Source of the DNA: Agromyces sp. H66
GTDB lineage: Bacteria > Actinomycetota > Actinomycetes > Actinomycetales > Microbacteriaceae
DNA: 64,000 bases
Reading direction: 5' to 3'
NCBI RefSeq assembly: GCF_004959775.1
Contig: NZ_SJZG01000003.1
Coordinates: 310,001 to 374,000, forward strand
The notes below the pieces were generated by a model. It was not told the origin of the DNA, searched no databases, and saw only the letters and a program-made list of their open reading frames with translations. A program made the position numbers and the translations under genes. How positions within the stretch are numbered: the first letter of the stretch is position 1; each line of letters begins with the position of its first letter. Of this stretch, positions 1-64,000 are shown one piece after another.

Positions 1-312
1 GTGCACGTGGGCCGCAGTCGCGCGCTGCTCCTCACCGGCACGGCCCTGCTCACGGGCGCGCTCGTCGCGGTCAGCGGGTCGATCGGGTTCGTCGGCCTCA
101 TCCTCCCGCACGCCGTGCGGTTCCTCGTCGGCGCCCGCCACCGCGCCCTGCTGCCGCTCTCGGCGCTCGCCGGCGCGCTCTTCCTCGTGTGGGCCGACAC
201 CGGCGCCCGCACCCTCTTCGACCCGCGGGAGCTGCCCGTCGGCATCCTCACCGCGCTCGTCGGCGGGCCGGTGTTCGCCGTCCTGATGCTCCGCAACCGG
301 AGGCTCGCATGA
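1..312 (+). CDS. FecCD-type iron-siderophore ABC permease, C-terminal part
   Basis: C-terminal 103 residues of a FecCD/BtuC-family inner-membrane permease that would move an iron chelate inward using the ATPase encoded next. The family's conserved stretch 'GFVGLILPHAVRFLVG' sits at about residues 29-44, and two further hydrophobic segments follow. FecCD permeases are normally about 330-350 residues, so the true start lies before the window and the GTG at base 1 is only the window edge. The end is RNRRLA followed by TGA at 310-312. That end is duplicated just downstream (see the 295-328 repeat). Family assignment is firm; the siderophore is unknown. Confidence 0.9.
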   Translation: MHVGRSRALLLTGTALLTGALVAVSGSIGFVGLILPHAVRFLVGARHRALLPLSALAGALFLVWADTGARTLFDPRELPVGILTALVGGPVFAVLMLRNRRLA

Positions 313-328
313 ACCGGAGGCTCGCATG
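295..328 (+). repeat. 17-bp tandem duplication across the stop/start junction
   Basis: The unit AACCGGAGGCTCGCATG occurs twice head to tail (295-311 and 312-328) with no mismatch. It carries the last permease codons, a ribosome-binding site (CCGGAGG) and an ATG. The first copy gives an ATGA overlap at 309-312 and the second an ATGA at 326-329. Together they create a six-codon ORF, MNRRLA, at 309-329 that links the permease stop to the ATPase start. Confidence 0.9.
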
Positions 329-1159
329 ACCGATGCCCTGCACGCCGACCGCGTGCGCTTCACCCGCGGACGCCGCCTCATCATCGACGACGTCGACTGC
401 ACCGTGCCGGGCGGTCGCGTCGGCGCCCTGCTCGGTCCGAACGGCGCCGGCAAGTCGACGCTGCTGCACCTCATCTCGGGCGTCGAACGAACGGATGCCG
501 GCACCGCGCGCCTCGGCGAACGCGACCTCGCCGCGCTCCGTCGACGCGACCGCGCCCGTGTCGTGGCGCTCGCCGAGCAGGAGGTGACGGATGCCCCGGG
601 CCTCCGCGTCGCGGAGGTCGTCGCGCTCGGGCGCACGCCCTACGTCGGCGCGTTCGCCGGGCCCGGCGAGCTCGATCGTGCCATCGTGCGCCGTTGCCTC
701 GAGGACACCGGACTCGTCGAGCTCGAAGGTCGCGAGTACGCGACCCTCTCGGGCGGAGAGCGCCAGCGCGTCAACCTCGCCCGTGCGCTCGCCCAGGAGC
801 CCGAGCTGCTGCTCCTCGACGAGCCGACCAACCACCTCGACGTGCACGCCCAGCTCACGATGCTGGGCCTCCTGCGCGAGCTCGCGCACGGCGGGCTCAC
901 GGTGCTCGCGGCGCTGCACGACCTCTCGCTCGCGGCCGGGTATGCCGACCACGTGGTCGTGCTCGCCGACGGGCGGGTCGTCGCCGCGGGCGAGCCCGGC
1001 GCGGTGCTCACACCCGAGCTGATCCGCCACGTGTGGGGCGTCGAGGCATCCGTGCTGGAGCATCCCGTCAGCGGCCGCCCGCTCATCGCCTACTCGGAGG
1101 TCGCGGCCGAGCGGATGTCGCGTGCGCACGCCGTCGCGGCGCTCGACGCCGAGGCGTAG
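326..1159 (+). CDS. ABC transporter ATP-binding protein, iron-siderophore/heme type
   Basis: A 277-residue FecE/HmuV-like ATPase that powers the permease encoded upstream. Walker A is GPNGAGKST (about residues 37-45), the signature is LSGGERQR, and Walker B is LLLLDEPTNHLD followed by the switch histidine in AALHDLS. Length is normal for the family. The ATG at 326 has CCGGAGG five bases upstream, in the second copy of the 17-bp duplication, so translation is probably coupled to the permease or to the six-codon ORF between them. Substrate specificity cannot be read from the ATPase. Confidence 0.95.
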   Translation: MTDALHADRVRFTRGRRLIIDDVDCTVPGGRVGALLGPNGAGKSTLLHLISGVERTDAGTARLGERDLAALRRRDRARVVALAEQEVTDAPGLRVAEVVALGRTPYVGAFAGPGELDRAIVRRCLEDTGLVELEGREYATLSGGERQRVNLARALAQEPELLLLDEPTNHLDVHAQLTMLGLLRELAHGGLTVLAALHDLSLAAGYADHVVVLADGRVVAAGEPGAVLTPELIRHVWGVEASVLEHPVSGRPLIAYSEVAAERMSRAHAVAALDAEA

Positions 1160-1169
1160 CCTTGGCGGC

Positions 1170-1658
1170 ATGGACGAGCTGACCGAGGCACGCCAGGCGC
1201 TGCTCGACTCGATCGCCGACGAGTTCCTGCACAACTCGCCGCGGGGTCGCCGGCTCCTGGCCGTCGAGAGCGAGACCGGCGAACGGGCCACGCGCTTCGC
1301 CGACGAGCTGGCCACCGTGCTGGGCGCCCACGAGCAGCACGCGGTGCGGGTCTCGCTCGGCGACGTCGACGAGCAGACGCTCCGGCACGACACCGTCGAG
1401 CCCTTCCGCGCCGGCAGGCTGCCCGGCGCGACCGACCCCGACACGGTGCTCGTGGTCGACGGGCGCCGGCTGCTGAACCTCGCCGTGCGCGGCATCTGGC
1501 ACTTCTCGGTGTGGGTGCTCGCGGGCGACGAACTGCCGCACGCGTCGGTGGACGTGATCGTCGACGCGACCGACGAGTCGGCGCCGAAGCGGTACTTCTA
1601 CGACCTGTGCCGGCTTCCGCCGAGTGTCGGCGAGCGCCCGGCCACGCAGGTCGGATAG
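1170..1658 (+). CDS. Uridine kinase-like protein with degenerate P-loop
   Basis: A 162-residue protein resembling the small actinobacterial nucleoside/uridine kinase-like P-loop family: the segment RFADELATVL after the first strand and VLVVDGRRLL at residues 93-102 fit that fold. The phosphate-binding loop is ruined: residues 32-41 read VESETGERAT where the family has a G-x-x-G-x-G-K-T/S pattern. Kinase activity is therefore doubtful, and a regulatory or dead role is possible. I chose ATG 1170 because GGCGG lies just before it; the open frame extends to 1122 but that part overlaps the ATPase gene. No operon partner is evident beyond the methyltransferase 10 bases downstream. Confidence 0.7.
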   Translation: MDELTEARQALLDSIADEFLHNSPRGRRLLAVESETGERATRFADELATVLGAHEQHAVRVSLGDVDEQTLRHDTVEPFRAGRLPGATDPDTVLVVDGRRLLNLAVRGIWHFSVWVLAGDELPHASVDVIVDATDESAPKRYFYDLCRLPPSVGERPATQVG

Positions 1659-1668
1659 TCTCCGCGCC

Positions 1669-2226
1669 ATGGCGTCGACGACGGTTCCCGCACGCGTCCG
1701 CTGGGCGGTCGAACATCTCGCACCGTCGCCCGGCGAGCGGGTGCTCGACATCGGCTCGGGAACGGGCGCATCGGTCGAGCTGCTCCTCGCGGCGCTCGAC
1801 GGCTCGGATGCCGCGGCCACGGGCCACCCGGCGGTGGTCGCGATCGACCGCTCGGCGAAAGCCGTCGACCGCATCCGGCGCCGCGTTCCGCAGGCGGTCG
1901 ACGCCGGCCGCGTCGACCTGCGCGTCGTCGACATCGCGGGACTCGACCCCGCGGTCGGACCGCTCGACGCGGCCGTCGCCGTCAACGTCAACGTCTTCTG
2001 GACCTCGGATGCCGCGCCCGAGCTCGCCGCGCTCGCCCGCGTGCTGGCGCCCGGCGGGCGGCTGCTCATCGCCTACGGCGACGGTCCTGCTCCCGGCATG
2101 GATCGGCGCCATCTCGACCGGGTCGAGGCATCCGTCACCGCCTCACCGTGGTTCGACGTGACCCGACGCCTCGACGGCGATCACGGGTCGGCGCTCGTCG
2201 CCGTCAGGACAGCACGTCCTTCGTGA
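1669..2226 (+). CDS. Class I SAM-dependent methyltransferase
   Basis: A 185-residue Rossmann methyltransferase. Motif I is VLDIGSGTGAS near residues 25-35, the acidic residue after strand 2 is in VVAIDRS, and ALARVLAPGGRLLIAYG is the usual post-motif III segment. Substrate is unknown. ATG 1669 is preferred over an upstream in-frame start at 1624 that lies inside the previous gene. Its last 23 bases overlap the end of the convergent ABC permease gene, so the two stop codons interleave. Confidence 0.85.
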   Translation: MASTTVPARVRWAVEHLAPSPGERVLDIGSGTGASVELLLAALDGSDAAATGHPAVVAIDRSAKAVDRIRRRVPQAVDAGRVDLRVVDIAGLDPAVGPLDAAVAVNVNVFWTSDAAPELAALARVLAPGGRLLIAYGDGPAPGMDRRHLDRVEASVTASPWFDVTRRLDGDHGSALVAVRTARPS

Positions 2227-3016
2227 GGAACCGGCCGATCGCGAGCGTGCCGAACACCAGGATGTAGCCGGCCTGCAGCACGGCGTTGTCGACGAACGAG
2301 TCCCACACGATCGGTTCGCGCATGAGATCGCCGAAGCCCAGCCAGTAGTGGGTGAAGAGCCACGGGTGCAGGGCCTCGAGTTGCGGCAGTGCGCCCATGA
2401 TCTGCGACACGACGGCGAGGATCGCGGTGGCCGCCATGGCGCCGACCGGCACGGTCGTGAGGGTCGAGAGGAACAGCCCGATCGCCGACATGCCGAGGAG
2501 CGACACCGTGACGTACCCGGCGATCGCGAGGAACCGCACGAGCGCCTCGCCGACGTCGACGGTGGCGCCCGAGAGCAGGGTGACCGGACCGACCGGGAAC
2601 AGCGCCCACCCGATGAGCGTGCCGACGATCACGACCGTGAGGGTTGCGGCCGCGCAGAAGGCGGCCGCGGCGAGGTACTTCACGACGAGCAGTCGGATGC
2701 GTCCGGCGGGCGCGATGAGCAGGTAGCGAAGGGTGCCGTGGCTCGCCTCGCCGGCGATCGAGTCGCCCGCCACGACGCCGATGGTGAGCGGCAGGAACAG
2801 CGGGATCGCCACGGTCATCGCGGTGACGCCGACGAACAGCCCGTTGCCGGCCACCTGGTCGAGGAACGCCGGACCGCGGCCCGGCGACGAACCGCCCGAG
2901 ATGCGGATCGCCACGGCGATGAGGATGGGGATGAGCCCGAGCGCGGCGAGCATCGCCCACGTGCGGCGCCGGCGGAACAACGTGAGCAGCTCCGAGCCGA
3001 GGAGGTCACTGGACAA
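2204..3016 (-). CDS. ABC-2 type transporter permease
   Basis: A 270-residue integral membrane protein with about six hydrophobic segments, starting LSSDLLGSELLTLFRRRRTW and containing the glycine- and leucine-rich helices typical of ABC-2 (DrrB/NatB-like) export permeases. It overlaps the ATPase gene by 11 bases. I place the start at TTG 3016 because GGGGAGGGG lies eight bases upstream; no ATG or GTG is available in frame near the conserved N-terminus. It should form an exporter with the ATPase at 3006-3968. The cargo may be a lipid or lipoprotein, given the LolA-like gene first in the operon; that is inference. Confidence 0.88.
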   Translation of the reverse strand: MSSDLLGSELLTLFRRRRTWAMLAALGLIPILIAVAIRISGGSSPGRGPAFLDQVAGNGLFVGVTAMTVAIPLFLPLTIGVVAGDSIAGEASHGTLRYLLIAPAGRIRLLVVKYLAAAAFCAAATLTVVIVGTLIGWALFPVGPVTLLSGATVDVGEALVRFLAIAGYVTVSLLGMSAIGLFLSTLTTVPVGAMAATAILAVVSQIMGALPQLEALHPWLFTHYWLGFGDLMREPIVWDSFVDNAVLQAGYILVFGTLAIGRFLTKDVLS

Positions 3017-3968
3017 CGTCGAACCCCTCCCCGGTGAGTTCCACGAACCGCTGCTCGAGGTTCGCGTGCAACGTCTCGAACCCGCGCACGCGCACGCCGC
3101 CCTCGACGAGGGCGGCCACGACCCGCTCGGGCGGCGTCGCGCCGAGGCGCGCGGTGACGGATGCCTCGGCCGCGGCATCCGGGCCCGAGGCCTCAGTGCC
3201 CGCGGCCTCCACTCCGAGCCCGAGCCCCGCCAGCACCTCGCGGGCCCGCGCGACGTCGGGCGTGCGCACGAGCACGCGCGTCTCGCCCTCGGCGCGGAAC
3301 TCGTCGAGCGTGCCCTGGGCCACGAGCCGGCCCGCGCTCATGACGCCGACGTGCGTGCACACCTGCTCGACCTCGGCGAGCAGGTGGCTCGACACGAACA
3401 CGGTGGTGCCGTCGTCGGCGAACGACCGGATGAGCGCGCGCACCTCGCGCGTGCCCTGCGGGTCGAGGCCGTTCGTCGGCTCGTCGAGCACGAGCAGCTC
3501 GCGAGGCGTGAGCAGCGCGTTCGCGAGGCCGAGCCGCTGCTTCATGCCGAGCGAGTACGCGTGCACCTTCTTGCGAGCGGCGTGCGAGAGCCCGACCCGG
3601 TCGAGCGCCTCGGCGACGCGCGCCGAGCGGGTGCGACGCGACGCCCACCGATCGGCCGCGTCGAAGCGGCGGAGGTTCGCCTCGCCCGAGAGGTAGGGCG
3701 AGAACGCCGGACCCTCCACGAGTGCCCCGACGCGGGGCAGCACGGTGTCGACGTGCCGTGGCATCTCGGCGCCGAGCACGCGCGCGTCGCCCGCCGTCGC
3801 CGCGACGAGGCCGAGCAGCATCCGGATCGTCGTCGTCTTTCCCGAGCCGTTCGGGCCCAGGAACCCGAAGACCGAGCCGCGCGGCACCGCGAGGCCGAGC
3901 CCGTCGACGGCGAGCTGCGAACGGAAGCGCTTGGTGAGGTCGTGCGTCTCGATCGCGAGCTCGGCCAC
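3006..3968 (-). CDS. ABC exporter ATP-binding protein
   Basis: A 320-residue ATPase of the CcmA/DrrA type. Walker A is GPNGSGKTTT (about residues 39-48), the signature is the LSGGQ variant YSLGMKQRLG, and Walker B is LLVLDEPTNGLDP. A long C-terminal domain follows, as in multidrug and ABC-2 exporters. Gene order on the reverse strand is LolA-like protein, this ATPase, then permease, with an 11-base gap before and an 11-base overlap after, which points to one transcript. Confidence 0.93.
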   Translation of the reverse strand: MAELAIETHDLTKRFRSQLAVDGLGLAVPRGSVFGFLGPNGSGKTTTIRMLLGLVAATAGDARVLGAEMPRHVDTVLPRVGALVEGPAFSPYLSGEANLRRFDAADRWASRRTRSARVAEALDRVGLSHAARKKVHAYSLGMKQRLGLANALLTPRELLVLDEPTNGLDPQGTREVRALIRSFADDGTTVFVSSHLLAEVEQVCTHVGVMSAGRLVAQGTLDEFRAEGETRVLVRTPDVARAREVLAGLGLGVEAAGTEASGPDAAAEASVTARLGATPPERVVAALVEGGVRVRGFETLHANLEQRFVELTGEGFDVVQ

Positions 3969-3979
3969 CGCAGCGCCCG

Positions 3980-5212
3980 TCAGCGACCGGCGACGTCGAG
4001 CAGGTGGTCGACGGTCACGGCGCCGGCGAGCACGCGGCCGTCGTCGGTGAGGAGCACGGTCACGAGCGAGGTCGAGAGCACGCGTCCGCCGTCGACCCGC
4101 TGCGTGAGGGCGTCGAGCATGGCGGATGCCTCGGCGTCGAGTCCGGCCGCGGTGCCGTCGCCCGCGGGCAGTTCGACCACGGTCGTCCAGCCCTCGCCGT
4201 GCACGACCGGCTGCGGCATCCCGTCGCCCGTCGCCCCTGCCTCGGCCTTCCGCTGCTCGAGCTCGGCGAGGGTCGGCGCGGTCACGACGTGCTCGGTGAC
4301 CTCGGTGCCCTCGGGCGGCGTGAAGTCGAACACCGACGCGTCGGGCGCCTCGAACGAGACCTCGGTGAAGGCGACGCGGAATGCGGGCTCGCTCGCGCCG
4401 CGGGCGGTGACGGAAGCCGCGAGCGCCGCGCCCGTCTCCCCATCGATCGCGATGGCGATCTCGCCGACGAGCGTCTCGGCGTCGCGGGGCTCGAGCACGA
4501 GCTCGTACGCCTCGCGGCCGGCGACCCGCGCGTCGGTGCCGACGGAGACCTCGGTGGTCTCGTCGAGCTTCGCGAGCGCCCGGTCGAGCATCTCCTCGGG
4601 CGTGGGCATCGGCTCGCCGGCCTCGGCCTCGAACTGCTCGCGCAACTGGTCGGCGCGCGCCTCGGCGTCGGCGCCGTGGGTCGCCTCGAGCTCCTGCTCG
4701 AGCGCCTCGAACGAGGCCTCGTCGACCGTCACGTGGGTCGCCGCTTGCTCACGGGAGTCGTAGACCCACGCGCCGTCGTCGCTCACGTAGACGTCGCGCT
4801 CGGCGAGCCGGTCGAGCACCTGCAGGCGCGCGTCGTGCCCGTCGACGTAGACGCGCGCGGTGTGGGTGCCGGTGGCGAGCGAGATGAGGTCGTCGAGGTC
4901 GGTGGCGGATGCCTCGGCGTCGGCGGAACCGTCGCTGTCACCCTCGCCCGAGCCGCCGCCCATGGCGCCGCTGAGCCCGGAGAGGTCGGGGAGTCCCAGT
5001 TCGGAGGTCTGCTCGATCGTGCCCGAGAGCGCGTCGACCTCGCTCGACGCGGCGAGTTCCAGGAGTTCGGCGGGCGTCAGGTCGGGGAGGTCGACCGCGG
5101 CATTCGCCTGCATCGGCACGAGCACGACGCCGACGCCGATCGCGATCGGTGCGGCGATGGCGGGAATCCAGCGGGTGAACCGGCGGGACGCCCCGGTGTC
5201 ATGGGCGCGCAT
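3980..5212 (-). CDS. LolA-like exported protein (DUF2092-type)
   Basis: A 410-residue protein with a hydrophobic N-terminal segment (residues 16-38, ending MQANAAVD), so probably exported or anchored. It contains an incomplete beta-barrel-like domain of the LolA/DUF2092 kind often annotated in actinobacteria as an outer membrane lipoprotein carrier homologue. A Gly/Ser/Asp-rich linker lies near residues 80-105. High-GC Gram-positives lack the classical Lol pathway, so a role in handling lipoproteins or lipids with the ABC-2 exporter encoded next is inferred. It is the first gene of the reverse-strand operon. Confidence 0.75.
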   Translation of the reverse strand: MRAHDTGASRRFTRWIPAIAAPIAIGVGVVLVPMQANAAVDLPDLTPAELLELAASSEVDALSGTIEQTSELGLPDLSGLSGAMGGGSGEGDSDGSADAEASATDLDDLISLATGTHTARVYVDGHDARLQVLDRLAERDVYVSDDGAWVYDSREQAATHVTVDEASFEALEQELEATHGADAEARADQLREQFEAEAGEPMPTPEEMLDRALAKLDETTEVSVGTDARVAGREAYELVLEPRDAETLVGEIAIAIDGETGAALAASVTARGASEPAFRVAFTEVSFEAPDASVFDFTPPEGTEVTEHVVTAPTLAELEQRKAEAGATGDGMPQPVVHGEGWTTVVELPAGDGTAAGLDAEASAMLDALTQRVDGGRVLSTSLVTVLLTDDGRVLAGAVTVDHLLDVAGR

Positions 5213-5278
5213 GTATTCAGGCTACGCCCGCCCGCGGCATCCGGTGCCGGAACGTGGCGAACACTCAGGATGGCGCGC

Positions 5279-5346
5279 CGAGCGCGTGCAGATCCGACCA
5301 GCGCGCATGCGGACGCAATTGCGCCCGACGGATCTGCACGCGCTCG
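5279..5346. repeat. 68-bp hairpin repeat, copy 1
   Basis: Perfect 18-bp terminal inverted arms (5279-5296 and 5329-5346, arm CGAGCGCGTGCAGATCCG) around a partly paired middle. It matches a second copy at 8356-8423 at 63 of 68 positions by my count. This copy lies between two divergent genes, so it is not a terminator here. It behaves like a REP- or MITE-like dispersed palindromic element. Confidence 0.85.
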
Positions 5347-5440
5347 GGTCACGGGGGCGGCGTCAGCGCCCATTGCCTCCGGACGGACGGCGGGTCTAGG
5401 GTGGGCGACATCGTCCGTTGTACCCAGTTCGGGGGTCCTC

Positions 5441-7288
5441 ATGGCCAACGTCGTCCACCGTCGCTCCGCCCTTCGCAGGGCGGGCATCGCCCTCGCCGCC
5501 ACGGTGTCACTCGCGGCCGCCGCCGTGGTCGCACCCGCATCGGCGCTGCCCACAGCCGCGCCGGGATCGGCAGGAGCGGTCACGGCCGGTCGCCCCGCGC
5601 CACCCGCGCCGTCGACCTCGACCGGCTACGGCGGTGCCGTGTCGTCCGTCGACGCGGAGGCCAGTCGCATCGGCCTCGAGGTGCTCCGCGACGGCGGCAA
5701 CGCGGCGGACGCCGCCGTCGCCACGGCCGCGGCGCTCGGGGTCACCGAGCCGTACAGCGCCGGCATCGGCGGCGGCGGGTACTTCGTGTACTTCGACGCC
5801 GCGACCGGCGAGATCACCACGATCGACGGCCGCGAGACCGCGCCGGCCGCGATGGAGAGCGACGCGTTCCTCGACCCGGCGACGGGGCAGCCGTACTCGT
5901 TCCGCGACGCGGTGTCGTCGGGCCTGTCGGTCGGCGTGCCCGGCACGCTCGCGACGTGGGAGGCGGCGCTCGACGAGTTCGGCACCGAGTCGCTGAAGGA
6001 GATGCTGAAGCCGGCGACCCTCCTCGCGACCCGCGGCTTCCGCGTCGACGAGACGTTCCGCGCCCAGACGCTCGCCAACAAGGACCGCTTCGCCCAGTTC
6101 CCCGACACGGCGGAGCTCTTCCTTCCCGATGGCGACGCCCCCGTGGTCGGCACCACGTTCAAGAACCTCGACCTCGCGAAGACGCTGCGGCAGATCGCGC
6201 TGAAGGGCACCGACATGTTCTACGGTGGACCGATCGCCGACGAGATCGCGGCCGTCGTGCAGGATCCGATCACGGTCGACGGCGCCACGCTGCCGGCCTA
6301 CCCAGGGTTCATGGCCGCCGACGACGTCGCCGACTACGAGGTGATCCTCCAGGATCCGACGCACGTGGAGTATCGCGGCCTCGACGTCTACGGCATGGCG
6401 CCGTCGTCGTCGGGCGGCACGACGGTGGGCGAGTCGCTGAACATCCTCGAGAGCTTCGAGCCGTCGGCGGATGACCCGGGGCAGGCGCTGCACCTCTACT
6501 TCGAGGCCACCGCACACGCGTTCGCCGACCGCAACGCCTACGTCGGCGACCCCGCGTTCGTCGACGTGCCGACCGAGACGCTGCTCAGCCAGGAGTTCGC
6601 CGACGCCCGGGCGTGCGAGATCGACCCCGAGCAGGCGTCGCCGCGACCCGTGTCGCCGGGCGACCTGAGCGCGACCGGATGCGTCGCGGCCGCGGCATCC
6701 GACCGCTCCGACCTCGAGGGACCGTCGACGACGCACCTCTCGGTCGTCGACCAGTGGGGCAACGCCGTCGCGTACACGCTCACCATCGAGCAGACCGGCG
6801 GCTCGGGCATGACCGTGCCGGGCCGGGGCTTCCTGCTCAACAACGAGCTGACCGACTTCAGCTTCGTGCCGAACCCGGATGACCCGAACATCGTGGAGCC
6901 CGGCAAGCGCCCGCGTTCCTCGATGTCGCCGACGATCGTGCTCGACGGCGGCGAGGTGCGGTACGTGCTCGGCTCGCCCGGCGGCTCGACGATCATCACG
7001 ACCGTGGTGCAGATCCTGTTGAACCGCATCGACCTCGGGATGACGCTGCCCGAGGCCGTGGCGGCGCCCCGCGCGACGCAGCGGAACACCGTGGCCACGC
7101 TCGCCGAGGCCGCGTTCATCGCGGAGTACGAGGACGACCTCGCACCCTACGGGCAGGGACTCGCCCCGACCGGCGAGATCGGCGCCGCGGCAGCCATCGA
7201 GGTGGACGCCGACGGGCTCATGACGGCCGCCGCCGAGCCCGAGCGTCGCGGCGGCGGGACGGGGCTGGTGGTCGACCCGTCCGAGTGA
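5441..7288 (+). CDS. ggt: Gamma-glutamyltransferase, secreted
   Basis: A 615-residue gamma-glutamyltransferase precursor that hydrolyses or transfers the gamma-glutamyl group of glutathione-like peptides outside the cytoplasm. A Sec signal peptide spans about residues 1-36 (ends PASALP). The nucleophile Thr that begins the small subunit is T430 in STTHLSVVD, where the precursor self-cleaves. The substrate glycine loop appears as GSPGGSTI, and the large-subunit stretch DGGNAADAAVA is present. The open frame runs far upstream to 4004, but homology starts after ATG 5441, which follows GGGGGTCCTC. It stands alone; a strong hairpin follows. Confidence 0.95.
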   Translation: MANVVHRRSALRRAGIALAATVSLAAAAVVAPASALPTAAPGSAGAVTAGRPAPPAPSTSTGYGGAVSSVDAEASRIGLEVLRDGGNAADAAVATAAALGVTEPYSAGIGGGGYFVYFDAATGEITTIDGRETAPAAMESDAFLDPATGQPYSFRDAVSSGLSVGVPGTLATWEAALDEFGTESLKEMLKPATLLATRGFRVDETFRAQTLANKDRFAQFPDTAELFLPDGDAPVVGTTFKNLDLAKTLRQIALKGTDMFYGGPIADEIAAVVQDPITVDGATLPAYPGFMAADDVADYEVILQDPTHVEYRGLDVYGMAPSSSGGTTVGESLNILESFEPSADDPGQALHLYFEATAHAFADRNAYVGDPAFVDVPTETLLSQEFADARACEIDPEQASPRPVSPGDLSATGCVAAAASDRSDLEGPSTTHLSVVDQWGNAVAYTLTIEQTGGSGMTVPGRGFLLNNELTDFSFVPNPDDPNIVEPGKRPRSSMSPTIVLDGGEVRYVLGSPGGSTIITTVVQILLNRIDLGMTLPEAVAAPRATQRNTVATLAEAAFIAEYEDDLAPYGQGLAPTGEIGAAAAIEVDADGLMTAAAEPERRGGGTGLVVDPSE

Positions 7289-7302
7289 CGGGCGTCGCAG
7301 AA

Positions 7303-7350
7303 GTCGCAGTCGTGCAGGTTCGGCGGGCCCGAACGCTGCACGACTGCGAC
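7303..7350. terminator. Bidirectional hairpin terminator
   Basis: Perfect 14-bp arms GTCGCAGTCGTGCA (7303-7316) and its complement (7337-7350) enclose a second perfect 6-bp stem GTTCGG/CCGAAC (7318-7323 with 7329-7334). It sits between the convergent ends of ggt and the SnoaL-like gene. There is no T-tract, as is common in this group. Confidence 0.75.
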
Positions 7351-7373
7351 CCCTGGCGTCGATGTGCGCCCGA

Positions 7374-7781
7374 TCAGGCGTCGACTGCCCCGAACGGCTC
7401 GTAGCAGTCGTAGGAGCGCAGCCGAAGCACCCGCCCGTCGTGGAACTCGTAGAACTGGGCGATGTGGGCGGTGAGCTCCGAGCCCGCGGGCAGGCCAGGC
7501 AGGTCGGCGGCCGTGCGGGCGCGCCAGGTCAGGCGCACGGCCGCGGCATCGCCGTCTTCGAGGAACTCATGCATCTCGTACGCCTGCGACGCGAGGATCC
7601 GCGCGCCGACCTCGGCGCCGTCGAGGACCCCCTTCAGTCCGCGGGAGCCGCCGGTCGGGTTCATGACGCTCGGGTACTCGACCTGTTCCGCGTCGGGATC
7701 GAAGTACTCGGCGAGCGCGGGGCCGCGCTCGCCCCGCTCGATCGCCGACATGAGTCCACGCACGAGTGATTGGTTCGACAT
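7374..7781 (-). CDS. SnoaL/NTF2-like protein
   Basis: A 135-residue single-domain protein of the SnoaL-like NTF2 superfamily: N-terminal helices, then the pattern YFDPDAEQVEYPS, and a C-terminal strand set with HIAQFYEFHDGRVLRL. These fold into a small cone-shaped barrel used as an isomerase, cyclase or ligand-binding protein; the substrate is unknown. It is transcribed divergently from the MarR gene and its start codon lies at the probable transcription start, so its mRNA may be leaderless. The MarR protein is the obvious candidate regulator. Confidence 0.85.
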   Translation of the reverse strand: MSNQSLVRGLMSAIERGERGPALAEYFDPDAEQVEYPSVMNPTGGSRGLKGVLDGAEVGARILASQAYEMHEFLEDGDAAAVRLTWRARTAADLPGLPAGSELTAHIAQFYEFHDGRVLRLRSYDCYEPFGAVDA

Positions 7782-7786
7782 GCCGA

Positions 7787-7816
7787 CAACCTATGTTGCA
7801 CAACCATGGTTGTCAA
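7787..7816. promoter_or_regulatory. MarR operator and SnoaL-gene promoter
   Basis: A perfect 14-bp palindrome ACAACCATGGTTGT lies at 7800-7813, with a looser CAAC-N4-GTTG copy at 7787-7798. On the reverse strand TTGACA (7816-7811), a 17-bp spacer and TAGGTT (7793-7788) form a promoter whose start would fall at about 7781, the A of the SnoaL-like ATG. The palindrome fills the spacer, so MarR binding should block this promoter. Confidence 0.75.
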
Positions 7817-7831
7817 GTGTGGAATGACTGG

Positions 7832-8308
7832 ATGGACCTCCGTCTGCTCGACGTCACGACCCTGTCCGCGCTCGCCGGTGATGCGGCATCCGATTACGTC
7901 CTCGAGCACCTGCGGACGCTCGGCCACACCGGTGTGCGCCTCTCGCACGGCTACGTGTTCCAGCGCCTGCTCGCGACCGAGCCGACGGTCGGCGAACTCG
8001 CCGAGTCGCTCGCGATCACCCAACAGGGAGCCTCCAAGCACGTGGCGCAACTCGAAGCGCTCGGATGGGTCGACCGCTTCGGAGACGCCCACGACGCCCG
8101 AGTGCGTCGCATCCGCCTGACCGCCGCCGGACGCCGGGTCGTCGAGGATGCCCGACGGGTGCGCGCTGAACTCGACGAGCGCCTCTCCCGCCAGGTCCGC
8201 GACGGCGACCTCGCCGCGACGCGGCGCACGCTCGTCGCGCTGCTCGAGCTTACGGGCGGCGACGTGCGGGCGCGCGACCGACGCGTGCCGCTCGACGGCC
8301 GCGGCTGA
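7832..8308 (+). CDS. MarR-family transcriptional regulator
   Basis: A 158-residue winged-helix regulator. The recognition region is TVGELAESLAITQQGASKHVAQLEAL, quoted here in part as LAITQQGASKHVAQLEALGW, followed by the wing DRFGDAHDARVRRIRLT. MarR proteins bind palindromes as dimers and usually release on binding a small phenolic or other ligand. I placed the start at ATG 7832, which begins the conserved MDLRLLD; the frame is open to 7766 but that part overlaps the operator. It probably represses itself and the divergent SnoaL-like gene through the 7787-7816 site. Confidence 0.9.
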   Translation: MDLRLLDVTTLSALAGDAASDYVLEHLRTLGHTGVRLSHGYVFQRLLATEPTVGELAESLAITQQGASKHVAQLEALGWVDRFGDAHDARVRRIRLTAAGRRVVEDARRVRAELDERLSRQVRDGDLAATRRTLVALLELTGGDVRARDRRVPLDGRG

Positions 8309-8355
8309 CGCCCTCGCCTGCAGGGGGCGGTGCGGGGGGCGCGTGGCGCGCTCAC

Positions 8356-8423
8356 CGAGCGCGTGCACATCCGACCAGCGCGCATGCGGACACAATTGCG
8401 CTGGTCGGATCTGCACGCGCTCG
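8356..8423. repeat. 68-bp hairpin repeat, copy 2
   Basis: The second and better-paired copy: 26-bp arms 8356-8381 and 8398-8423 with one mismatch, and a 16-base loop GCATGCGGACACAATT. It lies between the convergent marR and fgd genes. It differs from copy 1 at five positions, three of which restore pairing of the inner arm. Confidence 0.85.
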
Positions 8424-8455
8424 GGGGCCGGGGGGAGGGGGAGGGCATCCCGAGC

Positions 8456-9475
8456 TCAGCGGGCGCGGAGTCGCGGCGCGAGGTCGCGTTCGAAGAGCTC
8501 GAGGAAGCGGAGCTGGTCGTGGCCGGGCGCGTGGAACACGAGGTGGTTGAACCCCCAGTCGATGTAATGCCCGATCTGCTCGACCACCTGATCGGGGTCG
8601 CTGCCGACGATCCACCGCTTCGCGATCTGCTCGATCGGCAACGCGTCCGCCGCCCGCTCCATCTCGACCGGGTCCGTGATGTCGTGCTTCTGCTCCTTCG
8701 AGAGCGACAGCGGCGACCAGAACCGCGTGTTCTCCAGCGCCGCCTCCTCGGTCTCCTCGTACGACAGCTTGATCTCGATCATGTGATCGATCGCCGCGTA
8801 GTCGCGGCCTCCGGCCTCGGCGCCCTCCTTCACGGCGGGCAGGAGCTGGTCGACGTAGAGCTCGGGCCCCTTGCCCGAGGTGCAGATGAACCCGTCGCCC
8901 GCACGGCCTGCGTACTTCGCCACGGTCGGCCCGCCCGCCGCGATGTACACCGGCACCGGGGCATCCGGCCGATCGTAGATCGACGCGTCGTGCGTCGAGT
9001 AGAACTCCCCCTCGAAGCTCATCTGGTCGTCGCCGGTCCACAGCGCGCGCATGAGCCGCACCGCCTCGCGCAGCCGGGCGAACCGCTCCCGGAACTCGGG
9101 CCAGTCCTGCTCGCCCGCGCCCCGGAAGCCCGTCGCGATCTCGTTCAGCGCCTCACCGGTGCCGAACCCCGCGATGACGCGGCCCGGGTACAGCACGCCG
9201 AGCGACGCGAACGCCTGGGCGAGCACCGCCGGGTTGTACCGGAACGTCGGCGTCATCACGCTCGTGCCGATCCGCACCGTCGACGTGCGCTCGCCGACCG
9301 CGGCCATCCACGTGAGCGAGAACGGCGCGTGCCCGCCCGTGTGTCGCCACGGCTGGAAGTGATCGCTCGTCCACACGGACTCCATGCCGTGCGCCTCGGC
9401 TGCGACGGCGATCTCCACGAGCTCGCGCGGGTCGAACTGCTCGGCGCTGGCCTTGTATCCGAGTGTGAGCGTCAT
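8456..9475 (-). CDS. fgd: F420-dependent glucose-6-phosphate dehydrogenase
   Basis: A 339-residue LLM-class TIM-barrel enzyme that oxidises glucose 6-phosphate and reduces coenzyme F420, supplying F420H2. From memory it tracks mycobacterial FGD closely: [17 protein letters not shown] at the N-terminus, [18 protein letters not shown] near residues 37-54 (the His and Trp that face F420), [12 protein letters not shown], and [20 protein letters not shown] near the C-terminus. ATG 9475 overlaps the cofC stop as TCAT (ATGA), so the two genes are translationally coupled. A long in-frame extension upstream lies inside cofC and is discarded. Confidence 0.95.
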
Positions 9476-10164
9476 GCGATTCCCTTTCGATCGGCGAGGT
9501 GCGCCACGACGTCGGCGGTGTGCTCGCCGACTCCATGGTGCAGCACGGTTTCGAGGCCGTCGACCGTGTCGACGTCGTGCGTGAGTCCTGGTGCGGCGGA
9601 TGCCTCGAGCTCGACGAACCCGGCCGCGACGTGCCGTGCCGCCGAGCCGGACCCGAACTGCGGCTCGAACGGCACGCCGGCGGCGGCAGTCGCGAGGGTC
9701 GTGCCCGTGCCGTCGGCGTCGCGGACGAAGGCGAGCGGATGCCTCGTCGCCGCGTCGAGGGCGGCGTCGAGTTCCGCGGGCTTGAGCGCGGGCAGGTCGC
9801 CGAGAAGCACGGCGACGGCGACCTCCCGCGGTCGCGGGTCGAGGAGCGATCCAGCCGCGCCTCGAGACCCGGCCCGCGCATGCGCGATGCCGTGGCGGAT
9901 CGCCGGGAGCAGGCCGCGCTCCGCGGCGCTGCCGGGATTCCCGTCGGCGCCCGGCTCGGCCAGGAACTCCGCTCCGTCGGCGAGGTCGGGGTCGTCGCCC
10001 ACGACGATAACATGCTCGACCGAACGCGCCGCGCGCGCCGCCGCGACGGTGTCGAGCGCGAACGCCCGGGCGAGGGCAGCGCGCGCGGCGTCCGTCACGC
10101 CCGGAACGAGCCGCGACTTGCCCGACGCGGGCGCCTTCACGGGGATGACGAGGGTCCACCTCAT
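9472..10164 (-). CDS. cofC: 2-phospholactate/phosphoenolpyruvate guanylyltransferase (CofC/FbiD)
   Basis: A 230-residue nucleotidyltransferase of the CofC/FbiD family, which joins GMP to 2-phospholactate (archaea) or phosphoenolpyruvate (mycobacteria) to make the activated side-chain precursor of F420. The N-terminus [17 protein letters not shown] is the nucleotide-binding loop, [13 protein letters not shown] carries the metal-binding Asp, and [14 protein letters not shown] closes the protein. I chose ATG 10164 rather than 10197 because the family begins right there. It overlaps fgd by four bases. The partner transferase CofD/FbiA is not in the window. Confidence 0.93.
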
Positions 10165-10177
10165 CGCGGTCCCCGCA

Positions 10178-10235
10178 CGAGTCGATGCGAGACGCACCGG
10201 TCGGGTACCCCAGCGGTGCGGATGACATCGACTCG
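10178..10235. terminator. Intergenic hairpin before cofC
   Basis: Perfect 10-bp arms CGAGTCGATG (10178-10187) and its complement (10226-10235), with an inner GCACCG/CGGTGC stem (10194-10199 with 10214-10219). It lies in the 94-bp gap between the LLM oxidoreductase and cofC on the reverse strand, so it could terminate or attenuate read-through, or mark a processing point. Confidence 0.55.
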
Positions 10236-10258
10236 CGACATCCGCCGCCCAATCCCGC

Positions 10259-11257
10259 TCACGAGCGCAGCCCGGGTAGCACGTCGCGGCCGAACACCTC
10301 GAGGAACTCCGCCTGGTTGCGGCCCACGTTGTGCAGGTAGATGCGCGTGAAGCCGAGGTCGAGGTGGCGCTGGATGTCGGCGCGGTGCACGTCGGGGTCG
10401 GCCGACACGACCATGCGGCCCGCGAAGTCCTCGGGACGCACCGTGCGGGCGAGCTGGTCGAACTCGTAGGGCGAGCGGATGTCGCTGCGCGGGAAGCGCA
10501 TCCCCCCGTTGGGCCACTCGCGCAGCGCGTTGCGCATGGCCTCCTCGTCGGTCGGCGCCCATGACAGGTGCAGCTGCACCACCTTGGGCATGGCGGCCGG
10601 GTCGCGTCCGGCCTCGCGGGCGCCCTCGGCGAAGCGCGTGACGAGCGGCGCGAGCCGATCGGTCGGGCCGCCGAGGGTGATGAACCCGTCGACGTTCCGT
10701 CCGGCCCGGCGGGCGGTCACGGGGCCGGATGCCGCGACGAGGATGTCGGGCGCGACGGTGGGCATGGTCCACAGGCGCGTCGACTCGAGCCGGAAGTGCG
10801 GACCGGAGTGACGCACGTCGCGACCGGCGAGCGAGCCCGTGAAGAGCTTGCGGATGACGTCGACGGCCTCGAACATGCGGTTGATGCGCTCGTGCGCCTC
10901 GGGCCAGTACGGTCCGACGACGTGCTCGTTGAGCGCCTCGCCCGATCCGATGCCGAGCCAGTGCCGACCGGGATACAGGGCACCGAGCGTGGCGCTCGCC
11001 TGGGCGACGACGGCCGGATGCATCCGGAACGTGGGCGTCGTGACGCCGGGACCGAGGTCGCCCGTGGTGCGTTCGCCGATCGCGGCGAGCACGCTCCAGA
11101 CGAACGAGGACTCGCCCTGCGCGGGCACCCACGGCTGGAAGTGGTCGGTCGCCATGACGCCCGTGAAGCCGTGCGACTCGGCGAGCGCGGCGAGCGCGAC
11201 CGCCTCGGCGGGCGGGAACCGTTCGAGCATCGCGGCGTAGCCGATGTGCGCTGTCAC
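10259..11257 (-). CDS. F420-dependent LLM-class oxidoreductase
   Basis: A 332-residue luciferase-like monooxygenase-fold enzyme that probably uses F420: ATDHFQPWVPAQGESSFVW parallels the F420-contacting region of FGD, and GIGSGEALNEHVVG matches the FGD glycine loop. The pattern fits the G6PDH-related family of F420 LLM oxidoreductases (TIGR03557-like); the substrate is unknown. GTG 11257 is used, with AGAGGA at good spacing; the longer frame runs into cofE. It sits between cofE and cofC on the same strand, which supports F420 use. Confidence 0.88.
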   Translation of the reverse strand: MTAHIGYAAMLERFPPAEAVALAALAESHGFTGVMATDHFQPWVPAQGESSFVWSVLAAIGERTTGDLGPGVTTPTFRMHPAVVAQASATLGALYPGRHWLGIGSGEALNEHVVGPYWPEAHERINRMFEAVDVIRKLFTGSLAGRDVRHSGPHFRLESTRLWTMPTVAPDILVAASGPVTARRAGRNVDGFITLGGPTDRLAPLVTRFAEGAREAGRDPAAMPKVVQLHLSWAPTDEEAMRNALREWPNGGMRFPRSDIRSPYEFDQLARTVRPEDFAGRMVVSADPDVHRADIQRHLDLGFTRIYLHNVGRNQAEFLEVFGRDVLPGLRS

Positions 11258-11316
11258 CCGTCCATCCTCTCGCGATTCCGGAACGGCGCGGGCGGCGGAG
11301 ACGCCTGCTTCGCGCG

Positions 11317-12102
11317 TCAGCCCGCCGGGTTCAGCGGCCCCTCGGCCTGGGCCTCGTCGAAGCCGTCTCGATAGCCCTCGTTGTACGCCTCGTCGGCGCC
11401 GATGCGGAACAGGTCGCGTTCGGCGGGCCGCTGGATGCTGCGCGCACCGGGCAGGTCGAGGTCGCCCACGAACCGTCCGAGGCCGCGCACCACCGCGACG
11501 GGAACCCCCGAGGCCTTCCCCTTCACGAGCTCGGCGGCGCCTGCGATCTCGTCGGCGACGCACGGCATCGTGACCGCGAGCGGCTTGCCCGAGGCATCCG
11601 CCTGCCCTCGCAGGTCGTCGAACACGTGCACGCCCGCCGCACCGATCGCGATGTCGGTCTGCCCCTCGCGCCAGGCGCGTCCGAGGGTGTCGGAGAGGAT
11701 CACCCCGACCGTGGCCCCGGTGAGGGCACGGATGCCGGTGGCGAGCGCCCGCGCCGAGGCATCCGGATCGACGGGCAGCAGCAGCACCGTCCCGTGCGGC
11801 GCGTTGGACGCATCCACGCCCGCGGCCGCGCCGATGATGCCCTGGCGATTCTCCACGATGCGGGTCACGCCGCCCTCGTGCTCGCGCGTAGCGACGACGC
11901 GCACGGTCTCGGCGGCGATGGCGGCATCTCGATCGTCGGCCTGCACGACTCGGCCCTCGGACTTCGACACGATCTTCGAGGTGACGACGACGATGTCGCC
12001 GTCGGCGAGCTCGACGGCTCCGGCGATGAGCGCCGCGAGGTCGTCGCCCGCTGCGATCTCGGGCAATCCCCCGACACCTTCGATGCTGAACTTCACGGCC
12101 AC
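11317..12102 (-). CDS. cofE: Coenzyme F420-0:L-glutamate ligase
   Basis: A 261-residue CofE/FbiB-N family protein that adds glutamates to F420-0 with GTP. Recognisable parts are [18 protein letters not shown] (about residues 35-52), [17 protein letters not shown], the metal-binding region [18 protein letters not shown], and [14 protein letters not shown]. Length matches stand-alone CofE; the nitroreductase-like C-terminal domain of mycobacterial FbiB is absent. The start is GTG 12102 with GGGAGGCGGG upstream. It is first of the four reverse-strand F420 genes. Confidence 0.95.
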
Positions 12103-12165
12103 CCCCGCCTCCCTGATCCTCAGTCGATCCTTGCAGCTTGCCGTGGCCCGCTGCCAGAATTCGGC

Positions 12166-12576
12166 ATGGCGCGTCCGACGGGGCGGCGACGGCGACGGGG
12201 GATCACGGTGATCGAGACATCCGCTCCACCCAGGCGGCCCGTGATCGTGTGGGACCTCGTGCTCACGATCGTGCTGCTGGTGGTCATGGTCGGCGCGGCA
12301 CTCGTCGCGTCGTTCCTGTCGTTCTTCCTCGCGTTCGCGGGCGACCCGTGCGGGTCGGGCATCACGTGCGATTACGACCGGATGGGCGCGGGCATGCTCA
12401 TCGCGATGATCGGGCCCCTCGCGGTCGGGCTGCTCGCCCTCATCGCCGGGGTTGTCGTGCTCGTGCTGAAGCGCATCGCGTTCTGGATCCCGCTCGTGGG
12501 CATCGTGCTCGTCATCGGCGTGTTCGTCGCCGGGGCGGCCATCACGATCTCTGGGGTTCCCGGCTCGACGTTCTAG
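12166..12576 (+). CDS. Small membrane protein of unknown function
   Basis: A 136-residue protein with an Arg-rich N-terminus (PTGRRRRRG) and three or four hydrophobic helices: about residues 28-56, 72-100 and 104-130. Between the first two lies a short loop with two cysteines ([13 protein letters not shown]) that could form a disulfide outside the membrane. A GTG at 12208 has a better-placed GGGGGA and would remove the Arg-rich tail, so the start is uncertain. The stop codon lies inside the first unit of a 17-bp tandem repeat. I do not recognise the family. Confidence 0.65.
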
Positions 12577-12655
12577 GCGGGTCGCCCTTCTCGGCGGGTC
12601 GACCTTCTCGGCGGGTAGCCCTTCTCGGCGGGACGACCTTCTCGGCGGGAACGGA
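12571..12655 (+). repeat. Five tandem 17-bp repeats
   Basis: Five consecutive 17-base units of the form TTCTCGGCGGGTCGACC: 12571, 12588, 12605, 12622 and 12639. The first is TTCTAGGCGGGTCGCCC, so its TAG is the stop of the preceding gene. Units differ at positions 12-17, alternating GACC and GCCC ends. Confidence 0.9.
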
Positions 12656-12707
12656 CCCGCCGCGCAAGGGGTTGAATCGCAGCGCCACCGCGTGGCTACG
12701 ATCGAGC

Positions 12708-13280
12708 ATGAACGCCCCCCGCCATGCCGATGCCGCGCACCGCGACGGCCGCAGCGAGACGCCCGACGAGCGCAGCGACCGCAACTGGAGCGACATCCTC
12801 CAGGAGTTGCGCGTCTCGCTGACGGGAACTCAGCTCATCGGCGGCTTCCTGCTCGCGGTCGCCTTCCAGCCGCGATTCACGGAGCTCGACGGCTACCAGC
12901 TGACCCTCTACCTCATCCTGGTGGTGCTCGCCGGGCTCGCGACCGTGGTGGGCCTGGCGCCGGTGACCCTGCACCGGGCCCTGTTCCGGCGGAGGGTGAA
13001 GGAGCGCGTCGTCCGCACCGGCGACCGACTGCTCATCGCGAACCTGGTGGTGGTCGCACTGCTGCTGGTGGGCGTCACCAGCCTGGTCTTCGATCTGGCG
13101 ATCAGCCGCGCTGCGGGCTTCGTGGCGCTCGGCGTGGGCGCCGTGGTGCTGGTCGGCCTCTGGCTCGTGCTCCCGCGGCTGCACCTCGCCTATCTGGATG
13201 ATGGCGGATCGACCGGCAACGCGTCCACGGCATCGGCGGACGAGCCCGTGGCCGCGGATTCGACGACCGCGAAACGCTAG
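12708..13280 (+). CDS. DUF6328 family membrane protein
   Basis: A 190-residue protein matching the pattern of actinobacterial DUF6328: [20 protein letters not shown] (about residues 22-41), then [18 protein letters not shown] and four predicted transmembrane helices with [16 protein letters not shown] in the cytoplasmic loop. The acidic, Ser/Thr-rich tail is disordered. The family has no defined biochemical role that I know of. ATG 12708 begins a hydrophilic leader that precedes the conserved region; the frame is open further up, but through the tandem repeat. Confidence 0.82.
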
Positions 13281-13430
13281 GGACCCTTGGCACGGCCAAC
13301 ATGGCGATCTCGCGGCTGATCCCCGCAGGCGTCCGACCTCGCTCTGGTGCTGGGCGTCTGCAGGGTCCTAGGCTGACATCGACCGTCTCGGACATCATCC
13401 CCCTTCAACTCCGACCCGAATGGATCCCCC

Positions 13431-14954
13431 ATGGCACCTGCCGCCATGGCCGGGCTGCGACGCGCCGCCGTGCTCGTCAGCGCCCTGGCCCTGCTCGGCG
13501 TCGGCATCGCCCCCGCGAATGCCGTCGACGAATCGATCCCCGACCTCTCCCCTCCCGTCGCGAAGGCGGCGCCCGATGACACCGGAGGCGACGCGCCGCC
13601 GAATCTCCGCGCCAGGGTCGCCGAGGGTTCGGCGGAGGCGTACCTCGCCCAGTCCGACCTTGCTCCTGCCGAGGCGTCACAGCGCCTCAGCGCAGGCGAT
13701 GCCGCCGAGACCGCCGAGCTGGCCGGTGGGACGATCAGTGGGACGATCACCTACTGGAAAGACGGAGCATCCGCGGGGCCGCTGGCGACCGGATACGCGA
13801 TCGCGTACGGCTTGGACGACGCCACAGGCGGGTACCTGGAGGCCGGATCGGCGAGCGCCACGGCCGCGGGCGAGTACTCGATCGCAGGCCTTCCCGCCGG
13901 CGACTACGTGGTGCTGTTCGCCGACGCCGCCGGAACCGTGCTGCGCTCGGAATTCTGGGACGACGCACAGTACGTGGAGTGGACGCCGGTCATCACCCTC
14001 GCCGAGGGCGAGACCCGAACGGGCATCGATGAGCAGCTCGAACCCCTGCTGAAGTGGCGAATCGCCGGTGCTGACCGATACGAGACGGCCGTCGGCGTCT
14101 CGACGTCGTTCCCCGAGGACGTGCCTTGCGTTTTCATCGCGAACGGCACGGGCTTCGCCGACGCGCTGAGCGCTGGTCCCGCGGCAGCGCACTGCGGCGG
14201 CCCGTTGCTCCTCGTGTACCCGACGCTCGTGCCCGCCGTCGTCTTCGGTGAGCTCCAGAGACTCTCGCCCGACCGCATCGTCATCGCCGGTGGTCCCGGC
14301 GCCGTGTCTGCAGAGGTCGAAGCCGCGCTGTCGAAGATCGCACCGGTCACGCGCTACGGAGGCCTCGACCGCTACGAGACCTCCCGCTTGATCGTCGACG
14401 GCGAGTTCGGCACCGCGCCCGCTGCGTGGGTCGCCACCGGGGCGAACTTCCCCGATGCCCTCGCGGCGAGCGCCGGCGCCGCTGCGGCCGACATCCCCGT
14501 GCTGATCGTGCCGGGTTCCGCTGCCGAACTTGATCAGGCCTCGGCTGTCGCGCTCACCGACCTGGGCGCGACCGACATCGGCATCGCGGGAGGGACCAGC
14601 GCGGTGTCGGCCGGCATCGAGACCGCGATCGAGTCCCTCGCGGGCACCGTTTCGGTGATCCGCGCCGGCGGGGCCGACCGATACGAGACGGGAGCGTCGA
14701 TCATGGACACCGTCTTCGGCGGAAGCTGGGCACCATATGCGTTCTTCGCAAGCGGCGAGAACTTCCCCGACGCGCTCGCAGGGGCGCCCTTGGCCGGGGT
14801 CTTCGCCGCGCCGCTCTACGTCACACCGGCCTCCTGCGTGAGCTCGCTGGTCCAGGAGCAGGTCGAGAGCCTCCAGGTCGCGGATGCGTTCGTGCTCGGC
14901 TACTACCAGCAGGAGCTGTACTACGACGGTTGGGAACCGTTCCGCACCTGCTGA
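13431..14954 (+). CDS. Secreted cell-wall-binding (CWB2) repeat protein
   Basis: A 507-residue exported protein. Signal peptide about residues 6-31 (ends IAPANAV). Residues about 103-200 form a carboxypeptidase-regulatory/SdrB-like beta-sandwich (TAAGEYSIAGLPAGDYVVLF). Three CWB2 repeats follow, each opening with a signature such as RIAGADRYETAVG, RYGGLDRYETSRL and RAGGADRYETGAS, and each containing (N/G)FPDALA or a variant. CWB2 modules anchor proteins to anionic wall polymers, so it should sit on the cell surface; no catalytic domain is visible. The third repeat ends with two cysteines that may pair. A strong terminator follows at once, so it is monocistronic. Confidence 0.9.
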   Translation: MAPAAMAGLRRAAVLVSALALLGVGIAPANAVDESIPDLSPPVAKAAPDDTGGDAPPNLRARVAEGSAEAYLAQSDLAPAEASQRLSAGDAAETAELAGGTISGTITYWKDGASAGPLATGYAIAYGLDDATGGYLEAGSASATAAGEYSIAGLPAGDYVVLFADAAGTVLRSEFWDDAQYVEWTPVITLAEGETRTGIDEQLEPLLKWRIAGADRYETAVGVSTSFPEDVPCVFIANGTGFADALSAGPAAAHCGGPLLLVYPTLVPAVVFGELQRLSPDRIVIAGGPGAVSAEVEAALSKIAPVTRYGGLDRYETSRLIVDGEFGTAPAAWVATGANFPDALAASAGAAAADIPVLIVPGSAAELDQASAVALTDLGATDIGIAGGTSAVSAGIETAIESLAGTVSVIRAGGADRYETGASIMDTVFGGSWAPYAFFASGENFPDALAGAPLAGVFAAPLYVTPASCVSSLVQEQVESLQVADAFVLGYYQQELYYDGWEPFRTC

Positions 14955-14968
14955 TCTCGGACGGTGGT

Positions 14969-15006
14969 GAACGGGCGCGCAACCCTCATCGGGTGCGCGC
15001 CCGTTC
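14969..15006 (+). terminator. Hairpin terminator after the CWB2 gene
   Basis: Arms 14969-14985 and 14991-15006 pair over 16 positions with one bulged A and a five-base loop; the arm begins GAACGGGCGCGCA. It begins 14 bases after the stop codon. Confidence 0.8.
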
Positions 15007-15044
15007 GCATCTCGACGTCGGCCGTCTGCCATACGCTGAGAGCC

Positions 15045-15884
15045 ATGCGCATCGCCACTTGGAACGTCAACTCGATCCGCACCCGAGTCGACCGCGTCGT
15101 CGACTGGATGGTGCGCGAAGACGTCGACGTGCTCGCGATGCAGGAGATCAAGTGCAAGCCCGAGCAGTTTCCCGCCGAGGCGTTCGAGTCGCAGGGGTAC
15201 GAGCTCGCGATCCACGGCTTGAACCAGTGGAACGGCGTCGCCATCGCGAGCCGGTCGCCCATCGAGGGCGTCGAGACCAGCTTCCCCGACATGCCGGGCT
15301 TCCTGAAGGGGCTCGAGGGCCCCGACCAGCCGCAGGAGGCCCGCGCGATCGGCGCGGTCGTCGACGGCGTGCGGCTCTGGAGCCTGTACGTGCCGAACGG
15401 CCGCGCGCTCGGCGACCCGCACTACACGTACAAGCTCGACTGGCTCGCCGCGCTCGCCGAGTACACCCGCGGCGAGACCGAGGCCCACCCCGACGTGCCG
15501 TTCGCGCTCATGGGTGACTTCAACATCGCCCCGTTCGACCAGGACAACGGCGATCCGGCCGTCGTCGAGGGCATCTCGACGCACGTGTCGCCCCAGGAGC
15601 GGCAGGCGTTCTTCGCGCTCGAGACCGCGGGCGTGACGGATGTCGTGCGCCCGCGCGTGCCCGAGGGCTTCACGTATTGGGACTACAAGCAGTTGCGGTT
15701 CCCACGCAACGAGGGCATGCGCATCGACTTCATCCTCGGCTCCGAGGCGTTCGCCGCCGCGGTGACGGATGCCTCGATCCATCGCAACGAGCGCAAGGGC
15801 CAGGCGCCGTCCGACCACGTTCCCGTACTCGTCGAGCTCGACCTCGGCGGGGGCGACGAGGATCTGCCCATGATCTTCGGCTGA
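15045..15884 (+). CDS. xthA: Exodeoxyribonuclease III
   Basis: A 279-residue AP endonuclease/3'-exonuclease of the ExoIII family, active in base-excision repair. The N-terminal RIATWNVNSIRTR, the metal ligand Glu in VLAMQEIKCK (about residue 34), the YVPNGRALGDPHYTYKLDW catalytic Tyr region, GDFNIAP (Asp/Asn pair) and the terminal SDHVPV His are all present. RIDFILGS supplies the DNA-contact loop. ATG 15045 gives the canonical MRIATWN start. It is complete and intact. Confidence 0.96.
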   Translation: MRIATWNVNSIRTRVDRVVDWMVREDVDVLAMQEIKCKPEQFPAEAFESQGYELAIHGLNQWNGVAIASRSPIEGVETSFPDMPGFLKGLEGPDQPQEARAIGAVVDGVRLWSLYVPNGRALGDPHYTYKLDWLAALAEYTRGETEAHPDVPFALMGDFNIAPFDQDNGDPAVVEGISTHVSPQERQAFFALETAGVTDVVRPRVPEGFTYWDYKQLRFPRNEGMRIDFILGSEAFAAAVTDASIHRNERKGQAPSDHVPVLVELDLGGGDEDLPMIFG

Positions 15885-15968
15885 ACGCGGGTTGCACCAC
15901 CGCACTCCCGCCGTCAACCCCACGCCCGAGGATGGTCGACACTCAGACACGACGGATACGCTCTGAGC

Positions 15969-17237
15969 GTGACGACCTCCCCTGACCGCGTCGCCGGCGA
16001 TTCGTTCGTCGGTTCGACGCTCGGCGAGCGCTACCGCCTCGACGGCCTCATCGGCCGGGGCGGCATGGCGAGCGTGTACCGCGGTGAGGACCTCGCCCTC
16101 GGGCGTCCGGTGGCCGTCAAGGTGTTCGCCGAAGCCGCCGAGGGCATCGACGACGCCGAACGCCGCCGCTCGGAGACGGCACTGCTCGCGAGCCTCGCCC
16201 ATCGGGCGCTCGTGCGGCTCTACGACGCCGCCCACGATCCCGGAAGCGGGCGCGAGTTCCTCGTGATGGAGCTCGTCGACGGCCGCGACCTGCGCGAGGC
16301 GCTCCAGCTCGGCCCGATCGGTTCGGCGGACGCCGCGGGCATGCTCGCCGACCTCGCCGAGGCGTTGCACGTCATCCATGAGCGCGGCATCGTGCACCGC
16401 GACGTGAAGCCCGCGAACGTGCTGCTCGAGCCCGCGCACCTGCCCAGCCGCACCTGGAACGCGAAGCTCGCCGACTTCGGCATCGCGAGGCTCATCGACG
16501 ACGCCCGCATCACGCGCACCGGCCTGCTGGTGGGCACGCCCGGCTACCTCAGTCCGGAGCAGGTCACCGGTTCGGCGCCCGGGCCCGCCGCCGACGTCTA
16601 CTCGCTCGGCCTGCTGGTGCTCGAGGCGCGCACGGGTGAGGCCGCCTTCCCGGGACCCGCGGTCGAGTCCGCGAGCGCACGCCTGGTCCGCGACCCCGAC
16701 ATCCCGGCCTCGCTCGGCGCCGATTGGGTGACCCTGCTGCGCGCGATGACCGCCCGCGAGCCCGCCGACCGGCCGAGCGCACTCGACGTCGCGGTCGCCG
16801 CCGCGACGCTCGACACGTCACCCGGCGCCGCCGGCGTCGTCACCGCCCCGACGGTCGCGTTCGGCGATCTCGCGGCGCCGGCGACCCAGGCAGTCGGTGG
16901 GATGTCGCCGAGCGCCGTCGAGGAGGAGGATGACTCGACCGCCGACACCCGGATCCTTCCCGCCCCCGACCGTTCGTTCTTCGGCGTTCCCGCGGCATCC
17001 GCGCCCGCGCCCGAGACCTCCCGCAGGGCCGCTCGGATCAGCGACCGCCATCGCCGCTGGGTGCGGCCGGCCATCGCGGTCACGTTGCTCGCCGCCATCG
17101 CGACGGTCGTCGCTCTGGTGATCGGCTCGGCGCTGGCCGCCCAGCCCGCCGTCGACTCGACGCCCGCACCGCTGCCCGAAGTTCCCGGCGAGCTCGGCGT
17201 GCATCTCGAGGAGCTCGAGGAGGCGGTGGCCGGATGA
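15969..17237 (+). CDS. Membrane-anchored Ser/Thr protein kinase
   Basis: A 422-residue Pkn-type kinase. The catalytic domain covers about residues 15-270: GRGGMASVYRGED glycine loop, VAVKVF lysine, IVHRDVKPANVLL catalytic loop, ADFGIARL metal-binding Asp and GTPGYLSPEQ activation/P+1 region. An Ala/Thr/Pro-rich juxtamembrane part, which may be autophosphorylated, leads to one transmembrane helix at about 360-385. The outer part is short and has no PASTA repeat, so its signal is unclear. It overlaps the next gene by ATGA, so the kinase and lipoprotein are probably made together. GTG 15969 starts the frame. Confidence 0.93.
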   Translation: MTTSPDRVAGDSFVGSTLGERYRLDGLIGRGGMASVYRGEDLALGRPVAVKVFAEAAEGIDDAERRRSETALLASLAHRALVRLYDAAHDPGSGREFLVMELVDGRDLREALQLGPIGSADAAGMLADLAEALHVIHERGIVHRDVKPANVLLEPAHLPSRTWNAKLADFGIARLIDDARITRTGLLVGTPGYLSPEQVTGSAPGPAADVYSLGLLVLEARTGEAAFPGPAVESASARLVRDPDIPASLGADWVTLLRAMTAREPADRPSALDVAVAAATLDTSPGAAGVVTAPTVAFGDLAAPATQAVGGMSPSAVEEEDDSTADTRILPAPDRSFFGVPAASAPAPETSRRAARISDRHRRWVRPAIAVTLLAAIATVVALVIGSALAAQPAVDSTPAPLPEVPGELGVHLEELEEAVAG

Positions 17238-17692
17238 CCCGCCTCACGCGTCTGCGCGGCCGCCGCGCCGCTCTTCCGGCCGCCGCGATCGCGCTCGGCC
17301 TGACGTTCGGGCTCTCCGCGTGCGGCGCATCGGCCGAGGAGACCGCCGCGGCCCTGCGCACGTCCGTCGTGCAGGTGGCCGATCGCGCTGCAGCGGGCGA
17401 CTACGCCGGCGCCCTCGCCGAGCTCGCGCTCCTCGAACGCGACCTCGCCGCCGCCGTCGATGCCGGTCGCGTCGACACCGAGTGGGAGCAGCGCATCCGC
17501 GCCGCCATGGAGCTCGTACGCGCCGACCTGGAGGCCGCGGAGATCGCGACGACGCCGACCCCCGAGCCCGAGCCGTCACCCGCCGACGACGTCGACCCCG
17601 CCGACCCCGGCGTCGACGCGCCGGGCAACAGCGGCGACGCCCCGGGCAACAGCGACAACAAGGGCAAGGGCAAGGACAAGGGCGACGGCTGA
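17234..17692 (+). CDS. Small lipoprotein paired with the kinase
   Basis: A 152-residue lipoprotein: a signal peptide with lipobox LSAC (Cys about residue 29), a helical domain rich in Ala, Glu and Leu (about 35-95) that could form a short coiled coil, then a Pro/Glu/Asp tail ending in Gly/Asn/Lys-rich low complexity (GNSGDAPGNSDNKGKGKDKG). Its ATG lies inside the last codon of the kinase gene (ATGA). It may be an extracytoplasmic partner or input for the kinase; that is inferred from coupling only. No enzyme motif is visible. Confidence 0.75.
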   Translation: MTRLTRLRGRRAALPAAAIALGLTFGLSACGASAEETAAALRTSVVQVADRAAAGDYAGALAELALLERDLAAAVDAGRVDTEWEQRIRAAMELVRADLEAAEIATTPTPEPEPSPADDVDPADPGVDAPGNSGDAPGNSDNKGKGKDKGDG

Positions 17693-17757
17693 TGGCCGCC
17701 GCGTCGCCGACGACCGGGACCGCCCGCGCCGAGGCATCCGTTGCGTAGTCTCGAAGC

Positions 17758-18573
17758 ATGCCCCGACTGACCGTCCCCGGTGCCGAGCTCGCCTTCGAGA
17801 CCGACGGCCGCGCCTCGGCTCCCACGGTGCTGCTCCTGCCCACGGGCGTGGCGACCATGCGCATGTGGGACCCGCAGGTCGCCGAGCTCGCGACCGGGCA
17901 TTTCGTCGTGCGGATCGATCCACGCGGTTCCGGCGCGACGCGGTACGACGACGCGCCGTACTCCGATCGCGAGGACGTGCGGTCGGTGCTCGACCACCTC
18001 GGCGTGGAGCGGGCGACCGTGGTCGGCGCCGGACGCGGCGGGACGATCGCACTCGACCTCGCGCTGGAATCGCCTCAGCGCGTGTCGGGACTCGTGATCG
18101 TCGGCGGCGGCCCGAGCGGGTACCCCGAGGCCGAGCTCACCCGGGAGGAGCATCGACGCATCGACGAGCTCGACGCGGCCATCGCGGTATCCGACACGGA
18201 GCTCCTGATGCGTCTCGAGTCGGCGCTGTGGGCGGCGGGGCCGCTGCGTCTCGAGAGCAACCTCGATCCCGCATTCGTCGCCCTCGCCCACGAGCTGAAC
18301 GCGCCGAACGCCGTCCACGCCGACCACCCCGCCCGCCCCCGGCCGCTCGAGCCGCCCGCGTACGGCCGGCTCGGCGACGTCCGCGTTCCCTCGCTCGTGG
18401 TGGTCGGCGACTACGACCTCAGCGCGACCCGCGCCCAGTACGAGTACCTGCTCGAGGCGCTGCCGGCGGCGACGGGGTTCCGCTGCCACGAGGCGGCGCA
18501 CCTCGCGAACATCGAGCGACGCGACGAGTTCACGCACGTGCTGCTCGACTGGCTCGGCGAGCACGGCCTGTAG
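17758..18573 (+). CDS. Alpha/beta hydrolase-fold protein lacking the nucleophile
   Basis: A 271-residue alpha/beta hydrolase-fold protein related to haloperoxidase/epoxide-hydrolase-like enzymes. The fold landmarks are present: the oxyanion strand VLLLPTG, DPRGSGAT near residues 54-61, the acid in VVGDYDLS and a terminal His in HEAAHLANIE. The nucleophile elbow, which should read G-x-S-x-G, is GAGRGG at residues 90-95, so Gly replaces Ser at position 92. Hydrolysis by the usual mechanism is therefore unlikely. It may be a binding protein, a cofactor-free enzyme of another kind, or inactive. It appears monocistronic. Confidence 0.82.
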   Translation: MPRLTVPGAELAFETDGRASAPTVLLLPTGVATMRMWDPQVAELATGHFVVRIDPRGSGATRYDDAPYSDREDVRSVLDHLGVERATVVGAGRGGTIALDLALESPQRVSGLVIVGGGPSGYPEAELTREEHRRIDELDAAIAVSDTELLMRLESALWAAGPLRLESNLDPAFVALAHELNAPNAVHADHPARPRPLEPPAYGRLGDVRVPSLVVVGDYDLSATRAQYEYLLEALPAATGFRCHEAAHLANIERRDEFTHVLLDWLGEHGL

Positions 18574-18608
18574 CGGCGGCCGGCGCGGAGCCGGTCGATT
18601 CGACGTGC

Positions 18609-19037
18609 TCAGGTCGCGCTCCCGCGGACGGCCAGGAGTCCGACGATGCTCGTCGGGACGAGCGCGACATGGCAGAGACTCAGGGCCACCGTGCTCGGCG
18701 CATCGAACCCGGCCGGGAAGGTCATCAGGGGAACCGTCGCGAGCGCGAGGACCGGCGCGACGACGAGGGCGACAGGGATCACCCACGGCCATACCCGTGC
18801 GAGCAGCGCGACGGCGGTCATGCCGAGCAGGAGTGGTACGACGGTGAAGCCGACGACCGTGAGCGCGTCCACTTCGGCCGGTCCGTAGGCGGACTCGAAT
18901 CGGAACGAACCTCCGGCGGCTCGCCCGATCGCGAAGATGACGAGGTTGACGACGACGGCGGTGACCACGGTCAGGGCCACGATGGCGACCCGCCCGAGCC
19001 GTCGCGTGTGGGAGCGTGTGCGAGTTTGCTGAACCAT
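18609..19037 (-). CDS. DUF6069-like four-helix membrane protein
   Basis: A 142-residue membrane protein with four hydrophobic helices and the motif NLVIFAIGRAAGGSFRFE after helix 1, the pattern I associate with actinobacterial DUF6069. Function unknown. I chose ATG 19037, which begins MVQQTRTRSHTRRLG; the longer frame to 19169 runs through the promoter and the divergent GNAT start. The ATG lies inside a perfect 16-bp palindrome and at the predicted transcription start, so the transcript may be leaderless and repressor binding would cover the start codon. Confidence 0.75.
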   Translation of the reverse strand: MVQQTRTRSHTRRLGRVAIVALTVVTAVVVNLVIFAIGRAAGGSFRFESAYGPAEVDALTVVGFTVVPLLLGMTAVALLARVWPWVIPVALVVAPVLALATVPLMTFPAGFDAPSTVALSLCHVALVPTSIVGLLAVRGSAT

Positions 19038-19073
19038 ATGGTTCAGTGTATGACACTGAACCGATAAGTTCAA
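19030..19073. promoter_or_regulatory. Operator cluster and promoter before the DUF6069-like gene
   Basis: Perfect palindrome TGAACCATATGGTTCA at 19030-19045; a second site TGAAC-N6-GTTCA at 19057-19072; and a bridging TTCAGTGT-ATG-ACACTGAA at 19042-19060. On the reverse strand TTGAAC (19073-19068), 17 bases, and TACACT (19050-19045) form a promoter. Repeat spacing of 27 bp fits two dimers of a TetR- or MarR-like repressor. No regulator gene is adjacent. Confidence 0.7.
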
Positions 19074-19117
19074 TGATTTGCCGCCGAAGGCCGCTGCGGT
19101 CGTGCGAGCATGGGTCG

Positions 19118-19585
19118 ATGACGACGCCCGACATCCGACTCGTTCCCAAGTCCGACGACGAGACCGCACGGTGGCTCCCCGTGGCCATGGCCGCCTACGA
19201 GCGGGCGCGCATGACGGCTGGCGATTCGCCCGAGCAGGCCGCCGCCGCCCGCCGCGCCTCGCAGGAGCAGTTCTTCCCCGACGGGCGTCTCATCGAGGGC
19301 CATTTCCTGTTCACGATCCTGGCCGACGACGAGGACGCCGGTTGGCTCTGGCTCGGCCCGTCGCCCGAGGGCGCGAGCTGGTGGATCTGGGATGTCGCGG
19401 TGCACGACTCGCATCGCCGGCGCGGCATCGGCCGCGCCGCCATGATCCTCGCCGAGGACATCGCCAGGTCGCAGGGCGCATCCGAGATGCGCCTGAACGT
19501 CTTCGCGTACAACGAGCCCGCGATCCGGCTCTACGACGAGCTCGGATACGAGACCGCGGCGGTGCACAAGCACAAGCGGCTCTGA
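19118..19585 (+). CDS. GNAT N-acetyltransferase
   Basis: A 155-residue GCN5-related acetyltransferase. The acetyl-CoA loop is VHDSHRRRGIGRAAMILAED (the R-x-x-G-x-G/A motif), preceded by the beta-strand WWIWDVAV and followed by MRLNVFAYNEPAIRLYDELG, the usual motif B and C-terminal region. The acceptor is unknown. ATG 19118 is used; the frame is open to 19016 but that includes the operator region. It is divergent from the DUF6069-like gene. Confidence 0.9.
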   Translation: MTTPDIRLVPKSDDETARWLPVAMAAYERARMTAGDSPEQAAAARRASQEQFFPDGRLIEGHFLFTILADDEDAGWLWLGPSPEGASWWIWDVAVHDSHRRRGIGRAAMILAEDIARSQGASEMRLNVFAYNEPAIRLYDELGYETAAVHKHKRL

Positions 19586-19606
19586 GCACGCCGCGGCCGC
19601 ACCGGC

Positions 19607-19648
19607 CGGGTGTTACGTCGCGTGTCGCGGGTGTTACGCCGCGGGTCG
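19607..19648 (+). repeat. Two tandem 21-bp repeats before the ABC importer
   Basis: CGGGTGTTACGTCGCGTGTCG (described by its first 20 bases CGGGTGTTACGTCGCGTGTC) at 19607-19627 is followed directly by a copy at 19628-19648 with three changes. GTGTTAC is kept in both. It lies 77 bp before the importer operon and may be a tandem regulator site or plain duplication. Confidence 0.7.
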
Positions 19649-19724
19649 CGCGCGACTGACACGTCGGCCGCACGTGGGTAGCGTCGGGGCATCCATCCCC
19701 CTGTACGCCCCGCGAGGAGCAGCC

Positions 19725-20606
19725 ATGACGGCGACATCCGTGACCGGCCGCCAGCCGACCGTCCGCGCGGCCGCGCGCGCCGACGCGACCGCCGCCGCGT
19801 CGATCGCCTTCCGCGGGGTCGGCCGTGCCTTCGGGTCGGCCGGCGCGGTTCGGCCCGTGCTGCGGGACCTCGACCTCGACGTCGCCGCGGGCGAGATCCT
19901 CGCCATCCTCGGACCGAGCGGATGCGGCAAGTCGACGCTCCTCCGAATCGCCGGCGGCCTCGACCGTCCGACGAGCGGCGAGGTCGCCGTCGACGGCACG
20001 CCCGTCGCGCACTACGATCGCCGCACGGGTGTCGGGTTCCAGGAGCCGCGCCTGCTGCCCTGGCGCACCATCGCGAAGAACGTCGCGCTCGGCCTGCCGC
20101 GCGGCACGCCGCGGGAGACGGCCCGGGCACAGGTCGCGCGCCTCCTCGAACTCGTGGGACTCGCCGACTTCGCCGGCCATCGTCCGCGCGAGGTCTCGGG
20201 GGGCATGGCCCAGCGTGCGTCGCTCGCCCGGGCGCTGGCGCGCAACCCCGGCGTGCTGCTGCTCGACGAGCCGTTCGGCGCACTCGACGCGCTGACCCGG
20301 CTGAAGATGCAGGACCTGCTGCTCGACGTGCACGCCGCCGAGCCGACCACGGTGCTCCTCGTCACGCACGACGTCGACGAGGCGCTGCAGCTCGCCGACC
20401 GGGTGATCCTGCTCGGCTCGGAGGGCGACGAGCCGGGCGCCGTGATCCGGCAGACCGTCGTCGTGCCCGGCCGCCGCCCACGCGACCGCGGCTCGGCCGA
20501 GCTCGCCGAACTGCGCGGGCGCCTCCTCGACGGCCTCGGCATCGACCGGCACGGCGTCGCGCGCGGCGTCGAGACCACCACCACCATCCCGCACTACCCG
20601 TACTGA
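19725..20606 (+). CDS. Sulfonate/nitrate/taurine-type ABC transporter ATPase
   Basis: A 293-residue ATPase of the SsuB/TauB/NrtD family. Walker A GPSGCGKST, Q-loop GFQEPRLLPW (diagnostic of this subfamily), signature VSGGMAQR, Walker B LLLDEPFGALD and switch VTHDVDEAL are all visible. The start is ATG 19725 with GCGAGGAGC upstream. It is the first gene of a three-gene importer (ATPase, binding lipoprotein, permease) with short gaps. No alkanesulfonate monooxygenase lies nearby, so the substrate is open. Confidence 0.93.
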   Translation: MTATSVTGRQPTVRAAARADATAAASIAFRGVGRAFGSAGAVRPVLRDLDLDVAAGEILAILGPSGCGKSTLLRIAGGLDRPTSGEVAVDGTPVAHYDRRTGVGFQEPRLLPWRTIAKNVALGLPRGTPRETARAQVARLLELVGLADFAGHRPREVSGGMAQRASLARALARNPGVLLLDEPFGALDALTRLKMQDLLLDVHAAEPTTVLLVTHDVDEALQLADRVILLGSEGDEPGAVIRQTVVVPGRRPRDRGSAELAELRGRLLDGLGIDRHGVARGVETTTTIPHYPY

Positions 20607-20653
20607 CGACGCGCCACGGCATCCCGCGTCGCACGACCCACCCAAGGAGCCCC

Positions 20654-21688
20654 ATGTCCCGCACCCCGTTCCTCACGTCCGCGCTCATCGCGGGCGCCGC
20701 CGCCACCGCGCTCCTGCTCTCGGGCTGCGTCGCCGGCGAGGGCCAGGCCGCAGAGCCCGAGCCCGCGGCATCCGGTGCCGCCGCGTCGCTCGAGGGCCAG
20801 ACGCTGAACATCGACTTCGCGACCTACAACCCGCTGAGCCTCATCATCAAGGACCAGGGCTGGCTCGAGGACGCCGGCCTCACCGTGACGTGGGTGCAGT
20901 CGGCGGGCTCGAACAAGGCCAACGAGGCGCTGCGGGCCGGCGCCATCGACGTCGGATCGACGGCGGGCTCGGCGGCCCTGCTCGCGCGCTCGAACGGCTC
21001 GCCGATCCACGTCATCGACATCTACTCGCAGCCCGAGTGGTCGGCGCTCGTCGCGCCGGCGGGTTCGTCGATCGGGTCCGTCGAAGACCTGAAGGGCACG
21101 CAGGTCGCCGCCACCAAGGGCACCGACCCGTACTTCTTCCTCTTGCAGGCACTCGAGGCCGAGGGCCTCTCGCCCGACGACATCGTGCTGCAGAACCTGC
21201 AGCACGCCGACGGCTGGGCGGCCCTGCAGAACGGTTCGGTCGACGCGTGGGCGGGCCTCGACCCGATCATGGCGGGCGCCGAGGAAGAGGGGGCGACGCT
21301 GTTCTTCCGCAATGTCGACTTCAACAGCTACGGCTTCCTGAACGCCACCGAGTCGTTCCTCGCCGAGAAGCCCGACGTCGCGCAGGCCGTCATCGACGCG
21401 TACGAGAGCGCTCGAGCCTGGGCCGCCGAACACCCCGAGGAGACCGCCGAGATCCTCGCCGAGGTCGCCGGCCTCGACCTCGCGGTGGCCACGAAGGTGA
21501 TCACCGAGCGCTCGAACCTCGACGTCGACCCCGTGCCGGGCGCCGCCCAGGTGGAGGTGCTCGAGAAGATCGGTCCGATCTTCGTCGAGCTCGGCGACGT
21601 CGCCACGCAGCAGCAGGTGGATGCGGCGCTCGCCACGCTCATCGACGACGAGTTCGTGAAGCGGGCCGACGCGGCCCGCTTCGAGTAG
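20654..21688 (+). CDS. ABC importer substrate-binding lipoprotein
   Basis: A 344-residue lipoprotein with lipobox LSGC (Cys about residue 25), then an SsuA/NMT1-like two-lobed binding domain: FATYNPLSLIIKDQGWLEDAGL, AGAIDVGSTAGSAALLAR and GSIEDLKG-like SVEDLKGTQVAATKGTDPYFF. The last places an anion-binding loop where sulfonate binders have it. Length fits the family. Start ATG 20654 follows AAGGAGC. It delivers substrate to the permease encoded 11 bases downstream. The ligand may be a sulfonate, but nitrate- and taurine-type anions are equally possible from sequence alone. Confidence 0.92.
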   Translation: MSRTPFLTSALIAGAAATALLLSGCVAGEGQAAEPEPAASGAAASLEGQTLNIDFATYNPLSLIIKDQGWLEDAGLTVTWVQSAGSNKANEALRAGAIDVGSTAGSAALLARSNGSPIHVIDIYSQPEWSALVAPAGSSIGSVEDLKGTQVAATKGTDPYFFLLQALEAEGLSPDDIVLQNLQHADGWAALQNGSVDAWAGLDPIMAGAEEEGATLFFRNVDFNSYGFLNATESFLAEKPDVAQAVIDAYESARAWAAEHPEETAEILAEVAGLDLAVATKVITERSNLDVDPVPGAAQVEVLEKIGPIFVELGDVATQQQVDAALATLIDDEFVKRADAARFE

Positions 21689-21699
21689 GACCACGCCCC

Positions 21700-22623
21700 A
21701 TGTCTCCCGACCGGCCCCACGCGGCGCCCGCCGTCGCCGGCCGGCCCGCCGCGGCGGCCGGATCGCACGGCGGGTCGGGCAATGACGGACGCCGCGCTGC
21801 GGAGGGCACCGGCCCCGCGGCATCCGTCGCCCCTCGATCGCGGGAGCCGCGCAGCCGGCGCCCACTCACCCGGCGGCGCTGGTTCGTCGTGGCGGGCGGT
21901 GCCCTGCTGCCGATCGCGCTGCTCCTCGTCTGGCAGCTCGTGTCGACGAGCGGACTCGTGCCGGTGTCGCAGCTACCGAGCCCCGAGATGGTGTGGCTCG
22001 CGGCGATCGACCTCGCGCAGCGAGGCCTGCTCGGCCAGTACGTGGCGATCTCGACGCAGCGCGTGCTGCTCGGCTTCGCCGCGGGCGCCGCGATCGGCCT
22101 CGCCCTCGGCGCCGTCGTCGGGCTGAGCCGCCTCGGCGACATCCTGCTCGCGCCGACGCTCGGCGCGATCCGCGCGGTGCCGTCGCTCGCGTGGGTGCCG
22201 CTGCTGATCCTGTGGTTCAAGATCGGCGAGGAGTCGAAGATCATCCTCATCGCGATCGGTGCGTTCTTCCCGGTCTACACGATCGTGGCGGCGGCGCTCC
22301 GGCACGTCGACCGCCAGCTCCTCGAGGCCGGCCGCGCGTTCGGCCGGCACGGCATCAGCCTCTTCGCGACGGTACAGCTACCCGCCGTCGTGCCGTCGGC
22401 GCTCTCGGCGCTGCGGCTCGCTCTCGCGCAGTCGTGGCTGTTCCTCGTGGCGGCCGAGCTCATCGCGAGCTCGATGGGCCTCGGGTTCCTCCTCGTCGAC
22501 TCGGGCAACAACGGGCGGATCGACCGGATCTTCCTGGCGATCATCCTGCTCGCCGTGCTCGGCAAGCTCACCGACGCGATCATCGGGCTGTTCGAGCGCC
22601 GGGCCATCCTCCGCTGGGCGTAG
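21700..22623 (+). CDS. ABC importer permease, SsuC/TauC type
   Basis: A 307-residue permease with a long Ala/Pro/Arg-rich cytoplasmic N-terminus (about 60 residues) and five or six transmembrane helices. The EAA-like loop AGRAFGRHGISLFATVQLPA and the family stretch AIRAVPSLAWVPLLILWFKI are clear. ATG 21700 is the first start after the binding-protein stop; a later start near the first helix would remove the odd leader. It ends seven bases before the convergent deacetylase gene. Confidence 0.92.
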   Translation: MSPDRPHAAPAVAGRPAAAAGSHGGSGNDGRRAAEGTGPAASVAPRSREPRSRRPLTRRRWFVVAGGALLPIALLLVWQLVSTSGLVPVSQLPSPEMVWLAAIDLAQRGLLGQYVAISTQRVLLGFAAGAAIGLALGAVVGLSRLGDILLAPTLGAIRAVPSLAWVPLLILWFKIGEESKIILIAIGAFFPVYTIVAAALRHVDRQLLEAGRAFGRHGISLFATVQLPAVVPSALSALRLALAQSWLFLVAAELIASSMGLGFLLVDSGNNGRIDRIFLAIILLAVLGKLTDAIIGLFERRAILRWA

Positions 22624-22629
22624 TCCGGC

Positions 22630-24210
22630 TCAACGCGGGCCGTGCGACACCAGCGTGCCCGAGCCCGGCAGCACCCCGCCGAACTGATCGCTCACCGTCG
22701 CGAGCGTGAAGCCGCGGTCGCGCAGGCCGTCGATGATGCCGGGCACCGCGGCGACGGTCTCCTCGTGCGTGTCGTGCATCAACACGATGCTGCCGCGTGA
22801 CGACCACGAGATCGCGCGCTCGGCCACGACGTCGCTGCCCGGCTCCTGCCAGTCGTCCGTGTCGACGTCCCAGAGAACGATCGGCAGTCCGGCGAGGTCG
22901 CGAACCCGCTGGTCGACGTCACCGTACGGCGGTCGCAGGCTGGTCGCCTGCACTTCGGCCGCCGCCTCGATTCCCTCCTGCGTGCGTTCGATCTCGGCGC
23001 GCACCTCCGGGTCGGGCAGCTTGGTGAGGTACGGGTGGCCCCAGGTGTGGTTGCCGAGCCCGTGCTCCTCCGCGACGAGTCGACCCACGACGTCGGGGTG
23101 GTCCTCGACGTTCACGCCCTGCAGGAAGAACGTCGCCGGCGCCCGGAGATCGCGAAGTGCGTCGATGAGCGCCTCGGTGTGCCTCGAGGGCCCGTCGTCG
23201 AACGTGATCGACACGCAGGCGACGAGTGTGCAGTCCACCCGGTCGGCACCCGTCGGTGCCGTCGCCGGCGCGTAGGGAGCCGCACCCGACACCGCCGCCT
23301 GCACGGCGACCCCGAATGGGCTGAGGAACGGCGCCACGAGGCGGGCAGGCACGAGGACGGCCACGATCCCTCGCCCGCGCCCGTCGGGCGTCGCGATCAG
23401 CGGCACCTGCACGACGATGTCGTCGGCGGTCACGACGGTATCCGCGAGGATCCGGCGCACGCCCTCCGGTGTGAAGCCGGCGAACGGGTCGGCCGACCCC
23501 GCGAGGCCCGCCGAACGCAAACCCTCCGCGAGGAGCGCGAGCACGCGCGCCTCTGCGCCGGGCCGGTACAGCGCGGCGCCGTCGCCGAACTCGCCGGTCG
23601 CGGCATCCGCGTACCAGGTCGCGCGATCGACGGCGGTCGCGGTCGCGCCATCGCGCCGGATCACGACGAGCCGCTCGCCGAGCAGCGTGCCCGTCGCGGT
23701 GACGATCGCGCAGTCGACGGTGAGGCTCGCGCCGACGGGCTCGGTCAGGGGGTGCCGGGCACACGGGGCGCCGACCCCGCCGGGTGCGATGTCGACGCCG
23801 GGGGACCACTCGTGGCCGTGCTCCTCCGCATAGCCGCGGACCATCTCCGCGAATCGCGTGTCGAGCGCATCGCCGAGGACGCTGGCACCCGGCGGCGTCG
23901 CCCAACGCGCGACCACCGTGAACTCGGGCGCGGCCATCGCGGCGAGGCGGGCGACGAGGCCCGGCGCCTCCTCGGGTCCGAGACGTGGCATCGGGTAGCC
24001 GACATCCACTCGCGGCTGCGGCGGCACCTCGGTCGACGACGCCGGCGGGGTGGATGCCGCGGCCGACGCATCGTCGCCGGGCTGCGACGCATCGACCGCG
24101 GGCCGGGCCACCGAGCATCCGACGAGCGCGGCGACCACGGCGGCGCAGGTGAGAGCGAGACCCACGCGGCCGCGGGCCGCCGGTCGTCGACCCCACCGGG
24201 AGCGCGTCAT
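22630..24210 (-). CDS. Polysaccharide deacetylase lipoprotein
   Basis: A 526-residue lipoprotein: signal peptide with lipobox LVGC (Cys about 32), a region of about 250 residues resembling the RsiV/DUF3298-like fold of some surface deacetylases, then a NodB domain (about residues 335-520). NodB motifs: SITFDDGPSRHT (catalytic and metal Asp), GNHTWGHP (metal His pair), LRPPYGD, and LMHDTHEET. It should remove acetyl groups from peptidoglycan or another wall glycan outside the membrane. ATG 24210 is the only good start. Confidence 0.92.
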   Translation of the reverse strand: MTRSRWGRRPAARGRVGLALTCAAVVAALVGCSVARPAVDASQPGDDASAAASTPPASSTEVPPQPRVDVGYPMPRLGPEEAPGLVARLAAMAAPEFTVVARWATPPGASVLGDALDTRFAEMVRGYAEEHGHEWSPGVDIAPGGVGAPCARHPLTEPVGASLTVDCAIVTATGTLLGERLVVIRRDGATATAVDRATWYADAATGEFGDGAALYRPGAEARVLALLAEGLRSAGLAGSADPFAGFTPEGVRRILADTVVTADDIVVQVPLIATPDGRGRGIVAVLVPARLVAPFLSPFGVAVQAAVSGAAPYAPATAPTGADRVDCTLVACVSITFDDGPSRHTEALIDALRDLRAPATFFLQGVNVEDHPDVVGRLVAEEHGLGNHTWGHPYLTKLPDPEVRAEIERTQEGIEAAAEVQATSLRPPYGDVDQRVRDLAGLPIVLWDVDTDDWQEPGSDVVAERAISWSSRGSIVLMHDTHEETVAAVPGIIDGLRDRGFTLATVSDQFGGVLPGSGTLVSHGPR

Positions 24211-24276
24211 TCCGCCACCCTATGTCGAACGGTTCCATGCAGCGCTGGACCCGAGCGCCAGCCCCCGCGCGGCCAC

Positions 24277-25965
24277 TCAGTCCGCCAGCGGCACGACCTC
24301 CACGGCGGCGCCGGGGCCCGCGAGTACGAGCACCCGCTTGCCGCTGACGCCCTCGAGTGCGCCGACGACGGCTGCGGCATCCGACAGCGCATCCGGCGCG
24401 ACCTCCGCGAGCACCCCCGGCTCCGGCACGGCTCGCCGCCAGACGGTGACGGATGCCCCGGTGGCGTCGCGCACGGCGCGTTCGAGCACCTCGGCGTCGC
24501 CGGCCGTGACGAGGACGACGCGGCCGATGCGCCGCTCGGGCACGAGCCCCTCGGCGGCGATCACCGATCGGTCGTGCCGCCAGACGGCGAAGTGGTACCC
24601 GAAGACGAGCGCCGTGGCGACGAGGAGCCCGAGCGGCGCGCGCACGCGATCGATCAGGCTCGCACCCGACGCCTCGACGAGGAAGAACTCGAACAGCCGG
24701 AAGCCGACCACCAGCAGGGCGACGAGCGCCACGACGGCGCTCACGCCGAACACGGCGACGAGGTACACGCGACGGCCGACGTACGCGATCTCGGCCGGTC
24801 CGGGGCGCCTCGTGGGCTTCCAGTTCAGCCACCAGACGGGCCCGCCGACGACGAGGGCGCTGATGCCGCCGAGGAGGAGGGCACGGGTGTCGGATGCCGC
24901 GAGCGGGCTGACGAGTGCCGCGAGGGTGGCGTTCAGCACCACGCCGATCCCCGAGGCGGCCGCCGCGAGACCGACCGCCGACATCACGAGCGTGCTCGCC
25001 CGATGTGTGGCGTCGGAGCGCTCGGCCGCGATCCGGCGGTGGTGGAGCCAGACCACGGCGCCGACGAGGAGGGCCGCGAGCGCGGTCCCGAGCGGGCGGA
25101 GGATCTCGCTCGCCGGGTCGCTCGGGTCGAAGGCGAGGCGGAGTCCCACGTACAGCGCGGTGCCGAGGCCGCCGAGCATCAGGATGCCCGCCCCCATCAC
25201 GCCGACGACGACGAGGGCCACGGCGGCGAGACCGGTGTTCAGGCGCTTCGTGCCGTCTCGGTACCAATGCCACCACCAGATGAGCCCGCCGACCGCCGCC
25301 CAGATGAGCCCCTCGATCACGCTCCGCCACCAGGGTCCGCCCGCGATCGCCTGCGCGGAGACGCCGCGGATGGCCGTGTCGAAGAGCGACCCGAGCGCGT
25401 TCACGGTGCCGCCGACGCCGATCACGAGGCCGTACACCGACCCGGCGACGGCGGGCACCGTGCCGAGCCGCACCGGCCGCCTGACGGGATCCCGCCACAT
25501 CCAGCGGTGCCACATCCAGACGCCGGCCCACGCCACGCCGATGGCGAAGCTGTCGGGGAGCCACCGGCCGTCCACGCCTGCCGTCGCCGTGCTGACCAGC
25601 GCCGTGGCCGCCACGATCAGCGAAACGGTGTACATGACCGACAGATAGAGCCCCCACGCGAGCGAGGTGCGCTCGGATTCCTCGCGGAGCCGGCGCCAGA
25701 CCGCCCACCAGAGCACGGCCGCGAGCGGTCCGCCGATGAGCGAGAAGGCCAGCGACAGCGCGAGTCCGGTGTCGTCTCCGATCGCGAGCCGGTCACCGAG
25801 CCGCAACAGCCGTTCGATGAGGCCCGCGATGCCGATCGCGGCGATGGTGACGAGGGCGAAGAGGATCGTGTAGACGATGAGGCGGCGGACGGTGCCCTGC
25901 GCCGAACCGCCGGCGGCGGGAGCCGGGGCGGAGGCCGGCGGTACCTGGTTCGCCATGGCGGTCAT
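24277..25965 (-). CDS. DUF5671-type multi-helix membrane protein
   Basis: A 562-residue protein with about 12 transmembrane helices arranged as repeats of a four-helix unit, each carrying patterns like WWAVWRRLREESER, WWHWYRDGTKR and VWLHHRRIAAERSD; this is the DUF5671 pattern. The final 110 residues are soluble (VLVTAGDAEVLERAVRDAT onward). Function unknown. ATG 25965 overlaps the upstream stop as ATGA; ATG 25956 has a better ribosome-site distance and is an alternative. The operon partner is the single-pass protein encoded at 25962-26429. Confidence 0.78.
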   Translation of the reverse strand: MTAMANQVPPASAPAPAAGGSAQGTVRRLIVYTILFALVTIAAIGIAGLIERLLRLGDRLAIGDDTGLALSLAFSLIGGPLAAVLWWAVWRRLREESERTSLAWGLYLSVMYTVSLIVAATALVSTATAGVDGRWLPDSFAIGVAWAGVWMWHRWMWRDPVRRPVRLGTVPAVAGSVYGLVIGVGGTVNALGSLFDTAIRGVSAQAIAGGPWWRSVIEGLIWAAVGGLIWWWHWYRDGTKRLNTGLAAVALVVVGVMGAGILMLGGLGTALYVGLRLAFDPSDPASEILRPLGTALAALLVGAVVWLHHRRIAAERSDATHRASTLVMSAVGLAAAASGIGVVLNATLAALVSPLAASDTRALLLGGISALVVGGPVWWLNWKPTRRPGPAEIAYVGRRVYLVAVFGVSAVVALVALLVVGFRLFEFFLVEASGASLIDRVRAPLGLLVATALVFGYHFAVWRHDRSVIAAEGLVPERRIGRVVLVTAGDAEVLERAVRDATGASVTVWRRAVPEPGVLAEVAPDALSDAAAVVGALEGVSGKRVLVLAGPGAAVEVVPLAD

Positions 25966-26429
25966 CCCCTCACCGGCGTCGGGTTGCACACCGTGAACTG
26001 CCATGGCGCCGACTCGATGAGCCAGCTCCCGTCGGCCCTCACGAGGTCGAAGACGCCCTCCTCCTCGTACTGCGAGGAGCCGAACAGCCCGCCCTCGTAG
26101 GTGATGACGATGAGCACCTCGACGTCGGCCGTGTCGTCGCGCTCCGTGGTGGAGACGAGGGTGACGCGCATGTCCTGCACCGGGCCGGTGTCGACGCGTT
26201 CGCAGTCGTCGGCGAGTTCGGGTACGAGGTACTCCATCGCGGCGGCCTCGTCGCCGTCGATGACGGCGGCGGCGTAGCGCTGCACGACGCCTTCCGGCGT
26301 GGACTCGTCGCGCAGTTCGGGCTCGCCGCGCGTGAAGACGACGATGAGGGCGATCACCACCAGGGCGCCGATCACGGAGAGGAGGACGATGAGGGTTCGG
26401 TCGGGCTTCGCTGCCGGTGCGTCCGTCAT
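25962..26429 (-). CDS. Single-pass membrane protein with NTF2-like outer domain
   Basis: A 155-residue protein with one N-terminal helix (about residues 12-33) and an outer domain that looks like an NTF2/DUF4878-type fold: TPEGVVQRYAAAVIDGDEAA followed by four strands and a terminal SWLIESAPWQF. Two cysteines in the domain (about residues 75 and 147) could pair. It overlaps the DUF5671-type gene by four bases, so both are probably made together. No specific function can be given. Confidence 0.72.
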   Translation of the reverse strand: MTDAPAAKPDRTLIVLLSVIGALVVIALIVVFTRGEPELRDESTPEGVVQRYAAAVIDGDEAAAMEYLVPELADDCERVDTGPVQDMRVTLVSTTERDDTADVEVLIVITYEGGLFGSSQYEEEGVFDLVRADGSWLIESAPWQFTVCNPTPVRG

Positions 26430-26462
26430 GCCCTCATCATGGCGCGGGGCGAGGTCGCTTGG

Positions 26463-27755
26463 CTATGACGAATGTCCTCGGGCGCCGGCGTCGCGCGCGG
26501 CGCGCGCCCGCCTCGAGAGCAGCGCCCGCTCACGCGCGTTCGACGTCATGGCGGCGGCGCGCTCGAATTCGCCCGCGGCCTCCTCGCCGCGTCCGAGCCG
26601 CTCGTAGAGGTCGCCGCGCACGCTCGGCACGAGGTGGTACCCGCGGAGGGCGGGAAGGTCGGCGAGTTGGTCGAGCAGCGCGAGCCCCGCTTCGGGTCCA
26701 TTCGCCCGGCCGAGCGCGACGGCGCGGTTCAGCTCGACGACGGGCGATCCCGTGCGGCGTCCGAGCCGTTCGTAGAGTGCGGCGATGCGCGCCCAATCGG
26801 TGTCGTCGACGGATGTCGCACGCGCATGCTCCGCGGCGATCGATGCCTGCAGGACGTTCGGACCAGGCTCGGCGTCCGGCCCGTCGGCGGCCACGAGCGC
26901 GTCGGCGCGGGCGAGGAGCTCGAGGCCGCGGCGGATGCGCGTGGCATCCCACCGCTCGCGGTCCTGGGCGTCGAGCAGGATGGGTTCGCCGTCGGCGTCC
27001 GCTCGGGCGGCGAGACGCGACGACTGCAGTTCCATGAGCGCGGCCAGTCCCAGCACCTCGGGGTCGCCGGGCACGAGCGCCGTGAGGATGCGGCCGAGGC
27101 GCACCGCCTCGTCGCAGAGCGCCGGGCGCGTCCAGTCCTCGCCCTCGGTCGCCGAGTACCCCTCGTTGAAGAGCAGGTACACGACGCCGAGCACCGTCCC
27201 GAGCCGCTCGGCACGCTCGTCGCCGCTCGGCTCCTCGATCGCGGCGCCGGCCTCGGCGAGCGTGCGCTTGGCGCGCGACACCCGTTGCGCCACGGTGGCC
27301 TCGGGCGCGAGGTAGGCGCGGGCGATCTCCCGCGTCGAGAGCCCCGCGACGAGCTTCAGCGTGAGCGTCGTCTGCGCCTCGGGCGTGAGCGCCGGGTGGC
27401 AGCAGATGAACATGAGGCGCAGCACGTCGTCCTCGACGTGGTCGATCCCGGCGGTCGGATCCTCGTCGACGGACTCGGCGAGGTCGTGCGCGAGCCGGGC
27501 CGCCGCCTGGTCGTGCCGGGCGCGGGCACGGAACACGTCGATGGCGCGACGCTTCGCGGTGGTCATCAGCCACGCGCCGGGATTGTCGGGGATGCCGGTC
27601 GCCGGCCAGGCGGCGAGCGCGGCGACGATCGCGTCCTGCGCGACGTCCTCGGCGAGCGCGACGTCTCGCACGATGCGCACGAGCGCGGCGATCAGGCGCG
27701 TGGACTCGAGCCGCCAGACCGCCTCGATCGCGGCGCGCGTCGTCTCGTCACCCAC
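26463..27755 (-). CDS. ECF42-type RNA polymerase sigma factor
   Basis: A 430-residue sigma factor of the ECF42 kind. Region 2 spans about 10-80 (VALAEDVAQDAIVAALAAWP and NPGAWLMTTAKRRAIDVFR), region 4 about 120-175 (LTLKLVAGLSTREIARAYLA), then a long C-terminal extension with TPR-like repeats and the stretch LLFNEGYSATEGEDW, typical of the group. ECF42 factors have no classical anti-sigma; the extension is thought to control them. GTG 27755 is 42 bases after the YCII gene stop, the standard genetic partner. Its likely own promoter is at 28210-28238. Confidence 0.93.
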   Translation of the reverse strand: MGDETTRAAIEAVWRLESTRLIAALVRIVRDVALAEDVAQDAIVAALAAWPATGIPDNPGAWLMTTAKRRAIDVFRARARHDQAAARLAHDLAESVDEDPTAGIDHVEDDVLRLMFICCHPALTPEAQTTLTLKLVAGLSTREIARAYLAPEATVAQRVSRAKRTLAEAGAAIEEPSGDERAERLGTVLGVVYLLFNEGYSATEGEDWTRPALCDEAVRLGRILTALVPGDPEVLGLAALMELQSSRLAARADADGEPILLDAQDRERWDATRIRRGLELLARADALVAADGPDAEPGPNVLQASIAAEHARATSVDDTDWARIAALYERLGRRTGSPVVELNRAVALGRANGPEAGLALLDQLADLPALRGYHLVPSVRGDLYERLGRGEEAAGEFERAAAMTSNARERALLSRRARAARDAGARGHSS

Positions 27756-27797
27756 GCGAGCATGAGACCACGCGCACCGCCGCGGCGCAACCGGGGA

Positions 27798-28157
27798 TCA
27801 GTACTCCGCGATCTGCCGGATCTCGACGCTGCCCTCCCAGCCGGGCCAGTGGTCGACGTGGATCTGCATGAGGCGGCGGCCGAGCTCGACGGCCTCCTCG
27901 CGGGAATGCACGTCGACGACGGCGTACCCGCCGACGAGCTCCTTGGCCTCGGCGAACGGCCCATCGGTGGCCTTGATCCGTCCGTCGGCGAGCGAGACGA
28001 TCGCCCCGGCCGCGCTCGGCAGCAGCCCCTGGCTGTCGATGAGGGTACCGTTCACGCGGCCCTCCCGGTCGTACTCGGCCATCGCCTGGTAGAGCTCGGG
28101 CGGCGGATCGCCCTGCGGGTTCGTCTCGTCCATCTTCACCATGCACAGGAATCGCAT
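27798..28157 (-). CDS. YCII/DGPF-domain protein
   Basis: A 119-residue YCII-related protein with the DGPF signature in full: ATDGPFAEAKELVGGYAVVD (about residues 61-80), preceded by RFLCMVKMDE and followed by IHVDHWPGWEGSVEIRQ. DGPF proteins accompany ECF42 sigma factors; their biochemical role is not settled. ATG 28157 with GGAGTGGAG upstream is chosen over the longer open frame, which runs into the promoter region. It is cotranscribed with the sigma gene. Confidence 0.92.
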   Translation of the reverse strand: MRFLCMVKMDETNPQGDPPPELYQAMAEYDREGRVNGTLIDSQGLLPSAAGAIVSLADGRIKATDGPFAEAKELVGGYAVVDVHSREEAVELGRRLMQIHVDHWPGWEGSVEIRQIAEY

Positions 28158-28209
28158 CGCGCTCCACTCCTTCGATCTCGGCACGCCCCGTCGGCGTGCC
28201 CTCACGATA

Positions 28210-28238
28210 GCGACGGCGGCTCGACCGGCTTCTCGACA
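28210..28238 (-). promoter_or_regulatory. ECF42-type promoter of the YCII/sigma operon
   Basis: On the reverse strand TGTCGAGAA starts at 28238, with 17 bases between TGTCGA (28238-28233) and CGTCGC (28215-28210). This matches the ECF42 consensus as I recall it: TGTCGA at -35 and CGA/TC at -10. It implies autoregulation. Confidence 0.75.
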
Positions 28239-28267
28239 CGGCCTCGAGAGATTTTCCTCCGGCGCCA

Positions 28268-28296
28268 TGTCGAGAACGGATGCCTCGGGGCGACGT
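28268..28296 (+). promoter_or_regulatory. ECF42-type promoter of the DUF998 gene
   Basis: TGTCGA at 28268-28273, 17 bases, then CGACGTC at 28291-28297. The -35 and three following bases (TGTCGAGAA) are identical to those of the divergent promoter. It lies 57-85 bp before ATG 28353, so the divergent membrane gene is a probable member of the same regulon. Confidence 0.72.
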
Positions 28297-28352
28297 CTTG
28301 GTGAACGACCCGATCACCACCGACGGGACGACAGCCTGAAAGGAACCCCATC

Positions 28353-29045
28353 ATGAACATCGACACCACCGGTCGGAGCACCGCGCCGAGCGTCGACGAC
28401 CGCAGGGTCGCGCACGCGACGGACCCGATGACCCGCACCCTCGTCACCGCGGGCGCCGTCGCCGGGCCCCTCTTCGTCGTCGTGGCGCTCGTGCAGGTCT
28501 TCACCCGCGAGGGATTCGACCTGACGCGGCATCCGCTCAGCCTGCTCTCGCTCGGCGATCTCGGCTGGGTGCAGATCACGAACTTCATCGTCGCGGGCGT
28601 GCTGATGCTCGCGTTCGCCGTCGGCACGCGGCGAAGCCTCGGTGCGGGGCCCGCACGCCGTTGGGCACCGATCCTGTTCGCGGTGTACGGCATCGGGCTC
28701 GTCCTCGGCGGTGCGTTCACCGCCGATCCCGCCCTCGGATTCCCCCTTGGCACGCCCGACGGCTACCCGACCGAGTGGACGTTCCACGGCACGGTGCACG
28801 CGTTCGCACCGCCGCTCGCGTTCCTCGCACTCGTTGCGGTGACCTTCGTCGTGGCACGCCGACTGACGTGGGAGGGCCACCGCGGGTACGCCGTCTGGTC
28901 GCGCGTCATCGGCATCACCTGCCTCGTCCTGTGCATGCCGTTCGGTCCGGGCGCGAGCGTGCGGCTCTTCGTCGGCGTCGCGCTCGGCTTCGCGTGGATC
29001 ACCGCCTACGCGATCTCGCTGCTCCGCACCCGCGCCGGGGCGTGA
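28353..29045 (+). CDS. DUF998 membrane protein
   Basis: A 230-residue protein with six hydrophobic helices and the DUF998 pattern, including REGFDLTRHPLSLLSLGDLG in the first loop and a WTFHGTVHAF segment before helix 4. Function unknown. ATG 28353 follows AAAGGAACCCCATC. It is read divergently from the YCII/sigma operon and carries the same ECF42-like promoter element. That is the only functional lead. It converges with the TetR gene, whose stop lies two bases beyond. Confidence 0.85.
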   Translation: MNIDTTGRSTAPSVDDRRVAHATDPMTRTLVTAGAVAGPLFVVVALVQVFTREGFDLTRHPLSLLSLGDLGWVQITNFIVAGVLMLAFAVGTRRSLGAGPARRWAPILFAVYGIGLVLGGAFTADPALGFPLGTPDGYPTEWTFHGTVHAFAPPLAFLALVAVTFVVARRLTWEGHRGYAVWSRVIGITCLVLCMPFGPGASVRLFVGVALGFAWITAYAISLLRTRAGA

Positions 29046-29046
29046 C

Positions 29047-29667
29047 TCACCAGGGCTCGTCGGCCGCGGGCAGGAGGCCTCGCACGCGGTCGCCCGCGCC
29101 GGGGAGGCACGAGTCGAGCATCTCGGTCACCGCCGCCTCGGTGCCGTAGGCGCCCACGAGTCGGAGACCCACGATTGCATTGATGAGCATGCCGTTCGCC
29201 ATGAAGTCGCGGGTCTCCTGCTCGCTGAACTCGGCCTCGTCCCGCACGAAGCGCCAGACGGAGTTGAAGCCCGCCCTGGCGACGGGGCCGAGTTCGGGAT
29301 CGCCGCCGAGGGCGGTGGAGTTGGCGATGACCGGCAGCATGCCGCGTTCCTCGAGCAGCGCGGCATAGGCGGTCGCCATCCGGTCCCGGCGGCCCTCGGG
29401 CGGACCCGGCAGGGCCCGCCGGAAATCCTCGATGATGCGGGCGTACGCACGCTCGATCACCGCCGTGTAGAGCTTCGCCTTCGTGCCGAAGAGTCGCACG
29501 ACGTAGGGCTGGCTCACGCCGGCGGCGCGGGCGACCTCGTCGGTCGTGGTGCCGACGTAGCTCTTCGCGCCGAACACGGCGGTCGCCGCCGCCAGGATGA
29601 GCTCTCGCCGGTCGGCGGCCTTCATCCTCGGGGCGGTTCGGGTCTCGTCGACGCTCATGCTTGACAT
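29047..29667 (-). CDS. TetR-family transcriptional regulator
   Basis: A 206-residue regulator with an N-terminal TetR helix-turn-helix (about residues 17-63: ELILAAATAVFGAKSYVGTT then EVARAAGVSQPYVVRLFGTK) and a helical ligand domain. ATG 29667 and ATG 29658 are both usable. The gene is divergent from the MFS exporter gene with 57 bp between starts, holding a 22-bp dyad. It probably represses itself and the exporter, releasing on binding a drug-like ligand. Confidence 0.92.
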   Translation of the reverse strand: MSSMSVDETRTAPRMKAADRRELILAAATAVFGAKSYVGTTTDEVARAAGVSQPYVVRLFGTKAKLYTAVIERAYARIIEDFRRALPGPPEGRRDRMATAYAALLEERGMLPVIANSTALGGDPELGPVARAGFNSVWRFVRDEAEFSEQETRDFMANGMLINAIVGLRLVGAYGTEAAVTEMLDSCLPGAGDRVRGLLPAADEPW

Positions 29668-29677
29668 GTTATCAGTC

Positions 29678-29699
29678 GATTACTACTCTCCAAGTAATC
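29678..29699. promoter_or_regulatory. TetR operator between tetR and the MFS gene
   Basis: Perfect 7-bp arms GATTACT (29678-29684) and AGTAATC (29693-29699) with an 8-base spacer. It sits in an AT-rich island between two divergent starts. TTGACA at 29661-29666 could be the exporter -35 element, with the operator over its -10 region. Confidence 0.75.
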
Positions 29700-29724
29700 A
29701 TTCAATAACAACAAGGAGTTCTCC

Positions 29725-31215
29725 GTGTCAGCCACCGCCCTCGAAGCCGCCGACCAGGCGCGTACCCTGAGGCCGAGCCCGATGTGGCTCGTGCTCCTTG
29801 CCACGGCGCTCCCGATGTTCATGGCGAATCTCGACAACCTCGTCATGACGAATGCACTGCCGGTGCTCCATGCCGAGTTCGGGGCATCCGTCGAAGAGCT
29901 GCAGTGGTTCATGAACGCGTACACCCTCGCCTTCGCCTCGACGATCCTCATGGCCGTGGCCCTCGGCGACCGGTTCGGCCGGCGAACCGTCTTCGTCATC
30001 GGCATCCTGGTGTTCACCCTGAGCTCCGCGCTCGCCGCCCTTGCGACCGATCCCGGCCAGTTGATCGCCGCCCGTGCCGCACAGGGATTCGGTGCCGCCG
30101 CGATCATGCCGCTCTCGCTCACCCTGCTCGCCGGCGCCGTGCCGATCGCGCGCCGACCACTCGCGATCGGCATCTGGGGCGGCGTGGCGGGCCTCGGCGT
30201 GGCGACGGGGCCGCTCATCGGCGGCGCCGTGATCGAGGGATGGACGTGGCAGGCGATCTTCTGGCTCAACGTGCCGATCGGCGTCGTGTCCGTCGCGATC
30301 GCCCTGCTCGCCCTGCCGAACAGCTTCGGCGCACGCCTCCGGGCCGACGTCGTGGGACTCGCGCTCTCCGGTCTCGGGCTCCTCGGCCTCGTCTACGGCA
30401 TCGTGCAGGGGAACGACGCGGGCTGGAACAGCCCCGAGGTGCTCGGCAGCCTCCTCGGCGGTGCGGCCCTGCTCCTCGCGTTCACGGCTTGGGAGGCGCG
30501 TGCCGCCGCACCGCTCCTGCCGCTGCGGCTCTTCCGTGATCGCAGCTTCTCCGTCGCGAACCTCGCGGGATTCGGCTTCGCCTTCGGCTCGTTCGGTGCG
30601 ATCTTCATCCTCATCCAGTTCCTGCAGGTCGTGCACGGCGCATCGCCCCTCGAGGCCGCCTGGCAGACCTCCCCCTGGACGCTCGCGCCGATGGTCGTCG
30701 CGCCGCTCGCCGGAGCCCTCGCGGCTCGGCTCGGGACTCGCACCCTGATCGTGGCGGGGCTCGGCGCCCTCGCCGTCGCGCTGTTCTGGCTGTCGCAACT
30801 GCTCGACGCGGGCATCGCGTACTCCGCCTACGTCGCGCCGTTCATCCTGGCCGGCGTCGGTATGGGGCTGGTGTTCGCCCCGTCGGCGACCGCCGTGCTC
30901 GCCACCATGGCACCCGACGACCACGCGAAGGCCAGCGGCACCAACTCGATGCTCCGCGAGGTCGGCGTCGCCCTCGGCATCGCCGTGTCGACCGCCGTGT
31001 TCACCGGTGCGGGCGGAGCGCTCACGCCCGTCGACTACACCGTCGGCGCCCAGCCTGCCGTGCTCGTCGGCTCGGCGGCCCTGCTGGCATCGGCGCTCGT
31101 CGCGCTGCTGCTGCCCTCGGGTCGCGGGGTGGTGCGGGCCGCGAAGCCGGCAGGCGTCGCGAGCGACGAGCCCGAGGCATCCGCTCCCGCCCTTCCGGTC
31201 GGTATCGGCGCGTGA
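29725..31215 (+). CDS. MFS drug exporter, DHA2 (EmrB/QacA) family
   Basis: A 496-residue transporter with about 14 transmembrane helices. Motif A is present as LGDRFGRRTVFVIG (about residues 83-96), and motif C in helix 5 as GVATGPLIGGAVIEGWTWQ. LDNLVMTNALPVL is the usual helix-1 motif D1. It should export a drug or metabolite using the proton gradient. GTG 29725 follows AAGGAG. Control by the adjacent TetR protein is likely. Confidence 0.93.
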   Translation: MSATALEAADQARTLRPSPMWLVLLATALPMFMANLDNLVMTNALPVLHAEFGASVEELQWFMNAYTLAFASTILMAVALGDRFGRRTVFVIGILVFTLSSALAALATDPGQLIAARAAQGFGAAAIMPLSLTLLAGAVPIARRPLAIGIWGGVAGLGVATGPLIGGAVIEGWTWQAIFWLNVPIGVVSVAIALLALPNSFGARLRADVVGLALSGLGLLGLVYGIVQGNDAGWNSPEVLGSLLGGAALLLAFTAWEARAAAPLLPLRLFRDRSFSVANLAGFGFAFGSFGAIFILIQFLQVVHGASPLEAAWQTSPWTLAPMVVAPLAGALAARLGTRTLIVAGLGALAVALFWLSQLLDAGIAYSAYVAPFILAGVGMGLVFAPSATAVLATMAPDDHAKASGTNSMLREVGVALGIAVSTAVFTGAGGALTPVDYTVGAQPAVLVGSAALLASALVALLLPSGRGVVRAAKPAGVASDEPEASAPALPVGIGA

Positions 31216-31228
31216 GGCGCGGCCGCGG

Positions 31229-31990
31229 TCACCGCATCGCGCGGTAGGCGGCGCGCTCGTCGGGGGCGAGGTGCTCGGTCGCGTACGAGAGCATCGTCCG
31301 TGGCATCCGCGGGGCGTACTCGTCGAGGAAGCCGAGGAGTGCGCCCCGATCCACGCGCTTGCCGAGCTCGCGGAGCATCCAGCCGACCGCCTTGTGCATG
31401 AGGTCCTCGCGGTCGTCGAGCAGCCGCGGCGCGAGGCGCAGGGTCGGCTCGCCATCGCCCGCCTTCAGGAATGCGAGCGTCGCGAGCACGCCGACACGTC
31501 GTTCCCACAGCGAAGCGGATGCCGCGAGCTCGTCGAACAGCGGATCGTCGCCGCGCCCCGACTCCAGCAGGAATCCGCCCACGAGCACGGGGGCCGAGGT
31601 GTCGACGAGATCCCAGTTGTTCACCCGGCCGCCGCGCACGGCGTCGAGGTACGCCTCGTGCAATGCGGCTCGCGCGGCGTCGTCGCGGGTGCGCGGACGG
31701 CTCGCCGCCTGGAACTGCCGCACCATGATGAGCAACGCCGTCATCCGGTGCTCGTGCACGTCGCTCGCGAGGAGCGCGCCGACCTCGGCGGGCGGGAGGT
31801 GCGCGAAGCGCGCGACGACGGCCCGGGTCGCCGGCAGCGTGGTGCCGATGAACCGGTCGCCCTCGCCGTACTCGCCCGGACCGGTCTTGAAGAACCGCGC
31901 CGTCCCGGCGGCCCGCTCGGGCGAGGCGTGCTCGGCGAGCGCGGCCCGCACCTCGTCGGCCGTTCCGGCCGTGGCATCCGCCCCTCCCAT
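31229..31990 (-). CDS. AlkD-like DNA alkylation repair protein
   Basis: A 253-residue HEAT-repeat DNA glycosylase-like protein of the AlkD family: FFKTGPGEYGEGDRFIGTTL (about residues 33-52), VNNWDLVDTSAP (the WDLVD core holding the catalytic Asp) and AVGWMLRELGKR near the C-terminus. AlkD removes N3/N7-alkylated purines without flipping the base. ATG 31990 with no strong ribosome site. It converges with the MFS gene. Confidence 0.93.
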   Translation of the reverse strand: MGGADATAGTADEVRAALAEHASPERAAGTARFFKTGPGEYGEGDRFIGTTLPATRAVVARFAHLPPAEVGALLASDVHEHRMTALLIMVRQFQAASRPRTRDDAARAALHEAYLDAVRGGRVNNWDLVDTSAPVLVGGFLLESGRGDDPLFDELAASASLWERRVGVLATLAFLKAGDGEPTLRLAPRLLDDREDLMHKAVGWMLRELGKRVDRGALLGFLDEYAPRMPRTMLSYATEHLAPDERAAYRAMR

Positions 31991-32075
31991 GTCCGGAGCC
32001 TACCGAGCAGCGCGGCGGCAGGCAGCGTGCCGCCCATCTCGGACAGCGTTGCGCGGCGCGGTGAAGTTCGCCGCG

Positions 32076-32099
32076 CTTTCTTGCGTGCACGCAAGAAAG
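32076..32099. promoter_or_regulatory. Perfect 24-bp palindrome before DUF6421
   Basis: A gapless palindrome with half-site CTTTCTTGCGTG (32076-32087) and its exact complement to 32099. It lies between the AlkD and DUF6421 starts (divergent genes). It has no loop, so an operator for a dimeric regulator fits better than a terminator. The rest of the 230-bp gap shows no gene. Confidence 0.7.
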
Positions 32100-32220
32100 T
32101 CGCGCCCGACCGCAACACATCGCGGGATGCTGCGATCTAGCCTTGAAGGGGCGGCCGATCGGCCGCGTCACGACCACACCGGCCGCACCCGCGGTCGACA
32201 CCCGGGGAACGGAGGTTCAC

Positions 32221-33675
32221 ATGTCGAATGTCACGATCGACGCCATCATCGGCGAACCCGAGGTCCTCGAGGACGAGGTCACCCCCGAGCAGATCGCACT
32301 CGCGCACGACGTGGAGCTCGACCCGGCGTGGCTCACGCTGAAGGGCTCGGCGACGCGCCTCCAGGGCCTGCAGGCGAAGGACGGTTCGGTGCCCGAGCAG
32401 GGCGACACGTCCGAGGCATCCGCCCTCGTCGACGCCATCGTGGAGTCGATCGAGGCGCTCGCCCCGCGGTTCCCGCACGAGGCCGCGTATCTCGCGGCAT
32501 CCGTCACGGACTTCCGGCGTTGGCAGGCCGAGGGCTTCGGCGTGCCCGACTTCCTCGACTCGCTCGTCGAGTTCCAGCCGCAGCTGCACCGCGTCGACGG
32601 CATCCGCCATCTCGTGGTGTTCCCGATGTACACGCAGAACGGGTCGCCCGACCGGCACGTCGAGGCGCTCGTCGTCGAGACGATCTGGCCCGAGTTCGTC
32701 GCCGCCCTCGAGGCGGGCGAGTACGGCAACAAGCTCTTCGTGAGCCTGCGGCTCGTGGACTTCACTCCGGGCTACGACACCAACTCGGCCGTGCTGTTCC
32801 CCGAGACGGTGGCGATGCGCGAGATCCCGCCGTTCACGTGGGGGGCGATCTTCCAGGACCGGGAGGCGGCGCGGTACCGCAGGGTGGTGCGCGCGGCATC
32901 CGAGATCACGAAGCTCGAGCTGCCCGACGCGGCCGCCGCCCTGCTGCACGACCAGCAGCTCGCCGAACGCACGTTCGTGATGTGGGACATCATCCACGAC
33001 CGCACGCATATGCGCGGCGACCTGCCGTTCGACCCGTTCATGATCAAGCAGCGGATGCCGTACTTCCTGTACTCGCTCGAGGAGCTGCGCTGCGACCTCA
33101 CGGCGTTCCGCGAGGCCGTGAAGATCGAGCGCAGCCTGCGCGCGCGGATGGATGCCGGCACGGCGCTCTCGGATCTCGAGGAGCAGCTGCTCGAGCATGC
33201 GAAGCTCGTGCAGTACGCGGTGATCTTCGATCGGATCTTCCGGTTCGCGATCACGGGCTCGCGGGTGCGCAACTACGACGGGCTCGGCGGCCAGCTGCTG
33301 TTCGCGTGGCTGCACCAGAAGCACGCACTCGAATGGACCGACGTGCAGCTGAGCTTCGCGTGGGACGCCGTGCCCGACGCGGTCGTCGAGCTCGGCGACG
33401 CGATCGACGAGCTGTACTGGAAGTCGATCGACCGCCCCAAGACGGTGCACTGGCTCGCCGCGTACGACCTGGTGCGGAGCGTGCTGACGCCCAACCCCGC
33501 ATCGGTGTGGGCGAAGGGCCTGCCCCGTGAGGTGCTCGCCGGGCCGCCCAAGGGCTATACCGATCTCGTGATGGACGACGAGTTCCCGCTGTCGATGTTC
33601 TACGAGGCCCTCGACAAGAAGATGAAGCCGGTCATCGAGTCGACGGTCGGCATCACCGGCACCACGGAGGCCTGA
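32221..33675 (+). CDS. DUF6421 family protein, possible metalloenzyme
   Basis: A 484-residue cytoplasmic protein of the DUF6421 family; no established role. I see a zincin-like pattern: H259-D260-R261-T262-H263 (H-[E/D]-x-x-H) in the helix IIHDRTHMRG, and E287/E288 in the following helix SLEELRCDLTAF, 24-25 residues on, placed like the third ligand of gluzincins (compare E-E-x-R-A-D/E in M49 and similar families). Asp in place of the catalytic Glu makes the reading tentative. No signal peptide or membrane helix. Start ATG 32221 follows GGAACGGAGG. It is one base from the SDR gene, so they form an operon. Confidence 0.8.
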   Translation: MSNVTIDAIIGEPEVLEDEVTPEQIALAHDVELDPAWLTLKGSATRLQGLQAKDGSVPEQGDTSEASALVDAIVESIEALAPRFPHEAAYLAASVTDFRRWQAEGFGVPDFLDSLVEFQPQLHRVDGIRHLVVFPMYTQNGSPDRHVEALVVETIWPEFVAALEAGEYGNKLFVSLRLVDFTPGYDTNSAVLFPETVAMREIPPFTWGAIFQDREAARYRRVVRAASEITKLELPDAAAALLHDQQLAERTFVMWDIIHDRTHMRGDLPFDPFMIKQRMPYFLYSLEELRCDLTAFREAVKIERSLRARMDAGTALSDLEEQLLEHAKLVQYAVIFDRIFRFAITGSRVRNYDGLGGQLLFAWLHQKHALEWTDVQLSFAWDAVPDAVVELGDAIDELYWKSIDRPKTVHWLAAYDLVRSVLTPNPASVWAKGLPREVLAGPPKGYTDLVMDDEFPLSMFYEALDKKMKPVIESTVGITGTTEA

Positions 33676-33676
33676 C

Positions 33677-34348
33677 GTGTCGGTCGAGGGGCGCACCGTG
33701 CTGATCGCCGGGGCGACGAGCGCGTCGGGCCGGGCGGTCGCGCGTGCGCTCCTCGACGCCGGGGCGCGCGTCATCGCGGTCGGCAGCGACCAGGGCCGCA
33801 TCGACGCGCTCGAGGCAGAGCTGCCGGGCGTCGTCGGCGAACGCGCCGACCTCACCGACGGCGACGACGTGCTCGAACTCGCGATGCGCGTGCACGCCCG
33901 CGTCGGCGACGTCGACGGCGTCGCGCACCTCGTCGGCGGCTGGCGCGGCGGCGGCGGCATCGCCGGTCAGACCGAGGAGGACTATCGCGTGCTCGAGCGC
34001 TCGTTCACGGCGCTCCGCTACGTGAGCCGGGCATTCTGGGACGACCTCGTCGCCTCGCCGGCCGGCCGCATCGCCATCGTGTCGTCGACGACCGTGACGG
34101 CGCCGACGGCAGGATCGGCCAACTACACGGCCGTCAAGGCGGCGAGCGAGTCGTGGATGCGGTCGCTCGCCCATGGCTTCGCCGCCGCTCGACGGTCCGA
34201 GGGATCGGGGGGAGCCGCGGCGGCCGTGACGTTCCGGGTGAGCGCGCTCTCGGGCCTGGAGGATCGGCTCGCGACATCCGTCGTCGACCTCTGGGAGGCG
34301 GATGCCTCGACCCTCAACGGCTCGGTCAGGGAGCTCGCCGCCGGCTGA
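33677..34348 (+). CDS. Short-chain dehydrogenase/reductase
   Basis: A 223-residue SDR. The nucleotide loop is AGATSASGRAVARAL (about residues 11-25, a variant of TGxxxGxG), IAIVSSTTV holds the catalytic Ser, and NYTAVKAAS the Tyr and Lys of YxxxK. The chain is slightly short for the family, with a reduced substrate loop (GSGGAAAAV in place of the usual PG motif). GTG 33677 lies one base past the DUF6421 stop, which suggests joint function; substrate unknown. Confidence 0.9.
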   Translation: MSVEGRTVLIAGATSASGRAVARALLDAGARVIAVGSDQGRIDALEAELPGVVGERADLTDGDDVLELAMRVHARVGDVDGVAHLVGGWRGGGGIAGQTEEDYRVLERSFTALRYVSRAFWDDLVASPAGRIAIVSSTTVTAPTAGSANYTAVKAASESWMRSLAHGFAAARRSEGSGGAAAAVTFRVSALSGLEDRLATSVVDLWEADASTLNGSVRELAAG

Positions 34349-34372
34349 GTGCCGCCGCGAGCGCCGCCGTCG

Positions 34373-35026
34373 TCAGCGCCTGCCCCCCGTGATCTGCACG
34401 GCACGGCCCCAGCACCCGGCGTCCTGCCAGCGATAGTCGTCGCCCGTGCCGGCGTCCCCCTCGAGGGCGAGCTGCCACGCGGCGACCTCGTCTGGCGTGA
34501 GGTCGGCCGGCATCGCGGGGAACCGGTTCGACGTGTCGGGGCCGGGGTTCCACCACTCCCAGTACAGGTACTCCTGCCCTGCGCGGGCCATGCAGTCGCG
34601 CACGACCTGCTGGAACGCGAGCCAACGCTGCTTCTCCTCGGGCGTCGGCCCCATGACGGGCGCCCCCGACTCGGCGTCGATGTCGTCGGATGCCTCGTGG
34701 TCGGAGTCGGGCGATGACGGCGGGCTCGGCGACGGCGGGCTCGACGGCCCCGTCGTCGGAGTGGGGGCGACCGACGCCTCCGGCGCATCGGGGAGCGGCG
34801 CCCCGTCGGCGACCGCCTGCTCCGCATCGTCGACCGGAGCGCCCGGAGCCTGCCCGCCCGACTCGCCGGCGCCGACGTCGTAGGCCTCGTGGTCAGTGGT
34901 CACCGGGGTGCGGTACCGGGCGTCGTAGAAGACCGGGGCGCCCGTCGTCGCGGCCGCGGCGCCGACGAAGATGGCCGCCACGAGTGTCGCCGTGACCCCG
35001 AGGCCGAGCAGGAGGACCTTTCGCAT
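34373..35026 (-). CDS. Exported or membrane-anchored protein of unknown function
   Basis: A 217-residue protein with a hydrophobic N-terminus (residues 1-25), a Thr/Asp region, a Pro/Ser linker (PTPTTGPSSPPSPSPPSSPD, about residues 90-110) and a C-terminal domain of about 80 residues with DCMARAGQEYLYWEWWNPGP and a second Cys in DAGCWGR, probably a disulfide. I do not recognise the family. ATG 35026 has GGAGGAG upstream and is preferred to the earlier start at 35059. Confidence 0.65.
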   Translation of the reverse strand: MRKVLLLGLGVTATLVAAIFVGAAAATTGAPVFYDARYRTPVTTDHEAYDVGAGESGGQAPGAPVDDAEQAVADGAPLPDAPEASVAPTPTTGPSSPPSPSPPSSPDSDHEASDDIDAESGAPVMGPTPEEKQRWLAFQQVVRDCMARAGQEYLYWEWWNPGPDTSNRFPAMPADLTPDEVAAWQLALEGDAGTGDDYRWQDAGCWGRAVQITGGRR

Positions 35027-35134
35027 CGCGCCTCCTCCCCGCCACCCGTGACCGCCCACGGCCCGTGTGTGCCCGACATGTTATCCACGATCGATGCCCC
35101 TCGAAAGGGTCACGTCATGAGCGTGACGAAACCG

Positions 35135-36469
35135 TCACACGGGCGGCAACGAGGCATCCGTCGCCGGGCCGTCGCCGGGCGGCGTCTCGCCCGGCGTCGA
35201 CTCGGTCGGCGTGACCTCGCGGGCCGTATCGGCGGGTGGCTTCTGCGCTCGGCTGAGGAGCACGAACGGCGCGGCCACAGCCGCGATCACGCCGCTCCAG
35301 AGCATCGAGGCACCGTAGCCGCCGAGATCCGCCGAGCGTCCGAGGATCGGCTGGAAGACGGCGCCCCCCGCGCTGCCGAGCAGCGAGTCGAACGAGAGCA
35401 CGGTGGCCCGCTGCTTCGACGGGATCATGTCGTTGAGGTACGCCCGGTGCACCGGGTCGTCGATCGACGACGCGATGCCCCACGCGGCGACGAGCGCGAT
35501 CGCGACCCAGAAGTTCGTCGTGAAGGCGAGCGCCACGAGCACGATGGCGCTCGACACCGTGGCGAGCAGGATGGCCGACGTGCGCTTCTTGAACAGTCGG
35601 CGCACGTACGGCGCGAGGAGTCCGCCCACGATGCCCGCGCCCGAGAGGAGGGCTGCCGCGAGCCCCGCGATCGAATACGCGCCCTCGTCGCCCCAGAGTT
35701 CGAGGAGATACGGCTGGAGCGCGTAGAAGACATAGAACCCGACGCCGGTGATGAACGGCGTGGTGAACATCAGCCAGCGCACCGGGGGGTTGCCGAGGCC
35801 GTAGCGGATCGACGCTCGCAGCACGTTGCCCGTGGCTTTGATCGGCCCGGCGCCGCGCTCGGGCGTGAACCCGAGATCGCGCATGAGCAGCCCGGCGACG
35901 ATGAGCATGAGCACCAGCACGCCGGCCCTGAGCAGGAACGGCACGCCGAGGTCGGTGAGCTGCGCCACGACGCCGCCGAGCACCGATCCGACGAGCATGG
36001 CGGCGCTCCCCACGATCATGGCGCGGCCGAACACGGCCTCGAGGCTCCCGCGGTACTCGGTCGCGTGCAGGGCGTCGACGAGCCACGCGTCGACGGCACC
36101 CGAGAAGAAGGTGAACCCGAGCCCCAGCAGGACCGAGACGATCGCCCACGCCCAGAACGGGGACTGCCACACCCACAGCAGCCAGTAGAGCACCGTGGTC
36201 ACGGCGAGGGTGATCGTGCCGAGCAGGTAGGAGGCGCGGCGGCCGAGGGTGTCGGCGACGACCCCCGTCGGGATCTCGAAGAGGAACATGCCGGCACTGA
36301 AGAACGCGTTGGCGGCGAACGCCTCGAGGTTGGTGAGCCCGGCGTCGAGGAGGAACAGCGTATTGATGCCCCAGATGAAGGACGCCGCGAGGGTATTGCC
36401 GAGCGTCAGCGTGTAGTAGACGGCCTGCACGCCCCGTGCGGTGGGGGCGCGTCGCGCTGCGGCGGTCAC
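35135..36469 (-). CDS. MFS transporter
   Basis: A 444-residue major facilitator with about 12 helices. Motif A appears as GVVADTLGRRASYLLG (about residues 69-84). LEAFAANAFFSAGMFLFEIPTG (the last 18 bases' worth quoted as FFSAGMFLFEIPTG) is typical of the drug/metabolite subgroup with that helix-2 pattern. Substrate unknown. The start is GTG 36469 without a strong ribosome site. It stands alone on the reverse strand, divergent from the holin-like gene. Confidence 0.85.
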   Translation of the reverse strand: MTAAARRAPTARGVQAVYYTLTLGNTLAASFIWGINTLFLLDAGLTNLEAFAANAFFSAGMFLFEIPTGVVADTLGRRASYLLGTITLAVTTVLYWLLWVWQSPFWAWAIVSVLLGLGFTFFSGAVDAWLVDALHATEYRGSLEAVFGRAMIVGSAAMLVGSVLGGVVAQLTDLGVPFLLRAGVLVLMLIVAGLLMRDLGFTPERGAGPIKATGNVLRASIRYGLGNPPVRWLMFTTPFITGVGFYVFYALQPYLLELWGDEGAYSIAGLAAALLSGAGIVGGLLAPYVRRLFKKRTSAILLATVSSAIVLVALAFTTNFWVAIALVAAWGIASSIDDPVHRAYLNDMIPSKQRATVLSFDSLLGSAGGAVFQPILGRSADLGGYGASMLWSGVIAAVAAPFVLLSRAQKPPADTAREVTPTESTPGETPPGDGPATDASLPPV

Positions 36470-36582
36470 GGAAGCCTCGAGCGGGTCACCCGATCATCTT
36501 GCTCCCGGCCACCGTCACTGGCAACGGATCCGGCCGATCCGCCCTCGTTGACCGCCCTCCGCACGGCCGATAGCCTCGCGTC

Positions 36583-36975
36583 ATGCTGCGCTTCCTGATC
36601 CGCATCCTCATCTCCCTCGTGACCGCGGCGCTCGGCCTGCTCATCGCGATGTGGATCCTGCCCGGCTTCCACATCGAGTGGGGCGGCTTCCTGGTGGCGA
36701 TCCTCGTGTTCACGGTCGCGCAGGCCGTGCTCGCCCCGTTCATCTTCAACATGGCGCGCAAGTACGCCTCCGCCATCCTCGGGGGCATCGGGCTCGTCTC
36801 CACGTTCGTCGCGCTCCTCATCGCATCGCTCTTCCCCAGCGGGATCCGCGTCGACGACGCCGTGACCTGGGTGCTCGCGACGCTCGTCGTGTGGATCATC
36901 ACGGCACTCGGCGCCTGGCTGCTGCCGCTCGTCTTCCTGAAGCGACGCGCCGGCGACCGCACGAGCGCGGCCTGA
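36583..36975 (+). CDS. Phage-holin-family (4-TM, superfamily IV) membrane protein
   Basis: A 130-residue protein with four hydrophobic helices separated by short loops, matching the Phage_holin_4_2-like pattern (WILPGFHIEWGGFLVAILVF at about residues 24-43). In actinobacterial chromosomes this family is a housekeeping membrane protein, not evidence for a prophage; no phage gene lies nearby. ATG 36583. A hairpin terminator follows the stop. Confidence 0.82.
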   Translation: MLRFLIRILISLVTAALGLLIAMWILPGFHIEWGGFLVAILVFTVAQAVLAPFIFNMARKYASAILGGIGLVSTFVALLIASLFPSGIRVDDAVTWVLATLVVWIITALGAWLLPLVFLKRRAGDRTSAA

Positions 36976-36981
36976 CGGCAC

Positions 36982-37011
36982 GGATGCCGCGGCGGCCCGC
37001 CTGCGGCATCC
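36982..37011 (+). terminator. Hairpin terminator
   Basis: Perfect 9-bp arms GGATGCCGC (36982-36990) and GCGGCATCC (37003-37011) with a 12-base loop, six bases after the stop of the holin-like gene. The stem is built from the window's over-represented GGATGCC word. Confidence 0.65.
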
Positions 37012-37179
37012 TCCCACTCGTCGTCGCGCCTCACGAACGCGGATCCTCCCGTCCGCAACCACGACGAGCGCGACTACCAGACCCCGCGGCGGCGGCGCAA
37101 CGCCTTGCCGTCGCCCGCCTCACCGAGTCGCATGGGGGTGACGGATCGAAACGCACCGGCACAAGACGGGAGGCCGACG

Positions 37180-37791
37180 ATGTCGACGAAGAACACGGAA
37201 GGCGGAGCACACCAGGGCGGTCATGAGGGGTCGGAACGCGAGTCGTCGCGGCACACCCTGAAGATGTACCTGCAGTTCGGGGCGATGATCCTGACCTCGA
37301 TGGTCGTCATGTACTTCGTGATGTTCGCCGGCTCATGGGAGTGGAGCCACATCCGGTTCAGCCAGAGCCGCGTGTTCATGGCGATCACGATGGGCGGCAC
37401 CATGGGACTGGTCATGCTGGCGTGGATGCTCGGCATGTACAGGAGCGTGAAGGGCAACATCGCGGTCATCGCGGCGAGCCTGCTCCTCATCGGGGGCGGA
37501 ATCGCCCTCGATCGCACCCAGGCGACCGTGGACGACGCGTCGTTCATGCGCGCGATGATCCCTCATCACTCCCTGGCGATCACGCGCTCCGAACGCTTCC
37601 AGAACGAGGACCTCCGGGTCTGCGAGCTCGCCGTCGAGATCAGCGAGGCTCAGCGGCGGGAGATCTCCGAGATGGAATGGCTCATCGACGACATCGCCGA
37701 GAACGGGGTCGCCGACACGGCCGAAGCGGCCGAGGCTCGGGCCGTTCCGTCGTTCGAGGAGCCGGCCGATCGGACGTGTCGCGAGGACTGA
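37180..37791 (+). CDS. Membrane protein with C-terminal DUF305 domain
   Basis: A 203-residue protein: a hydrophilic His/Gly/Ser-rich start (HQGGHEGSERESSRH), three hydrophobic helices (about residues 32-50, 62-85 and 90-112) rich in Met, and a DUF305 module with FMRAMIPHHSLAITRSER (about residues 121-138), the His pair that binds metal in other DUF305 proteins. A copper- or other metal-related role is inferred from the family and the Met/His content. ATG 37180 follows GGGAGG. The 204 bp before it hold a terminator and no other gene that I can see. Confidence 0.82.
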   Translation: MSTKNTEGGAHQGGHEGSERESSRHTLKMYLQFGAMILTSMVVMYFVMFAGSWEWSHIRFSQSRVFMAITMGGTMGLVMLAWMLGMYRSVKGNIAVIAASLLLIGGGIALDRTQATVDDASFMRAMIPHHSLAITRSERFQNEDLRVCELAVEISEAQRREISEMEWLIDDIAENGVADTAEAAEARAVPSFEEPADRTCRED

Positions 37792-37802
37792 CGGGCCGGA
37801 CG

Positions 37803-38177
37803 TCAGTCGAGCTCGCGCAGTACGGCGGTGCGCTCGCTCGGGGTGTCGCCCGTGTTCACCGTGCCCTGCGGCTCGATGAGGAGTGCCGACACCTCGCCGT
37901 CGGCGCGCGGGCAGTGCTCGACGCCGCGCGGCACGACGTAGACGTCGCCGGGGCCGAGCACGACGTCTCCTCCGTCTTCGTCGCGCTGCTGGATCACCAG
38001 CTCCCCCGAGAGCACCATGAACAGCTCGTCGGTCTCGGGATGGCTGTGCCACGTGAACTCGCCGAGCACCTTCACGACCTTCACGTCGTAGTCGTTGACG
38101 CTGACGAGCCGGCGCGGCTGCCAATGATCGGTGAACGAGTCGAGGGCTGTCTGCAGGTTCCGCACGTGGTTTGCCAT
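37803..38177 (-). CDS. Cupin domain protein
   Basis: A 124-residue single cupin barrel. Motif 1 is VLGEFTWHSHPETDELFMVL (about residues 38-57), carrying two His and one Glu for the metal, and motif 2 is LGPGDVYVVPRGVEHCPRA with the fourth ligand. Its chemistry is unknown. The ATG lies directly after GGAGG with no spacer, so either the message is leaderless or the start is slightly different. It is divergent from the arsR operon. Confidence 0.9.
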   Translation of the reverse strand: MANHVRNLQTALDSFTDHWQPRRLVSVNDYDVKVVKVLGEFTWHSHPETDELFMVLSGELVIQQRDEDGGDVVLGPGDVYVVPRGVEHCPRADGEVSALLIEPQGTVNTGDTPSERTAVLRELD

Positions 38178-38200
38178 CCTCCGATTGTGCCGTCTCGGGG

Positions 38201-38259
38201 TTGACGCGGCATCCGCTCGCTCGTATGTTTAAGCACATTATTAATTAAGGAGTTGCTTA
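38201..38259 (+). promoter_or_regulatory. Promoter and operator of the arsR operon
   Basis: TTGACG (38201-38206), a 17-bp spacer and TATGTT (38224-38229) form a good promoter. Directly after it come the arms TAAGCA (38230-38235) and TGCTTA (38254-38259), around an AT-rich core with TTAATTAA (38241-38248). This probably is the autoregulatory ArsR site. AAGGAG lies within it, ahead of ATG 38261. Confidence 0.78.
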
Positions 38260-38260
38260 C

Positions 38261-38596
38261 ATGGCAGGCGCGAACGACGAGCTCAGCCTCGTCTTCCATG
38301 CGCTCGCCGACCCGACCAGGCGCGCGATCCTCTCGCGCCTGCACAGCGGGCCGACGACGGTGGGCGAACTGGCCGAACCGTTCGCGATGAGCCGTCCCGC
38401 GATCTCGCAGCACCTCAGGGTGCTCGAGCGCGCCGGGCTCATCGAGCGCACCACCACGGCGCAGTGGCGCACGTGCACGCTGCGCACCGAGCCCCTGGAC
38501 GAGGCATCCGAATGGGTCGAGCGCCACCGCGGCGAGTGGAACGAGCGCTTCGACCTGCTCGACGAGCACCTCCGCCGGATGAAGGAGAGATCATGA
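38261..38596 (+). CDS. ArsR-family transcriptional regulator
   Basis: A 111-residue winged-helix ArsR protein: FHALADPTRRAILSRLHSGP (about residues 11-30) and the recognition helix PFAMSRPAISQHLRVLERAG. No Cys metal-binding box is seen, so it is the non-metal type usually paired with an SRPBCC protein. It overlaps the SRPBCC gene by four bases (ATGA at 38593-38596). It most likely represses its own three-gene operon through 38230-38259. Confidence 0.93.
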   Translation: MAGANDELSLVFHALADPTRRAILSRLHSGPTTVGELAEPFAMSRPAISQHLRVLERAGLIERTTTAQWRTCTLRTEPLDEASEWVERHRGEWNERFDLLDEHLRRMKERS

Positions 38597-39102
38597 CCGA
38601 GCAGCACATGCCGGTGACCGAGGCCGCGCAGTCGCGGACCGCGCCGCAGTTCACCATCACGCGCGTCTTCGACGCGCCCCGCGAGTTGGTCTGGCGGGCC
38701 TGGACCGAGCGTGCGGATGCCGCGAACTGGTGGCACCCTCGCGGCATCTCGATCAAGCCCGGCAGCGTCGCCCTCGACCTGCGCGTCGGCGGTCGCTACG
38801 CCTACACGATGGTCGACGACGCCGACGGCTCGGAGTACCCCACCGAAGGCGTCTACCGCGAGGTCGCCGAGCCCGAGCGGCTCGTGTTCACCTGGGCGTC
38901 GCCCGGCGACGACGACGCGACCGCGCCGGTCGTCACCGTGACCCTGCGCGAGCTCCCCGACGACCGCACCGAGATGCTGTTCCACCTGCTCGGCTGGGAT
39001 GGCCGGCCGGGCGACGAGAACGTCTACGACGGATGGGACTCCGCGTTCGACCTGCTCGCCGAGCATGTCGCGGAGCAGCGTCGGAACGGCGGTGCCCCAT
39101 GA
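38593..39102 (+). CDS. SRPBCC (AHSA1-like) domain protein
   Basis: A 169-residue START-like hydrophobic-ligand barrel: ITRVFDAPRELVWRAWTERA (about residues 22-41), NWWHPRG, GGRYAYTM, and the terminal helix GWDSAFDLLAEHVAE. It follows arsR and overlaps the DHFR-like gene, both by ATGA, so all three are translationally coupled. A diverged remnant of its last part occurs at 40254-40335. The ligand is unknown. Confidence 0.92.
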   Translation: MTEQHMPVTEAAQSRTAPQFTITRVFDAPRELVWRAWTERADAANWWHPRGISIKPGSVALDLRVGGRYAYTMVDDADGSEYPTEGVYREVAEPERLVFTWASPGDDDATAPVVTVTLRELPDDRTEMLFHLLGWDGRPGDENVYDGWDSAFDLLAEHVAEQRRNGGAP

Positions 39103-39680
39103 CGGGTCGCCTCATCGTCGAGCAGGTGATCACGGCCGACGGATACGCGGCCGAACCCGACGGCGGCATCGAGTTCTTCGAGGCCCTCGTGCGTCCCGGC
39201 GAGAACGGCGAGATCGACCTCAACGACGCCGAGCAACTCGACTACGTCTCGCAGGCCGACGCGATCCTCTTCGGCGCCACGACCTACCGCATGTTCGCCG
39301 ACTACTGGCCGGAGGTCGATCCCGAGGCCGAGCGGATCGCAGAGCCCATCAACCGACTGCCGAAGTTCGTGGTGTCGAACACGCTGGCGGAGGCTCCATG
39401 GGGACGTGGGCGGATCGAGATCCTCCGAGGCGAGGGTGCCGACGCGGCGGCTGCCCTGAAGCAGCGGTTCGACGCCGTCATCGTGTGGGGCAGCCTCACG
39501 CTCGCGGACGCGCTGCTCCGCGCCGGGCTCGTCGACGAGTTGCACCTGCGCATCGTGCCGGTGCTGATCGGCGACGGCCGCTCATTCACGCCCGCCGACG
39601 TCGGCGACCGCCGGCTGGAGCTCGACCACGTCGAGGCGCGGCCGGGCGGCGTCGTCAGCGTCCGCTACGTCGTGCGCTGA
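39099..39680 (+). CDS. Dihydrofolate-reductase-family (RibD C-terminal-like) protein
   Basis: A 193-residue NADPH-binding reductase-fold protein of the YyaP/RibD-C type: the start IVEQVITADGYAAEPDGGIE, ADAILFGATTYRMFADYWPE (about residues 51-70) and VIVWGSLTLADALLRAGLVD (about residues 127-146). The substrate is unknown; such genes often form units with arsR and SRPBCC genes as here. It has an internally deleted paralogue at 40332-40459. ATG 39099 overlaps the previous stop. Confidence 0.92.
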   Translation: MTGRLIVEQVITADGYAAEPDGGIEFFEALVRPGENGEIDLNDAEQLDYVSQADAILFGATTYRMFADYWPEVDPEAERIAEPINRLPKFVVSNTLAEAPWGRGRIEILRGEGADAAAALKQRFDAVIVWGSLTLADALLRAGLVDELHLRIVPVLIGDGRSFTPADVGDRRLELDHVEARPGGVVSVRYVVR

Positions 39681-39809
39681 GCGGGTGCGGTGCCGGATGC
39701 CTCCGCCGCGACCTCCGCTCACCACCCCGAGGCCGCGGGCCCTTCGTCCCGCGGTCCCCGCTCGAACGGGTGTCGACTGGGTGCGAGGTAGAAACGAGTG
39801 GAGGTCGAC

Positions 39810-40190
39810 ATGACCGGGTTCTGGGATCTGTTCTGGTGGTTCTTCTGGGTGTACGTCTTCGTGGCGTACCTGATGGTGCTGATCTCGATCTTCGTCGACG
39901 TCTTCCGCGACCACGGGCTGAACGGGTGGGCGAAGGCCGTGTGGGTCGTCGCGCTCGTCTTCTTCCCGTTCATCTCCGCGCTCGTGTACCTCATCGCGCG
40001 TGGGCGGGGGATGTCGGAGCGTTCGGGCCGAGAGGCTGGGCGCGTCCGGACGGCGCAGGACGACTACATCCGCGAGGTCGCGGGCGCGAGCCCGACCGAC
40101 GAGATCGCGAAGGCGAAGTCGCTGCTCGATGCCGGGACCATCAGCCAGGGCGAGTACGACCTCCTGAAGTCGAAGGCGCTCGCCCGCTGA
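39810..40190 (+). CDS. PLDc_N/SHOCT membrane protein
   Basis: A 126-residue protein: a first helix in FWDLFWWFFWVYVFVAYLMV, a second in WVVALVFFPFISALVYLIAR (the PLDc_N pair), then a hydrophilic linker and a SHOCT motif IAKAKSLLDAGTISQGEYDL near the end. SHOCT segments are short oligomerisation tails. I chose ATG 39810, seven bases after GGAGGT, instead of GTG 39798. It separates the intact and decayed copies of the DHFR-like gene. Confidence 0.82.
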   Translation: MTGFWDLFWWFFWVYVFVAYLMVLISIFVDVFRDHGLNGWAKAVWVVALVFFPFISALVYLIARGRGMSERSGREAGRVRTAQDDYIREVAGASPTDEIAKAKSLLDAGTISQGEYDLLKSKALAR

Positions 40191-40197
40191 CGTGGGC

Positions 40198-40226
40198 GGA
40201 TGCCGCGGCACCTCGCCGCGGCATCC
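40198..40226 (+). terminator. Perfect hairpin terminator
   Basis: 12-bp arms GGATGCCGCGGC (40198-40209) and its complement (40215-40226) with a five-base loop ACCTC, eight bases after the PLDc_N/SHOCT stop. Confidence 0.75.
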
Positions 40227-40253
40227 TTCGGTGCCGGCCATCCGATCACGACC

Positions 40254-40335
40254 CGGCGACGAGAGCGCCCACGACGGGTGGGACTCCGCGTTCGACCTGC
40301 TCGCCGAGCACCTCGCGAAGGACGTGGCGCCGTGA
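40254..40335 (+). pseudogene. Remnant of an SRPBCC gene, C-terminus only
   Basis: Bases 40254-40335 encode the end of a second SRPBCC protein (DGWDSAFDLLAEHLAKDVAP then TGA), about 80% identical in DNA to 39008-39102 by eye. Only the last helix survives; nothing upstream matches. Its stop overlaps the next remnant's GTG (GTGA), as in the intact operon, so this is a piece of the same operon layout. Confidence 0.85.
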
Positions 40336-40459
40336 CCAGCCGCGTCCTCGTCGAGCAGGTGGTCACCGCCGACGGGTACGCCGCCGACCCCGACGGCGGC
40401 CTCGACTTCTTCGAGGCGCGGCCGGCAGCGTCGTCAGCGTCCGCTACGTCGTGCGCTGC
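40332..40459 (+). pseudogene. Internally deleted DHFR-family gene
   Basis: GTG 40332 begins TSRVLVEQVVTADGYAADPD, the diverged N-terminus of the intact protein at 39099-39680. At TCGAGGC (40411-40417) it jumps to the C-terminal part: the same heptamer occurs in the intact gene at 39178-39184 and 39631-39637, so 453 nt (151 codons) are missing. A missing G right after (GCCGG for GCCGGG) then shifts the frame, and TGA has become TGC. From 40411 to about 40499 it is nearly identical to 39631-39716. Confidence 0.88.
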
Positions 40460-41904
40460 GCGGGTGCGGTGCCGGATGCCTCCGCCGCGACCTCCGGCTC
40501 GGCGGGACCGCGACGCTGGAACTCCGCCGACAGGAGCCGGTAGGAGCGGGTGCCGAACGCGATCAGGGCGAACGCCACCAGGACGAGCCCGCTGATCAGG
40601 AAGACGAGCGCGATTCCGCGCGCGTCGCCCTCGCCGAGCAGCCATCCCCACGTGGCACGCCCACCGGCGGTCTCCATGTACGGGATGATCCAGAACTCGG
40701 CGATCGGCGCGATGAGGAACGCGGTGATCGGTGCGGCCGCCGCCTCGAAGGCCTGTGCGAATCCGAAGACGCGCCCCTGACGTCGATAGGGCACGACCCT
40801 CTGGATGACGGTCTGCTCGGCCGCCTCCACCGCGGGGATGAGCAGCATGTAGACCCAGATGCCGATCGCGTACAGCGGCCACCACTCCCGGATCGTGAAC
40901 AGCGCACCGAGCACTCCCATGCCGATGACGACCAGGAGCAGGGTGCGGATCGGGTTGCGCCCCAGTCCCCATTTCGCGATCACGATGCCGCCGACGATGA
41001 ACCCCGTCGACGTGACGCCGAGCACGACACCCCACAGTTCGACGGGGAACAGCGTGAGGCCGTACGGGTCCATGAGCGCGACGTAGGCGCCGCCGATGAG
41101 GTTGTTGAACGTCGAGAAGATGATGAGCGCGAAGAGGCCCGGCGCGGCCCGGACCGCGGCGATGCTGCCGCGGAGGTCGACGGCCCCGGCCCGGTCGCCA
41201 TCGGCCACCGGGTGCGCCTCGGGGATGCGCACGAAGAGCAGGTGCGCGAGCGCGACGAGGGTCGCGACGATGGCGATGACGAGCGTCCAGCCCATGCCGA
41301 GCAGCCCGATCGCGAGGCCGCTGAACACGCTCGTGATGATGAACGCGATGCCCTGCACGGTGCCGACCATGCCGTTCGCGTTCGCGTGCCGGTCGACCGG
41401 CACGAGCAGCGTGACGGTCGTCGACAGCGCGATGTTGCGCATGTTCTCGACGACCGAGCCGAACAGGATGACGCCCGCGAACAGCCAGAACCACGGCCCG
41501 CCCAGGTCGACGAGCACGGACTCGGGCTGCATGAGGTACAGCAGGCCGCCCACGGCGAACGCGATGAGCGTGACGACGCTCGAGAGCACCATCACCCGGT
41601 GCTTGCGGTGCCGGTCGACGATGGTGCCGAACGCGATGCTGAAGACCGCGATGAGCAGCATGTACGCCCCGCCGATGATGCCGGTCGCGAGCACCGAGCG
41701 TGTCTCGAGGTACACCCAGAACGTCAGCGCGAACCAGAGGAAGCTGGTCGTGACGTTCGCGATCATGGTGTTGGCGAGCACGTGCAGGAACGTGCGCATG
41801 CCGTCGGGCGGCGGGTTCACGCCCGTCGTCGACTCGACCCCCGCCGCGTCAGAACCCCCCATGGATCCGGTCACCTTTGCGAGGGTAGCCACGGCGTCCG
41901 ACAT
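40444..41904 (-). CDS. MFS transporter
   Basis: A 486-residue major facilitator of about 12 helices (starting SFLWFALTFWVYLETRSVLA, with motif A-like FGTIVDRHRKHRVMVLSSVV), of the type often annotated as a macrolide-efflux-like exporter. ATG 41904 has GGAGG upstream; a shorter start at 41862 is possible. Its last 15 codons or so are antisense to the tail of the decayed DHFR-like remnant, and the same bases recur downstream of the intact DHFR gene (39660-39716). The current C-terminus therefore lies within the duplicated segment. Confidence 0.87.
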   Translation of the reverse strand: MSDAVATLAKVTGSMGGSDAAGVESTTGVNPPPDGMRTFLHVLANTMIANVTTSFLWFALTFWVYLETRSVLATGIIGGAYMLLIAVFSIAFGTIVDRHRKHRVMVLSSVVTLIAFAVGGLLYLMQPESVLVDLGGPWFWLFAGVILFGSVVENMRNIALSTTVTLLVPVDRHANANGMVGTVQGIAFIITSVFSGLAIGLLGMGWTLVIAIVATLVALAHLLFVRIPEAHPVADGDRAGAVDLRGSIAAVRAAPGLFALIIFSTFNNLIGGAYVALMDPYGLTLFPVELWGVVLGVTSTGFIVGGIVIAKWGLGRNPIRTLLLVVIGMGVLGALFTIREWWPLYAIGIWVYMLLIPAVEAAEQTVIQRVVPYRRQGRVFGFAQAFEAAAAPITAFLIAPIAEFWIIPYMETAGGRATWGWLLGEGDARGIALVFLISGLVLVAFALIAFGTRSYRLLSAEFQRRGPAEPEVAAEASGTAPAQRTT

Positions 41905-41984
41905 CCGGAAGACCTCCGCCTCGCGATGGATCGCCGAGACCCGTCGCACGGCCGGTCGGTCGGCCCGCGGGCTACCATCGAGCG

Positions 41985-44564
41985 ATGGAGCTTCTCGAGC
42001 GCGAGGGCCCACTCGAGGCCCTGGCGCAGGCGCTGGAAGACGCGCGCGAGGGCCGCGGCTCGACGGTCCTCGTGACGGGGGAGCCCGGCATCGGCAAGTC
42101 CGCCCTCGTCTCGCAGTTCATGCGCGACCATGGCGAGCGCGCCAGGTTCCTCACCGGGACGTGCGACGACCTCTCCGTTCCACGGCCGCTCGGGCCGCTC
42201 AGGGATCTCGCCCTCACGGGCGAGCTCGCCGACGCGCTCCGCTCCGAGGCTCCCCCGCACCGTATCCACGCGCTGCTCCTCGACCTCCTTGCGGAGCGTC
42301 CGCGGCCCACGGTCTTGATCCTCGAGGACGTGCACTGGGCCGACGACGCGACCATCGACGTGATCACGGTGATCGGCCGCCGCATCGCACGGCTGCCGGC
42401 CCTGCTCGTGCTCACCTACCGATCGGGCGAGGTCGAACCCGGCGATCCGCTCGCCACCGCGCTCGACGCCATCCGAGGCGGCACCTCCGTGTACCTTCGG
42501 CCGGCGCCGCTCTCGCGATCGGCGGTCACGACGCTCGCGCGGGGGCGCGGCGATGCCGAGCAGATCTTCGCGGCGACCGGCGGGAACCCGTTCTACGTCG
42601 GCGAGCTGATCAGGTCGTCGCCCGGCGCGGTGCCGCCGTCGGTGGCCGGAGCCGTGGTGGGCCGCGCCTCGAGGCTCCCCGAGTCGTCGCGCCGGCTCGT
42701 CGAGCTCGTCGCCATGGTGCCGACCCGGATGCCGACCTGGATCCTCGATGCGATCATGCCGGAGTGGGCCGAGGCGGCCGAGGAGCCGGAGCGTCGCGAG
42801 CTGCTGTCGGTCGAGCCGGGATCGGTGCGATTCCGCCATGAACTCGCCCGCACCGCCATCCGCTCGAGCGTGCCTGGGGCGCGCCGGCGCGGCCTCCACG
42901 AGGACATCCTGCGAGCCCTCGTCGACGGGGGTGCGGATCCCGCCGAGATCGTGCACCACGCCGCCGAGGCCGGCAACGTCGACGCTCTCGTCGCCTATAC
43001 GCCGGTGGCCGCCCGCCGCGCGACGTCGGCCGCGTCGTACCGCGAGGCCTACTCGCACCTGCACCTGGCCGTCGAGTTCGCCGATCGCTACCCGCCCGGC
43101 GAACGGGGCGCACTCCTGGAGGAGTTCGCGTGGACGGCCTATGTCGTCGGCCGGCTCGAGGAGGCGCTCGACGCCATCGACCTGGCGGTCGCCATCGCCG
43201 ACGAGAGCGGCGACCGGATGGCACTCGGACGGACCACCCGGATCCGCTCGCGACTGCACTGGTACGCCGGCGACGGGAGTGCCGCGTGGCGCGAGGCCGA
43301 GTCGGCGGTGCAGGTCCTGGAGCCGCTCGGCCCGTCGGTGGAACTGGCCCGGGCCTACAGCGGCCTCGCCCAACTGGCCATGCTGTCGGCGCACGACGAG
43401 GAGGCACTGGAATGGGGTCGCCGCGCACTCGAACTCGCGGTGCCGCTCGGAGCCGACGATGTGCGCGCCCACGCGCTCGTCTCGATGGGAGTCGTGCGGA
43501 TGCAGCGCTCCGTCGACGACACCGCAGCCCTCCTCGAGGGCGTCGAAGCGGGCATGGCGGCGGGCGAGCACCATGAGGTGGTACGCGGCCTCCTCGGCCT
43601 GGCGTACACCGATCTGCAGGCGATGCGGCCCGCCGCATCCCTGGAGTTCTGCGAGCGGGGACGCCGCTACGCCGAGACGCACCAGGTCGACACGCTGCTC
43701 GCCTACCTCAATGTGATCCTCGCGTGGCTGCGACTGCGGGCCGGCGACTGGGAGGAGGCCGAGCACCTGGCGCTCGTCGAGCTCGATACGGGCGCCTCCG
43801 TGTCACGGCTGCTGGCACAGACCGTGCTGACCGAACTGGCGGTTCGCCGCGGAGACTCCGACGCCGCCGAGCGGCTCACCGCGGCCGCCGACGCCGCCGA
43901 GCGCACCGGGGAGATCCAGCGGCTGGGGCCGGTCTTCGAACTCCAGGTGGAGCGTGCACTGACCGGCGGAGGCCCGATGCCCGCGGCGCGGCTCGCGCGG
44001 CTCATCGAGGTGGCCGGAGCGGAGTCGCTCCGGAGCGGCCCCGAGGCCGCCCGGGTGGCGGCGTGGGCCGCCGTCGCCGGCGAGCGGCTCGCCTTCGACG
44101 GCGAGGCGCCGCCCGCGTACGCCGCCATGATGGCGGGCGACTACGCGACCGCTGCTCGGCACTTCGGCGCGGCCGGCTGGACCTACGACGAGGCCCTGAT
44201 GCGATCGCTCCTCGATGACGAGGCGTCGCTGACCGAGGCCCTTCGGACGGCCCGCGCGCTGAGCGCCGAGCCGCTCGAACGTCGGGTCCTGGCGCGGATG
44301 CGCGAGGCCGGCCTCCCGATCCCGCGGGCCCCGAAGGCGGCGCCCTCCGCCGACCCGGCCGGGCTGACCCCGCGGCAACTGGAGGTCCTGGGCCTGCTGG
44401 CCGACGGCTCGACGAACGCGGAGATCGCCGAGCGACTGTTCCTCTCGCCCCGCACGGTCGAGCACCATGTCGAGGCCATCCTGGGCAAGCTGGGCGTCTC
44501 GTCCCGCCGAGAGGCGGCGCGTCTGGCCGGTGAGCACCCGATGACCGGGGGCTCACCGGCCTGA
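41985..44564 (+). CDS. LuxR-family regulator with AAA ATPase domain (LAL type)
   Basis: An 859-residue large ATP-binding LuxR regulator. Walker A is GEPGIGKSA (residues 32-40), Walker B is VLILEDVHWADD, then a long helical middle region of TPR-like repeats (about 340-760), and a C-terminal LuxR helix-turn-helix at about 796-850 (LTPRQLEVLGLLADGSTNAE and LFLSPRTVEHHVEAILGKLG). LAL proteins activate transcription after ligand and ATP binding. ATG 41985 is 80 bp from the divergent MFS gene, a plausible target. It has no obvious metabolic cluster. Confidence 0.94.
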   Translation: MELLEREGPLEALAQALEDAREGRGSTVLVTGEPGIGKSALVSQFMRDHGERARFLTGTCDDLSVPRPLGPLRDLALTGELADALRSEAPPHRIHALLLDLLAERPRPTVLILEDVHWADDATIDVITVIGRRIARLPALLVLTYRSGEVEPGDPLATALDAIRGGTSVYLRPAPLSRSAVTTLARGRGDAEQIFAATGGNPFYVGELIRSSPGAVPPSVAGAVVGRASRLPESSRRLVELVAMVPTRMPTWILDAIMPEWAEAAEEPERRELLSVEPGSVRFRHELARTAIRSSVPGARRRGLHEDILRALVDGGADPAEIVHHAAEAGNVDALVAYTPVAARRATSAASYREAYSHLHLAVEFADRYPPGERGALLEEFAWTAYVVGRLEEALDAIDLAVAIADESGDRMALGRTTRIRSRLHWYAGDGSAAWREAESAVQVLEPLGPSVELARAYSGLAQLAMLSAHDEEALEWGRRALELAVPLGADDVRAHALVSMGVVRMQRSVDDTAALLEGVEAGMAAGEHHEVVRGLLGLAYTDLQAMRPAASLEFCERGRRYAETHQVDTLLAYLNVILAWLRLRAGDWEEAEHLALVELDTGASVSRLLAQTVLTELAVRRGDSDAAERLTAAADAAERTGEIQRLGPVFELQVERALTGGGPMPAARLARLIEVAGAESLRSGPEAARVAAWAAVAGERLAFDGEAPPAYAAMMAGDYATAARHFGAAGWTYDEALMRSLLDDEASLTEALRTARALSAEPLERRVLARMREAGLPIPRAPKAAPSADPAGLTPRQLEVLGLLADGSTNAEIAERLFLSPRTVEHHVEAILGKLGVSSRREAARLAGEHPMTGGSPA

Positions 44565-44603
44565 CGAGGGGTGCGATCGTTCGTCCGATACCGGCGGCGC
44601 ACG

Positions 44604-45419
44604 TCAGAGTCCGCCGAATCCCGGCCGGCCGCGTCCCGCGGACTCGGCCTTCCGCGCCAGGATGGACACGCTCTTCACGCCGTAGCGATCGCTCGCGTTC
44701 CTGGACCGTTCGGACAGGAAGCGGTAGGCGTTGCGCTTCATGAGCTCCAGCCGCAGTCCCTGCTCCTCGATGATCCGCTGGTAGTCGTCCTGCTGTGCCG
44801 CACCGCCGATGCACGCCGCCCAGAGCTCGCTGTTCCCGACGATCCGCTCGGACAGCGCCGTCTCGGTGACGATGTCCGAGATCGCGAGGCGGCCTCCGGG
44901 TCTCAGTACGCGGGCCGCCTCGGCGAACACTCGCGCCTTGTCGGGCGACAGGTTGACCACGCCGTTGGAGATGACGACGTCGAAGCTCCGGTCGGGGAAC
45001 GGCAGCTTCTCGATCCGCGCCTCCACGAACGTCACGGCAGCGCCGTCGACCTCCTGTCGCAGCGAGCGCGCCTTCTCGAGTTGCGCCGCGGTCATGTCCA
45101 CGCCGACGACGCGCCCCGCCGCACCGACCTGCAGCGCGGCGAAGAACGCATCCATGCCCGCGCCGGAGCCGAGGTCGAGGACCTCCTCGCCCGCCGCGAG
45201 GCGGGCGAGGTCGAAGGCGTACCCCACGCCGGCGAAGGAATCGACGGCATCGCTCGGCAGCCGATCGAGGATGCCGGCCGGGTAGCCGAGCCGCTCCGCG
45301 AGGACTCGACCCACTTCGAAGTGCTACTGCCCGAACGGATCCTCGGCGACCGCGCGGTACATGTCCTTCACCCGGGACTCGAGGTCGATCATGTCGACCG
45401 TCGTTCCGTTCATGGCCAT
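44604..45419 (-). pseudogene. ArsM-like methyltransferase gene interrupted by in-frame TAG
   Basis: The full reading frame from ATG 45419 (with GGGAGGGGT upstream) to the stop at 44604 would encode 271 residues, but codon 32 (bases 45326-45324) is TAG. The residues on both sides continue the family pattern: DMYRAVAEDPFGQ before, HFEVGRVLAERLGY after. Motif I is EVLDLGSGAGMDAFFAA. The Cys expected in true arsenite methyltransferases is Gly here (SNGVVNLSPDK), so the substrate is probably not arsenic. A restart at GTG 45314 would make a 236-residue protein with an intact SAM domain but without the leading helix. It follows the OsmC-like gene by 18 bases. Confidence 0.85.
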
Positions 45420-45437
45420 CACCCCTCCCTGCGCAGC

Positions 45438-46001
45438 TCACGCCACCTCGAGGGTGGTGTCCACGGGAATCGGGTTGATGAGGCAGTCCAGCACCGGAGA
45501 GGTGGCCTGGACGTAACGGCACAGGTCATCGAGTTCCTCCGGCGTCGCGTTGGGACTGGAGACGATGCCCTTCGCCCGGATCCTCGTGAACCCCGGCCGG
45601 GGCCCGTCCAGCCCCAGGAACCGGTGCACGTCGAGATCGCCCTCGATCTCGTAGTCCAGCCGGGTGATCTCGATGCCGCGAGCGGCCGCATTGGCCGCGT
45701 AGCCGACGGCGTAGCAGAAGGCGAGCGCCTGGAGGAGGAGCTCCACGGCGTTCGGCCCCTGGTTCGAGCCGAGCAGCACCGGCGGCTCGTCGCCATGCAG
45801 GACGAAGGGCGCCGTCCGGCTCGTGTCCTCTTCACCGGCGTGAGCGAACCCCGAGATCTCTCCGACGCTGTGCGTTCCCCCCACCCATGTGCTCCGGGCT
45901 CGGAAGGTGAATTCCGCCAGCTCGGAGGTGCCCGAGATCGCCTCGATGGTGGCGACCAGCTGGTCGACGTCGACTCCGTTGCGAGTCGTCATGGTGGTCA
46001 T
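45438..46001 (-). CDS. OsmC-family protein
   Basis: A 187-residue OsmC/Ohr-like protein. The two reactive cysteines are in LQALAFCYAVGYAANAAARG and SPVLDCLINPIPV, at the distance typical of OsmC peroxidases, which reduce organic hydroperoxides or modify thiols. ATG 46001 has GAGGACAGG upstream; the frame extends to 46067 without a better start. It leads an operon with the interrupted methyltransferase gene. Confidence 0.9.
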   Translation of the reverse strand: MTTMTTRNGVDVDQLVATIEAISGTSELAEFTFRARSTWVGGTHSVGEISGFAHAGEEDTSRTAPFVLHGDEPPVLLGSNQGPNAVELLLQALAFCYAVGYAANAAARGIEITRLDYEIEGDLDVHRFLGLDGPRPGFTRIRAKGIVSSPNATPEELDDLCRYVQATSPVLDCLINPIPVDTTLEVA

Positions 46002-46146
46002 GATCCTGTCCTCCTCGTCTGCATCGTGGTCATCTCGACTCTGCGCGGCGGGCGGACGGTCCCGCATCGGGTGCGGCTACCCATCTGTGCAGCGGTCGGG
46101 TACCCATCCGTGAACCGGACGCCGCGGGGTCTGGGAGGATGGTTCG

Positions 46147-47217
46147 GTGAACCAGCTCCACGACACGGCCGTCCGCGGCTTCGCCTCCGACAACTACTCC
46201 GGCGTGCACCCCGAGGTGCTCGCCGCGATCACCAATGCGAACGGCGGGCACCAGGTCGCCTACGGCGAGGACGTCTACACCGAGCGCCTGCAGGAGGTGT
46301 TCGCGCACCACTTCGGCGAGGGCGTCGAGGTGTTCCCGGTGTTCAACGGCACGGGCGCGAACGTCACCGGGCTGCAGTCGATGCTGCCTCGCTGGGGCGC
46401 CGTGATCAGTGCGTCGACGGCGCACATCAACTCCGACGAGGGCGGCGCGCCCGAGCGCGTCGGCGGCATCAAGCTGCTCACGGTGCCGACGCCCGACGGC
46501 AAGCTCACGCCCGAGCTCATCGACCGCGAGGCATGGGGCTGGGGCGACGAGCACCGCGCGCAGCCGCTCGTCGTCGCGATCACGCAGACCACCGAACTGG
46601 GAACCGCCTACTCGGTCGACGAGGTCCGCACCATCGCCGAGCACGTGCACCGGCACGGCATGAAGCTGTACATGGACGGCGCCCGGCTCTCCAATGCGGC
46701 CGCCTCGCTCGGCGTCCCCCTGCGGGCCTTCACGCGCGACGCCGGCGTCGACGTGCTGAGCTTCGGCGGCACCAAGAACGGCGCGCTCGGCGGGGAGGCG
46801 ATCGTGGTGCTGAACCCCGAGGCATCCACCGGGCTCAAGTACCTCCGCAAGCTCAACATGCAGCTCGCGTCGAAGATGCGGTTCGTGTCGGCGCAGCTCA
46901 TCGCGCTGCTCGAGGGCGACCTGTACCTGCGCAACGCGTCGCACGCGAACGCCATGGCGCGTCGCCTCCGCGACGCGCTCGACGCGGGCATCGCCGCGGG
47001 CGAACTGCCTGGCCTCGGCTTCACGCAGGAGACGCAGTCGAACGGCGTGTTCGCGACGCTGCCGCCGGGCGTGGCCGACCGGCTGCGCGAGCGGTTCCGG
47101 TTCTACGACTGGAACGCCGCGCGCGGCGAGGTGCGCTGGATGTGCTCGTTCGACACCAGCGAGGACGACATCGACGCGTTCGTCGCGGCCATCCGCGAGG
47201 AGCTCGCGCGCGAGTAG
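46147..47217 (+). CDS. Low-specificity L-threonine aldolase
   Basis: A 356-residue fold-type I PLP enzyme that cleaves L-threonine to glycine and acetaldehyde, or related beta-hydroxy amino acids. FASDNYSGVHPEVLAAI is the family's N-terminal motif, STAHINSDEGGAPE follows, LYMDGARLSNAAASLG carries the cofactor-contact Asp and Arg, and K210 in SFGGTKNGALGG is the Schiff-base lysine. The start is GTG 46147. It is not in an operon; the end meets the flavodoxin gene head-on. Confidence 0.93.
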   Translation: MNQLHDTAVRGFASDNYSGVHPEVLAAITNANGGHQVAYGEDVYTERLQEVFAHHFGEGVEVFPVFNGTGANVTGLQSMLPRWGAVISASTAHINSDEGGAPERVGGIKLLTVPTPDGKLTPELIDREAWGWGDEHRAQPLVVAITQTTELGTAYSVDEVRTIAEHVHRHGMKLYMDGARLSNAAASLGVPLRAFTRDAGVDVLSFGGTKNGALGGEAIVVLNPEASTGLKYLRKLNMQLASKMRFVSAQLIALLEGDLYLRNASHANAMARRLRDALDAGIAAGELPGLGFTQETQSNGVFATLPPGVADRLRERFRFYDWNAARGEVRWMCSFDTSEDDIDAFVAAIREELARE

Positions 47218-47221
47218 GGCT

Positions 47222-47761
47222 TCAGGGGCGAGCGGCCGACGCTCCCAGTTCGTCGGCGATCGCCGACGCCCACGCGTCGATGGCGTCCCACTCGCGGAAG
47301 TCGCCCTCGGGCATGACGTCCCGGATCGCCGGCATCCACGCGACGATGCGGTCGGGGCCGCGGATCTTGTCGTGGTCGTACGCACCGCGGAACACCTGCG
47401 TGCCGCGCGGGTGCACGAGGTCCCGGTACTCCCCGAACTGCTTGGGCTCGGCGCCCTTCAGCACGTCGTTTCCCTCGTCGTCGACCGTCTCCGTTCCGAG
47501 CGGGCCGCTGGAGAACAGCCAGGTCGGCTTCGCGGCGAGTTCGTCGGCGTTGCGCTCCACGAACTTCCGGGCGTCCTTGCGCCAGTTGAACGCGTAGGCC
47601 GCCGACCCGACGACGTAGGCGTCGAAGCCGGATGCCTCGCCCGCTTCCTTGCATCGCAGGACGGCGACCTCGAGCCCTCGCTTCCGCAGTCCCTCGCCGA
47701 TGCGTCGGGCGATGCCCTCGGTCGCGCCGTACTTGCTCGCGTAGGCGACCAGCACCTTCAT
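47222..47761 (-). CDS. Flavodoxin-domain protein (HemG-like)
   Basis: A 179-residue flavodoxin-fold protein. The FMN phosphate loop is ASKYGATEGIARRIGEGL (about residues 8-25), and YVVGSAAYAFNWRKDARKFV fits the second FMN loop of the menaquinone-dependent protoporphyrinogen oxidase/flavodoxin 5 group. Its partner is unknown. ATG 47761 with GGGGGAA upstream; the longer frame to 47884 lies in the intergenic hairpin. Confidence 0.88.
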   Translation of the reverse strand: MKVLVAYASKYGATEGIARRIGEGLRKRGLEVAVLRCKEAGEASGFDAYVVGSAAYAFNWRKDARKFVERNADELAAKPTWLFSSGPLGTETVDDEGNDVLKGAEPKQFGEYRDLVHPRGTQVFRGAYDHDKIRGPDRIVAWMPAIRDVMPEGDFREWDAIDAWASAIADELGASAARP

Positions 47762-47852
47762 GACGATTCCCCCTTCGTCGTGCCTCGAGTATCGGACGCT
47801 ACGCCGGTGAGGTCTGCGCTCGAGTGACGAAGGTCCCTCGGTCGGTGACGCC

Positions 47853-47896
47853 GAACGAAGGGGCGGATGCCGCAGCCGCGACATCCGCCCCCGTTC
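47853..47896. terminator. Hairpin terminator after the subtilase gene
   Basis: Perfect 10-bp arms GGGGCGGATG (47860-47869) and CATCCGCCCC (47882-47891), extended past a two-base bulge by GAACG/CGTTC (47853-47857 with 47892-47896). It lies 13 bases after the reverse-strand subtilase stop. Confidence 0.75.
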
Positions 47897-47908
47897 CGGT
47901 TCAGCCGA

Positions 47909-49660
47909 TCAGCCGCCGACGGCAGCGAGCGCGTTGATGATGCCCGCGCCGTAGAAGCCGTTCGACTCCTCGGTGCCCTCGCACGTGTGCGTGGCGGTGA
48001 CGACGTTGCCGTTCGGCAGGATGCGGGTGTAGGTGTACGCCGCGGGGTCGGGGCAGGCCTTCGCCGTGGCCGACTCGAGCAGCATGCTCTCCACCTCGGC
48101 GGGGTCGAGCGTGAGCCCGCCGCGCTGGCGCTCGCCGTAGGCGCTCACGATGAGGGCCGCGACGCCGGCCGCGTGCGGCGACGCCATCGACGTGCCCTGC
48201 AGGTACTGGTAGTACGCGCAGGTCTTGCCGTTCTCGTCGCAGCTCTTCACCGCCCACGGCACCACCACGTCGCCGTTCTCGTCGATGGCGCCCTCGGCCT
48301 CGGCCAGCGCCGCCGGGTAGGCGGCGAGGATGCCGGCCGCGAAGTCGCGGGTGCCGGCAGCCGTGTCGTACACGTCGCCGCCGGGTGCCGCGACGTCCAC
48401 GAACCCGTCACCGTAGTTCGAGTAGTACGACTTGCGCTCGGAGATGCCGGTGCTCGAGACCGAGATCACGCCCTCGCCCTCGGTCGGCATCGAGATGCAC
48501 GACTCGGGGTCGAGCAGGTCGCGCACGTAGGCGACCTCGCCGGGCACGCTCGCGAAGTCGGGGCTCGACGTGTCGGAGAGCACCTTGGTGTAGTCGCTCG
48601 CGCCGTTGCCCGCCGCTGCGACGAGCGTCACGCCACTGTCACGCGCGAAGTCGAGCGCGCGCTGCATGGCCGTGATGATCGTCTGCTGCTCGGCCTGGTC
48701 CTCGGCGCTGTCGGCCGGATGGTCGGTGCAGTTGAAGAGCCACGGGTCGACGTAGTAGCTCATGTTGACGACGTCGATTCCGTTCTCGCCGGCATAGGTG
48801 AGCGCGTCGACCGAGGCCTGCAGGAAGAAGTACCCCGAGTCCTGACCGGCGCGGAGGTTCACCAGGGTGACCTCGGGCGCGACGCCCGCGATGCCGATCC
48901 CGTTGATCGGCGAGCCGATCGTCGAGGCGACGTGCGTGCCGTGGCCGTTCTCGTCGACGTCGGCCGGGTCCTCGCAGGACTGGTCGGGCTCGTCGGCGCA
49001 GTCGCCGTCGATCGGGTCGCCGTTCGCGTCCACGGGGATGTCGACCGTGAAGTTGCGGCTGAGGTGCTTGTCGAAGTTCGGCGCGATGTCGGGGTGGCTG
49101 CCATCGACACCGGTGTCGATGATGCCGACCGTGACCTTCTTGTCGCCGCGCTCGACGGCGTACGAGCCGTCGACCGTCGCGTCGATCTGCTGCATGTCCC
49201 ACTGCAGGTCGGCGAGCGGCTCGGCGCCCTTCACGGGCTTGCCCGGGTCGCTCGGCTTGCCGAGGGCGGCCGCCTCCTCGGGCGTCACGCGGGTCTCGCG
49301 CTCGACGGCCTCCTCGCGGAGCTTCTGCTTGGCCGCGCTGTCGTCGGGTACGCCGCCGACCACGCGGTTCTGCGCGGTGCCCTCGATCACGGCCTGGTCG
49401 GCCGCCTGCTCGGCGAACTCCGCGTCGGTCGTGACGACGGTGGCGACGCCGATCGCGGTGTTCTCGCTCAGGATCGAGCCGCCGGCCGCCTCGACCGCCG
49501 CCTGCGCCTCGGCCGAGGAGGTGCCCTCGGCGAACAGCACCACGTACTGCTGCTCCCTGTCGTCGGGGGCGGCGGATGCGGCGATCGCGGATCCGGCTGC
49601 CAGACCGGTGACGGCCAGTGCGAACACGGCTGTCGTGGCGATGGATCTCAACACTCTCAT
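47909..49660 (-). CDS. Secreted subtilisin-like serine protease (S8)
   Basis: A 583-residue secreted protease precursor. Signal peptide about residues 1-29 (ends IAASA); an inhibitor I9-like propeptide about 38-100 (QYVVLFAEGTSSAEAQAAVE); then the catalytic domain with D182 in IIDTGVDGSHPDI, H240 in NGHGTHVAST and S491 in GTSMASPHAAG. Asn352 in AAAGNGASD is the oxyanion residue. An Asp/Cys-rich insertion follows the Asp motif (about 205-236, with two Cys) and could bind calcium. ATG 49660 gives the signal peptide. It is monocistronic. Confidence 0.95.
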   Translation of the reverse strand: MRVLRSIATTAVFALAVTGLAAGSAIAASAAPDDREQQYVVLFAEGTSSAEAQAAVEAAGGSILSENTAIGVATVVTTDAEFAEQAADQAVIEGTAQNRVVGGVPDDSAAKQKLREEAVERETRVTPEEAAALGKPSDPGKPVKGAEPLADLQWDMQQIDATVDGSYAVERGDKKVTVGIIDTGVDGSHPDIAPNFDKHLSRNFTVDIPVDANGDPIDGDCADEPDQSCEDPADVDENGHGTHVASTIGSPINGIGIAGVAPEVTLVNLRAGQDSGYFFLQASVDALTYAGENGIDVVNMSYYVDPWLFNCTDHPADSAEDQAEQQTIITAMQRALDFARDSGVTLVAAAGNGASDYTKVLSDTSSPDFASVPGEVAYVRDLLDPESCISMPTEGEGVISVSSTGISERKSYYSNYGDGFVDVAAPGGDVYDTAAGTRDFAAGILAAYPAALAEAEGAIDENGDVVVPWAVKSCDENGKTCAYYQYLQGTSMASPHAAGVAALIVSAYGERQRGGLTLDPAEVESMLLESATAKACPDPAAYTYTRILPNGNVVTATHTCEGTEESNGFYGAGIINALAAVGG

Positions 49661-49849
49661 GGAGTTGGATGTCCCTTCTTCTGGGCGCACCCGTGGTGGG
49701 GTGCACATCGCGCCATGCTGGCAGAGGCGCGTGCGGAATGGAAGGGCATTCTCCGGATGTCGCCGCGGTCGCGGATGTCGCAGATTCTGCGGGCTTGCGT
49801 CGGGGCATCCACCCCGCGGCATCCACTCGCGACTCCGTGCCCCGGGGCA

Positions 49850-50019
49850 GAATTCAGCAAGACGGCGTGCGCCCCGGGTTCGAATTCAGGAGGGCAGCGT
49901 GCTGGGGCGCTGGTCGGCACGGCGATCCGCGGCTGATCTGGCCGACCCGAGGCAACCGTTCCTGAATTCTGAACCGTGCGTCGGATGCCACGCCGCACCC
50001 GTTCCTGAATTCTGAACCG
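49850..50019. repeat. Cluster of GAATTC-centred repeats
   Basis: Four GAATTC sites within 163 bp (49850, 49882, 49964, 50007). Two lie in direct 20-base copies of CGTTCCTGAATTCTGAACCG (49957-49976 and 50000-50019). One lies in an inverted, slightly shortened copy (CCTGAATTCGAAC on the other strand, near 49876-49896), and one in a weaker inverted match. This is the 371-bp gap between the alcohol dehydrogenase end and the subtilase start; I see no gene in it. Confidence 0.85.
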
Positions 50020-50031
50020 GACCCGGGCCGG

Positions 50032-51081
50032 CTACGGCCGCAGCAGCACCTTGATCGCGCGTCGCTCGTCCATCGCGGCGTACGCCTCGGCCGCCTCGGC
50101 GAGCGGGAGTTCGAGGTCGAACACCCGCCCGGGCTCGATGGCGCCCGAAAGCACATCGGGCAGCAGCTCCTCGATGTAGCCCCGCACCGGTGCGACGCCG
50201 CCGTTCACGCCGATGTTGCGGTTGAAGAGCGGCCGAACGGGCAGCTCGGGGCCGCCGTTCGGCGCGCCGACGTAGCCGACCATGCCGCCGGGGCGGGTCG
50301 AACGGATCGCCTGGTCCATCGACTCCTTGGTGCCCACGCACTCGAGCACCCGGTCGGCGCCGATACCGTGGGTCAGTTCCTGCACGGCCGTGATGCCGAC
50401 CTCGCCGCGCTCGGCGACGATGTGGGTCGCGCCGAAGTCGCGCGCGAGGGCCTGGCGCTCGGGATGCCGCGACATCGCGATGATGGTCGTCGCACCGAGT
50501 CGGCGCGACGCGATGATCGCGCACAGGCCGACGGCGCCGTCGCCCACGACCGCGACCGAGTCGCCGGGGCCGACGCCCGCCGAGACGGCGGCGTGGTGAC
50601 CCGTGCCCATGACGTCGGAGAGGGTGAGGAGCCCGGGCACCTGCTCGTCGGCGACGGGGCCGGGCACGGCGACGAGGGTTCCGTCGGCGAGCGGCACGCG
50701 CACGCGCTCGCCCTGGCCGCCGTCGGCGAAGCCGCCGAGCCGGTCCTCGCTGCCCCACCAGCCGCCGTGCAGGCACGACGTGCTCACGCCGTTGCGGCAG
50801 TTGATGCACGTGTTGTCGCACACGTAGAACGGCGCGATGACGAAGTCGCCGACCCGGATGCGCTCGACGTCGTCGCCCACCTCCTCGACGACGCCGACGA
50901 ACTCGTGCCCGATGCGGTGCGGCTCGCGCGTCGGCGTGATGCCGCGGTAGGGCCACAGGTCGGAGCCGCACACGCACGACGCCACGACGCGCACGATCGC
51001 ATCGCCGCCGGTCGACAGGACGGGGTCGGGCACGGTTTCGACGCGGATGTCGCGGGCGGCGTGGATGACGGTGGCGAGCAT
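50032..51081 (-). CDS. Zinc-dependent alcohol dehydrogenase family protein
   Basis: A 349-residue medium-chain dehydrogenase. Catalytic zinc ligands: Cys in SCVCGSDLWPY, His-Glu in RIGHEFVGVV. The structural zinc site is CDNTCINCRNGVSTSC, the four-Cys lobe. The coenzyme fold is VAVVGDGAVGLCAI. Substrate unknown. ATG 51081 is the only start with the right N-terminus (LATVIHAARDIRVE); the frame is open further, which is chance. Confidence 0.93.
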   Translation of the reverse strand: MLATVIHAARDIRVETVPDPVLSTGGDAIVRVVASCVCGSDLWPYRGITPTREPHRIGHEFVGVVEEVGDDVERIRVGDFVIAPFYVCDNTCINCRNGVSTSCLHGGWWGSEDRLGGFADGGQGERVRVPLADGTLVAVPGPVADEQVPGLLTLSDVMGTGHHAAVSAGVGPGDSVAVVGDGAVGLCAIIASRRLGATTIIAMSRHPERQALARDFGATHIVAERGEVGITAVQELTHGIGADRVLECVGTKESMDQAIRSTRPGGMVGYVGAPNGGPELPVRPLFNRNIGVNGGVAPVRGYIEELLPDVLSGAIEPGRVFDLELPLAEAAEAYAAMDERRAIKVLLRP

Positions 51082-51317
51082 GCTTCCGAGGGTACGCGCC
51101 CGCCCCGCGACGTGTGCGTCGGCGACCGGGTCGGTGCGGTGCGACCACCCCGCGGAATCGCCCGCAAGCCGATATCCGACCGACGGCCGACAAGAACCGC
51201 AGCTTCGCCTCGGCAAATACTCTCGAATGCGGCTTGCGCACGATCCGCTCATTTCCGGTCTAGTATCGGCATCGTGCACAAATACTGCTCGATTGGCGGA
51301 CAAGTTCGGATCTCGCC

Positions 51318-52481
51318 GTGAGCAACAGGTATGAACTGCCGCCGGTCGATTTCGGATCCGATCTCGTTCGCTACGCCTTCGAGATCGAGCGACTCCGCGG
51401 CAGCCTCGGCGGTGGCACGACACCCGCACGCACGCTCACCGAACTCCACGCCCTCTTCCGTGTCGTCATGAGTGTGATCTCCGCCCGGATCGAGGGTAAT
51501 CGCACCACGGTCTATGACGCACTGGCAGACATCCCGGCAGTCGGATCCGGACGCCCCGTGACGTCGGATTCACTGCGGGAGATCACCAATATCCTCGCCG
51601 GCATCGATTTCATCGACACCACCGATCCTGCACAACCGCTGACTCACGTCCTCATCCGGGAGCTGCACCGCATCACGGTGGACGGACTGCACCGCGAGGG
51701 AGACCGTACGCCGGGCGAGTATCGCGCCAACGAAGTCTCGATCAACGGTTCCGCCCACACGCCGCCATCGCACGTGTACGTCCACGCGGAGATGTCGGAG
51801 CTGCTCGACTTCGCGAATCGCGACATGCCCATGCACGAACAGATGCTCCATGCGGCGATCGCTCACCATCGGTTCGTCTGGATCCACCCGTTCACGAACG
51901 GCAACGGGCGCGTGTCACGCCTGTTCACGTACGCGATGCTGCGTCGAAACGGTTTCGACTCGGTGCCCGGCTACCGAGCCGTGAATCCGACGGCGGTGTT
52001 CGGCAACGATCGCGACGGCTACTATGCGGCATTGGAGGCCGCGGACCATCTTTCGCCAACCGGGACCGTGGCGTGGTGCGAGTTCTTCGTGCGAGGCCTG
52101 CGCGACGACCTCGAGCGCCTCGTGCAGATGCAGGACTTCTCGTTCGTCATGGACGAGCTCATCGACCCGGCGATCGACCGTCTCACCACGAGTGGAGCGG
52201 CGACCGCCGCCGAGAGCGCCGCACTGAAGATCGCGATACGTCACGGCGTCGTGAAGGCGGGCGATCTGGAACCTGCGCTGCCGGGGACCCCATCGCAACG
52301 CTCCGTGACGATCCGGTCGCTCGTCGAGCGCGGGTTTCTGGTGCATGACGAGCGCGGCCCGCGCTTCTACCGGGTCTCGCTCGCCAGGGCACCGCTCGGC
52401 CCGTTCGTCATCCGACAACTCGACGCGCTCGGCTACCTGCCCCGCATCCTCAAGGACGACGAACCGAGCGGGCCGGCCTGA
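51318..52481 (+). CDS. Class II Fic protein (likely AMPylator)
   Basis: A 387-residue Fic protein. The core is HPFTNGNGR (residues 190-198) with catalytic His190. The inhibitory helix is N-terminal: S55-A-R-I-E59-G60 (S/T-x-x-x-E-G/N), which makes it class II, where Glu59 blocks ATP until displaced. A winged-helix domain follows (about 285-365: AIRHGVVKAGDLEPALPG). Such proteins transfer AMP to a target or themselves. The target is unknown. GTG 51318; the upstream 236 bp is AT-richer than most and holds TAGTAT at 51261-51266, a candidate -10. Confidence 0.93.
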   Translation: MSNRYELPPVDFGSDLVRYAFEIERLRGSLGGGTTPARTLTELHALFRVVMSVISARIEGNRTTVYDALADIPAVGSGRPVTSDSLREITNILAGIDFIDTTDPAQPLTHVLIRELHRITVDGLHREGDRTPGEYRANEVSINGSAHTPPSHVYVHAEMSELLDFANRDMPMHEQMLHAAIAHHRFVWIHPFTNGNGRVSRLFTYAMLRRNGFDSVPGYRAVNPTAVFGNDRDGYYAALEAADHLSPTGTVAWCEFFVRGLRDDLERLVQMQDFSFVMDELIDPAIDRLTTSGAATAAESAALKIAIRHGVVKAGDLEPALPGTPSQRSVTIRSLVERGFLVHDERGPRFYRVSLARAPLGPFVIRQLDALGYLPRILKDDEPSGPA

Positions 52482-52545
52482 CGGACGGACCGGCGACGAC
52501 GGACCGTAGGTTTGCGATGTCGGAGGGGTCCGGCAGAATGCTCTG

Positions 52546-53838
52546 GTGACCGGCATCAAGACCTTCTGGAGCGCGCTTCCCACCGAGGGCCGATGGCTGC
52601 TGTCGACGGTCGCGATCCAGACGCTCGGCCGCGGGCTGACCCTGCCGTTCACGATTATCTACCTGCATGAGGTGCGGGGCTTCGATCTCGGGTTGTCGGG
52701 CGCGTTGATGAGCGTGATCGCGATCACCGGCCTGGTCGTGACCGGCCCGGGCGGCACGCTCATCGACCGGTTCGGCGCCCGCAGGGTGCTGCTCACCGGG
52801 CTGGCCGCGATGATCGCCGGCTGCACCATGCTCGCGTTCGCGACCCACCCCGCGGTCGCGGCCGTCGCGCTCGTGCTCATCGGCGTGAACTTCGGCGTCT
52901 CCTGGCCCGGATTCAACGCGCTGGTCGCGGCCGTGGTCGAGGGCGACCTGCGTCAACGCTATTTCGGCGTCAACTTCGCGCTCGTGAACCTCGGCATCGG
53001 CGTGGGCGGCATCATCGGCGGGTTCTACGTCGATGTGCACGCCCCCGAGACGTTCACCGCGATCTTCCTCGTCGACGCCATCAGCTGCCTCGTGCCCGCG
53101 GCGTTGCTGCTGGGTCCGCTCCGGCACGTGCGCACCCAGGCGGAGCCCGGCGACGAGGCTCCGGCGGCCGGAACCTACCGCGAGATCCTCCGACAGCCGG
53201 CGGTGCTGTGGCTGACCCTGCTCACCTTCATCGCGATGTTCATCGGCTACGGCCAGATGGAGGCCGGGTTCCCGGCCTACGCGCGGCAGGTGGCCGAGGT
53301 CTCGACCCGGGTGGTCGGCCTCGCGTTCGCCGTCAACACCGCGGTGATCGTGCTGCTGCAGTTCACGGTGCTGAACCGCATCAGCGGCCGCCGCCGCACC
53401 CGTGTCATGTGGGTGATGGCGCTGGTGTGGGCGGGCTCGTGGCTGATCCTGGGCGGTGCCGGGCTGCTGCCCGATTCGGTGGCGGCCGCGATCGGCGTCC
53501 TGGCGTTCATGGGCGTCTTCGCGTTCGGCGAGACCCTGCTGCAGCCCACCGTGCCCGCGATCTACAACGACCTCGCCTCCGACCACAACCGCGGCCGGTA
53601 CAACGCGATCAACGCGGCGGCCTTCCAGGCGGGCGCGATCACCGGCCCGATCGTCGCGGGACTCCTCCTCGGCCAAGGCCTCGATGCGATCTACATCATG
53701 GTCATGGTCGTCGGATGCCTCGGCATCGGCGTGCTCGCCACTGCGCTCGAACGCCGCATCCCGCCGAGCGCGAACGGCGTGGTGGCCGAAGGAGCCTCGA
53801 GCATGCCACAGGAGGCCACCTCCACCCACGAGGGGTAG
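52546..53838 (+). CDS. MFS transporter
   Basis: A 430-residue facilitator with about 12 helices, opening TEGRWLLSTVAIQTLGRGLT. Motif A appears as GTLIDRFGARRVLLTG. The pattern (LPFTIIYLHEVRGFDLGLSG) resembles the MDR-type MFS group. GTG 52546 lies 64 bp past the fic stop; shared transcription is possible but not shown. The tail ends just before the toxin-antitoxin operator. Confidence 0.88.
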   Translation: MTGIKTFWSALPTEGRWLLSTVAIQTLGRGLTLPFTIIYLHEVRGFDLGLSGALMSVIAITGLVVTGPGGTLIDRFGARRVLLTGLAAMIAGCTMLAFATHPAVAAVALVLIGVNFGVSWPGFNALVAAVVEGDLRQRYFGVNFALVNLGIGVGGIIGGFYVDVHAPETFTAIFLVDAISCLVPAALLLGPLRHVRTQAEPGDEAPAAGTYREILRQPAVLWLTLLTFIAMFIGYGQMEAGFPAYARQVAEVSTRVVGLAFAVNTAVIVLLQFTVLNRISGRRRTRVMWVMALVWAGSWLILGGAGLLPDSVAAAIGVLAFMGVFAFGETLLQPTVPAIYNDLASDHNRGRYNAINAAAFQAGAITGPIVAGLLLGQGLDAIYIMVMVVGCLGIGVLATALERRIPPSANGVVAEGASSMPQEATSTHEG

Positions 53839-53851
53839 GCGGCGACATCAG

Positions 53852-53873
53852 ATTGTAGACGCGCGTCTACAAT
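53852..53873. promoter_or_regulatory. Toxin-antitoxin operator and promoter
   Basis: A perfect 22-bp palindrome with half-site ATTGTAGACGC (53852-53862). Its last six bases, TACAAT (53868-53873), are a near-ideal -10 element 19 bases before the antitoxin ATG. Antitoxin binding would therefore cover the polymerase site. Confidence 0.88.
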
Positions 53874-53891
53874 GGGAACTACACTCATCGC

Positions 53892-54170
53892 ATGCGAACG
53901 ATCACGTCCCGCGATCTCAAGCAGAACCCGAGCGAGGTGTACCGACGCGTGCTCGAAAGCGGCGAAGAGCACGTCATCACGTCGCACGGCAAGAGCGTCG
54001 GCGTGAAGCTCGTGCCCGATCACCCCGGTCCGCAGCGATGGGTCCCTGCCGCGACGTTGCGCGCCGGGCTCGCCAGGCTTCCGCACGAGAACGTGGAGGA
54101 GTTCCTGCGCGATCTCGAGGCGCTCCGCGACGCTGAACCGCTCCGCGACCCGTGGGACGACGCCGAATGA
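53892..54170 (+). CDS. Phd/YefM-type antitoxin
   Basis: A 92-residue antitoxin: TITSRDLKQNPSEVYRRVLE (about residues 3-22) and HVITSHGKSVGVKLVP (about 27-42) are the Phd/YefM DNA-binding and dimer core. The acidic C-terminus (ALRDAEPLRDPWDDAE) would occupy the toxin's active site. It overlaps the toxin gene by ATGA and is preceded by a perfect operator, so it likely represses its own operon, more tightly with toxin bound. Confidence 0.92.
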   Translation: MRTITSRDLKQNPSEVYRRVLESGEEHVITSHGKSVGVKLVPDHPGPQRWVPAATLRAGLARLPHENVEEFLRDLEALRDAEPLRDPWDDAE

Positions 54171-54571
54171 TCCTGCTCGACACGAACGTGCTCATCGACC
54201 TGCCCGATGACGACGTACTCGGCGACGAGACCCTCGGGGCGAGCATCCTCAGCAGGGCGGAACTCGAATTCGCCATCCGTTCGGCCAGGAACGACTCCAT
54301 CGCCCTCGCGCGGGCGCAGTACCTCTCCGCGCTCGACCGCTTCATCGACTGGCTGCCGTTCGATGCCGATGCGTCCCGCGCGTACGGCTTCCTCGCCGCC
54401 TCGATGCTCCGCAACGGCGCGAAGGGACGGGCGCGCAAGACCGACACGTTCATCGCGGCCCAGGCCTACGCGGCCGGCGTCCCCCTGATGACGCGCAACA
54501 TCGCCGACTTCGCCGCGATCACGAGCCTCGTGCGCATCGTCGACCCGGGTCGGGCCGGCGCTGACGCCTGA
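54167..54571 (+). CDS. vapC: VapC-type PIN ribonuclease toxin
   Basis: A 134-residue PIN-domain RNase. Acidic metal residues: Asp in MILLDTNVLIDL, Glu in SRAELEFAIR, Asp in RKTDTFIAAQAYAAG, and Asp in TRNIADFAAI. All four are intact, so the toxin should be active. ATG 54167 overlaps the antitoxin stop. VapC enzymes cut specific tRNAs or rRNA; the target here is unknown. Confidence 0.92.
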   Translation: MILLDTNVLIDLPDDDVLGDETLGASILSRAELEFAIRSARNDSIALARAQYLSALDRFIDWLPFDADASRAYGFLAASMLRNGAKGRARKTDTFIAAQAYAAGVPLMTRNIADFAAITSLVRIVDPGRAGADA

Positions 54572-54577
54572 CCGCCA

Positions 54578-56140
54578 TCACACGTGCGGCACGAACTCCT
54601 GCCACGCGAGCCGCTTCTCGCGCCGCGGGTCGGACTCCACGCGGTCGACACGGTCGAACACGAGGGTGCGCCGCCCGGCCTCATCGTACCGCGGCCACTC
54701 GGGCCCGGGACTGCCGGATGCCGCGAACGACGTCCAGTGACGTTGCATCCGTCGCCCGACCGCGCGGTACATCCGCCGTCCGCCGAGCAGGGTGAGGGCC
54801 GCACCGGTGAGCGTGTCGAACTTCTCGAACAGGGCGAAGAGCTCGAGACCGTGGGTCGCGTCGAGGCCGAGCAGTCGCGGCATCCGCGGCGCCGCGTCGA
54901 ACCGGTAGAAGTACACCGGTGCGAACCGCGAGTGCCGTTCGCCCACCTTCACCGACGGGAACCAGAACGTGAAGTCGCCGCCGAAGTCGGCGGCCGGGCG
55001 TCGCTCGGGCAGCCCGGGATACTGCCGCTTGATGGCCTTGCGCGCCTTCTTCTTCGTGTTCGCGAAGATGGCGCGGATGCGCGGCTTCGTGGTCGGGAGG
55101 ATGCCGATGCGCCCCTCGAAGAGCGACCCCTCGCGGTCGTTGGTGCCGATGATGAGCGGCGCCCGGTGCGCGAGGCCGTCGCGGAACGCATCGAGCGGGC
55201 GATGGGGGAGGAAGTCGCCGTCGATGACGGGCGCGAGGCTGATGGTGCCGGGGTGCTCGTCGGGCGTGCGGACGCTGAGCGCGGTCGTCGCTGCGGCGAG
55301 CACCATCGGGTCGGCCGTTCGCAGCATGACCGCGGCATCCTCGGGGGACTCGCTGTCGAGGTCGTCGTCATCGACGAGCCGGCTGAGCAGGTGCACGTAC
55401 TCCCCCGCCCACTTCGCCGCGACCTCGGGCGGGTACACGGCGTTCGCCGGCGAACTCTGCGCGATGGCCCGGGCGAAGAGCCCCTCGGCCGCGGGCACCG
55501 CGAGCAGCGTGGTGACCGAGTTCGCGCCCGACGACTCGCCGAACAGCGTCACGTTGCCCGGGTCGCCGCCGAACGCGCGGACGTTGCGGCGCACCCACTC
55601 GAGCGCCGCCACCTGGTCGCGCAGGCCGAGGTTGACGTCGAACGGATGCCGCGGCGACGAGTATGCCCGGAAATCCAGCCAGCCGAGCGCGCCGAGCCGG
55701 TAGTTGAGGCTCACGTACACCACGCCGTGCTGCCGTACGAGCCGCTCGCCCTGCCGCGGATACTCGCCCGACGAGCCGACGCTGTACGCGCCGCCGTGGA
55801 TGAAGACCATGACCGGGCGGCCGCCGACCGGGGCATCCGACTCGTCGGGCGCGGTCACGTTGACGCTCAGGCAGTCCTCGCTGCGCACGAGCCGGGGGTG
55901 CGCACCGATGAACTGGCCCCGCCGCAGCTGCGGGGCGACCGGGCCGAAATCCGCTGCGTCGCGCACGCCGTCCCAGCCCGGAGCGCGCTCGGGCGCCCGG
56001 AACCTGCGGGCGCCACCGGTGTCGGCCGCGTACGGGATGCCGCGCCACATCCGCACACCCCGGCGACGGATGCCCCGCACGGCGCCGTCCCCGGTCTCCA
56101 CGAGGAGGGCATCACCTGTGCGGGTCCCGCTCAGCACCAT
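54578..56140 (-). CDS. Carboxylesterase family B (para-nitrobenzyl esterase type)
   Basis: A 520-residue alpha/beta hydrolase of the carboxylesterase B family. RSEDCLSVNVTAPD is the N-terminal family signature, FIHGGAYSVGSSGEYP the oxyanion hole, S203 in TLFGESSGANSV the nucleophile, and DATHGLELFALF carries the catalytic His; an acidic residue in REGSLFEGR is the probable third member. ATG 56140 gives the usual N-terminus. No signal peptide, so cytoplasmic. It ends six bases from the toxin gene. Confidence 0.92.
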   Translation of the reverse strand: MVLSGTRTGDALLVETGDGAVRGIRRRGVRMWRGIPYAADTGGARRFRAPERAPGWDGVRDAADFGPVAPQLRRGQFIGAHPRLVRSEDCLSVNVTAPDESDAPVGGRPVMVFIHGGAYSVGSSGEYPRQGERLVRQHGVVYVSLNYRLGALGWLDFRAYSSPRHPFDVNLGLRDQVAALEWVRRNVRAFGGDPGNVTLFGESSGANSVTTLLAVPAAEGLFARAIAQSSPANAVYPPEVAAKWAGEYVHLLSRLVDDDDLDSESPEDAAVMLRTADPMVLAAATTALSVRTPDEHPGTISLAPVIDGDFLPHRPLDAFRDGLAHRAPLIIGTNDREGSLFEGRIGILPTTKPRIRAIFANTKKKARKAIKRQYPGLPERRPAADFGGDFTFWFPSVKVGERHSRFAPVYFYRFDAAPRMPRLLGLDATHGLELFALFEKFDTLTGAALTLLGGRRMYRAVGRRMQRHWTSFAASGSPGPEWPRYDEAGRRTLVFDRVDRVESDPRREKRLAWQEFVPHV

Positions 56141-56277
56141 GTAAGCGACCCTACGCCCGGGAGGTGAACGCACGGCATCGACGGGCTCGCGGCATCCGTC
56201 ACCCCTGTCTCCGTTCCCGCGTGGCGTCACCCGTCCGATGGCAACGCCGCGCGGGAACGGCAACGTGGGGCGAGGGG

Positions 56278-58497
56278 CTACTCGATGATCTCGGCGTCGA
56301 TGACACCCTCGGCAGCGCCACCGCCCTCGCCGCCCTCGACGCCGTCGGCCCGTGCGACGGTGAGCGACTCTCCGTCGGCGCCCAGGTCGACCTTCACCGT
56401 GTCGCCGTCGCGGATGTCACCCGTGAGCAGCGCCCGCGCGAGGCGGTCGTCGATCTCGTGCTGCATGAGTCGGCGCAGCGGCCGCGCGCCGTAGAGCGGA
56501 TCGTAACCGCGCTCGGCGAGCCACGCGCGAGCGTCGGGTGTGACCCCGAGCTGCAGGCGACGGTCATGAAGCCTCGCGGAGAGCCGGTCGATGTACAGGT
56601 TCACGATCTCGCCGAGCTCCTCCTCGGTGAGCGCCGAGAACACGACGATGTCGTCGAGACGGTTCACGAACTCGGGCTTGAACGACTGCCGCACGGCCTG
56701 CAGCACCGCCTGCTCCTTCTCGTCCCACGACAGCGACGGGTCGATGAGGAACTGCGACCCGAGGTTGGACGTGAGGATGAGGATGGTGTTGCGGAAGTCG
56801 ACCGTGCGTCCCTGCCCGTCGGTCAGGCGGCCGTCGTCGAGCACCTGCAGCAGCACGTCGAACACCTCGGGATGCGCCTTCTCGACCTCGTCGAAGAGCA
56901 CGACCGAATACGGGCGCCGCCGCACGGCCTCGGTGAGCTGGCCGCCCTGGTCGTACCCGACGTACCCGGGAGGAGCGCCGAGGAGCCGCGAGACCGAGAA
57001 CTTCTCGCCGTACTCCGACATGTCGATCCGCACCATGGCGTGCTCGTCGTCGAAGAGGAACTCGGCGAGCGACTTCGCGAGCTCGGTCTTGCCGACGCCC
57101 GTGGGCCCGAGGAAGAGGAACGAACCCGTGGGCCGGTTCGCGTCGCTGATGCCGGCGCGCGAGCGGCGCACCGCATCGGCGACGGCGGCGACGGCCCGCT
57201 TCTGCCCGATGAGGCGCTTGCCGAGCTCCGCCTCGAGCTGCAGCAGCTTCTCGGTCTCGCCCTGCATGAGCTTGCCGACCGGGATGCCGGTCCACGCCGA
57301 GATGACCGCGGCGATATCCTCCTCGGTGACCTGCTCGTTCACCATGCGCGGCTCGTCGGGCTCCTCCTCGGCGCGCTCGGCCTCGGCGAGGTCTCGCTCG
57401 AGCTGCTTGATGGTCTCGTACTCGAGCTTCGACGCGCGCTGGTAGTCGGCCTCGCGCATGGCGCGGTCGCGCTCGGTGATCGCCTCGTCGAGCCGCTTCT
57501 TCAGCTCGCCGACGCGGTTCAATCCCATGCGCTCGCGCGCCCAACGCGCCTCCAGCTCGGCGAGCTCGCGCTCCTGCTCCACGAGCGTCTCGCGCAGCTT
57601 GGCGAGCCGCTCCTTCGAGGCCTCGTCCTTCTCGCGCTTGAGGGCGAGTTCCTCGAGCTTGAGGCGGTCGACCTGGCGCTTCAGCTGGTCGATCTCGACG
57701 GGGCTGGAGTCGATCTCCATCTTGAGGCGGCTCATGGCCTCGTCGATGAGGTCGATCGCCTTGTCGGGCAGCTGCCGCGCGGTGATGTAGCGATTCGAGA
57801 GGGATGCCGCGGCAACGAGTGCGGCATCCGAGATCGTGACCCCGTGGTGCGCCTCGTACCGGCCTTTGAGTCCGCGCAGGATCGCCACGGTGTCCTCGAC
57901 CGACGGCTCGCCGACGTACACCTGCTGGAAGCGCCGCTCCAGCGCGGCGTCCTTCTCGATGTACTCGCGGTACTCGTTGAGGGTGGTCGCGCCGATGAGA
58001 TGCAGCTCGCCGCGGGCGAGCATGGGCTTCAGCATGTTGGATGCCGCGACCGAGCCCTCGCCGCCGCCCGCGCCCATGAGCAGGTGCAGCTCGTCGACGA
58101 AGGTGATGATGCCGCCCTCGGCGTCGTCGATCTCCTTGAGCACGGCCTTCAGGCGCTCCTCGAACTGTCCGCGGTACATTGCGCCGGCCACGAGCGCCGA
58201 GATGTCGAGCGTGACGAGCTGCTTGTCCTTCAGGGACTCGGCGACATCGCCCGCGACGATGCGCTGCGCGAGTCCCTCGACGACCGCGGTCTTGCCGACG
58301 CCGGGCTCGCCGATGAGCACGGGGTTGTTCTTCGTGCGGCGTGTGAGGACCTGGCTGACGCGCCGGATCTCGGCGTCACGCCCGATCACGGGGTCGAGCT
58401 TGCCCGCCTTCGCGAGGTCGGTGAGGTTCACCCCGTACTGTTCGAGCGCCGACTGCTGCTCCTCCTGCGAGTTCGGCGCACCCTGCATGTTGGCCAT
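56278..58497 (-). CDS. clpB: ClpB disaggregase lacking the N-terminal domain
   Basis: A 739-residue AAA+ chaperone that pulls proteins out of aggregates with DnaK. Both ATPase rings are intact: Walker A GEPGVGKT and [14 protein letters not shown], sensor/arginine-finger regions [20 protein letters not shown] and [11 protein letters not shown], with the coiled-coil M domain (about 270-395) between. The double Clp-N domain of ordinary ClpB (about 860 residues) is missing; the protein starts just before [23 protein letters not shown] 58497 has GAAGGG six bases upstream and is preferred to ATG 58503. A HAIR element lies 19 bp upstream. Confidence 0.95.
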
Positions 58498-58515
58498 CGG
58501 CATCCCTTCGTCAAA

Positions 58516-58536
58516 CTTGAGCTTACTAGACTCAAC
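58516..58536. promoter_or_regulatory. HAIR element (HspR operator) before clpB
   Basis: CTTGAGC-N7-ACTCAAC at 58516-58536 matches the HspR consensus CTTGAGT-N7-ACTCAAG with one change in each arm. It lies between clpB and the divergent Ddn-like gene and predicts heat-shock repression by HspR; hspR is not in the window. Confidence 0.85.
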
Positions 58537-58691
58537 TTTGGGCGAGAGGCTGAATATTCCGGATGTCGCGCCCGGATCGTCCCCCGAGCCTCACGCTAGA
58601 CGGGTGCCGCAGCCGCCGCCAGCGCCCGCGGGAATGCGCAGCCGCGGCATCCGTGTTGGGATGAACGGACACACGAACAGAGAGGTTGCGA

Positions 58692-59132
58692 ATGCCACTG
58701 GTGGGAGAGTACGAGCCGAGCACGTCGGAGTGGGCTCGCGTACAGGCCGAGAACTTCGAGGCGTCGAACGGCGCCGAGGCCAACACGTTGCGGGGACGCC
58801 CGATCATCGTGATGACGTCGAAGGGCGCGAAGACCGGGAAGCTCCGCAAGACCGCGCTCATGCGCGTCGAGCACGACGGCGAGTACGCCGTCGTCGCCTC
58901 GAGGGGCGGCTCGCCGACGCATCCGACCTGGTACTGGAACCTCAAGAAGCACCCGCACGTCGAACTGCAGGACGGCGCCGAGAAGCATGACTACGAGGCG
59001 CGCGAGCTCGAGGGCGAGGAGCGCGAGCTCTGGTGGCGCCGTGCCAACGAGACGTGGCCCGACTACGACGTGTACCAGACCAAGACCGACCGGCAGATCC
59101 CGGTCTTCCTGCTCACGCGCATCACGCTCTGA
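58692..59132 (+). CDS. Deazaflavin (F420)-dependent nitroreductase-family protein
   Basis: A 146-residue split-barrel protein of the Ddn/F420-dependent nitroreductase family. [20 protein letters not shown] (about residues 34-53) is the F420-phosphate contact, and [20 protein letters not shown] with HPHVELQDG completes the barrel pattern. The natural substrate is unknown; relatives reduce quinones or nitro compounds with F420H2. ATG 58692 has AGAGAGG upstream. It fits the F420 genes at 8.5-12.1 kb. Confidence 0.9.
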
Positions 59133-59146
59133 GCAGCGGCGGCGCG

Positions 59147-59827
59147 ATGCCGATGACGCGACCGGTCGAGCTCGCCCTGCCGTTCACGGAACGGTGGCTC
59201 GTGCAGAACAGCCCCGCCCGACGCGTGCCGAGCCATGGCACCGACCTCTTCGGCGGGCGGTACGCGATCGACTTCGTCGGCGTCGACGAGCGGCGGCGCA
59301 CGGCCGGCGTGCGGGGTTGGGGCACCCTGTTCGGCACCGAACCGCCCGAGCGGTTCTTCGCGTTCGGCCGCCCGATCCTGGCGCCGGCCGACGGCGTGGT
59401 CGTCGCCGTGCACGACGGGGAACCCGATCACGACGCCCGCCGGTCGCAACTCGCCCTGGTCGGGTACATGCTGGGCCAGGCCGAGCGGGCGCGGGAGGGC
59501 ATCGGGGCGATCGCCGGCAACCATGTCATCATCGCGCTGCGCGACGTCGGGGCGTTCGTCGCGCTCGTGCATCTGCAGGCCGGTTCGCTCCGGGTCGCCG
59601 TGGGCGACGCGGTGACCACCGGGCAGCAGCTCGGCGCGTGCGGCAACTCGGGCAACTCGACCCAGCCCCACGTGCACGTGCAGGTCATGGACGGCCCCGA
59701 CCCGTCGGTCGCGCGGGGTGTGCCGATGGCGTTCCGGAACTACCGCGAATGGCCGGCGGGCGCGAGCGAGCCGTACGCCGTCGCATCGGGCATCCCGCGC
59801 GAGGGCGCCGTCGTCGAGCCGCTCTGA
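59147..59827 (+). CDS. M23-type metallopeptidase domain protein
   Basis: A 226-residue LytM/M23-like protein. Metal ligands appear as His-x-x-Asp-like SHGTDLFGGRYAIDF (about residues 27-41) and HVHVQVM (about 170-176), with RPILAPADGVVVAVHDGEPD and GNSGNSTQPHVHVQ as the typical peptidase core. No signal peptide is seen, which is unusual for a wall hydrolase, so it may act inside or be exported otherwise. ATG 59147 or 59153. It lies 14 bases after the Ddn-like gene. Confidence 0.82.
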   Translation: MPMTRPVELALPFTERWLVQNSPARRVPSHGTDLFGGRYAIDFVGVDERRRTAGVRGWGTLFGTEPPERFFAFGRPILAPADGVVVAVHDGEPDHDARRSQLALVGYMLGQAERAREGIGAIAGNHVIIALRDVGAFVALVHLQAGSLRVAVGDAVTTGQQLGACGNSGNSTQPHVHVQVMDGPDPSVARGVPMAFRNYREWPAGASEPYAVASGIPREGAVVEPL

Positions 59828-59834
59828 GTCACCC

Positions 59835-60971
59835 TCAGAGCCACCGCATCGTGAACGCGCGCGCGAGCAGGGCGCGCAACGGCGCGACGCCGAGCACGCG
59901 CACGCCGGCGTTCCGCAGGCGCAGCCGCAGGCCGGCGGCGGGCGCGCCCATCGCCATGTTGAACGCCGCCTGCCTGGTGGCGCGGCGAGCCGACGCCCGG
60001 CGCAGACGGTCGTAGACGTCGAACGCCTCGAACGGCGCACCAGCCGCGAGGGCGAGCGCGAGGTCGTGGTCGAGGCGCATCGCATCCAGCCAGCCGAGGT
60101 TCATGCCCTGCCCGCCGATCGGGCTGACCTCGTGCGCGGCATCGCCGGCGAGCGCGACGCGGCCCCGCGACATCCGCTCGGCGAGGTGCTGTCGCGCCTC
60201 GAACGCGCTCGGCTCCGCGGCGGCGGATGCATCGAACGCGCCGTCCGTGCGCGACCGCACGATCGTGGCGAGGTGCTCAGGGCCGAGCTGCGGGGGCGGA
60301 CGCCGCACCCACGCCACCCAGCGGCGGAGGCCCCCCGGCATCGGGAACGACTCCACCACCCCCGCCGGCTCGAAGTGCAGCAGCGCCGACGCGGGCTCCC
60401 CCGTGTCGTCGCGCGTGTCGCCCATCACGTAGTTCGCGCGTCCGCGTCGCGTCCGCCAGCCGATGCCGAGCTGTCGGCGGATGTCGCTGCGCACGCCGTC
60501 GGCCGCGACCGCGTACCACGCCCCCACCGCGACCGGCTCGCCGCCCGCGTCGCCCGTGACCTCGACGTGGGATCCGCGGTCGTGGACGGCGTGAACGTCG
60601 ACACCGCGCCGAAGCGCGCCGGGGCGCAGTTCGTCGAGCCGCCGTTCGAGCATCGCCTCGGTCTCGAGCTGGGGCAGCGACAGCACGGTGCCCGCGCGTC
60701 GGAACGACATGGTGCCGAGCACGCGGCCCCGGCACGTCACGCGCCCGTCGACGATCTCGACGGCCCGCGCCCTGACCTCGTCCTCCAGACCCGCGAGCGC
60801 GAGCGCCCTGAGTCCCGGCGGATGGATGCCGATCGCGCGGGACCGGCCCGAGCGCGACGAGCGCCGCTCGAGCACGACCGCGTCGACGCCACGGCGGGCG
60901 AGGAGGCATCCGAGCAGCAGGCCCACCGGCCCACCGCCGACGATCACGACGTCGTGCCGCGGCTCAGCCAT
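59835..60971 (-). CDS. FAD-dependent monooxygenase (aromatic hydroxylase type)
   Basis: A 378-residue flavoprotein hydroxylase. The FAD dinucleotide loop is VVIVGGGPVGLLLGCLLARR (about residues 8-27), the DG motif VAADGVRSDIRRQLG (about 155-169), and GDAAHEVSPIGGQGMNLGWL (about 267-286) is the GD and ribityl region. It resembles UbiH/PHBH-type enzymes that hydroxylate aromatic rings. ATG 60971 overlaps the methyltransferase stop by eight bases. As third gene after the type III PKS, it probably oxidises the ring of a PKS-made phenolic lipid. Confidence 0.92.
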   Translation of the reverse strand: MAEPRHDVVIVGGGPVGLLLGCLLARRGVDAVVLERRSSRSGRSRAIGIHPPGLRALALAGLEDEVRARAVEIVDGRVTCRGRVLGTMSFRRAGTVLSLPQLETEAMLERRLDELRPGALRRGVDVHAVHDRGSHVEVTGDAGGEPVAVGAWYAVAADGVRSDIRRQLGIGWRTRRGRANYVMGDTRDDTGEPASALLHFEPAGVVESFPMPGGLRRWVAWVRRPPPQLGPEHLATIVRSRTDGAFDASAAAEPSAFEARQHLAERMSRGRVALAGDAAHEVSPIGGQGMNLGWLDAMRLDHDLALALAAGAPFEAFDVYDRLRRASARRATRQAAFNMAMGAPAAGLRLRLRNAGVRVLGVAPLRALLARAFTMRWL

Positions 60972-61635
60972 TCGCACCCCAGAGCACCTCGAGGCGGGAC
61001 GGGAACCCACGTCGCACCCGCCAACCGGCGGGCAGGACGGCCCGGAGTTCGACGGCGGTGTGACTGCGCCGGATCGAGGTGAGCCCGTCGGCGCGGATGA
61101 AGGTGCCGGCCAGCAGGTTGCCCGCGAACGGCAGGGTGCCGAGCGCGAATGCCGCGTAGCCGAGCCTGGAGCGCTCGATGTCGCCGTGCACGGCGAGCCC
61201 GCCGCCGGCCGCGAGCCGCTCGGACTCGGCGAGGAGTGCCCCGAGCTCGCGCCCGTCGAGGTGGTGCAGCACGTGGTTCGAGGTGACGACGTCGAACCGC
61301 TCGCCCGCGTCGGCGAGCTCGCGGCTGGTGACCTGCCGAAGCACGAGTCCGGGCACGGGCGGACGGCGGCGTGCCCACGTGATGGCGCGCTCGTCGGGGT
61401 CGATCGCGGTCACCTCGAGGCGCAGTCCGTCGGCGCGCGCCCACGCGAGCATCGCCCGCGGCAGGTCGGCGCCGCCCGTGCCGATGTCGAGCACGCGGCG
61501 GGTCTCGACGGGCGACAGCCGCGGCCGGATCCACCGCCGGTACACGGCCCGCGGGTTCGACACCACGGCGTTCACCAGCCGGAACCGGTCATAGGTGCGC
61601 TCGAGCATGGCGACGTCGGCGGCGGGGTCGTCCAT
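60964..61635 (-). CDS. Class I methyltransferase of the PKS operon
   Basis: A 223-residue (shortest version) methyltransferase: RVLDIGTGGADLPRAMLAWA is motif I, TAIDPDERAITWARRR motif II, and FDVVTSNHVLHHLDGRELGA motif IV. The start is uncertain. ATG 61635 gives a compact protein. ATG 61833 directly follows the PKS stop and GTG 61761 lies between; either would force translation across a 70-bp hairpin, adding an Arg/Pro/Ala-rich leader. It would methylate a phenolic hydroxyl or acid in the product of the PKS. Confidence 0.85.
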   Translation of the reverse strand: MDDPAADVAMLERTYDRFRLVNAVVSNPRAVYRRWIRPRLSPVETRRVLDIGTGGADLPRAMLAWARADGLRLEVTAIDPDERAITWARRRPPVPGLVLRQVTSRELADAGERFDVVTSNHVLHHLDGRELGALLAESERLAAGGGLAVHGDIERSRLGYAAFALGTLPFAGNLLAGTFIRADGLTSIRRSHTAVELRAVLPAGWRVRRGFPSRLEVLWGANG

Positions 61636-61681
61636 CAGCTCGACCGCGGTGTCGTCGCGCCGCCCGAGGAAACGCCCATTC

Positions 61682-61751
61682 CTGCGGATATACGATCGGG
61701 CGCGCCGCGGATCGGGCGCGCCGCCCGGCGCGCCCGATCGTATATCCGCAG
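61682..61751. repeat. Hairpin with perfect 26-bp arms
   Basis: Arms 61682-61707 and 61726-61751 are exact complements (arm begins CTGCGGATATACGATCGG). The 18-base loop itself holds a second copy of the inner arm, GATCGGGCGCGCCG (61694-61707 and 61710-61723). Outside the arms a one-base bulge and ATT/AAT extend pairing. It lies between the PKS and methyltransferase genes. Confidence 0.93.
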
Positions 61752-61833
61752 AATCAGGCACGAAGCTCGCCTCCGCAGCAGCAGATGCAGCCGCCGGCAC
61801 GGGAGGCGGCCGGTCCCCGGGCGGCACACCCAT

Positions 61834-62982
61834 TCAGGCGCGCACCGTCAGGAGCGCCGACTCGACCGTCAGGCCCGGGCCGAACGCCATGGCCGCGACG
61901 CGGTCGCCGTCGGCGGCGACATCCGACCGCAGGATGTTCCGCAGCACGAACAGCACGGTCGCGCTCGACATGTTGCCGAAGTCGCGCAGGGTCTCGCGCG
62001 CCGGCACGAGCTGGGCCTCGGTGAGCCGCAGCCGCGACTCGACCTTGTCGAGGATCGATCGGCCGCCGGGATGGATCGCCCAGTGGTCGACCGCTTCGCT
62101 CGAGGCATCCGTCGCGAGCGCCTCGGTGAGCGCCGCGTCGTGCGCGAACAGCGGTTCGAGCGCGCCCGTGATGTGGTCGTCGATGATCGCGGGGATCGCG
62201 TTCGACAGCACCATCTCGAAGCCGTGATCGCCGATCTTCCACGCCATGTCGTTCTCACCCTCGGGCGTGATGCGCGTCGCGAACCGGTCGAGCCCGAACG
62301 ACCGCTCGCCCGGTTCGGCCGGCCGCGCCGTCACGATCCCGGCCGCGGCGCCGTCGGCGAAGAGCGACGACGCGACGATCGTGTCGGGGTCGCTCGAGCT
62401 GCGCAGGTGCAGCGTGCAGAGCTCGACGCTGATGACGAGCACGACCGCCGAGGCGTCCGCCTCGCACAGCTGCTTCGCGATGCGCAGCGCCGGGATCGCG
62501 GCGTAGCAGCCCATGAACCCGAGGTGGTACCGCTCGACGCCGGCGTTCAGGCCGAGGTCGCGGGCGACCATGAAGTCGGGGCCGGGCGCGTAGAAGCCGG
62601 TGCACGACACGGTGATGACATGCGTGATGTCGGATGCCTCGACGCCCGGGCATGCGGCGATGGCCGCGCGCCCCGCCTCGACGTAGAGCTGCGTGGCGTG
62701 CTCGGCGTAGAGCTCGTTGCGCGCCTTGGTGCCGGGCAGCAGCAACTCGCCGCTGTCGATGTCGAAGAACACCGGTTCGTCGGGATGCGCGTCGCGGCTG
62801 AGCTCTTCGAGCACCGTGTGCCGGGTCTCGATGCCCGAGACGTTGAAGGATGTCGCGACGATGCGCTGCGCGAGCCGGTTGAGTCCCGGTTGGGCGGCGA
62901 AGACGTCGCGCACCTCGGGTTGCACGAGCACCGTGGGCGGCACGGCGGTCGAGACGGCGCGGAGCGACACCCCGGCGCTCAC
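61834..62982 (-). CDS. Type III polyketide synthase
   Basis: A 382-residue chalcone-synthase-fold PKS. Catalytic Cys159 in YHLGFMGCYAAIPALR, His304 in WAIHPGGRSILDKVE and Asn337 in FGNMSSATVLFVL are all present. It should extend a fatty acyl-CoA or similar starter with malonyl-CoA to an alkylresorcinol or alkylpyrone. The order PKS, methyltransferase, flavoprotein matches the S. griseus srsABC phenolic-lipid operon as I recall it. GTG 62982 has GAGGAG seven bases upstream. Confidence 0.95.
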   Translation of the reverse strand: MSAGVSLRAVSTAVPPTVLVQPEVRDVFAAQPGLNRLAQRIVATSFNVSGIETRHTVLEELSRDAHPDEPVFFDIDSGELLLPGTKARNELYAEHATQLYVEAGRAAIAACPGVEASDITHVITVSCTGFYAPGPDFMVARDLGLNAGVERYHLGFMGCYAAIPALRIAKQLCEADASAVVLVISVELCTLHLRSSSDPDTIVASSLFADGAAAGIVTARPAEPGERSFGLDRFATRITPEGENDMAWKIGDHGFEMVLSNAIPAIIDDHITGALEPLFAHDAALTEALATDASSEAVDHWAIHPGGRSILDKVESRLRLTEAQLVPARETLRDFGNMSSATVLFVLRNILRSDVAADGDRVAAMAFGPGLTVESALLTVRA

Positions 62983-63025
62983 GCCGTGCTCCTCGTTGTG
63001 ATCGGTCGGAACTTCGGCATGGCGA

Positions 63026-63098
63026 CCCCCCTCCTCGGCAGACTAACCCGGGAGGGGGGCGCGGTCCAGACTCGGCGCCCCGCCGACGAGGCGCCGAG
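63026..63098. terminator. Two hairpins between the alkylsulfatase and PKS genes
   Basis: CCCCCCTCC (63026-63034) pairs with GGAGGGGGG (63051-63059), and CTCGGCGCC (63071-63079) with GGCGCCGAG (63090-63098). The second lies 30 bases after the reverse-strand alkylsulfatase stop and is the more likely terminator; the first is close to the PKS promoter region. Confidence 0.6.
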
Positions 63099-63127
63099 CC
63101 GGTCGTCGGGCTCGCCTCGAGCCCGGC

Positions 63128-64000
63128 TCAGGGCAGGACGATGTCGAACGACGGGTCGCCGTGCACGAGCACCGATGTGAGGCGTTCGAGCACGCCCGCG
63201 TCGCCCTCGACCTGCACGCCGGCGCTCTCGCGGTCGCCGCCGAGGAGCGTGAGCAGCCGCAGCTTCGACAGTGTGACCGTCGCCTGCGCGCTCGCCGCAT
63301 CGGCCGGCTTCTCACGGTACACGAGCACCCCGTTCCGCAACGTCACCCTGAAGTTGCGGCCGAGGTCGGCGAAGGTGAGGTCCAGCACGAGGTCGAGTTC
63401 CCAGGCCCGTGGCCCGTCGACCGAGATGGCGATCGAGTCGAGCAGTTGTTCGGGGGTCAACTGTGCGAGCAGTTCGGGCGCCGCCGTCGAGGTGGGCGTT
63501 CCGAAGTTCTCGCCGCGCAGTTCGGTCGCGCCCGAGAGGAAGAAGTTGCGCCAGGTGCCGTTCTCCGCGCCGTAGGCGAGCTGCTCGAGCGTGTCGGCGT
63601 AGAGCGCCCGCGCGGCCGCGTGGTCGCGGTCGGCGAACACGGCGTGGTCGAGCAGCGTCGCCGCCCACCTGAAGTCGCCTGCGTCGTAGGCGGCCCGCGC
63701 GAGTTCGACGACCCGGTCGATGCCGCCGATCGCGGCGACGTAACGCTCGGCGAGCGGCTTCGGAGGGTGCGGCCAGAGGCGCGCCGGGTTGCCGTCGAAC
63801 CAGCCCAGGTAGCGCTGGTAGATCGCCTTGACGTTGTGGCTGACCGATCCGTAGTAGCCGCGGGCGTGCCAGGCGCCCTCGAGCGCCGGCGGCAGCTGGA
63901 TCTCCTCCGCGATCTCCGCGCCCGTCATGCCCTGATTGAGCATCCGCAGCGTCTGGTCGTGCAGGTACGCGTAGAGGTCGCGCTGCAGGCCGAGGAACTC
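63128..64000 (-). CDS. Alkyl/aryl-sulfatase (SdsA/BDS1 type), C-terminal part
   Basis: The C-terminal 290 residues of an SdsA/BDS1-like alkylsulfatase; the frame runs off the window end, so the metallo-beta-lactamase domain is not visible. What is seen: MTGAEIAEEIQLPPALEGAW and WHARGYYGSVSHNVKAIYQR (with YLGWFDGNPA) form the family's dimerisation domain, and an SCP2-like C-terminal domain follows (about the last 125 residues). The enzyme would release sulfate from alkyl sulfates. The sulfonate-type importer at 19.7 kb is a possible but unproven metabolic link. Confidence 0.92.
   Translation of the reverse strand, partial: EFLGLQRDLYAYLHDQTLRMLNQGMTGAEIAEEIQLPPALEGAWHARGYYGSVSHNVKAIYQRYLGWFDGNPARLWPHPPKPLAERYVAAIGGIDRVVELARAAYDAGDFRWAATLLDHAVFADRDHAAARALYADTLEQLAYGAENGTWRNFFLSGATELRGENFGTPTSTAAPELLAQLTPEQLLDSIAISVDGPRAWELDLVLDLTFADLGRNFRVTLRNGVLVYREKPADAASAQATVTLSKLRLLTLLGGDRESAGVQVEGDAGVLERLTSVLVHGDPSFDIVLP

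Follow-up and report, generated by a model that had tools for sequence, protein, structure and literature searches.

A conserved pair of divergent ECF42-type promoters is predicted to link a YCII-sigma factor operon with a DUF998 membrane protein gene in Agromyces sp. H66

The intergenic region at 28158-28352 of the window (the whole stretch of Agromyces sp. H66 DNA analysed here, 64 kb in length) holds what is, judged by comparison, a genuine and conserved pair of divergent ECF42-type promoters. That both sites are conserved together with their spacing, and that one of them is absent from a genome with a broken DUF998 gene, strongly suggests that the neighbouring sigma factor switches on both itself and a DUF998 membrane protein. 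In the reading that we favor, to which we give a probability of about 0.86, the ECF42-YCII module reads both promoters, is autoregulated and also drives the DUF998 protein. RNA polymerase with the ECF42 sigma (26463-27755) would recognise both sites, one promoter transcribing the YCII and sigma genes in positive autoregulation and the other transcribing the DUF998 membrane protein; in the window's genome the strict regulon would consist of these two units, and DUF998 would be an output, presumably an envelope-facing protein produced whenever the sigma is active. The features of the locus are as follows.

26463..27755, minus strand: ECF42-type sigma factor, 430 aa, GTG start, with Sigma70_r2, Sigma70_r4_2 and PF20239 domains and a long C-terminal extension
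27798..28157, minus strand: YCII protein (PF03795 by Pfam, DGPF motif), ATG at 28157
28202..28238, minus strand: predicted promoter of the YCII-ECF42 operon, conserved in 16 of 16 orthologous loci; -35 TGTCGAGAA at 28230-28238, -10 CGTC at 28212-28215, and GTGA at 28202-28205 at the predicted start region
28268..28304, plus strand: predicted promoter of the DUF998 gene, conserved in 15 of 15 intact orthologous loci; -35 TGTCGAGAA at 28268-28276, -10 CGAC at 28291-28294, and a conserved GTGA at 28301-28304
28353..29045, plus strand: DUF998 (PF06197) membrane protein, 230 aa (Pfam score 119.7 bits, cut-off 30)

The preliminary description of this DNA had noted TGTCGA followed at 17 bp by CGTC or CGAC on both strands, and a scan of the window bears this out, with TGTCGA-N17-CGWC matches at 28212-28238 (-) and 28268-28294 (+), each beginning with TGTCGAGAA. 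A longer motif, TGTCGAGAA-N14-CGWCG-N5-GTGA, is common to the two strands and exact at both sites, and we regard the region as a probable bidirectional ECF42 promoter region with two separate promoters of this one type. The ECF42-type identity given to the operon likewise holds, as sigma-70 regions 2 and 4, PF20239 and the adjacent YCII were all found. In the 430-aa sigma, Pfam places Sigma70_r2 at residues 20-80, Sigma70_r4_2 at 115-166 and PF20239 at 184-284, with no match for region 3; about 260 residues follow region 4, and TPR matches in the extension, which is TPR-rich in the ECF42 group, are sub-threshold only (TPR_2, E 0.016 at 380-403; TPR_7, E 0.097). Regions 2 and 4 without region 3, an extension of the approximately 200-residue type, an adjacent YCII gene and the promoter type are all features of the ECF42 group.

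The ECF42 sigmas Sven_0747 of S. venezuelae, ECF-10 of P. putida and RpoE10 of S. meliloti also have a long C-terminal extension and YCII directly upstream, and known ECF42 promoters likewise have a TGTCG-type -35, a CGTC or CGAC -10 and a 17-bp spacer; the consensus in S. venezuelae is reportedly a TGTCG -35 and a CGWC -10 with a 17-bp spacer. The window differs from these systems in that a divergent DUF998 membrane gene carries the same promoter type. The motif, which the preliminary description had matched to the ECF42 consensus, agrees in spacing and start position with the mapped starts of S. meliloti RpoE10, which in the excerpts of PMC6180224 used here give TGTCGG-N17-CGTC. The start of the SMc01149 promoter is printed there 9 bases after the -10, and if the same distance applies in the window, transcription on both sides would begin inside the GTGA. 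Those excerpts do not mention DUF998; the RpoE10 targets that they name are glyoxalase-like, hydrophobic-ligand-binding-like and unknown proteins. Overexpression of RpoE10 did not raise its own YCII-rpoE10 operon, so that autoregulation is not universal among ECF42 systems (PMC6180224).

The loose core alone is weak evidence, because TGTCGA-N17-CGWC occurs three times in the window (expected 1.23; three or more in 11 of 100 shuffles) and the third match, at 54156 (-), lies within a coding-like reading frame. The extended motif has two exact sites in the 64-kb window, where 0.33 are expected at up to three mismatches and at least two occur in 6 of 100 shuffles, and there is no third site within three mismatches anywhere in the window. 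Across the whole 4.23-Mb genome, TGTCGAGA-N15-CGWC-N6-GTGA has two exact matches, seven with two mismatches and two with one; both exact sites are the window pair, which is in keeping with the small regulon first proposed. The genome scan that had been recommended, with TGTCGA-N17-CG[AT]C, does not discriminate: its 35 matches are fewer than the approximately 81 extrapolated from the window shuffles, 17 of the 30 given as loci lie inside a coding-like frame by a rough base-composition test, and a plausible gene start lies downstream in seven of the 30, two of these being the window pair. We therefore rejected the loose core as a definition of the regulon. Controls with patterns read backwards were set aside as poor because reversal alters CpG content.

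Strong support for the motif pair comes from its conservation. Sixteen of 60 congeneric genomes have an ortholog of the sigma (69-100% identity, the next best listed being 59%), and a DUF998 gene adjoins it in all 16, at 49-100% identity in 15 and in two pieces in one (G010); there is no DUF998 match above 45% identity in the other genomes of the 60. The YCII-side promoter, with TGTCGAGAA, a spacer of 17 and CGWC, is present in 16 of 16 genomes, and its GTGA is found in all 15 full rows and, by a separate pattern scan, in G058. On the DUF998 side, TGTCGAGA, the spacer of 17, CGWC and GTGA are present in 15 of 15 intact loci, with a single A-to-T change at base 9. The spacing of 17 is constant in all 31 sites, and in an alignment of 15 intergenic regions the invariant columns concentrate in the -35, the -10 and the GTGA. 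Conservation of both sites in the orthologs thus supports the arrangement that had been proposed, of two divergent promoters with the YCII-ECF42 operon one way and the DUF998 membrane gene the other. We also note, by eye, a loosely conserved AT-rich patch (approximately GANATTYC) between the -35 elements, at 28239-28267 and in the corresponding segments of several Agromyces loci.

It could be argued that the YCII-ECF42 side alone is a working promoter, the DUF998 side being conserved for other reasons and DUF998 being expressed independently, as some DUF998 genes have no ECF42 neighbour and most of these do not carry the motif upstream. We consider this most improbable, since the DUF998 side is as well conserved as the YCII side and its site is missing where the DUF998 gene is broken. 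The G010 assembly lacks the DUF998-side element and part of the DUF998 gene, with the YCII side intact; this loss could be an assembly error.

The inverted pair of TGTCGAGAA copies might also be seen as one operator, bound by a dimeric or tetrameric regulator common to both genes, rather than as two promoters. The copies form the longest perfect inverted repeat, of 9-19 bp, in 13 of the 16 orthologous regions, and GACAGGGAA-N8-TTCCCTGTC, with its fixed spacing and operator-like look, lies at the centre of 11 of 19 non-Agromyces divergent loci. However, the gap between the two TGTCGAGAA copies in Agromyces ranges from 25 to 43 bp, while each copy stays exactly 17 from its own CGWC and at a fixed distance from its GTGA, so that the elements behave as two promoters and not as one operator; moreover, collinear operons have one copy, with the same spacing, 5' of DUF998. 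A single operator thus seems very unlikely to us. The loci with GACAGGGAA-N8-TTCCCTGTC in the longest inverted repeat are L137, L140, L150, L156, L157, L160, L163, L164, L167, L170 and L174, and the two promoters in each of those 11 regions would either have -35 elements that almost touch or make use of a common operator. The longest exact repeat is reached by no more than 5 of 200 shuffles in 10 of the 16 Agromyces regions (in G016 through a different repeat), and is unremarkable in the window, where 23 of 200 shuffles reach its 9 bp, and in G003 (33), G015 (40) and G010 (176); outside Agromyces, the inverted repeats of L127, L135 and L177 are not above shuffles. By a 36-mer mirror statistic the window, G010, L132, L135, L137 and L140, among the loci listed, are not above shuffles.

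The favored reading, with two promoters served by the window's own sigma, must also be set beside the related systems in the same genome, which contains five PF20239 sigma genes and six YCII matches and in which the window is C23:310001-374000. The YCII genes of the other four PF20239 sigmas have variants of the core motif upstream:

C6: TGTCGA-N17-CGTC, with TGTCGAGAA
C4: CGTCGA-N17-CGAC
C23, at 174 kb: TGTCGA-N18-CGAC-N6-GTGA
C12: TGTCGG-N17-CGTA-N6-GTGA

A GTGA at the same distance is common to two of these four promoters, and TGTCGAGAA is found in one. With the core and in part the GTGA common to the paralogs, only the combined extended bases, or expression, can separate one sigma's sites from another's, and with five ECF42 genes associated with variants of one core we can only infer that the window sigma, rather than a paralog, reads the sites; the sole apparent tie between them is the extended motif, which occurs together with the orthologous sigma. 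Cross-reading of the window promoters by paralogous sigmas is possible, and the five sigma genes, the TGTCGA-like -35 and CGWC-like -10 of the paralog YCII genes and the TGTCGAGAA of the one on contig C6 would all fit a shared network in which these are real ECF42-type promoters that chiefly serve one or several of the paralogs. This seems unlikely, as the exact strict motif is absent from the 29 genomes without an orthologous sigma listed among G001-G039, and the base combination after TGTCGA and after CGWC in the window is unlike that of the paralog promoters. The strict motif describes one ECF42 subgroup, against which the targets of paralogs can be told apart.

When the pattern is relaxed a little, by dropping the G after CGWC, the 16 sigma-holding genomes have 34 exact sites, 31 at the locus and three elsewhere, which allows for a larger regulon in some species; two of the three, in G007 and G039, lie 5' of another YCII-ECF42 pair, and the third, in G037, lies 5' of a DUF1905 gene. 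Sites with one mismatch are found in G031 before a gene similar to the G037 DUF1905 gene, and in G010 before a RibD_C gene. Two further sites were seen in the window's genome. At a contig end (G000:C6:1-550, L047) a short YCII-like gene, preceded by an ECF42-type promoter of its own, TGTCGAAACC...CGTC, lies beside another YCII-ECF42 operon, and at G000:C5:15954-15980 (L008) TGTCGATCCGG...GTTCGAC resembles the paralog promoter at C23:174 kb; it lies about 109 bp before a gene that by eye resembles an MFS transporter, a possible membrane target of another ECF42.

That DUF998 is a co-regulated partner, as the preliminary description had predicted, is strongly supported by comparisons reaching well beyond the window. 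Among named genomes 331 stretches encode a DUF998 relative, and in the best 80 of these 331, which we analysed, ECF42 is in the flanks of 39 loci (24 divergent, 11 ordered DUF998-YCII-ECF42 and four otherwise). The query profile came from 20 sequences of the genus, of which 19 are ECF42-linked, so this fraction applies to close relatives. DUF998 is present in 57 of 296 genomes drawn class-wide, a sample that may share species with the named genomes; of 27 loci given from other genera, 16 have YCII and ECF42 within 1.5 kb (seven divergent, nine collinear), and the 11 with neither within that distance count against our interpretation. Within the genus, a hand count places at least 20 of the 43 DUF998 genes next to ECF42, against 0.6 expected by a simple estimate that ignores relatedness.

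The promoter motif accompanies this linkage. TGTCGA-N17-CG lies 5' of DUF998 in 15 of 19 collinear DUF998-YCII-ECF42 loci (0.15 expected) and in 2 of 48 control DUF998 loci without adjacent ECF42 (0.55 expected); the pattern was chosen after inspection of 13 of the 19 collinear regions, and five of the six uninspected regions match it. An earlier scan outside Agromyces that required CGWC found little. The controls exclude L129, L154, L167 and L169 (YCII adjacent) and L279 (contig end) and retain L176 (ECF42 about 3.2 kb downstream) and L130, L131 and L139 (YCII near); the collinear set excludes L192 (contig end), and L138, L145 and L155, with other arrangements, belong to neither. A-rich stretches, possibly UP-like, were noted by eye directly 5' of TGTCGA at several collinear loci in other actinobacteria.

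The motif varies among lineages, and the two sides tend to stay alike as the sequence changes, as would be expected of two promoters read by one sigma; this joint change was judged by eye. In L071-L074, TGTCAA-N17-CGAGG is mirrored on both sides, towards the divergent gene, and in L127 TGTCGA-N17-TGAC is on both sides. TTCCCT-N15/16-CGAC occurs on both sides in L253, L254, L265 and L267 and on one side in L274 among the seven class-sample divergent loci, and is absent from the other two, L258 and L260. The loci L071-L074 (G035, G019, G046 and G057) show a second gene order in Agromyces, in which DUF998-YCII-ECF42 is accompanied by a divergent gene of about 160 aa; a DUF1579-like identity first considered for this gene was dropped, as Pfam gave no match for the single copy tested (L071).

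The DUF998 protein has five to six hydrophobic helices by hydropathy and belongs to PF06197. Columns conserved at 90% or more in 52 sequences fall in predicted helices 1-4 and 6 and in loops 1-2 and 3-4, and include R52, G54, F55, D56, H60, S63, D125, P126, G129, F130, P131 and H149; no column reaches this level in the two arginine-rich, predicted cytoplasmic loops (coverage of the tails is thin, with residues 1-24 in 8-38 of 52 rows and 223-230 in at most 41, falling to 4). From hydropathy and the positive-inside rule the conserved loops probably face outside. The autoregulated sigma operon linked to a membrane protein resembles the canonical pairing of an ECF sigma with a membrane anti-sigma, but DUF998 differs from such an anti-sigma in having its conservation in the predicted outside loops and none at 90% or above in the predicted cytoplasmic ones, which would lower the odds of a classical anti-sigma role and raise those of an envelope-facing enzyme, a transporter part or a sensor. 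No sequence relative was found among solved structures at E 0.1.

DUF998 and 'sigma factor' co-occur in one paper, on milk vesicles and gut bacteria (PMC12716043). Among the titles and abstract openings found, none links DUF998 to ECF42, and the large ECF reclassification or the S. venezuelae and P. putida papers may tabulate such a link. The term DUF998 has no occurrence in the main texts of PMC8999054, PMC6180224, PMC8103513 and PMC7730460, and the 2022 review, in the excerpts used here, describes the partner of the ECF42 extension as yet to be identified and points to YCII alone (PMC8999054). A recurrent, class-wide membrane companion that carries the sigma-type motif where it is linked is thus a concrete candidate for an ECF42 output or envelope input. 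A bolder and rather doubtful extension of this idea is that a three-part ECF42 module has its missing envelope component in DUF998, which would work through its outside loops (R/GFD/H and DPxxGFPxGxPxG) with YCII and the long-tailed sigma. The sigma would then build its own sensor or feedback partner from a self-mirroring bidirectional promoter, whose halves changed together by lineage (TGTCGAGAA/CGWC, TGTCGA/TGAC, TGTCAA/CGAG and TTCCCT/CGAC). Beside the DUF998 gene, at 29047-31215, a TetR-family regulator gene is divergent to an EmrB-type MFS efflux gene, an ordinary arrangement.
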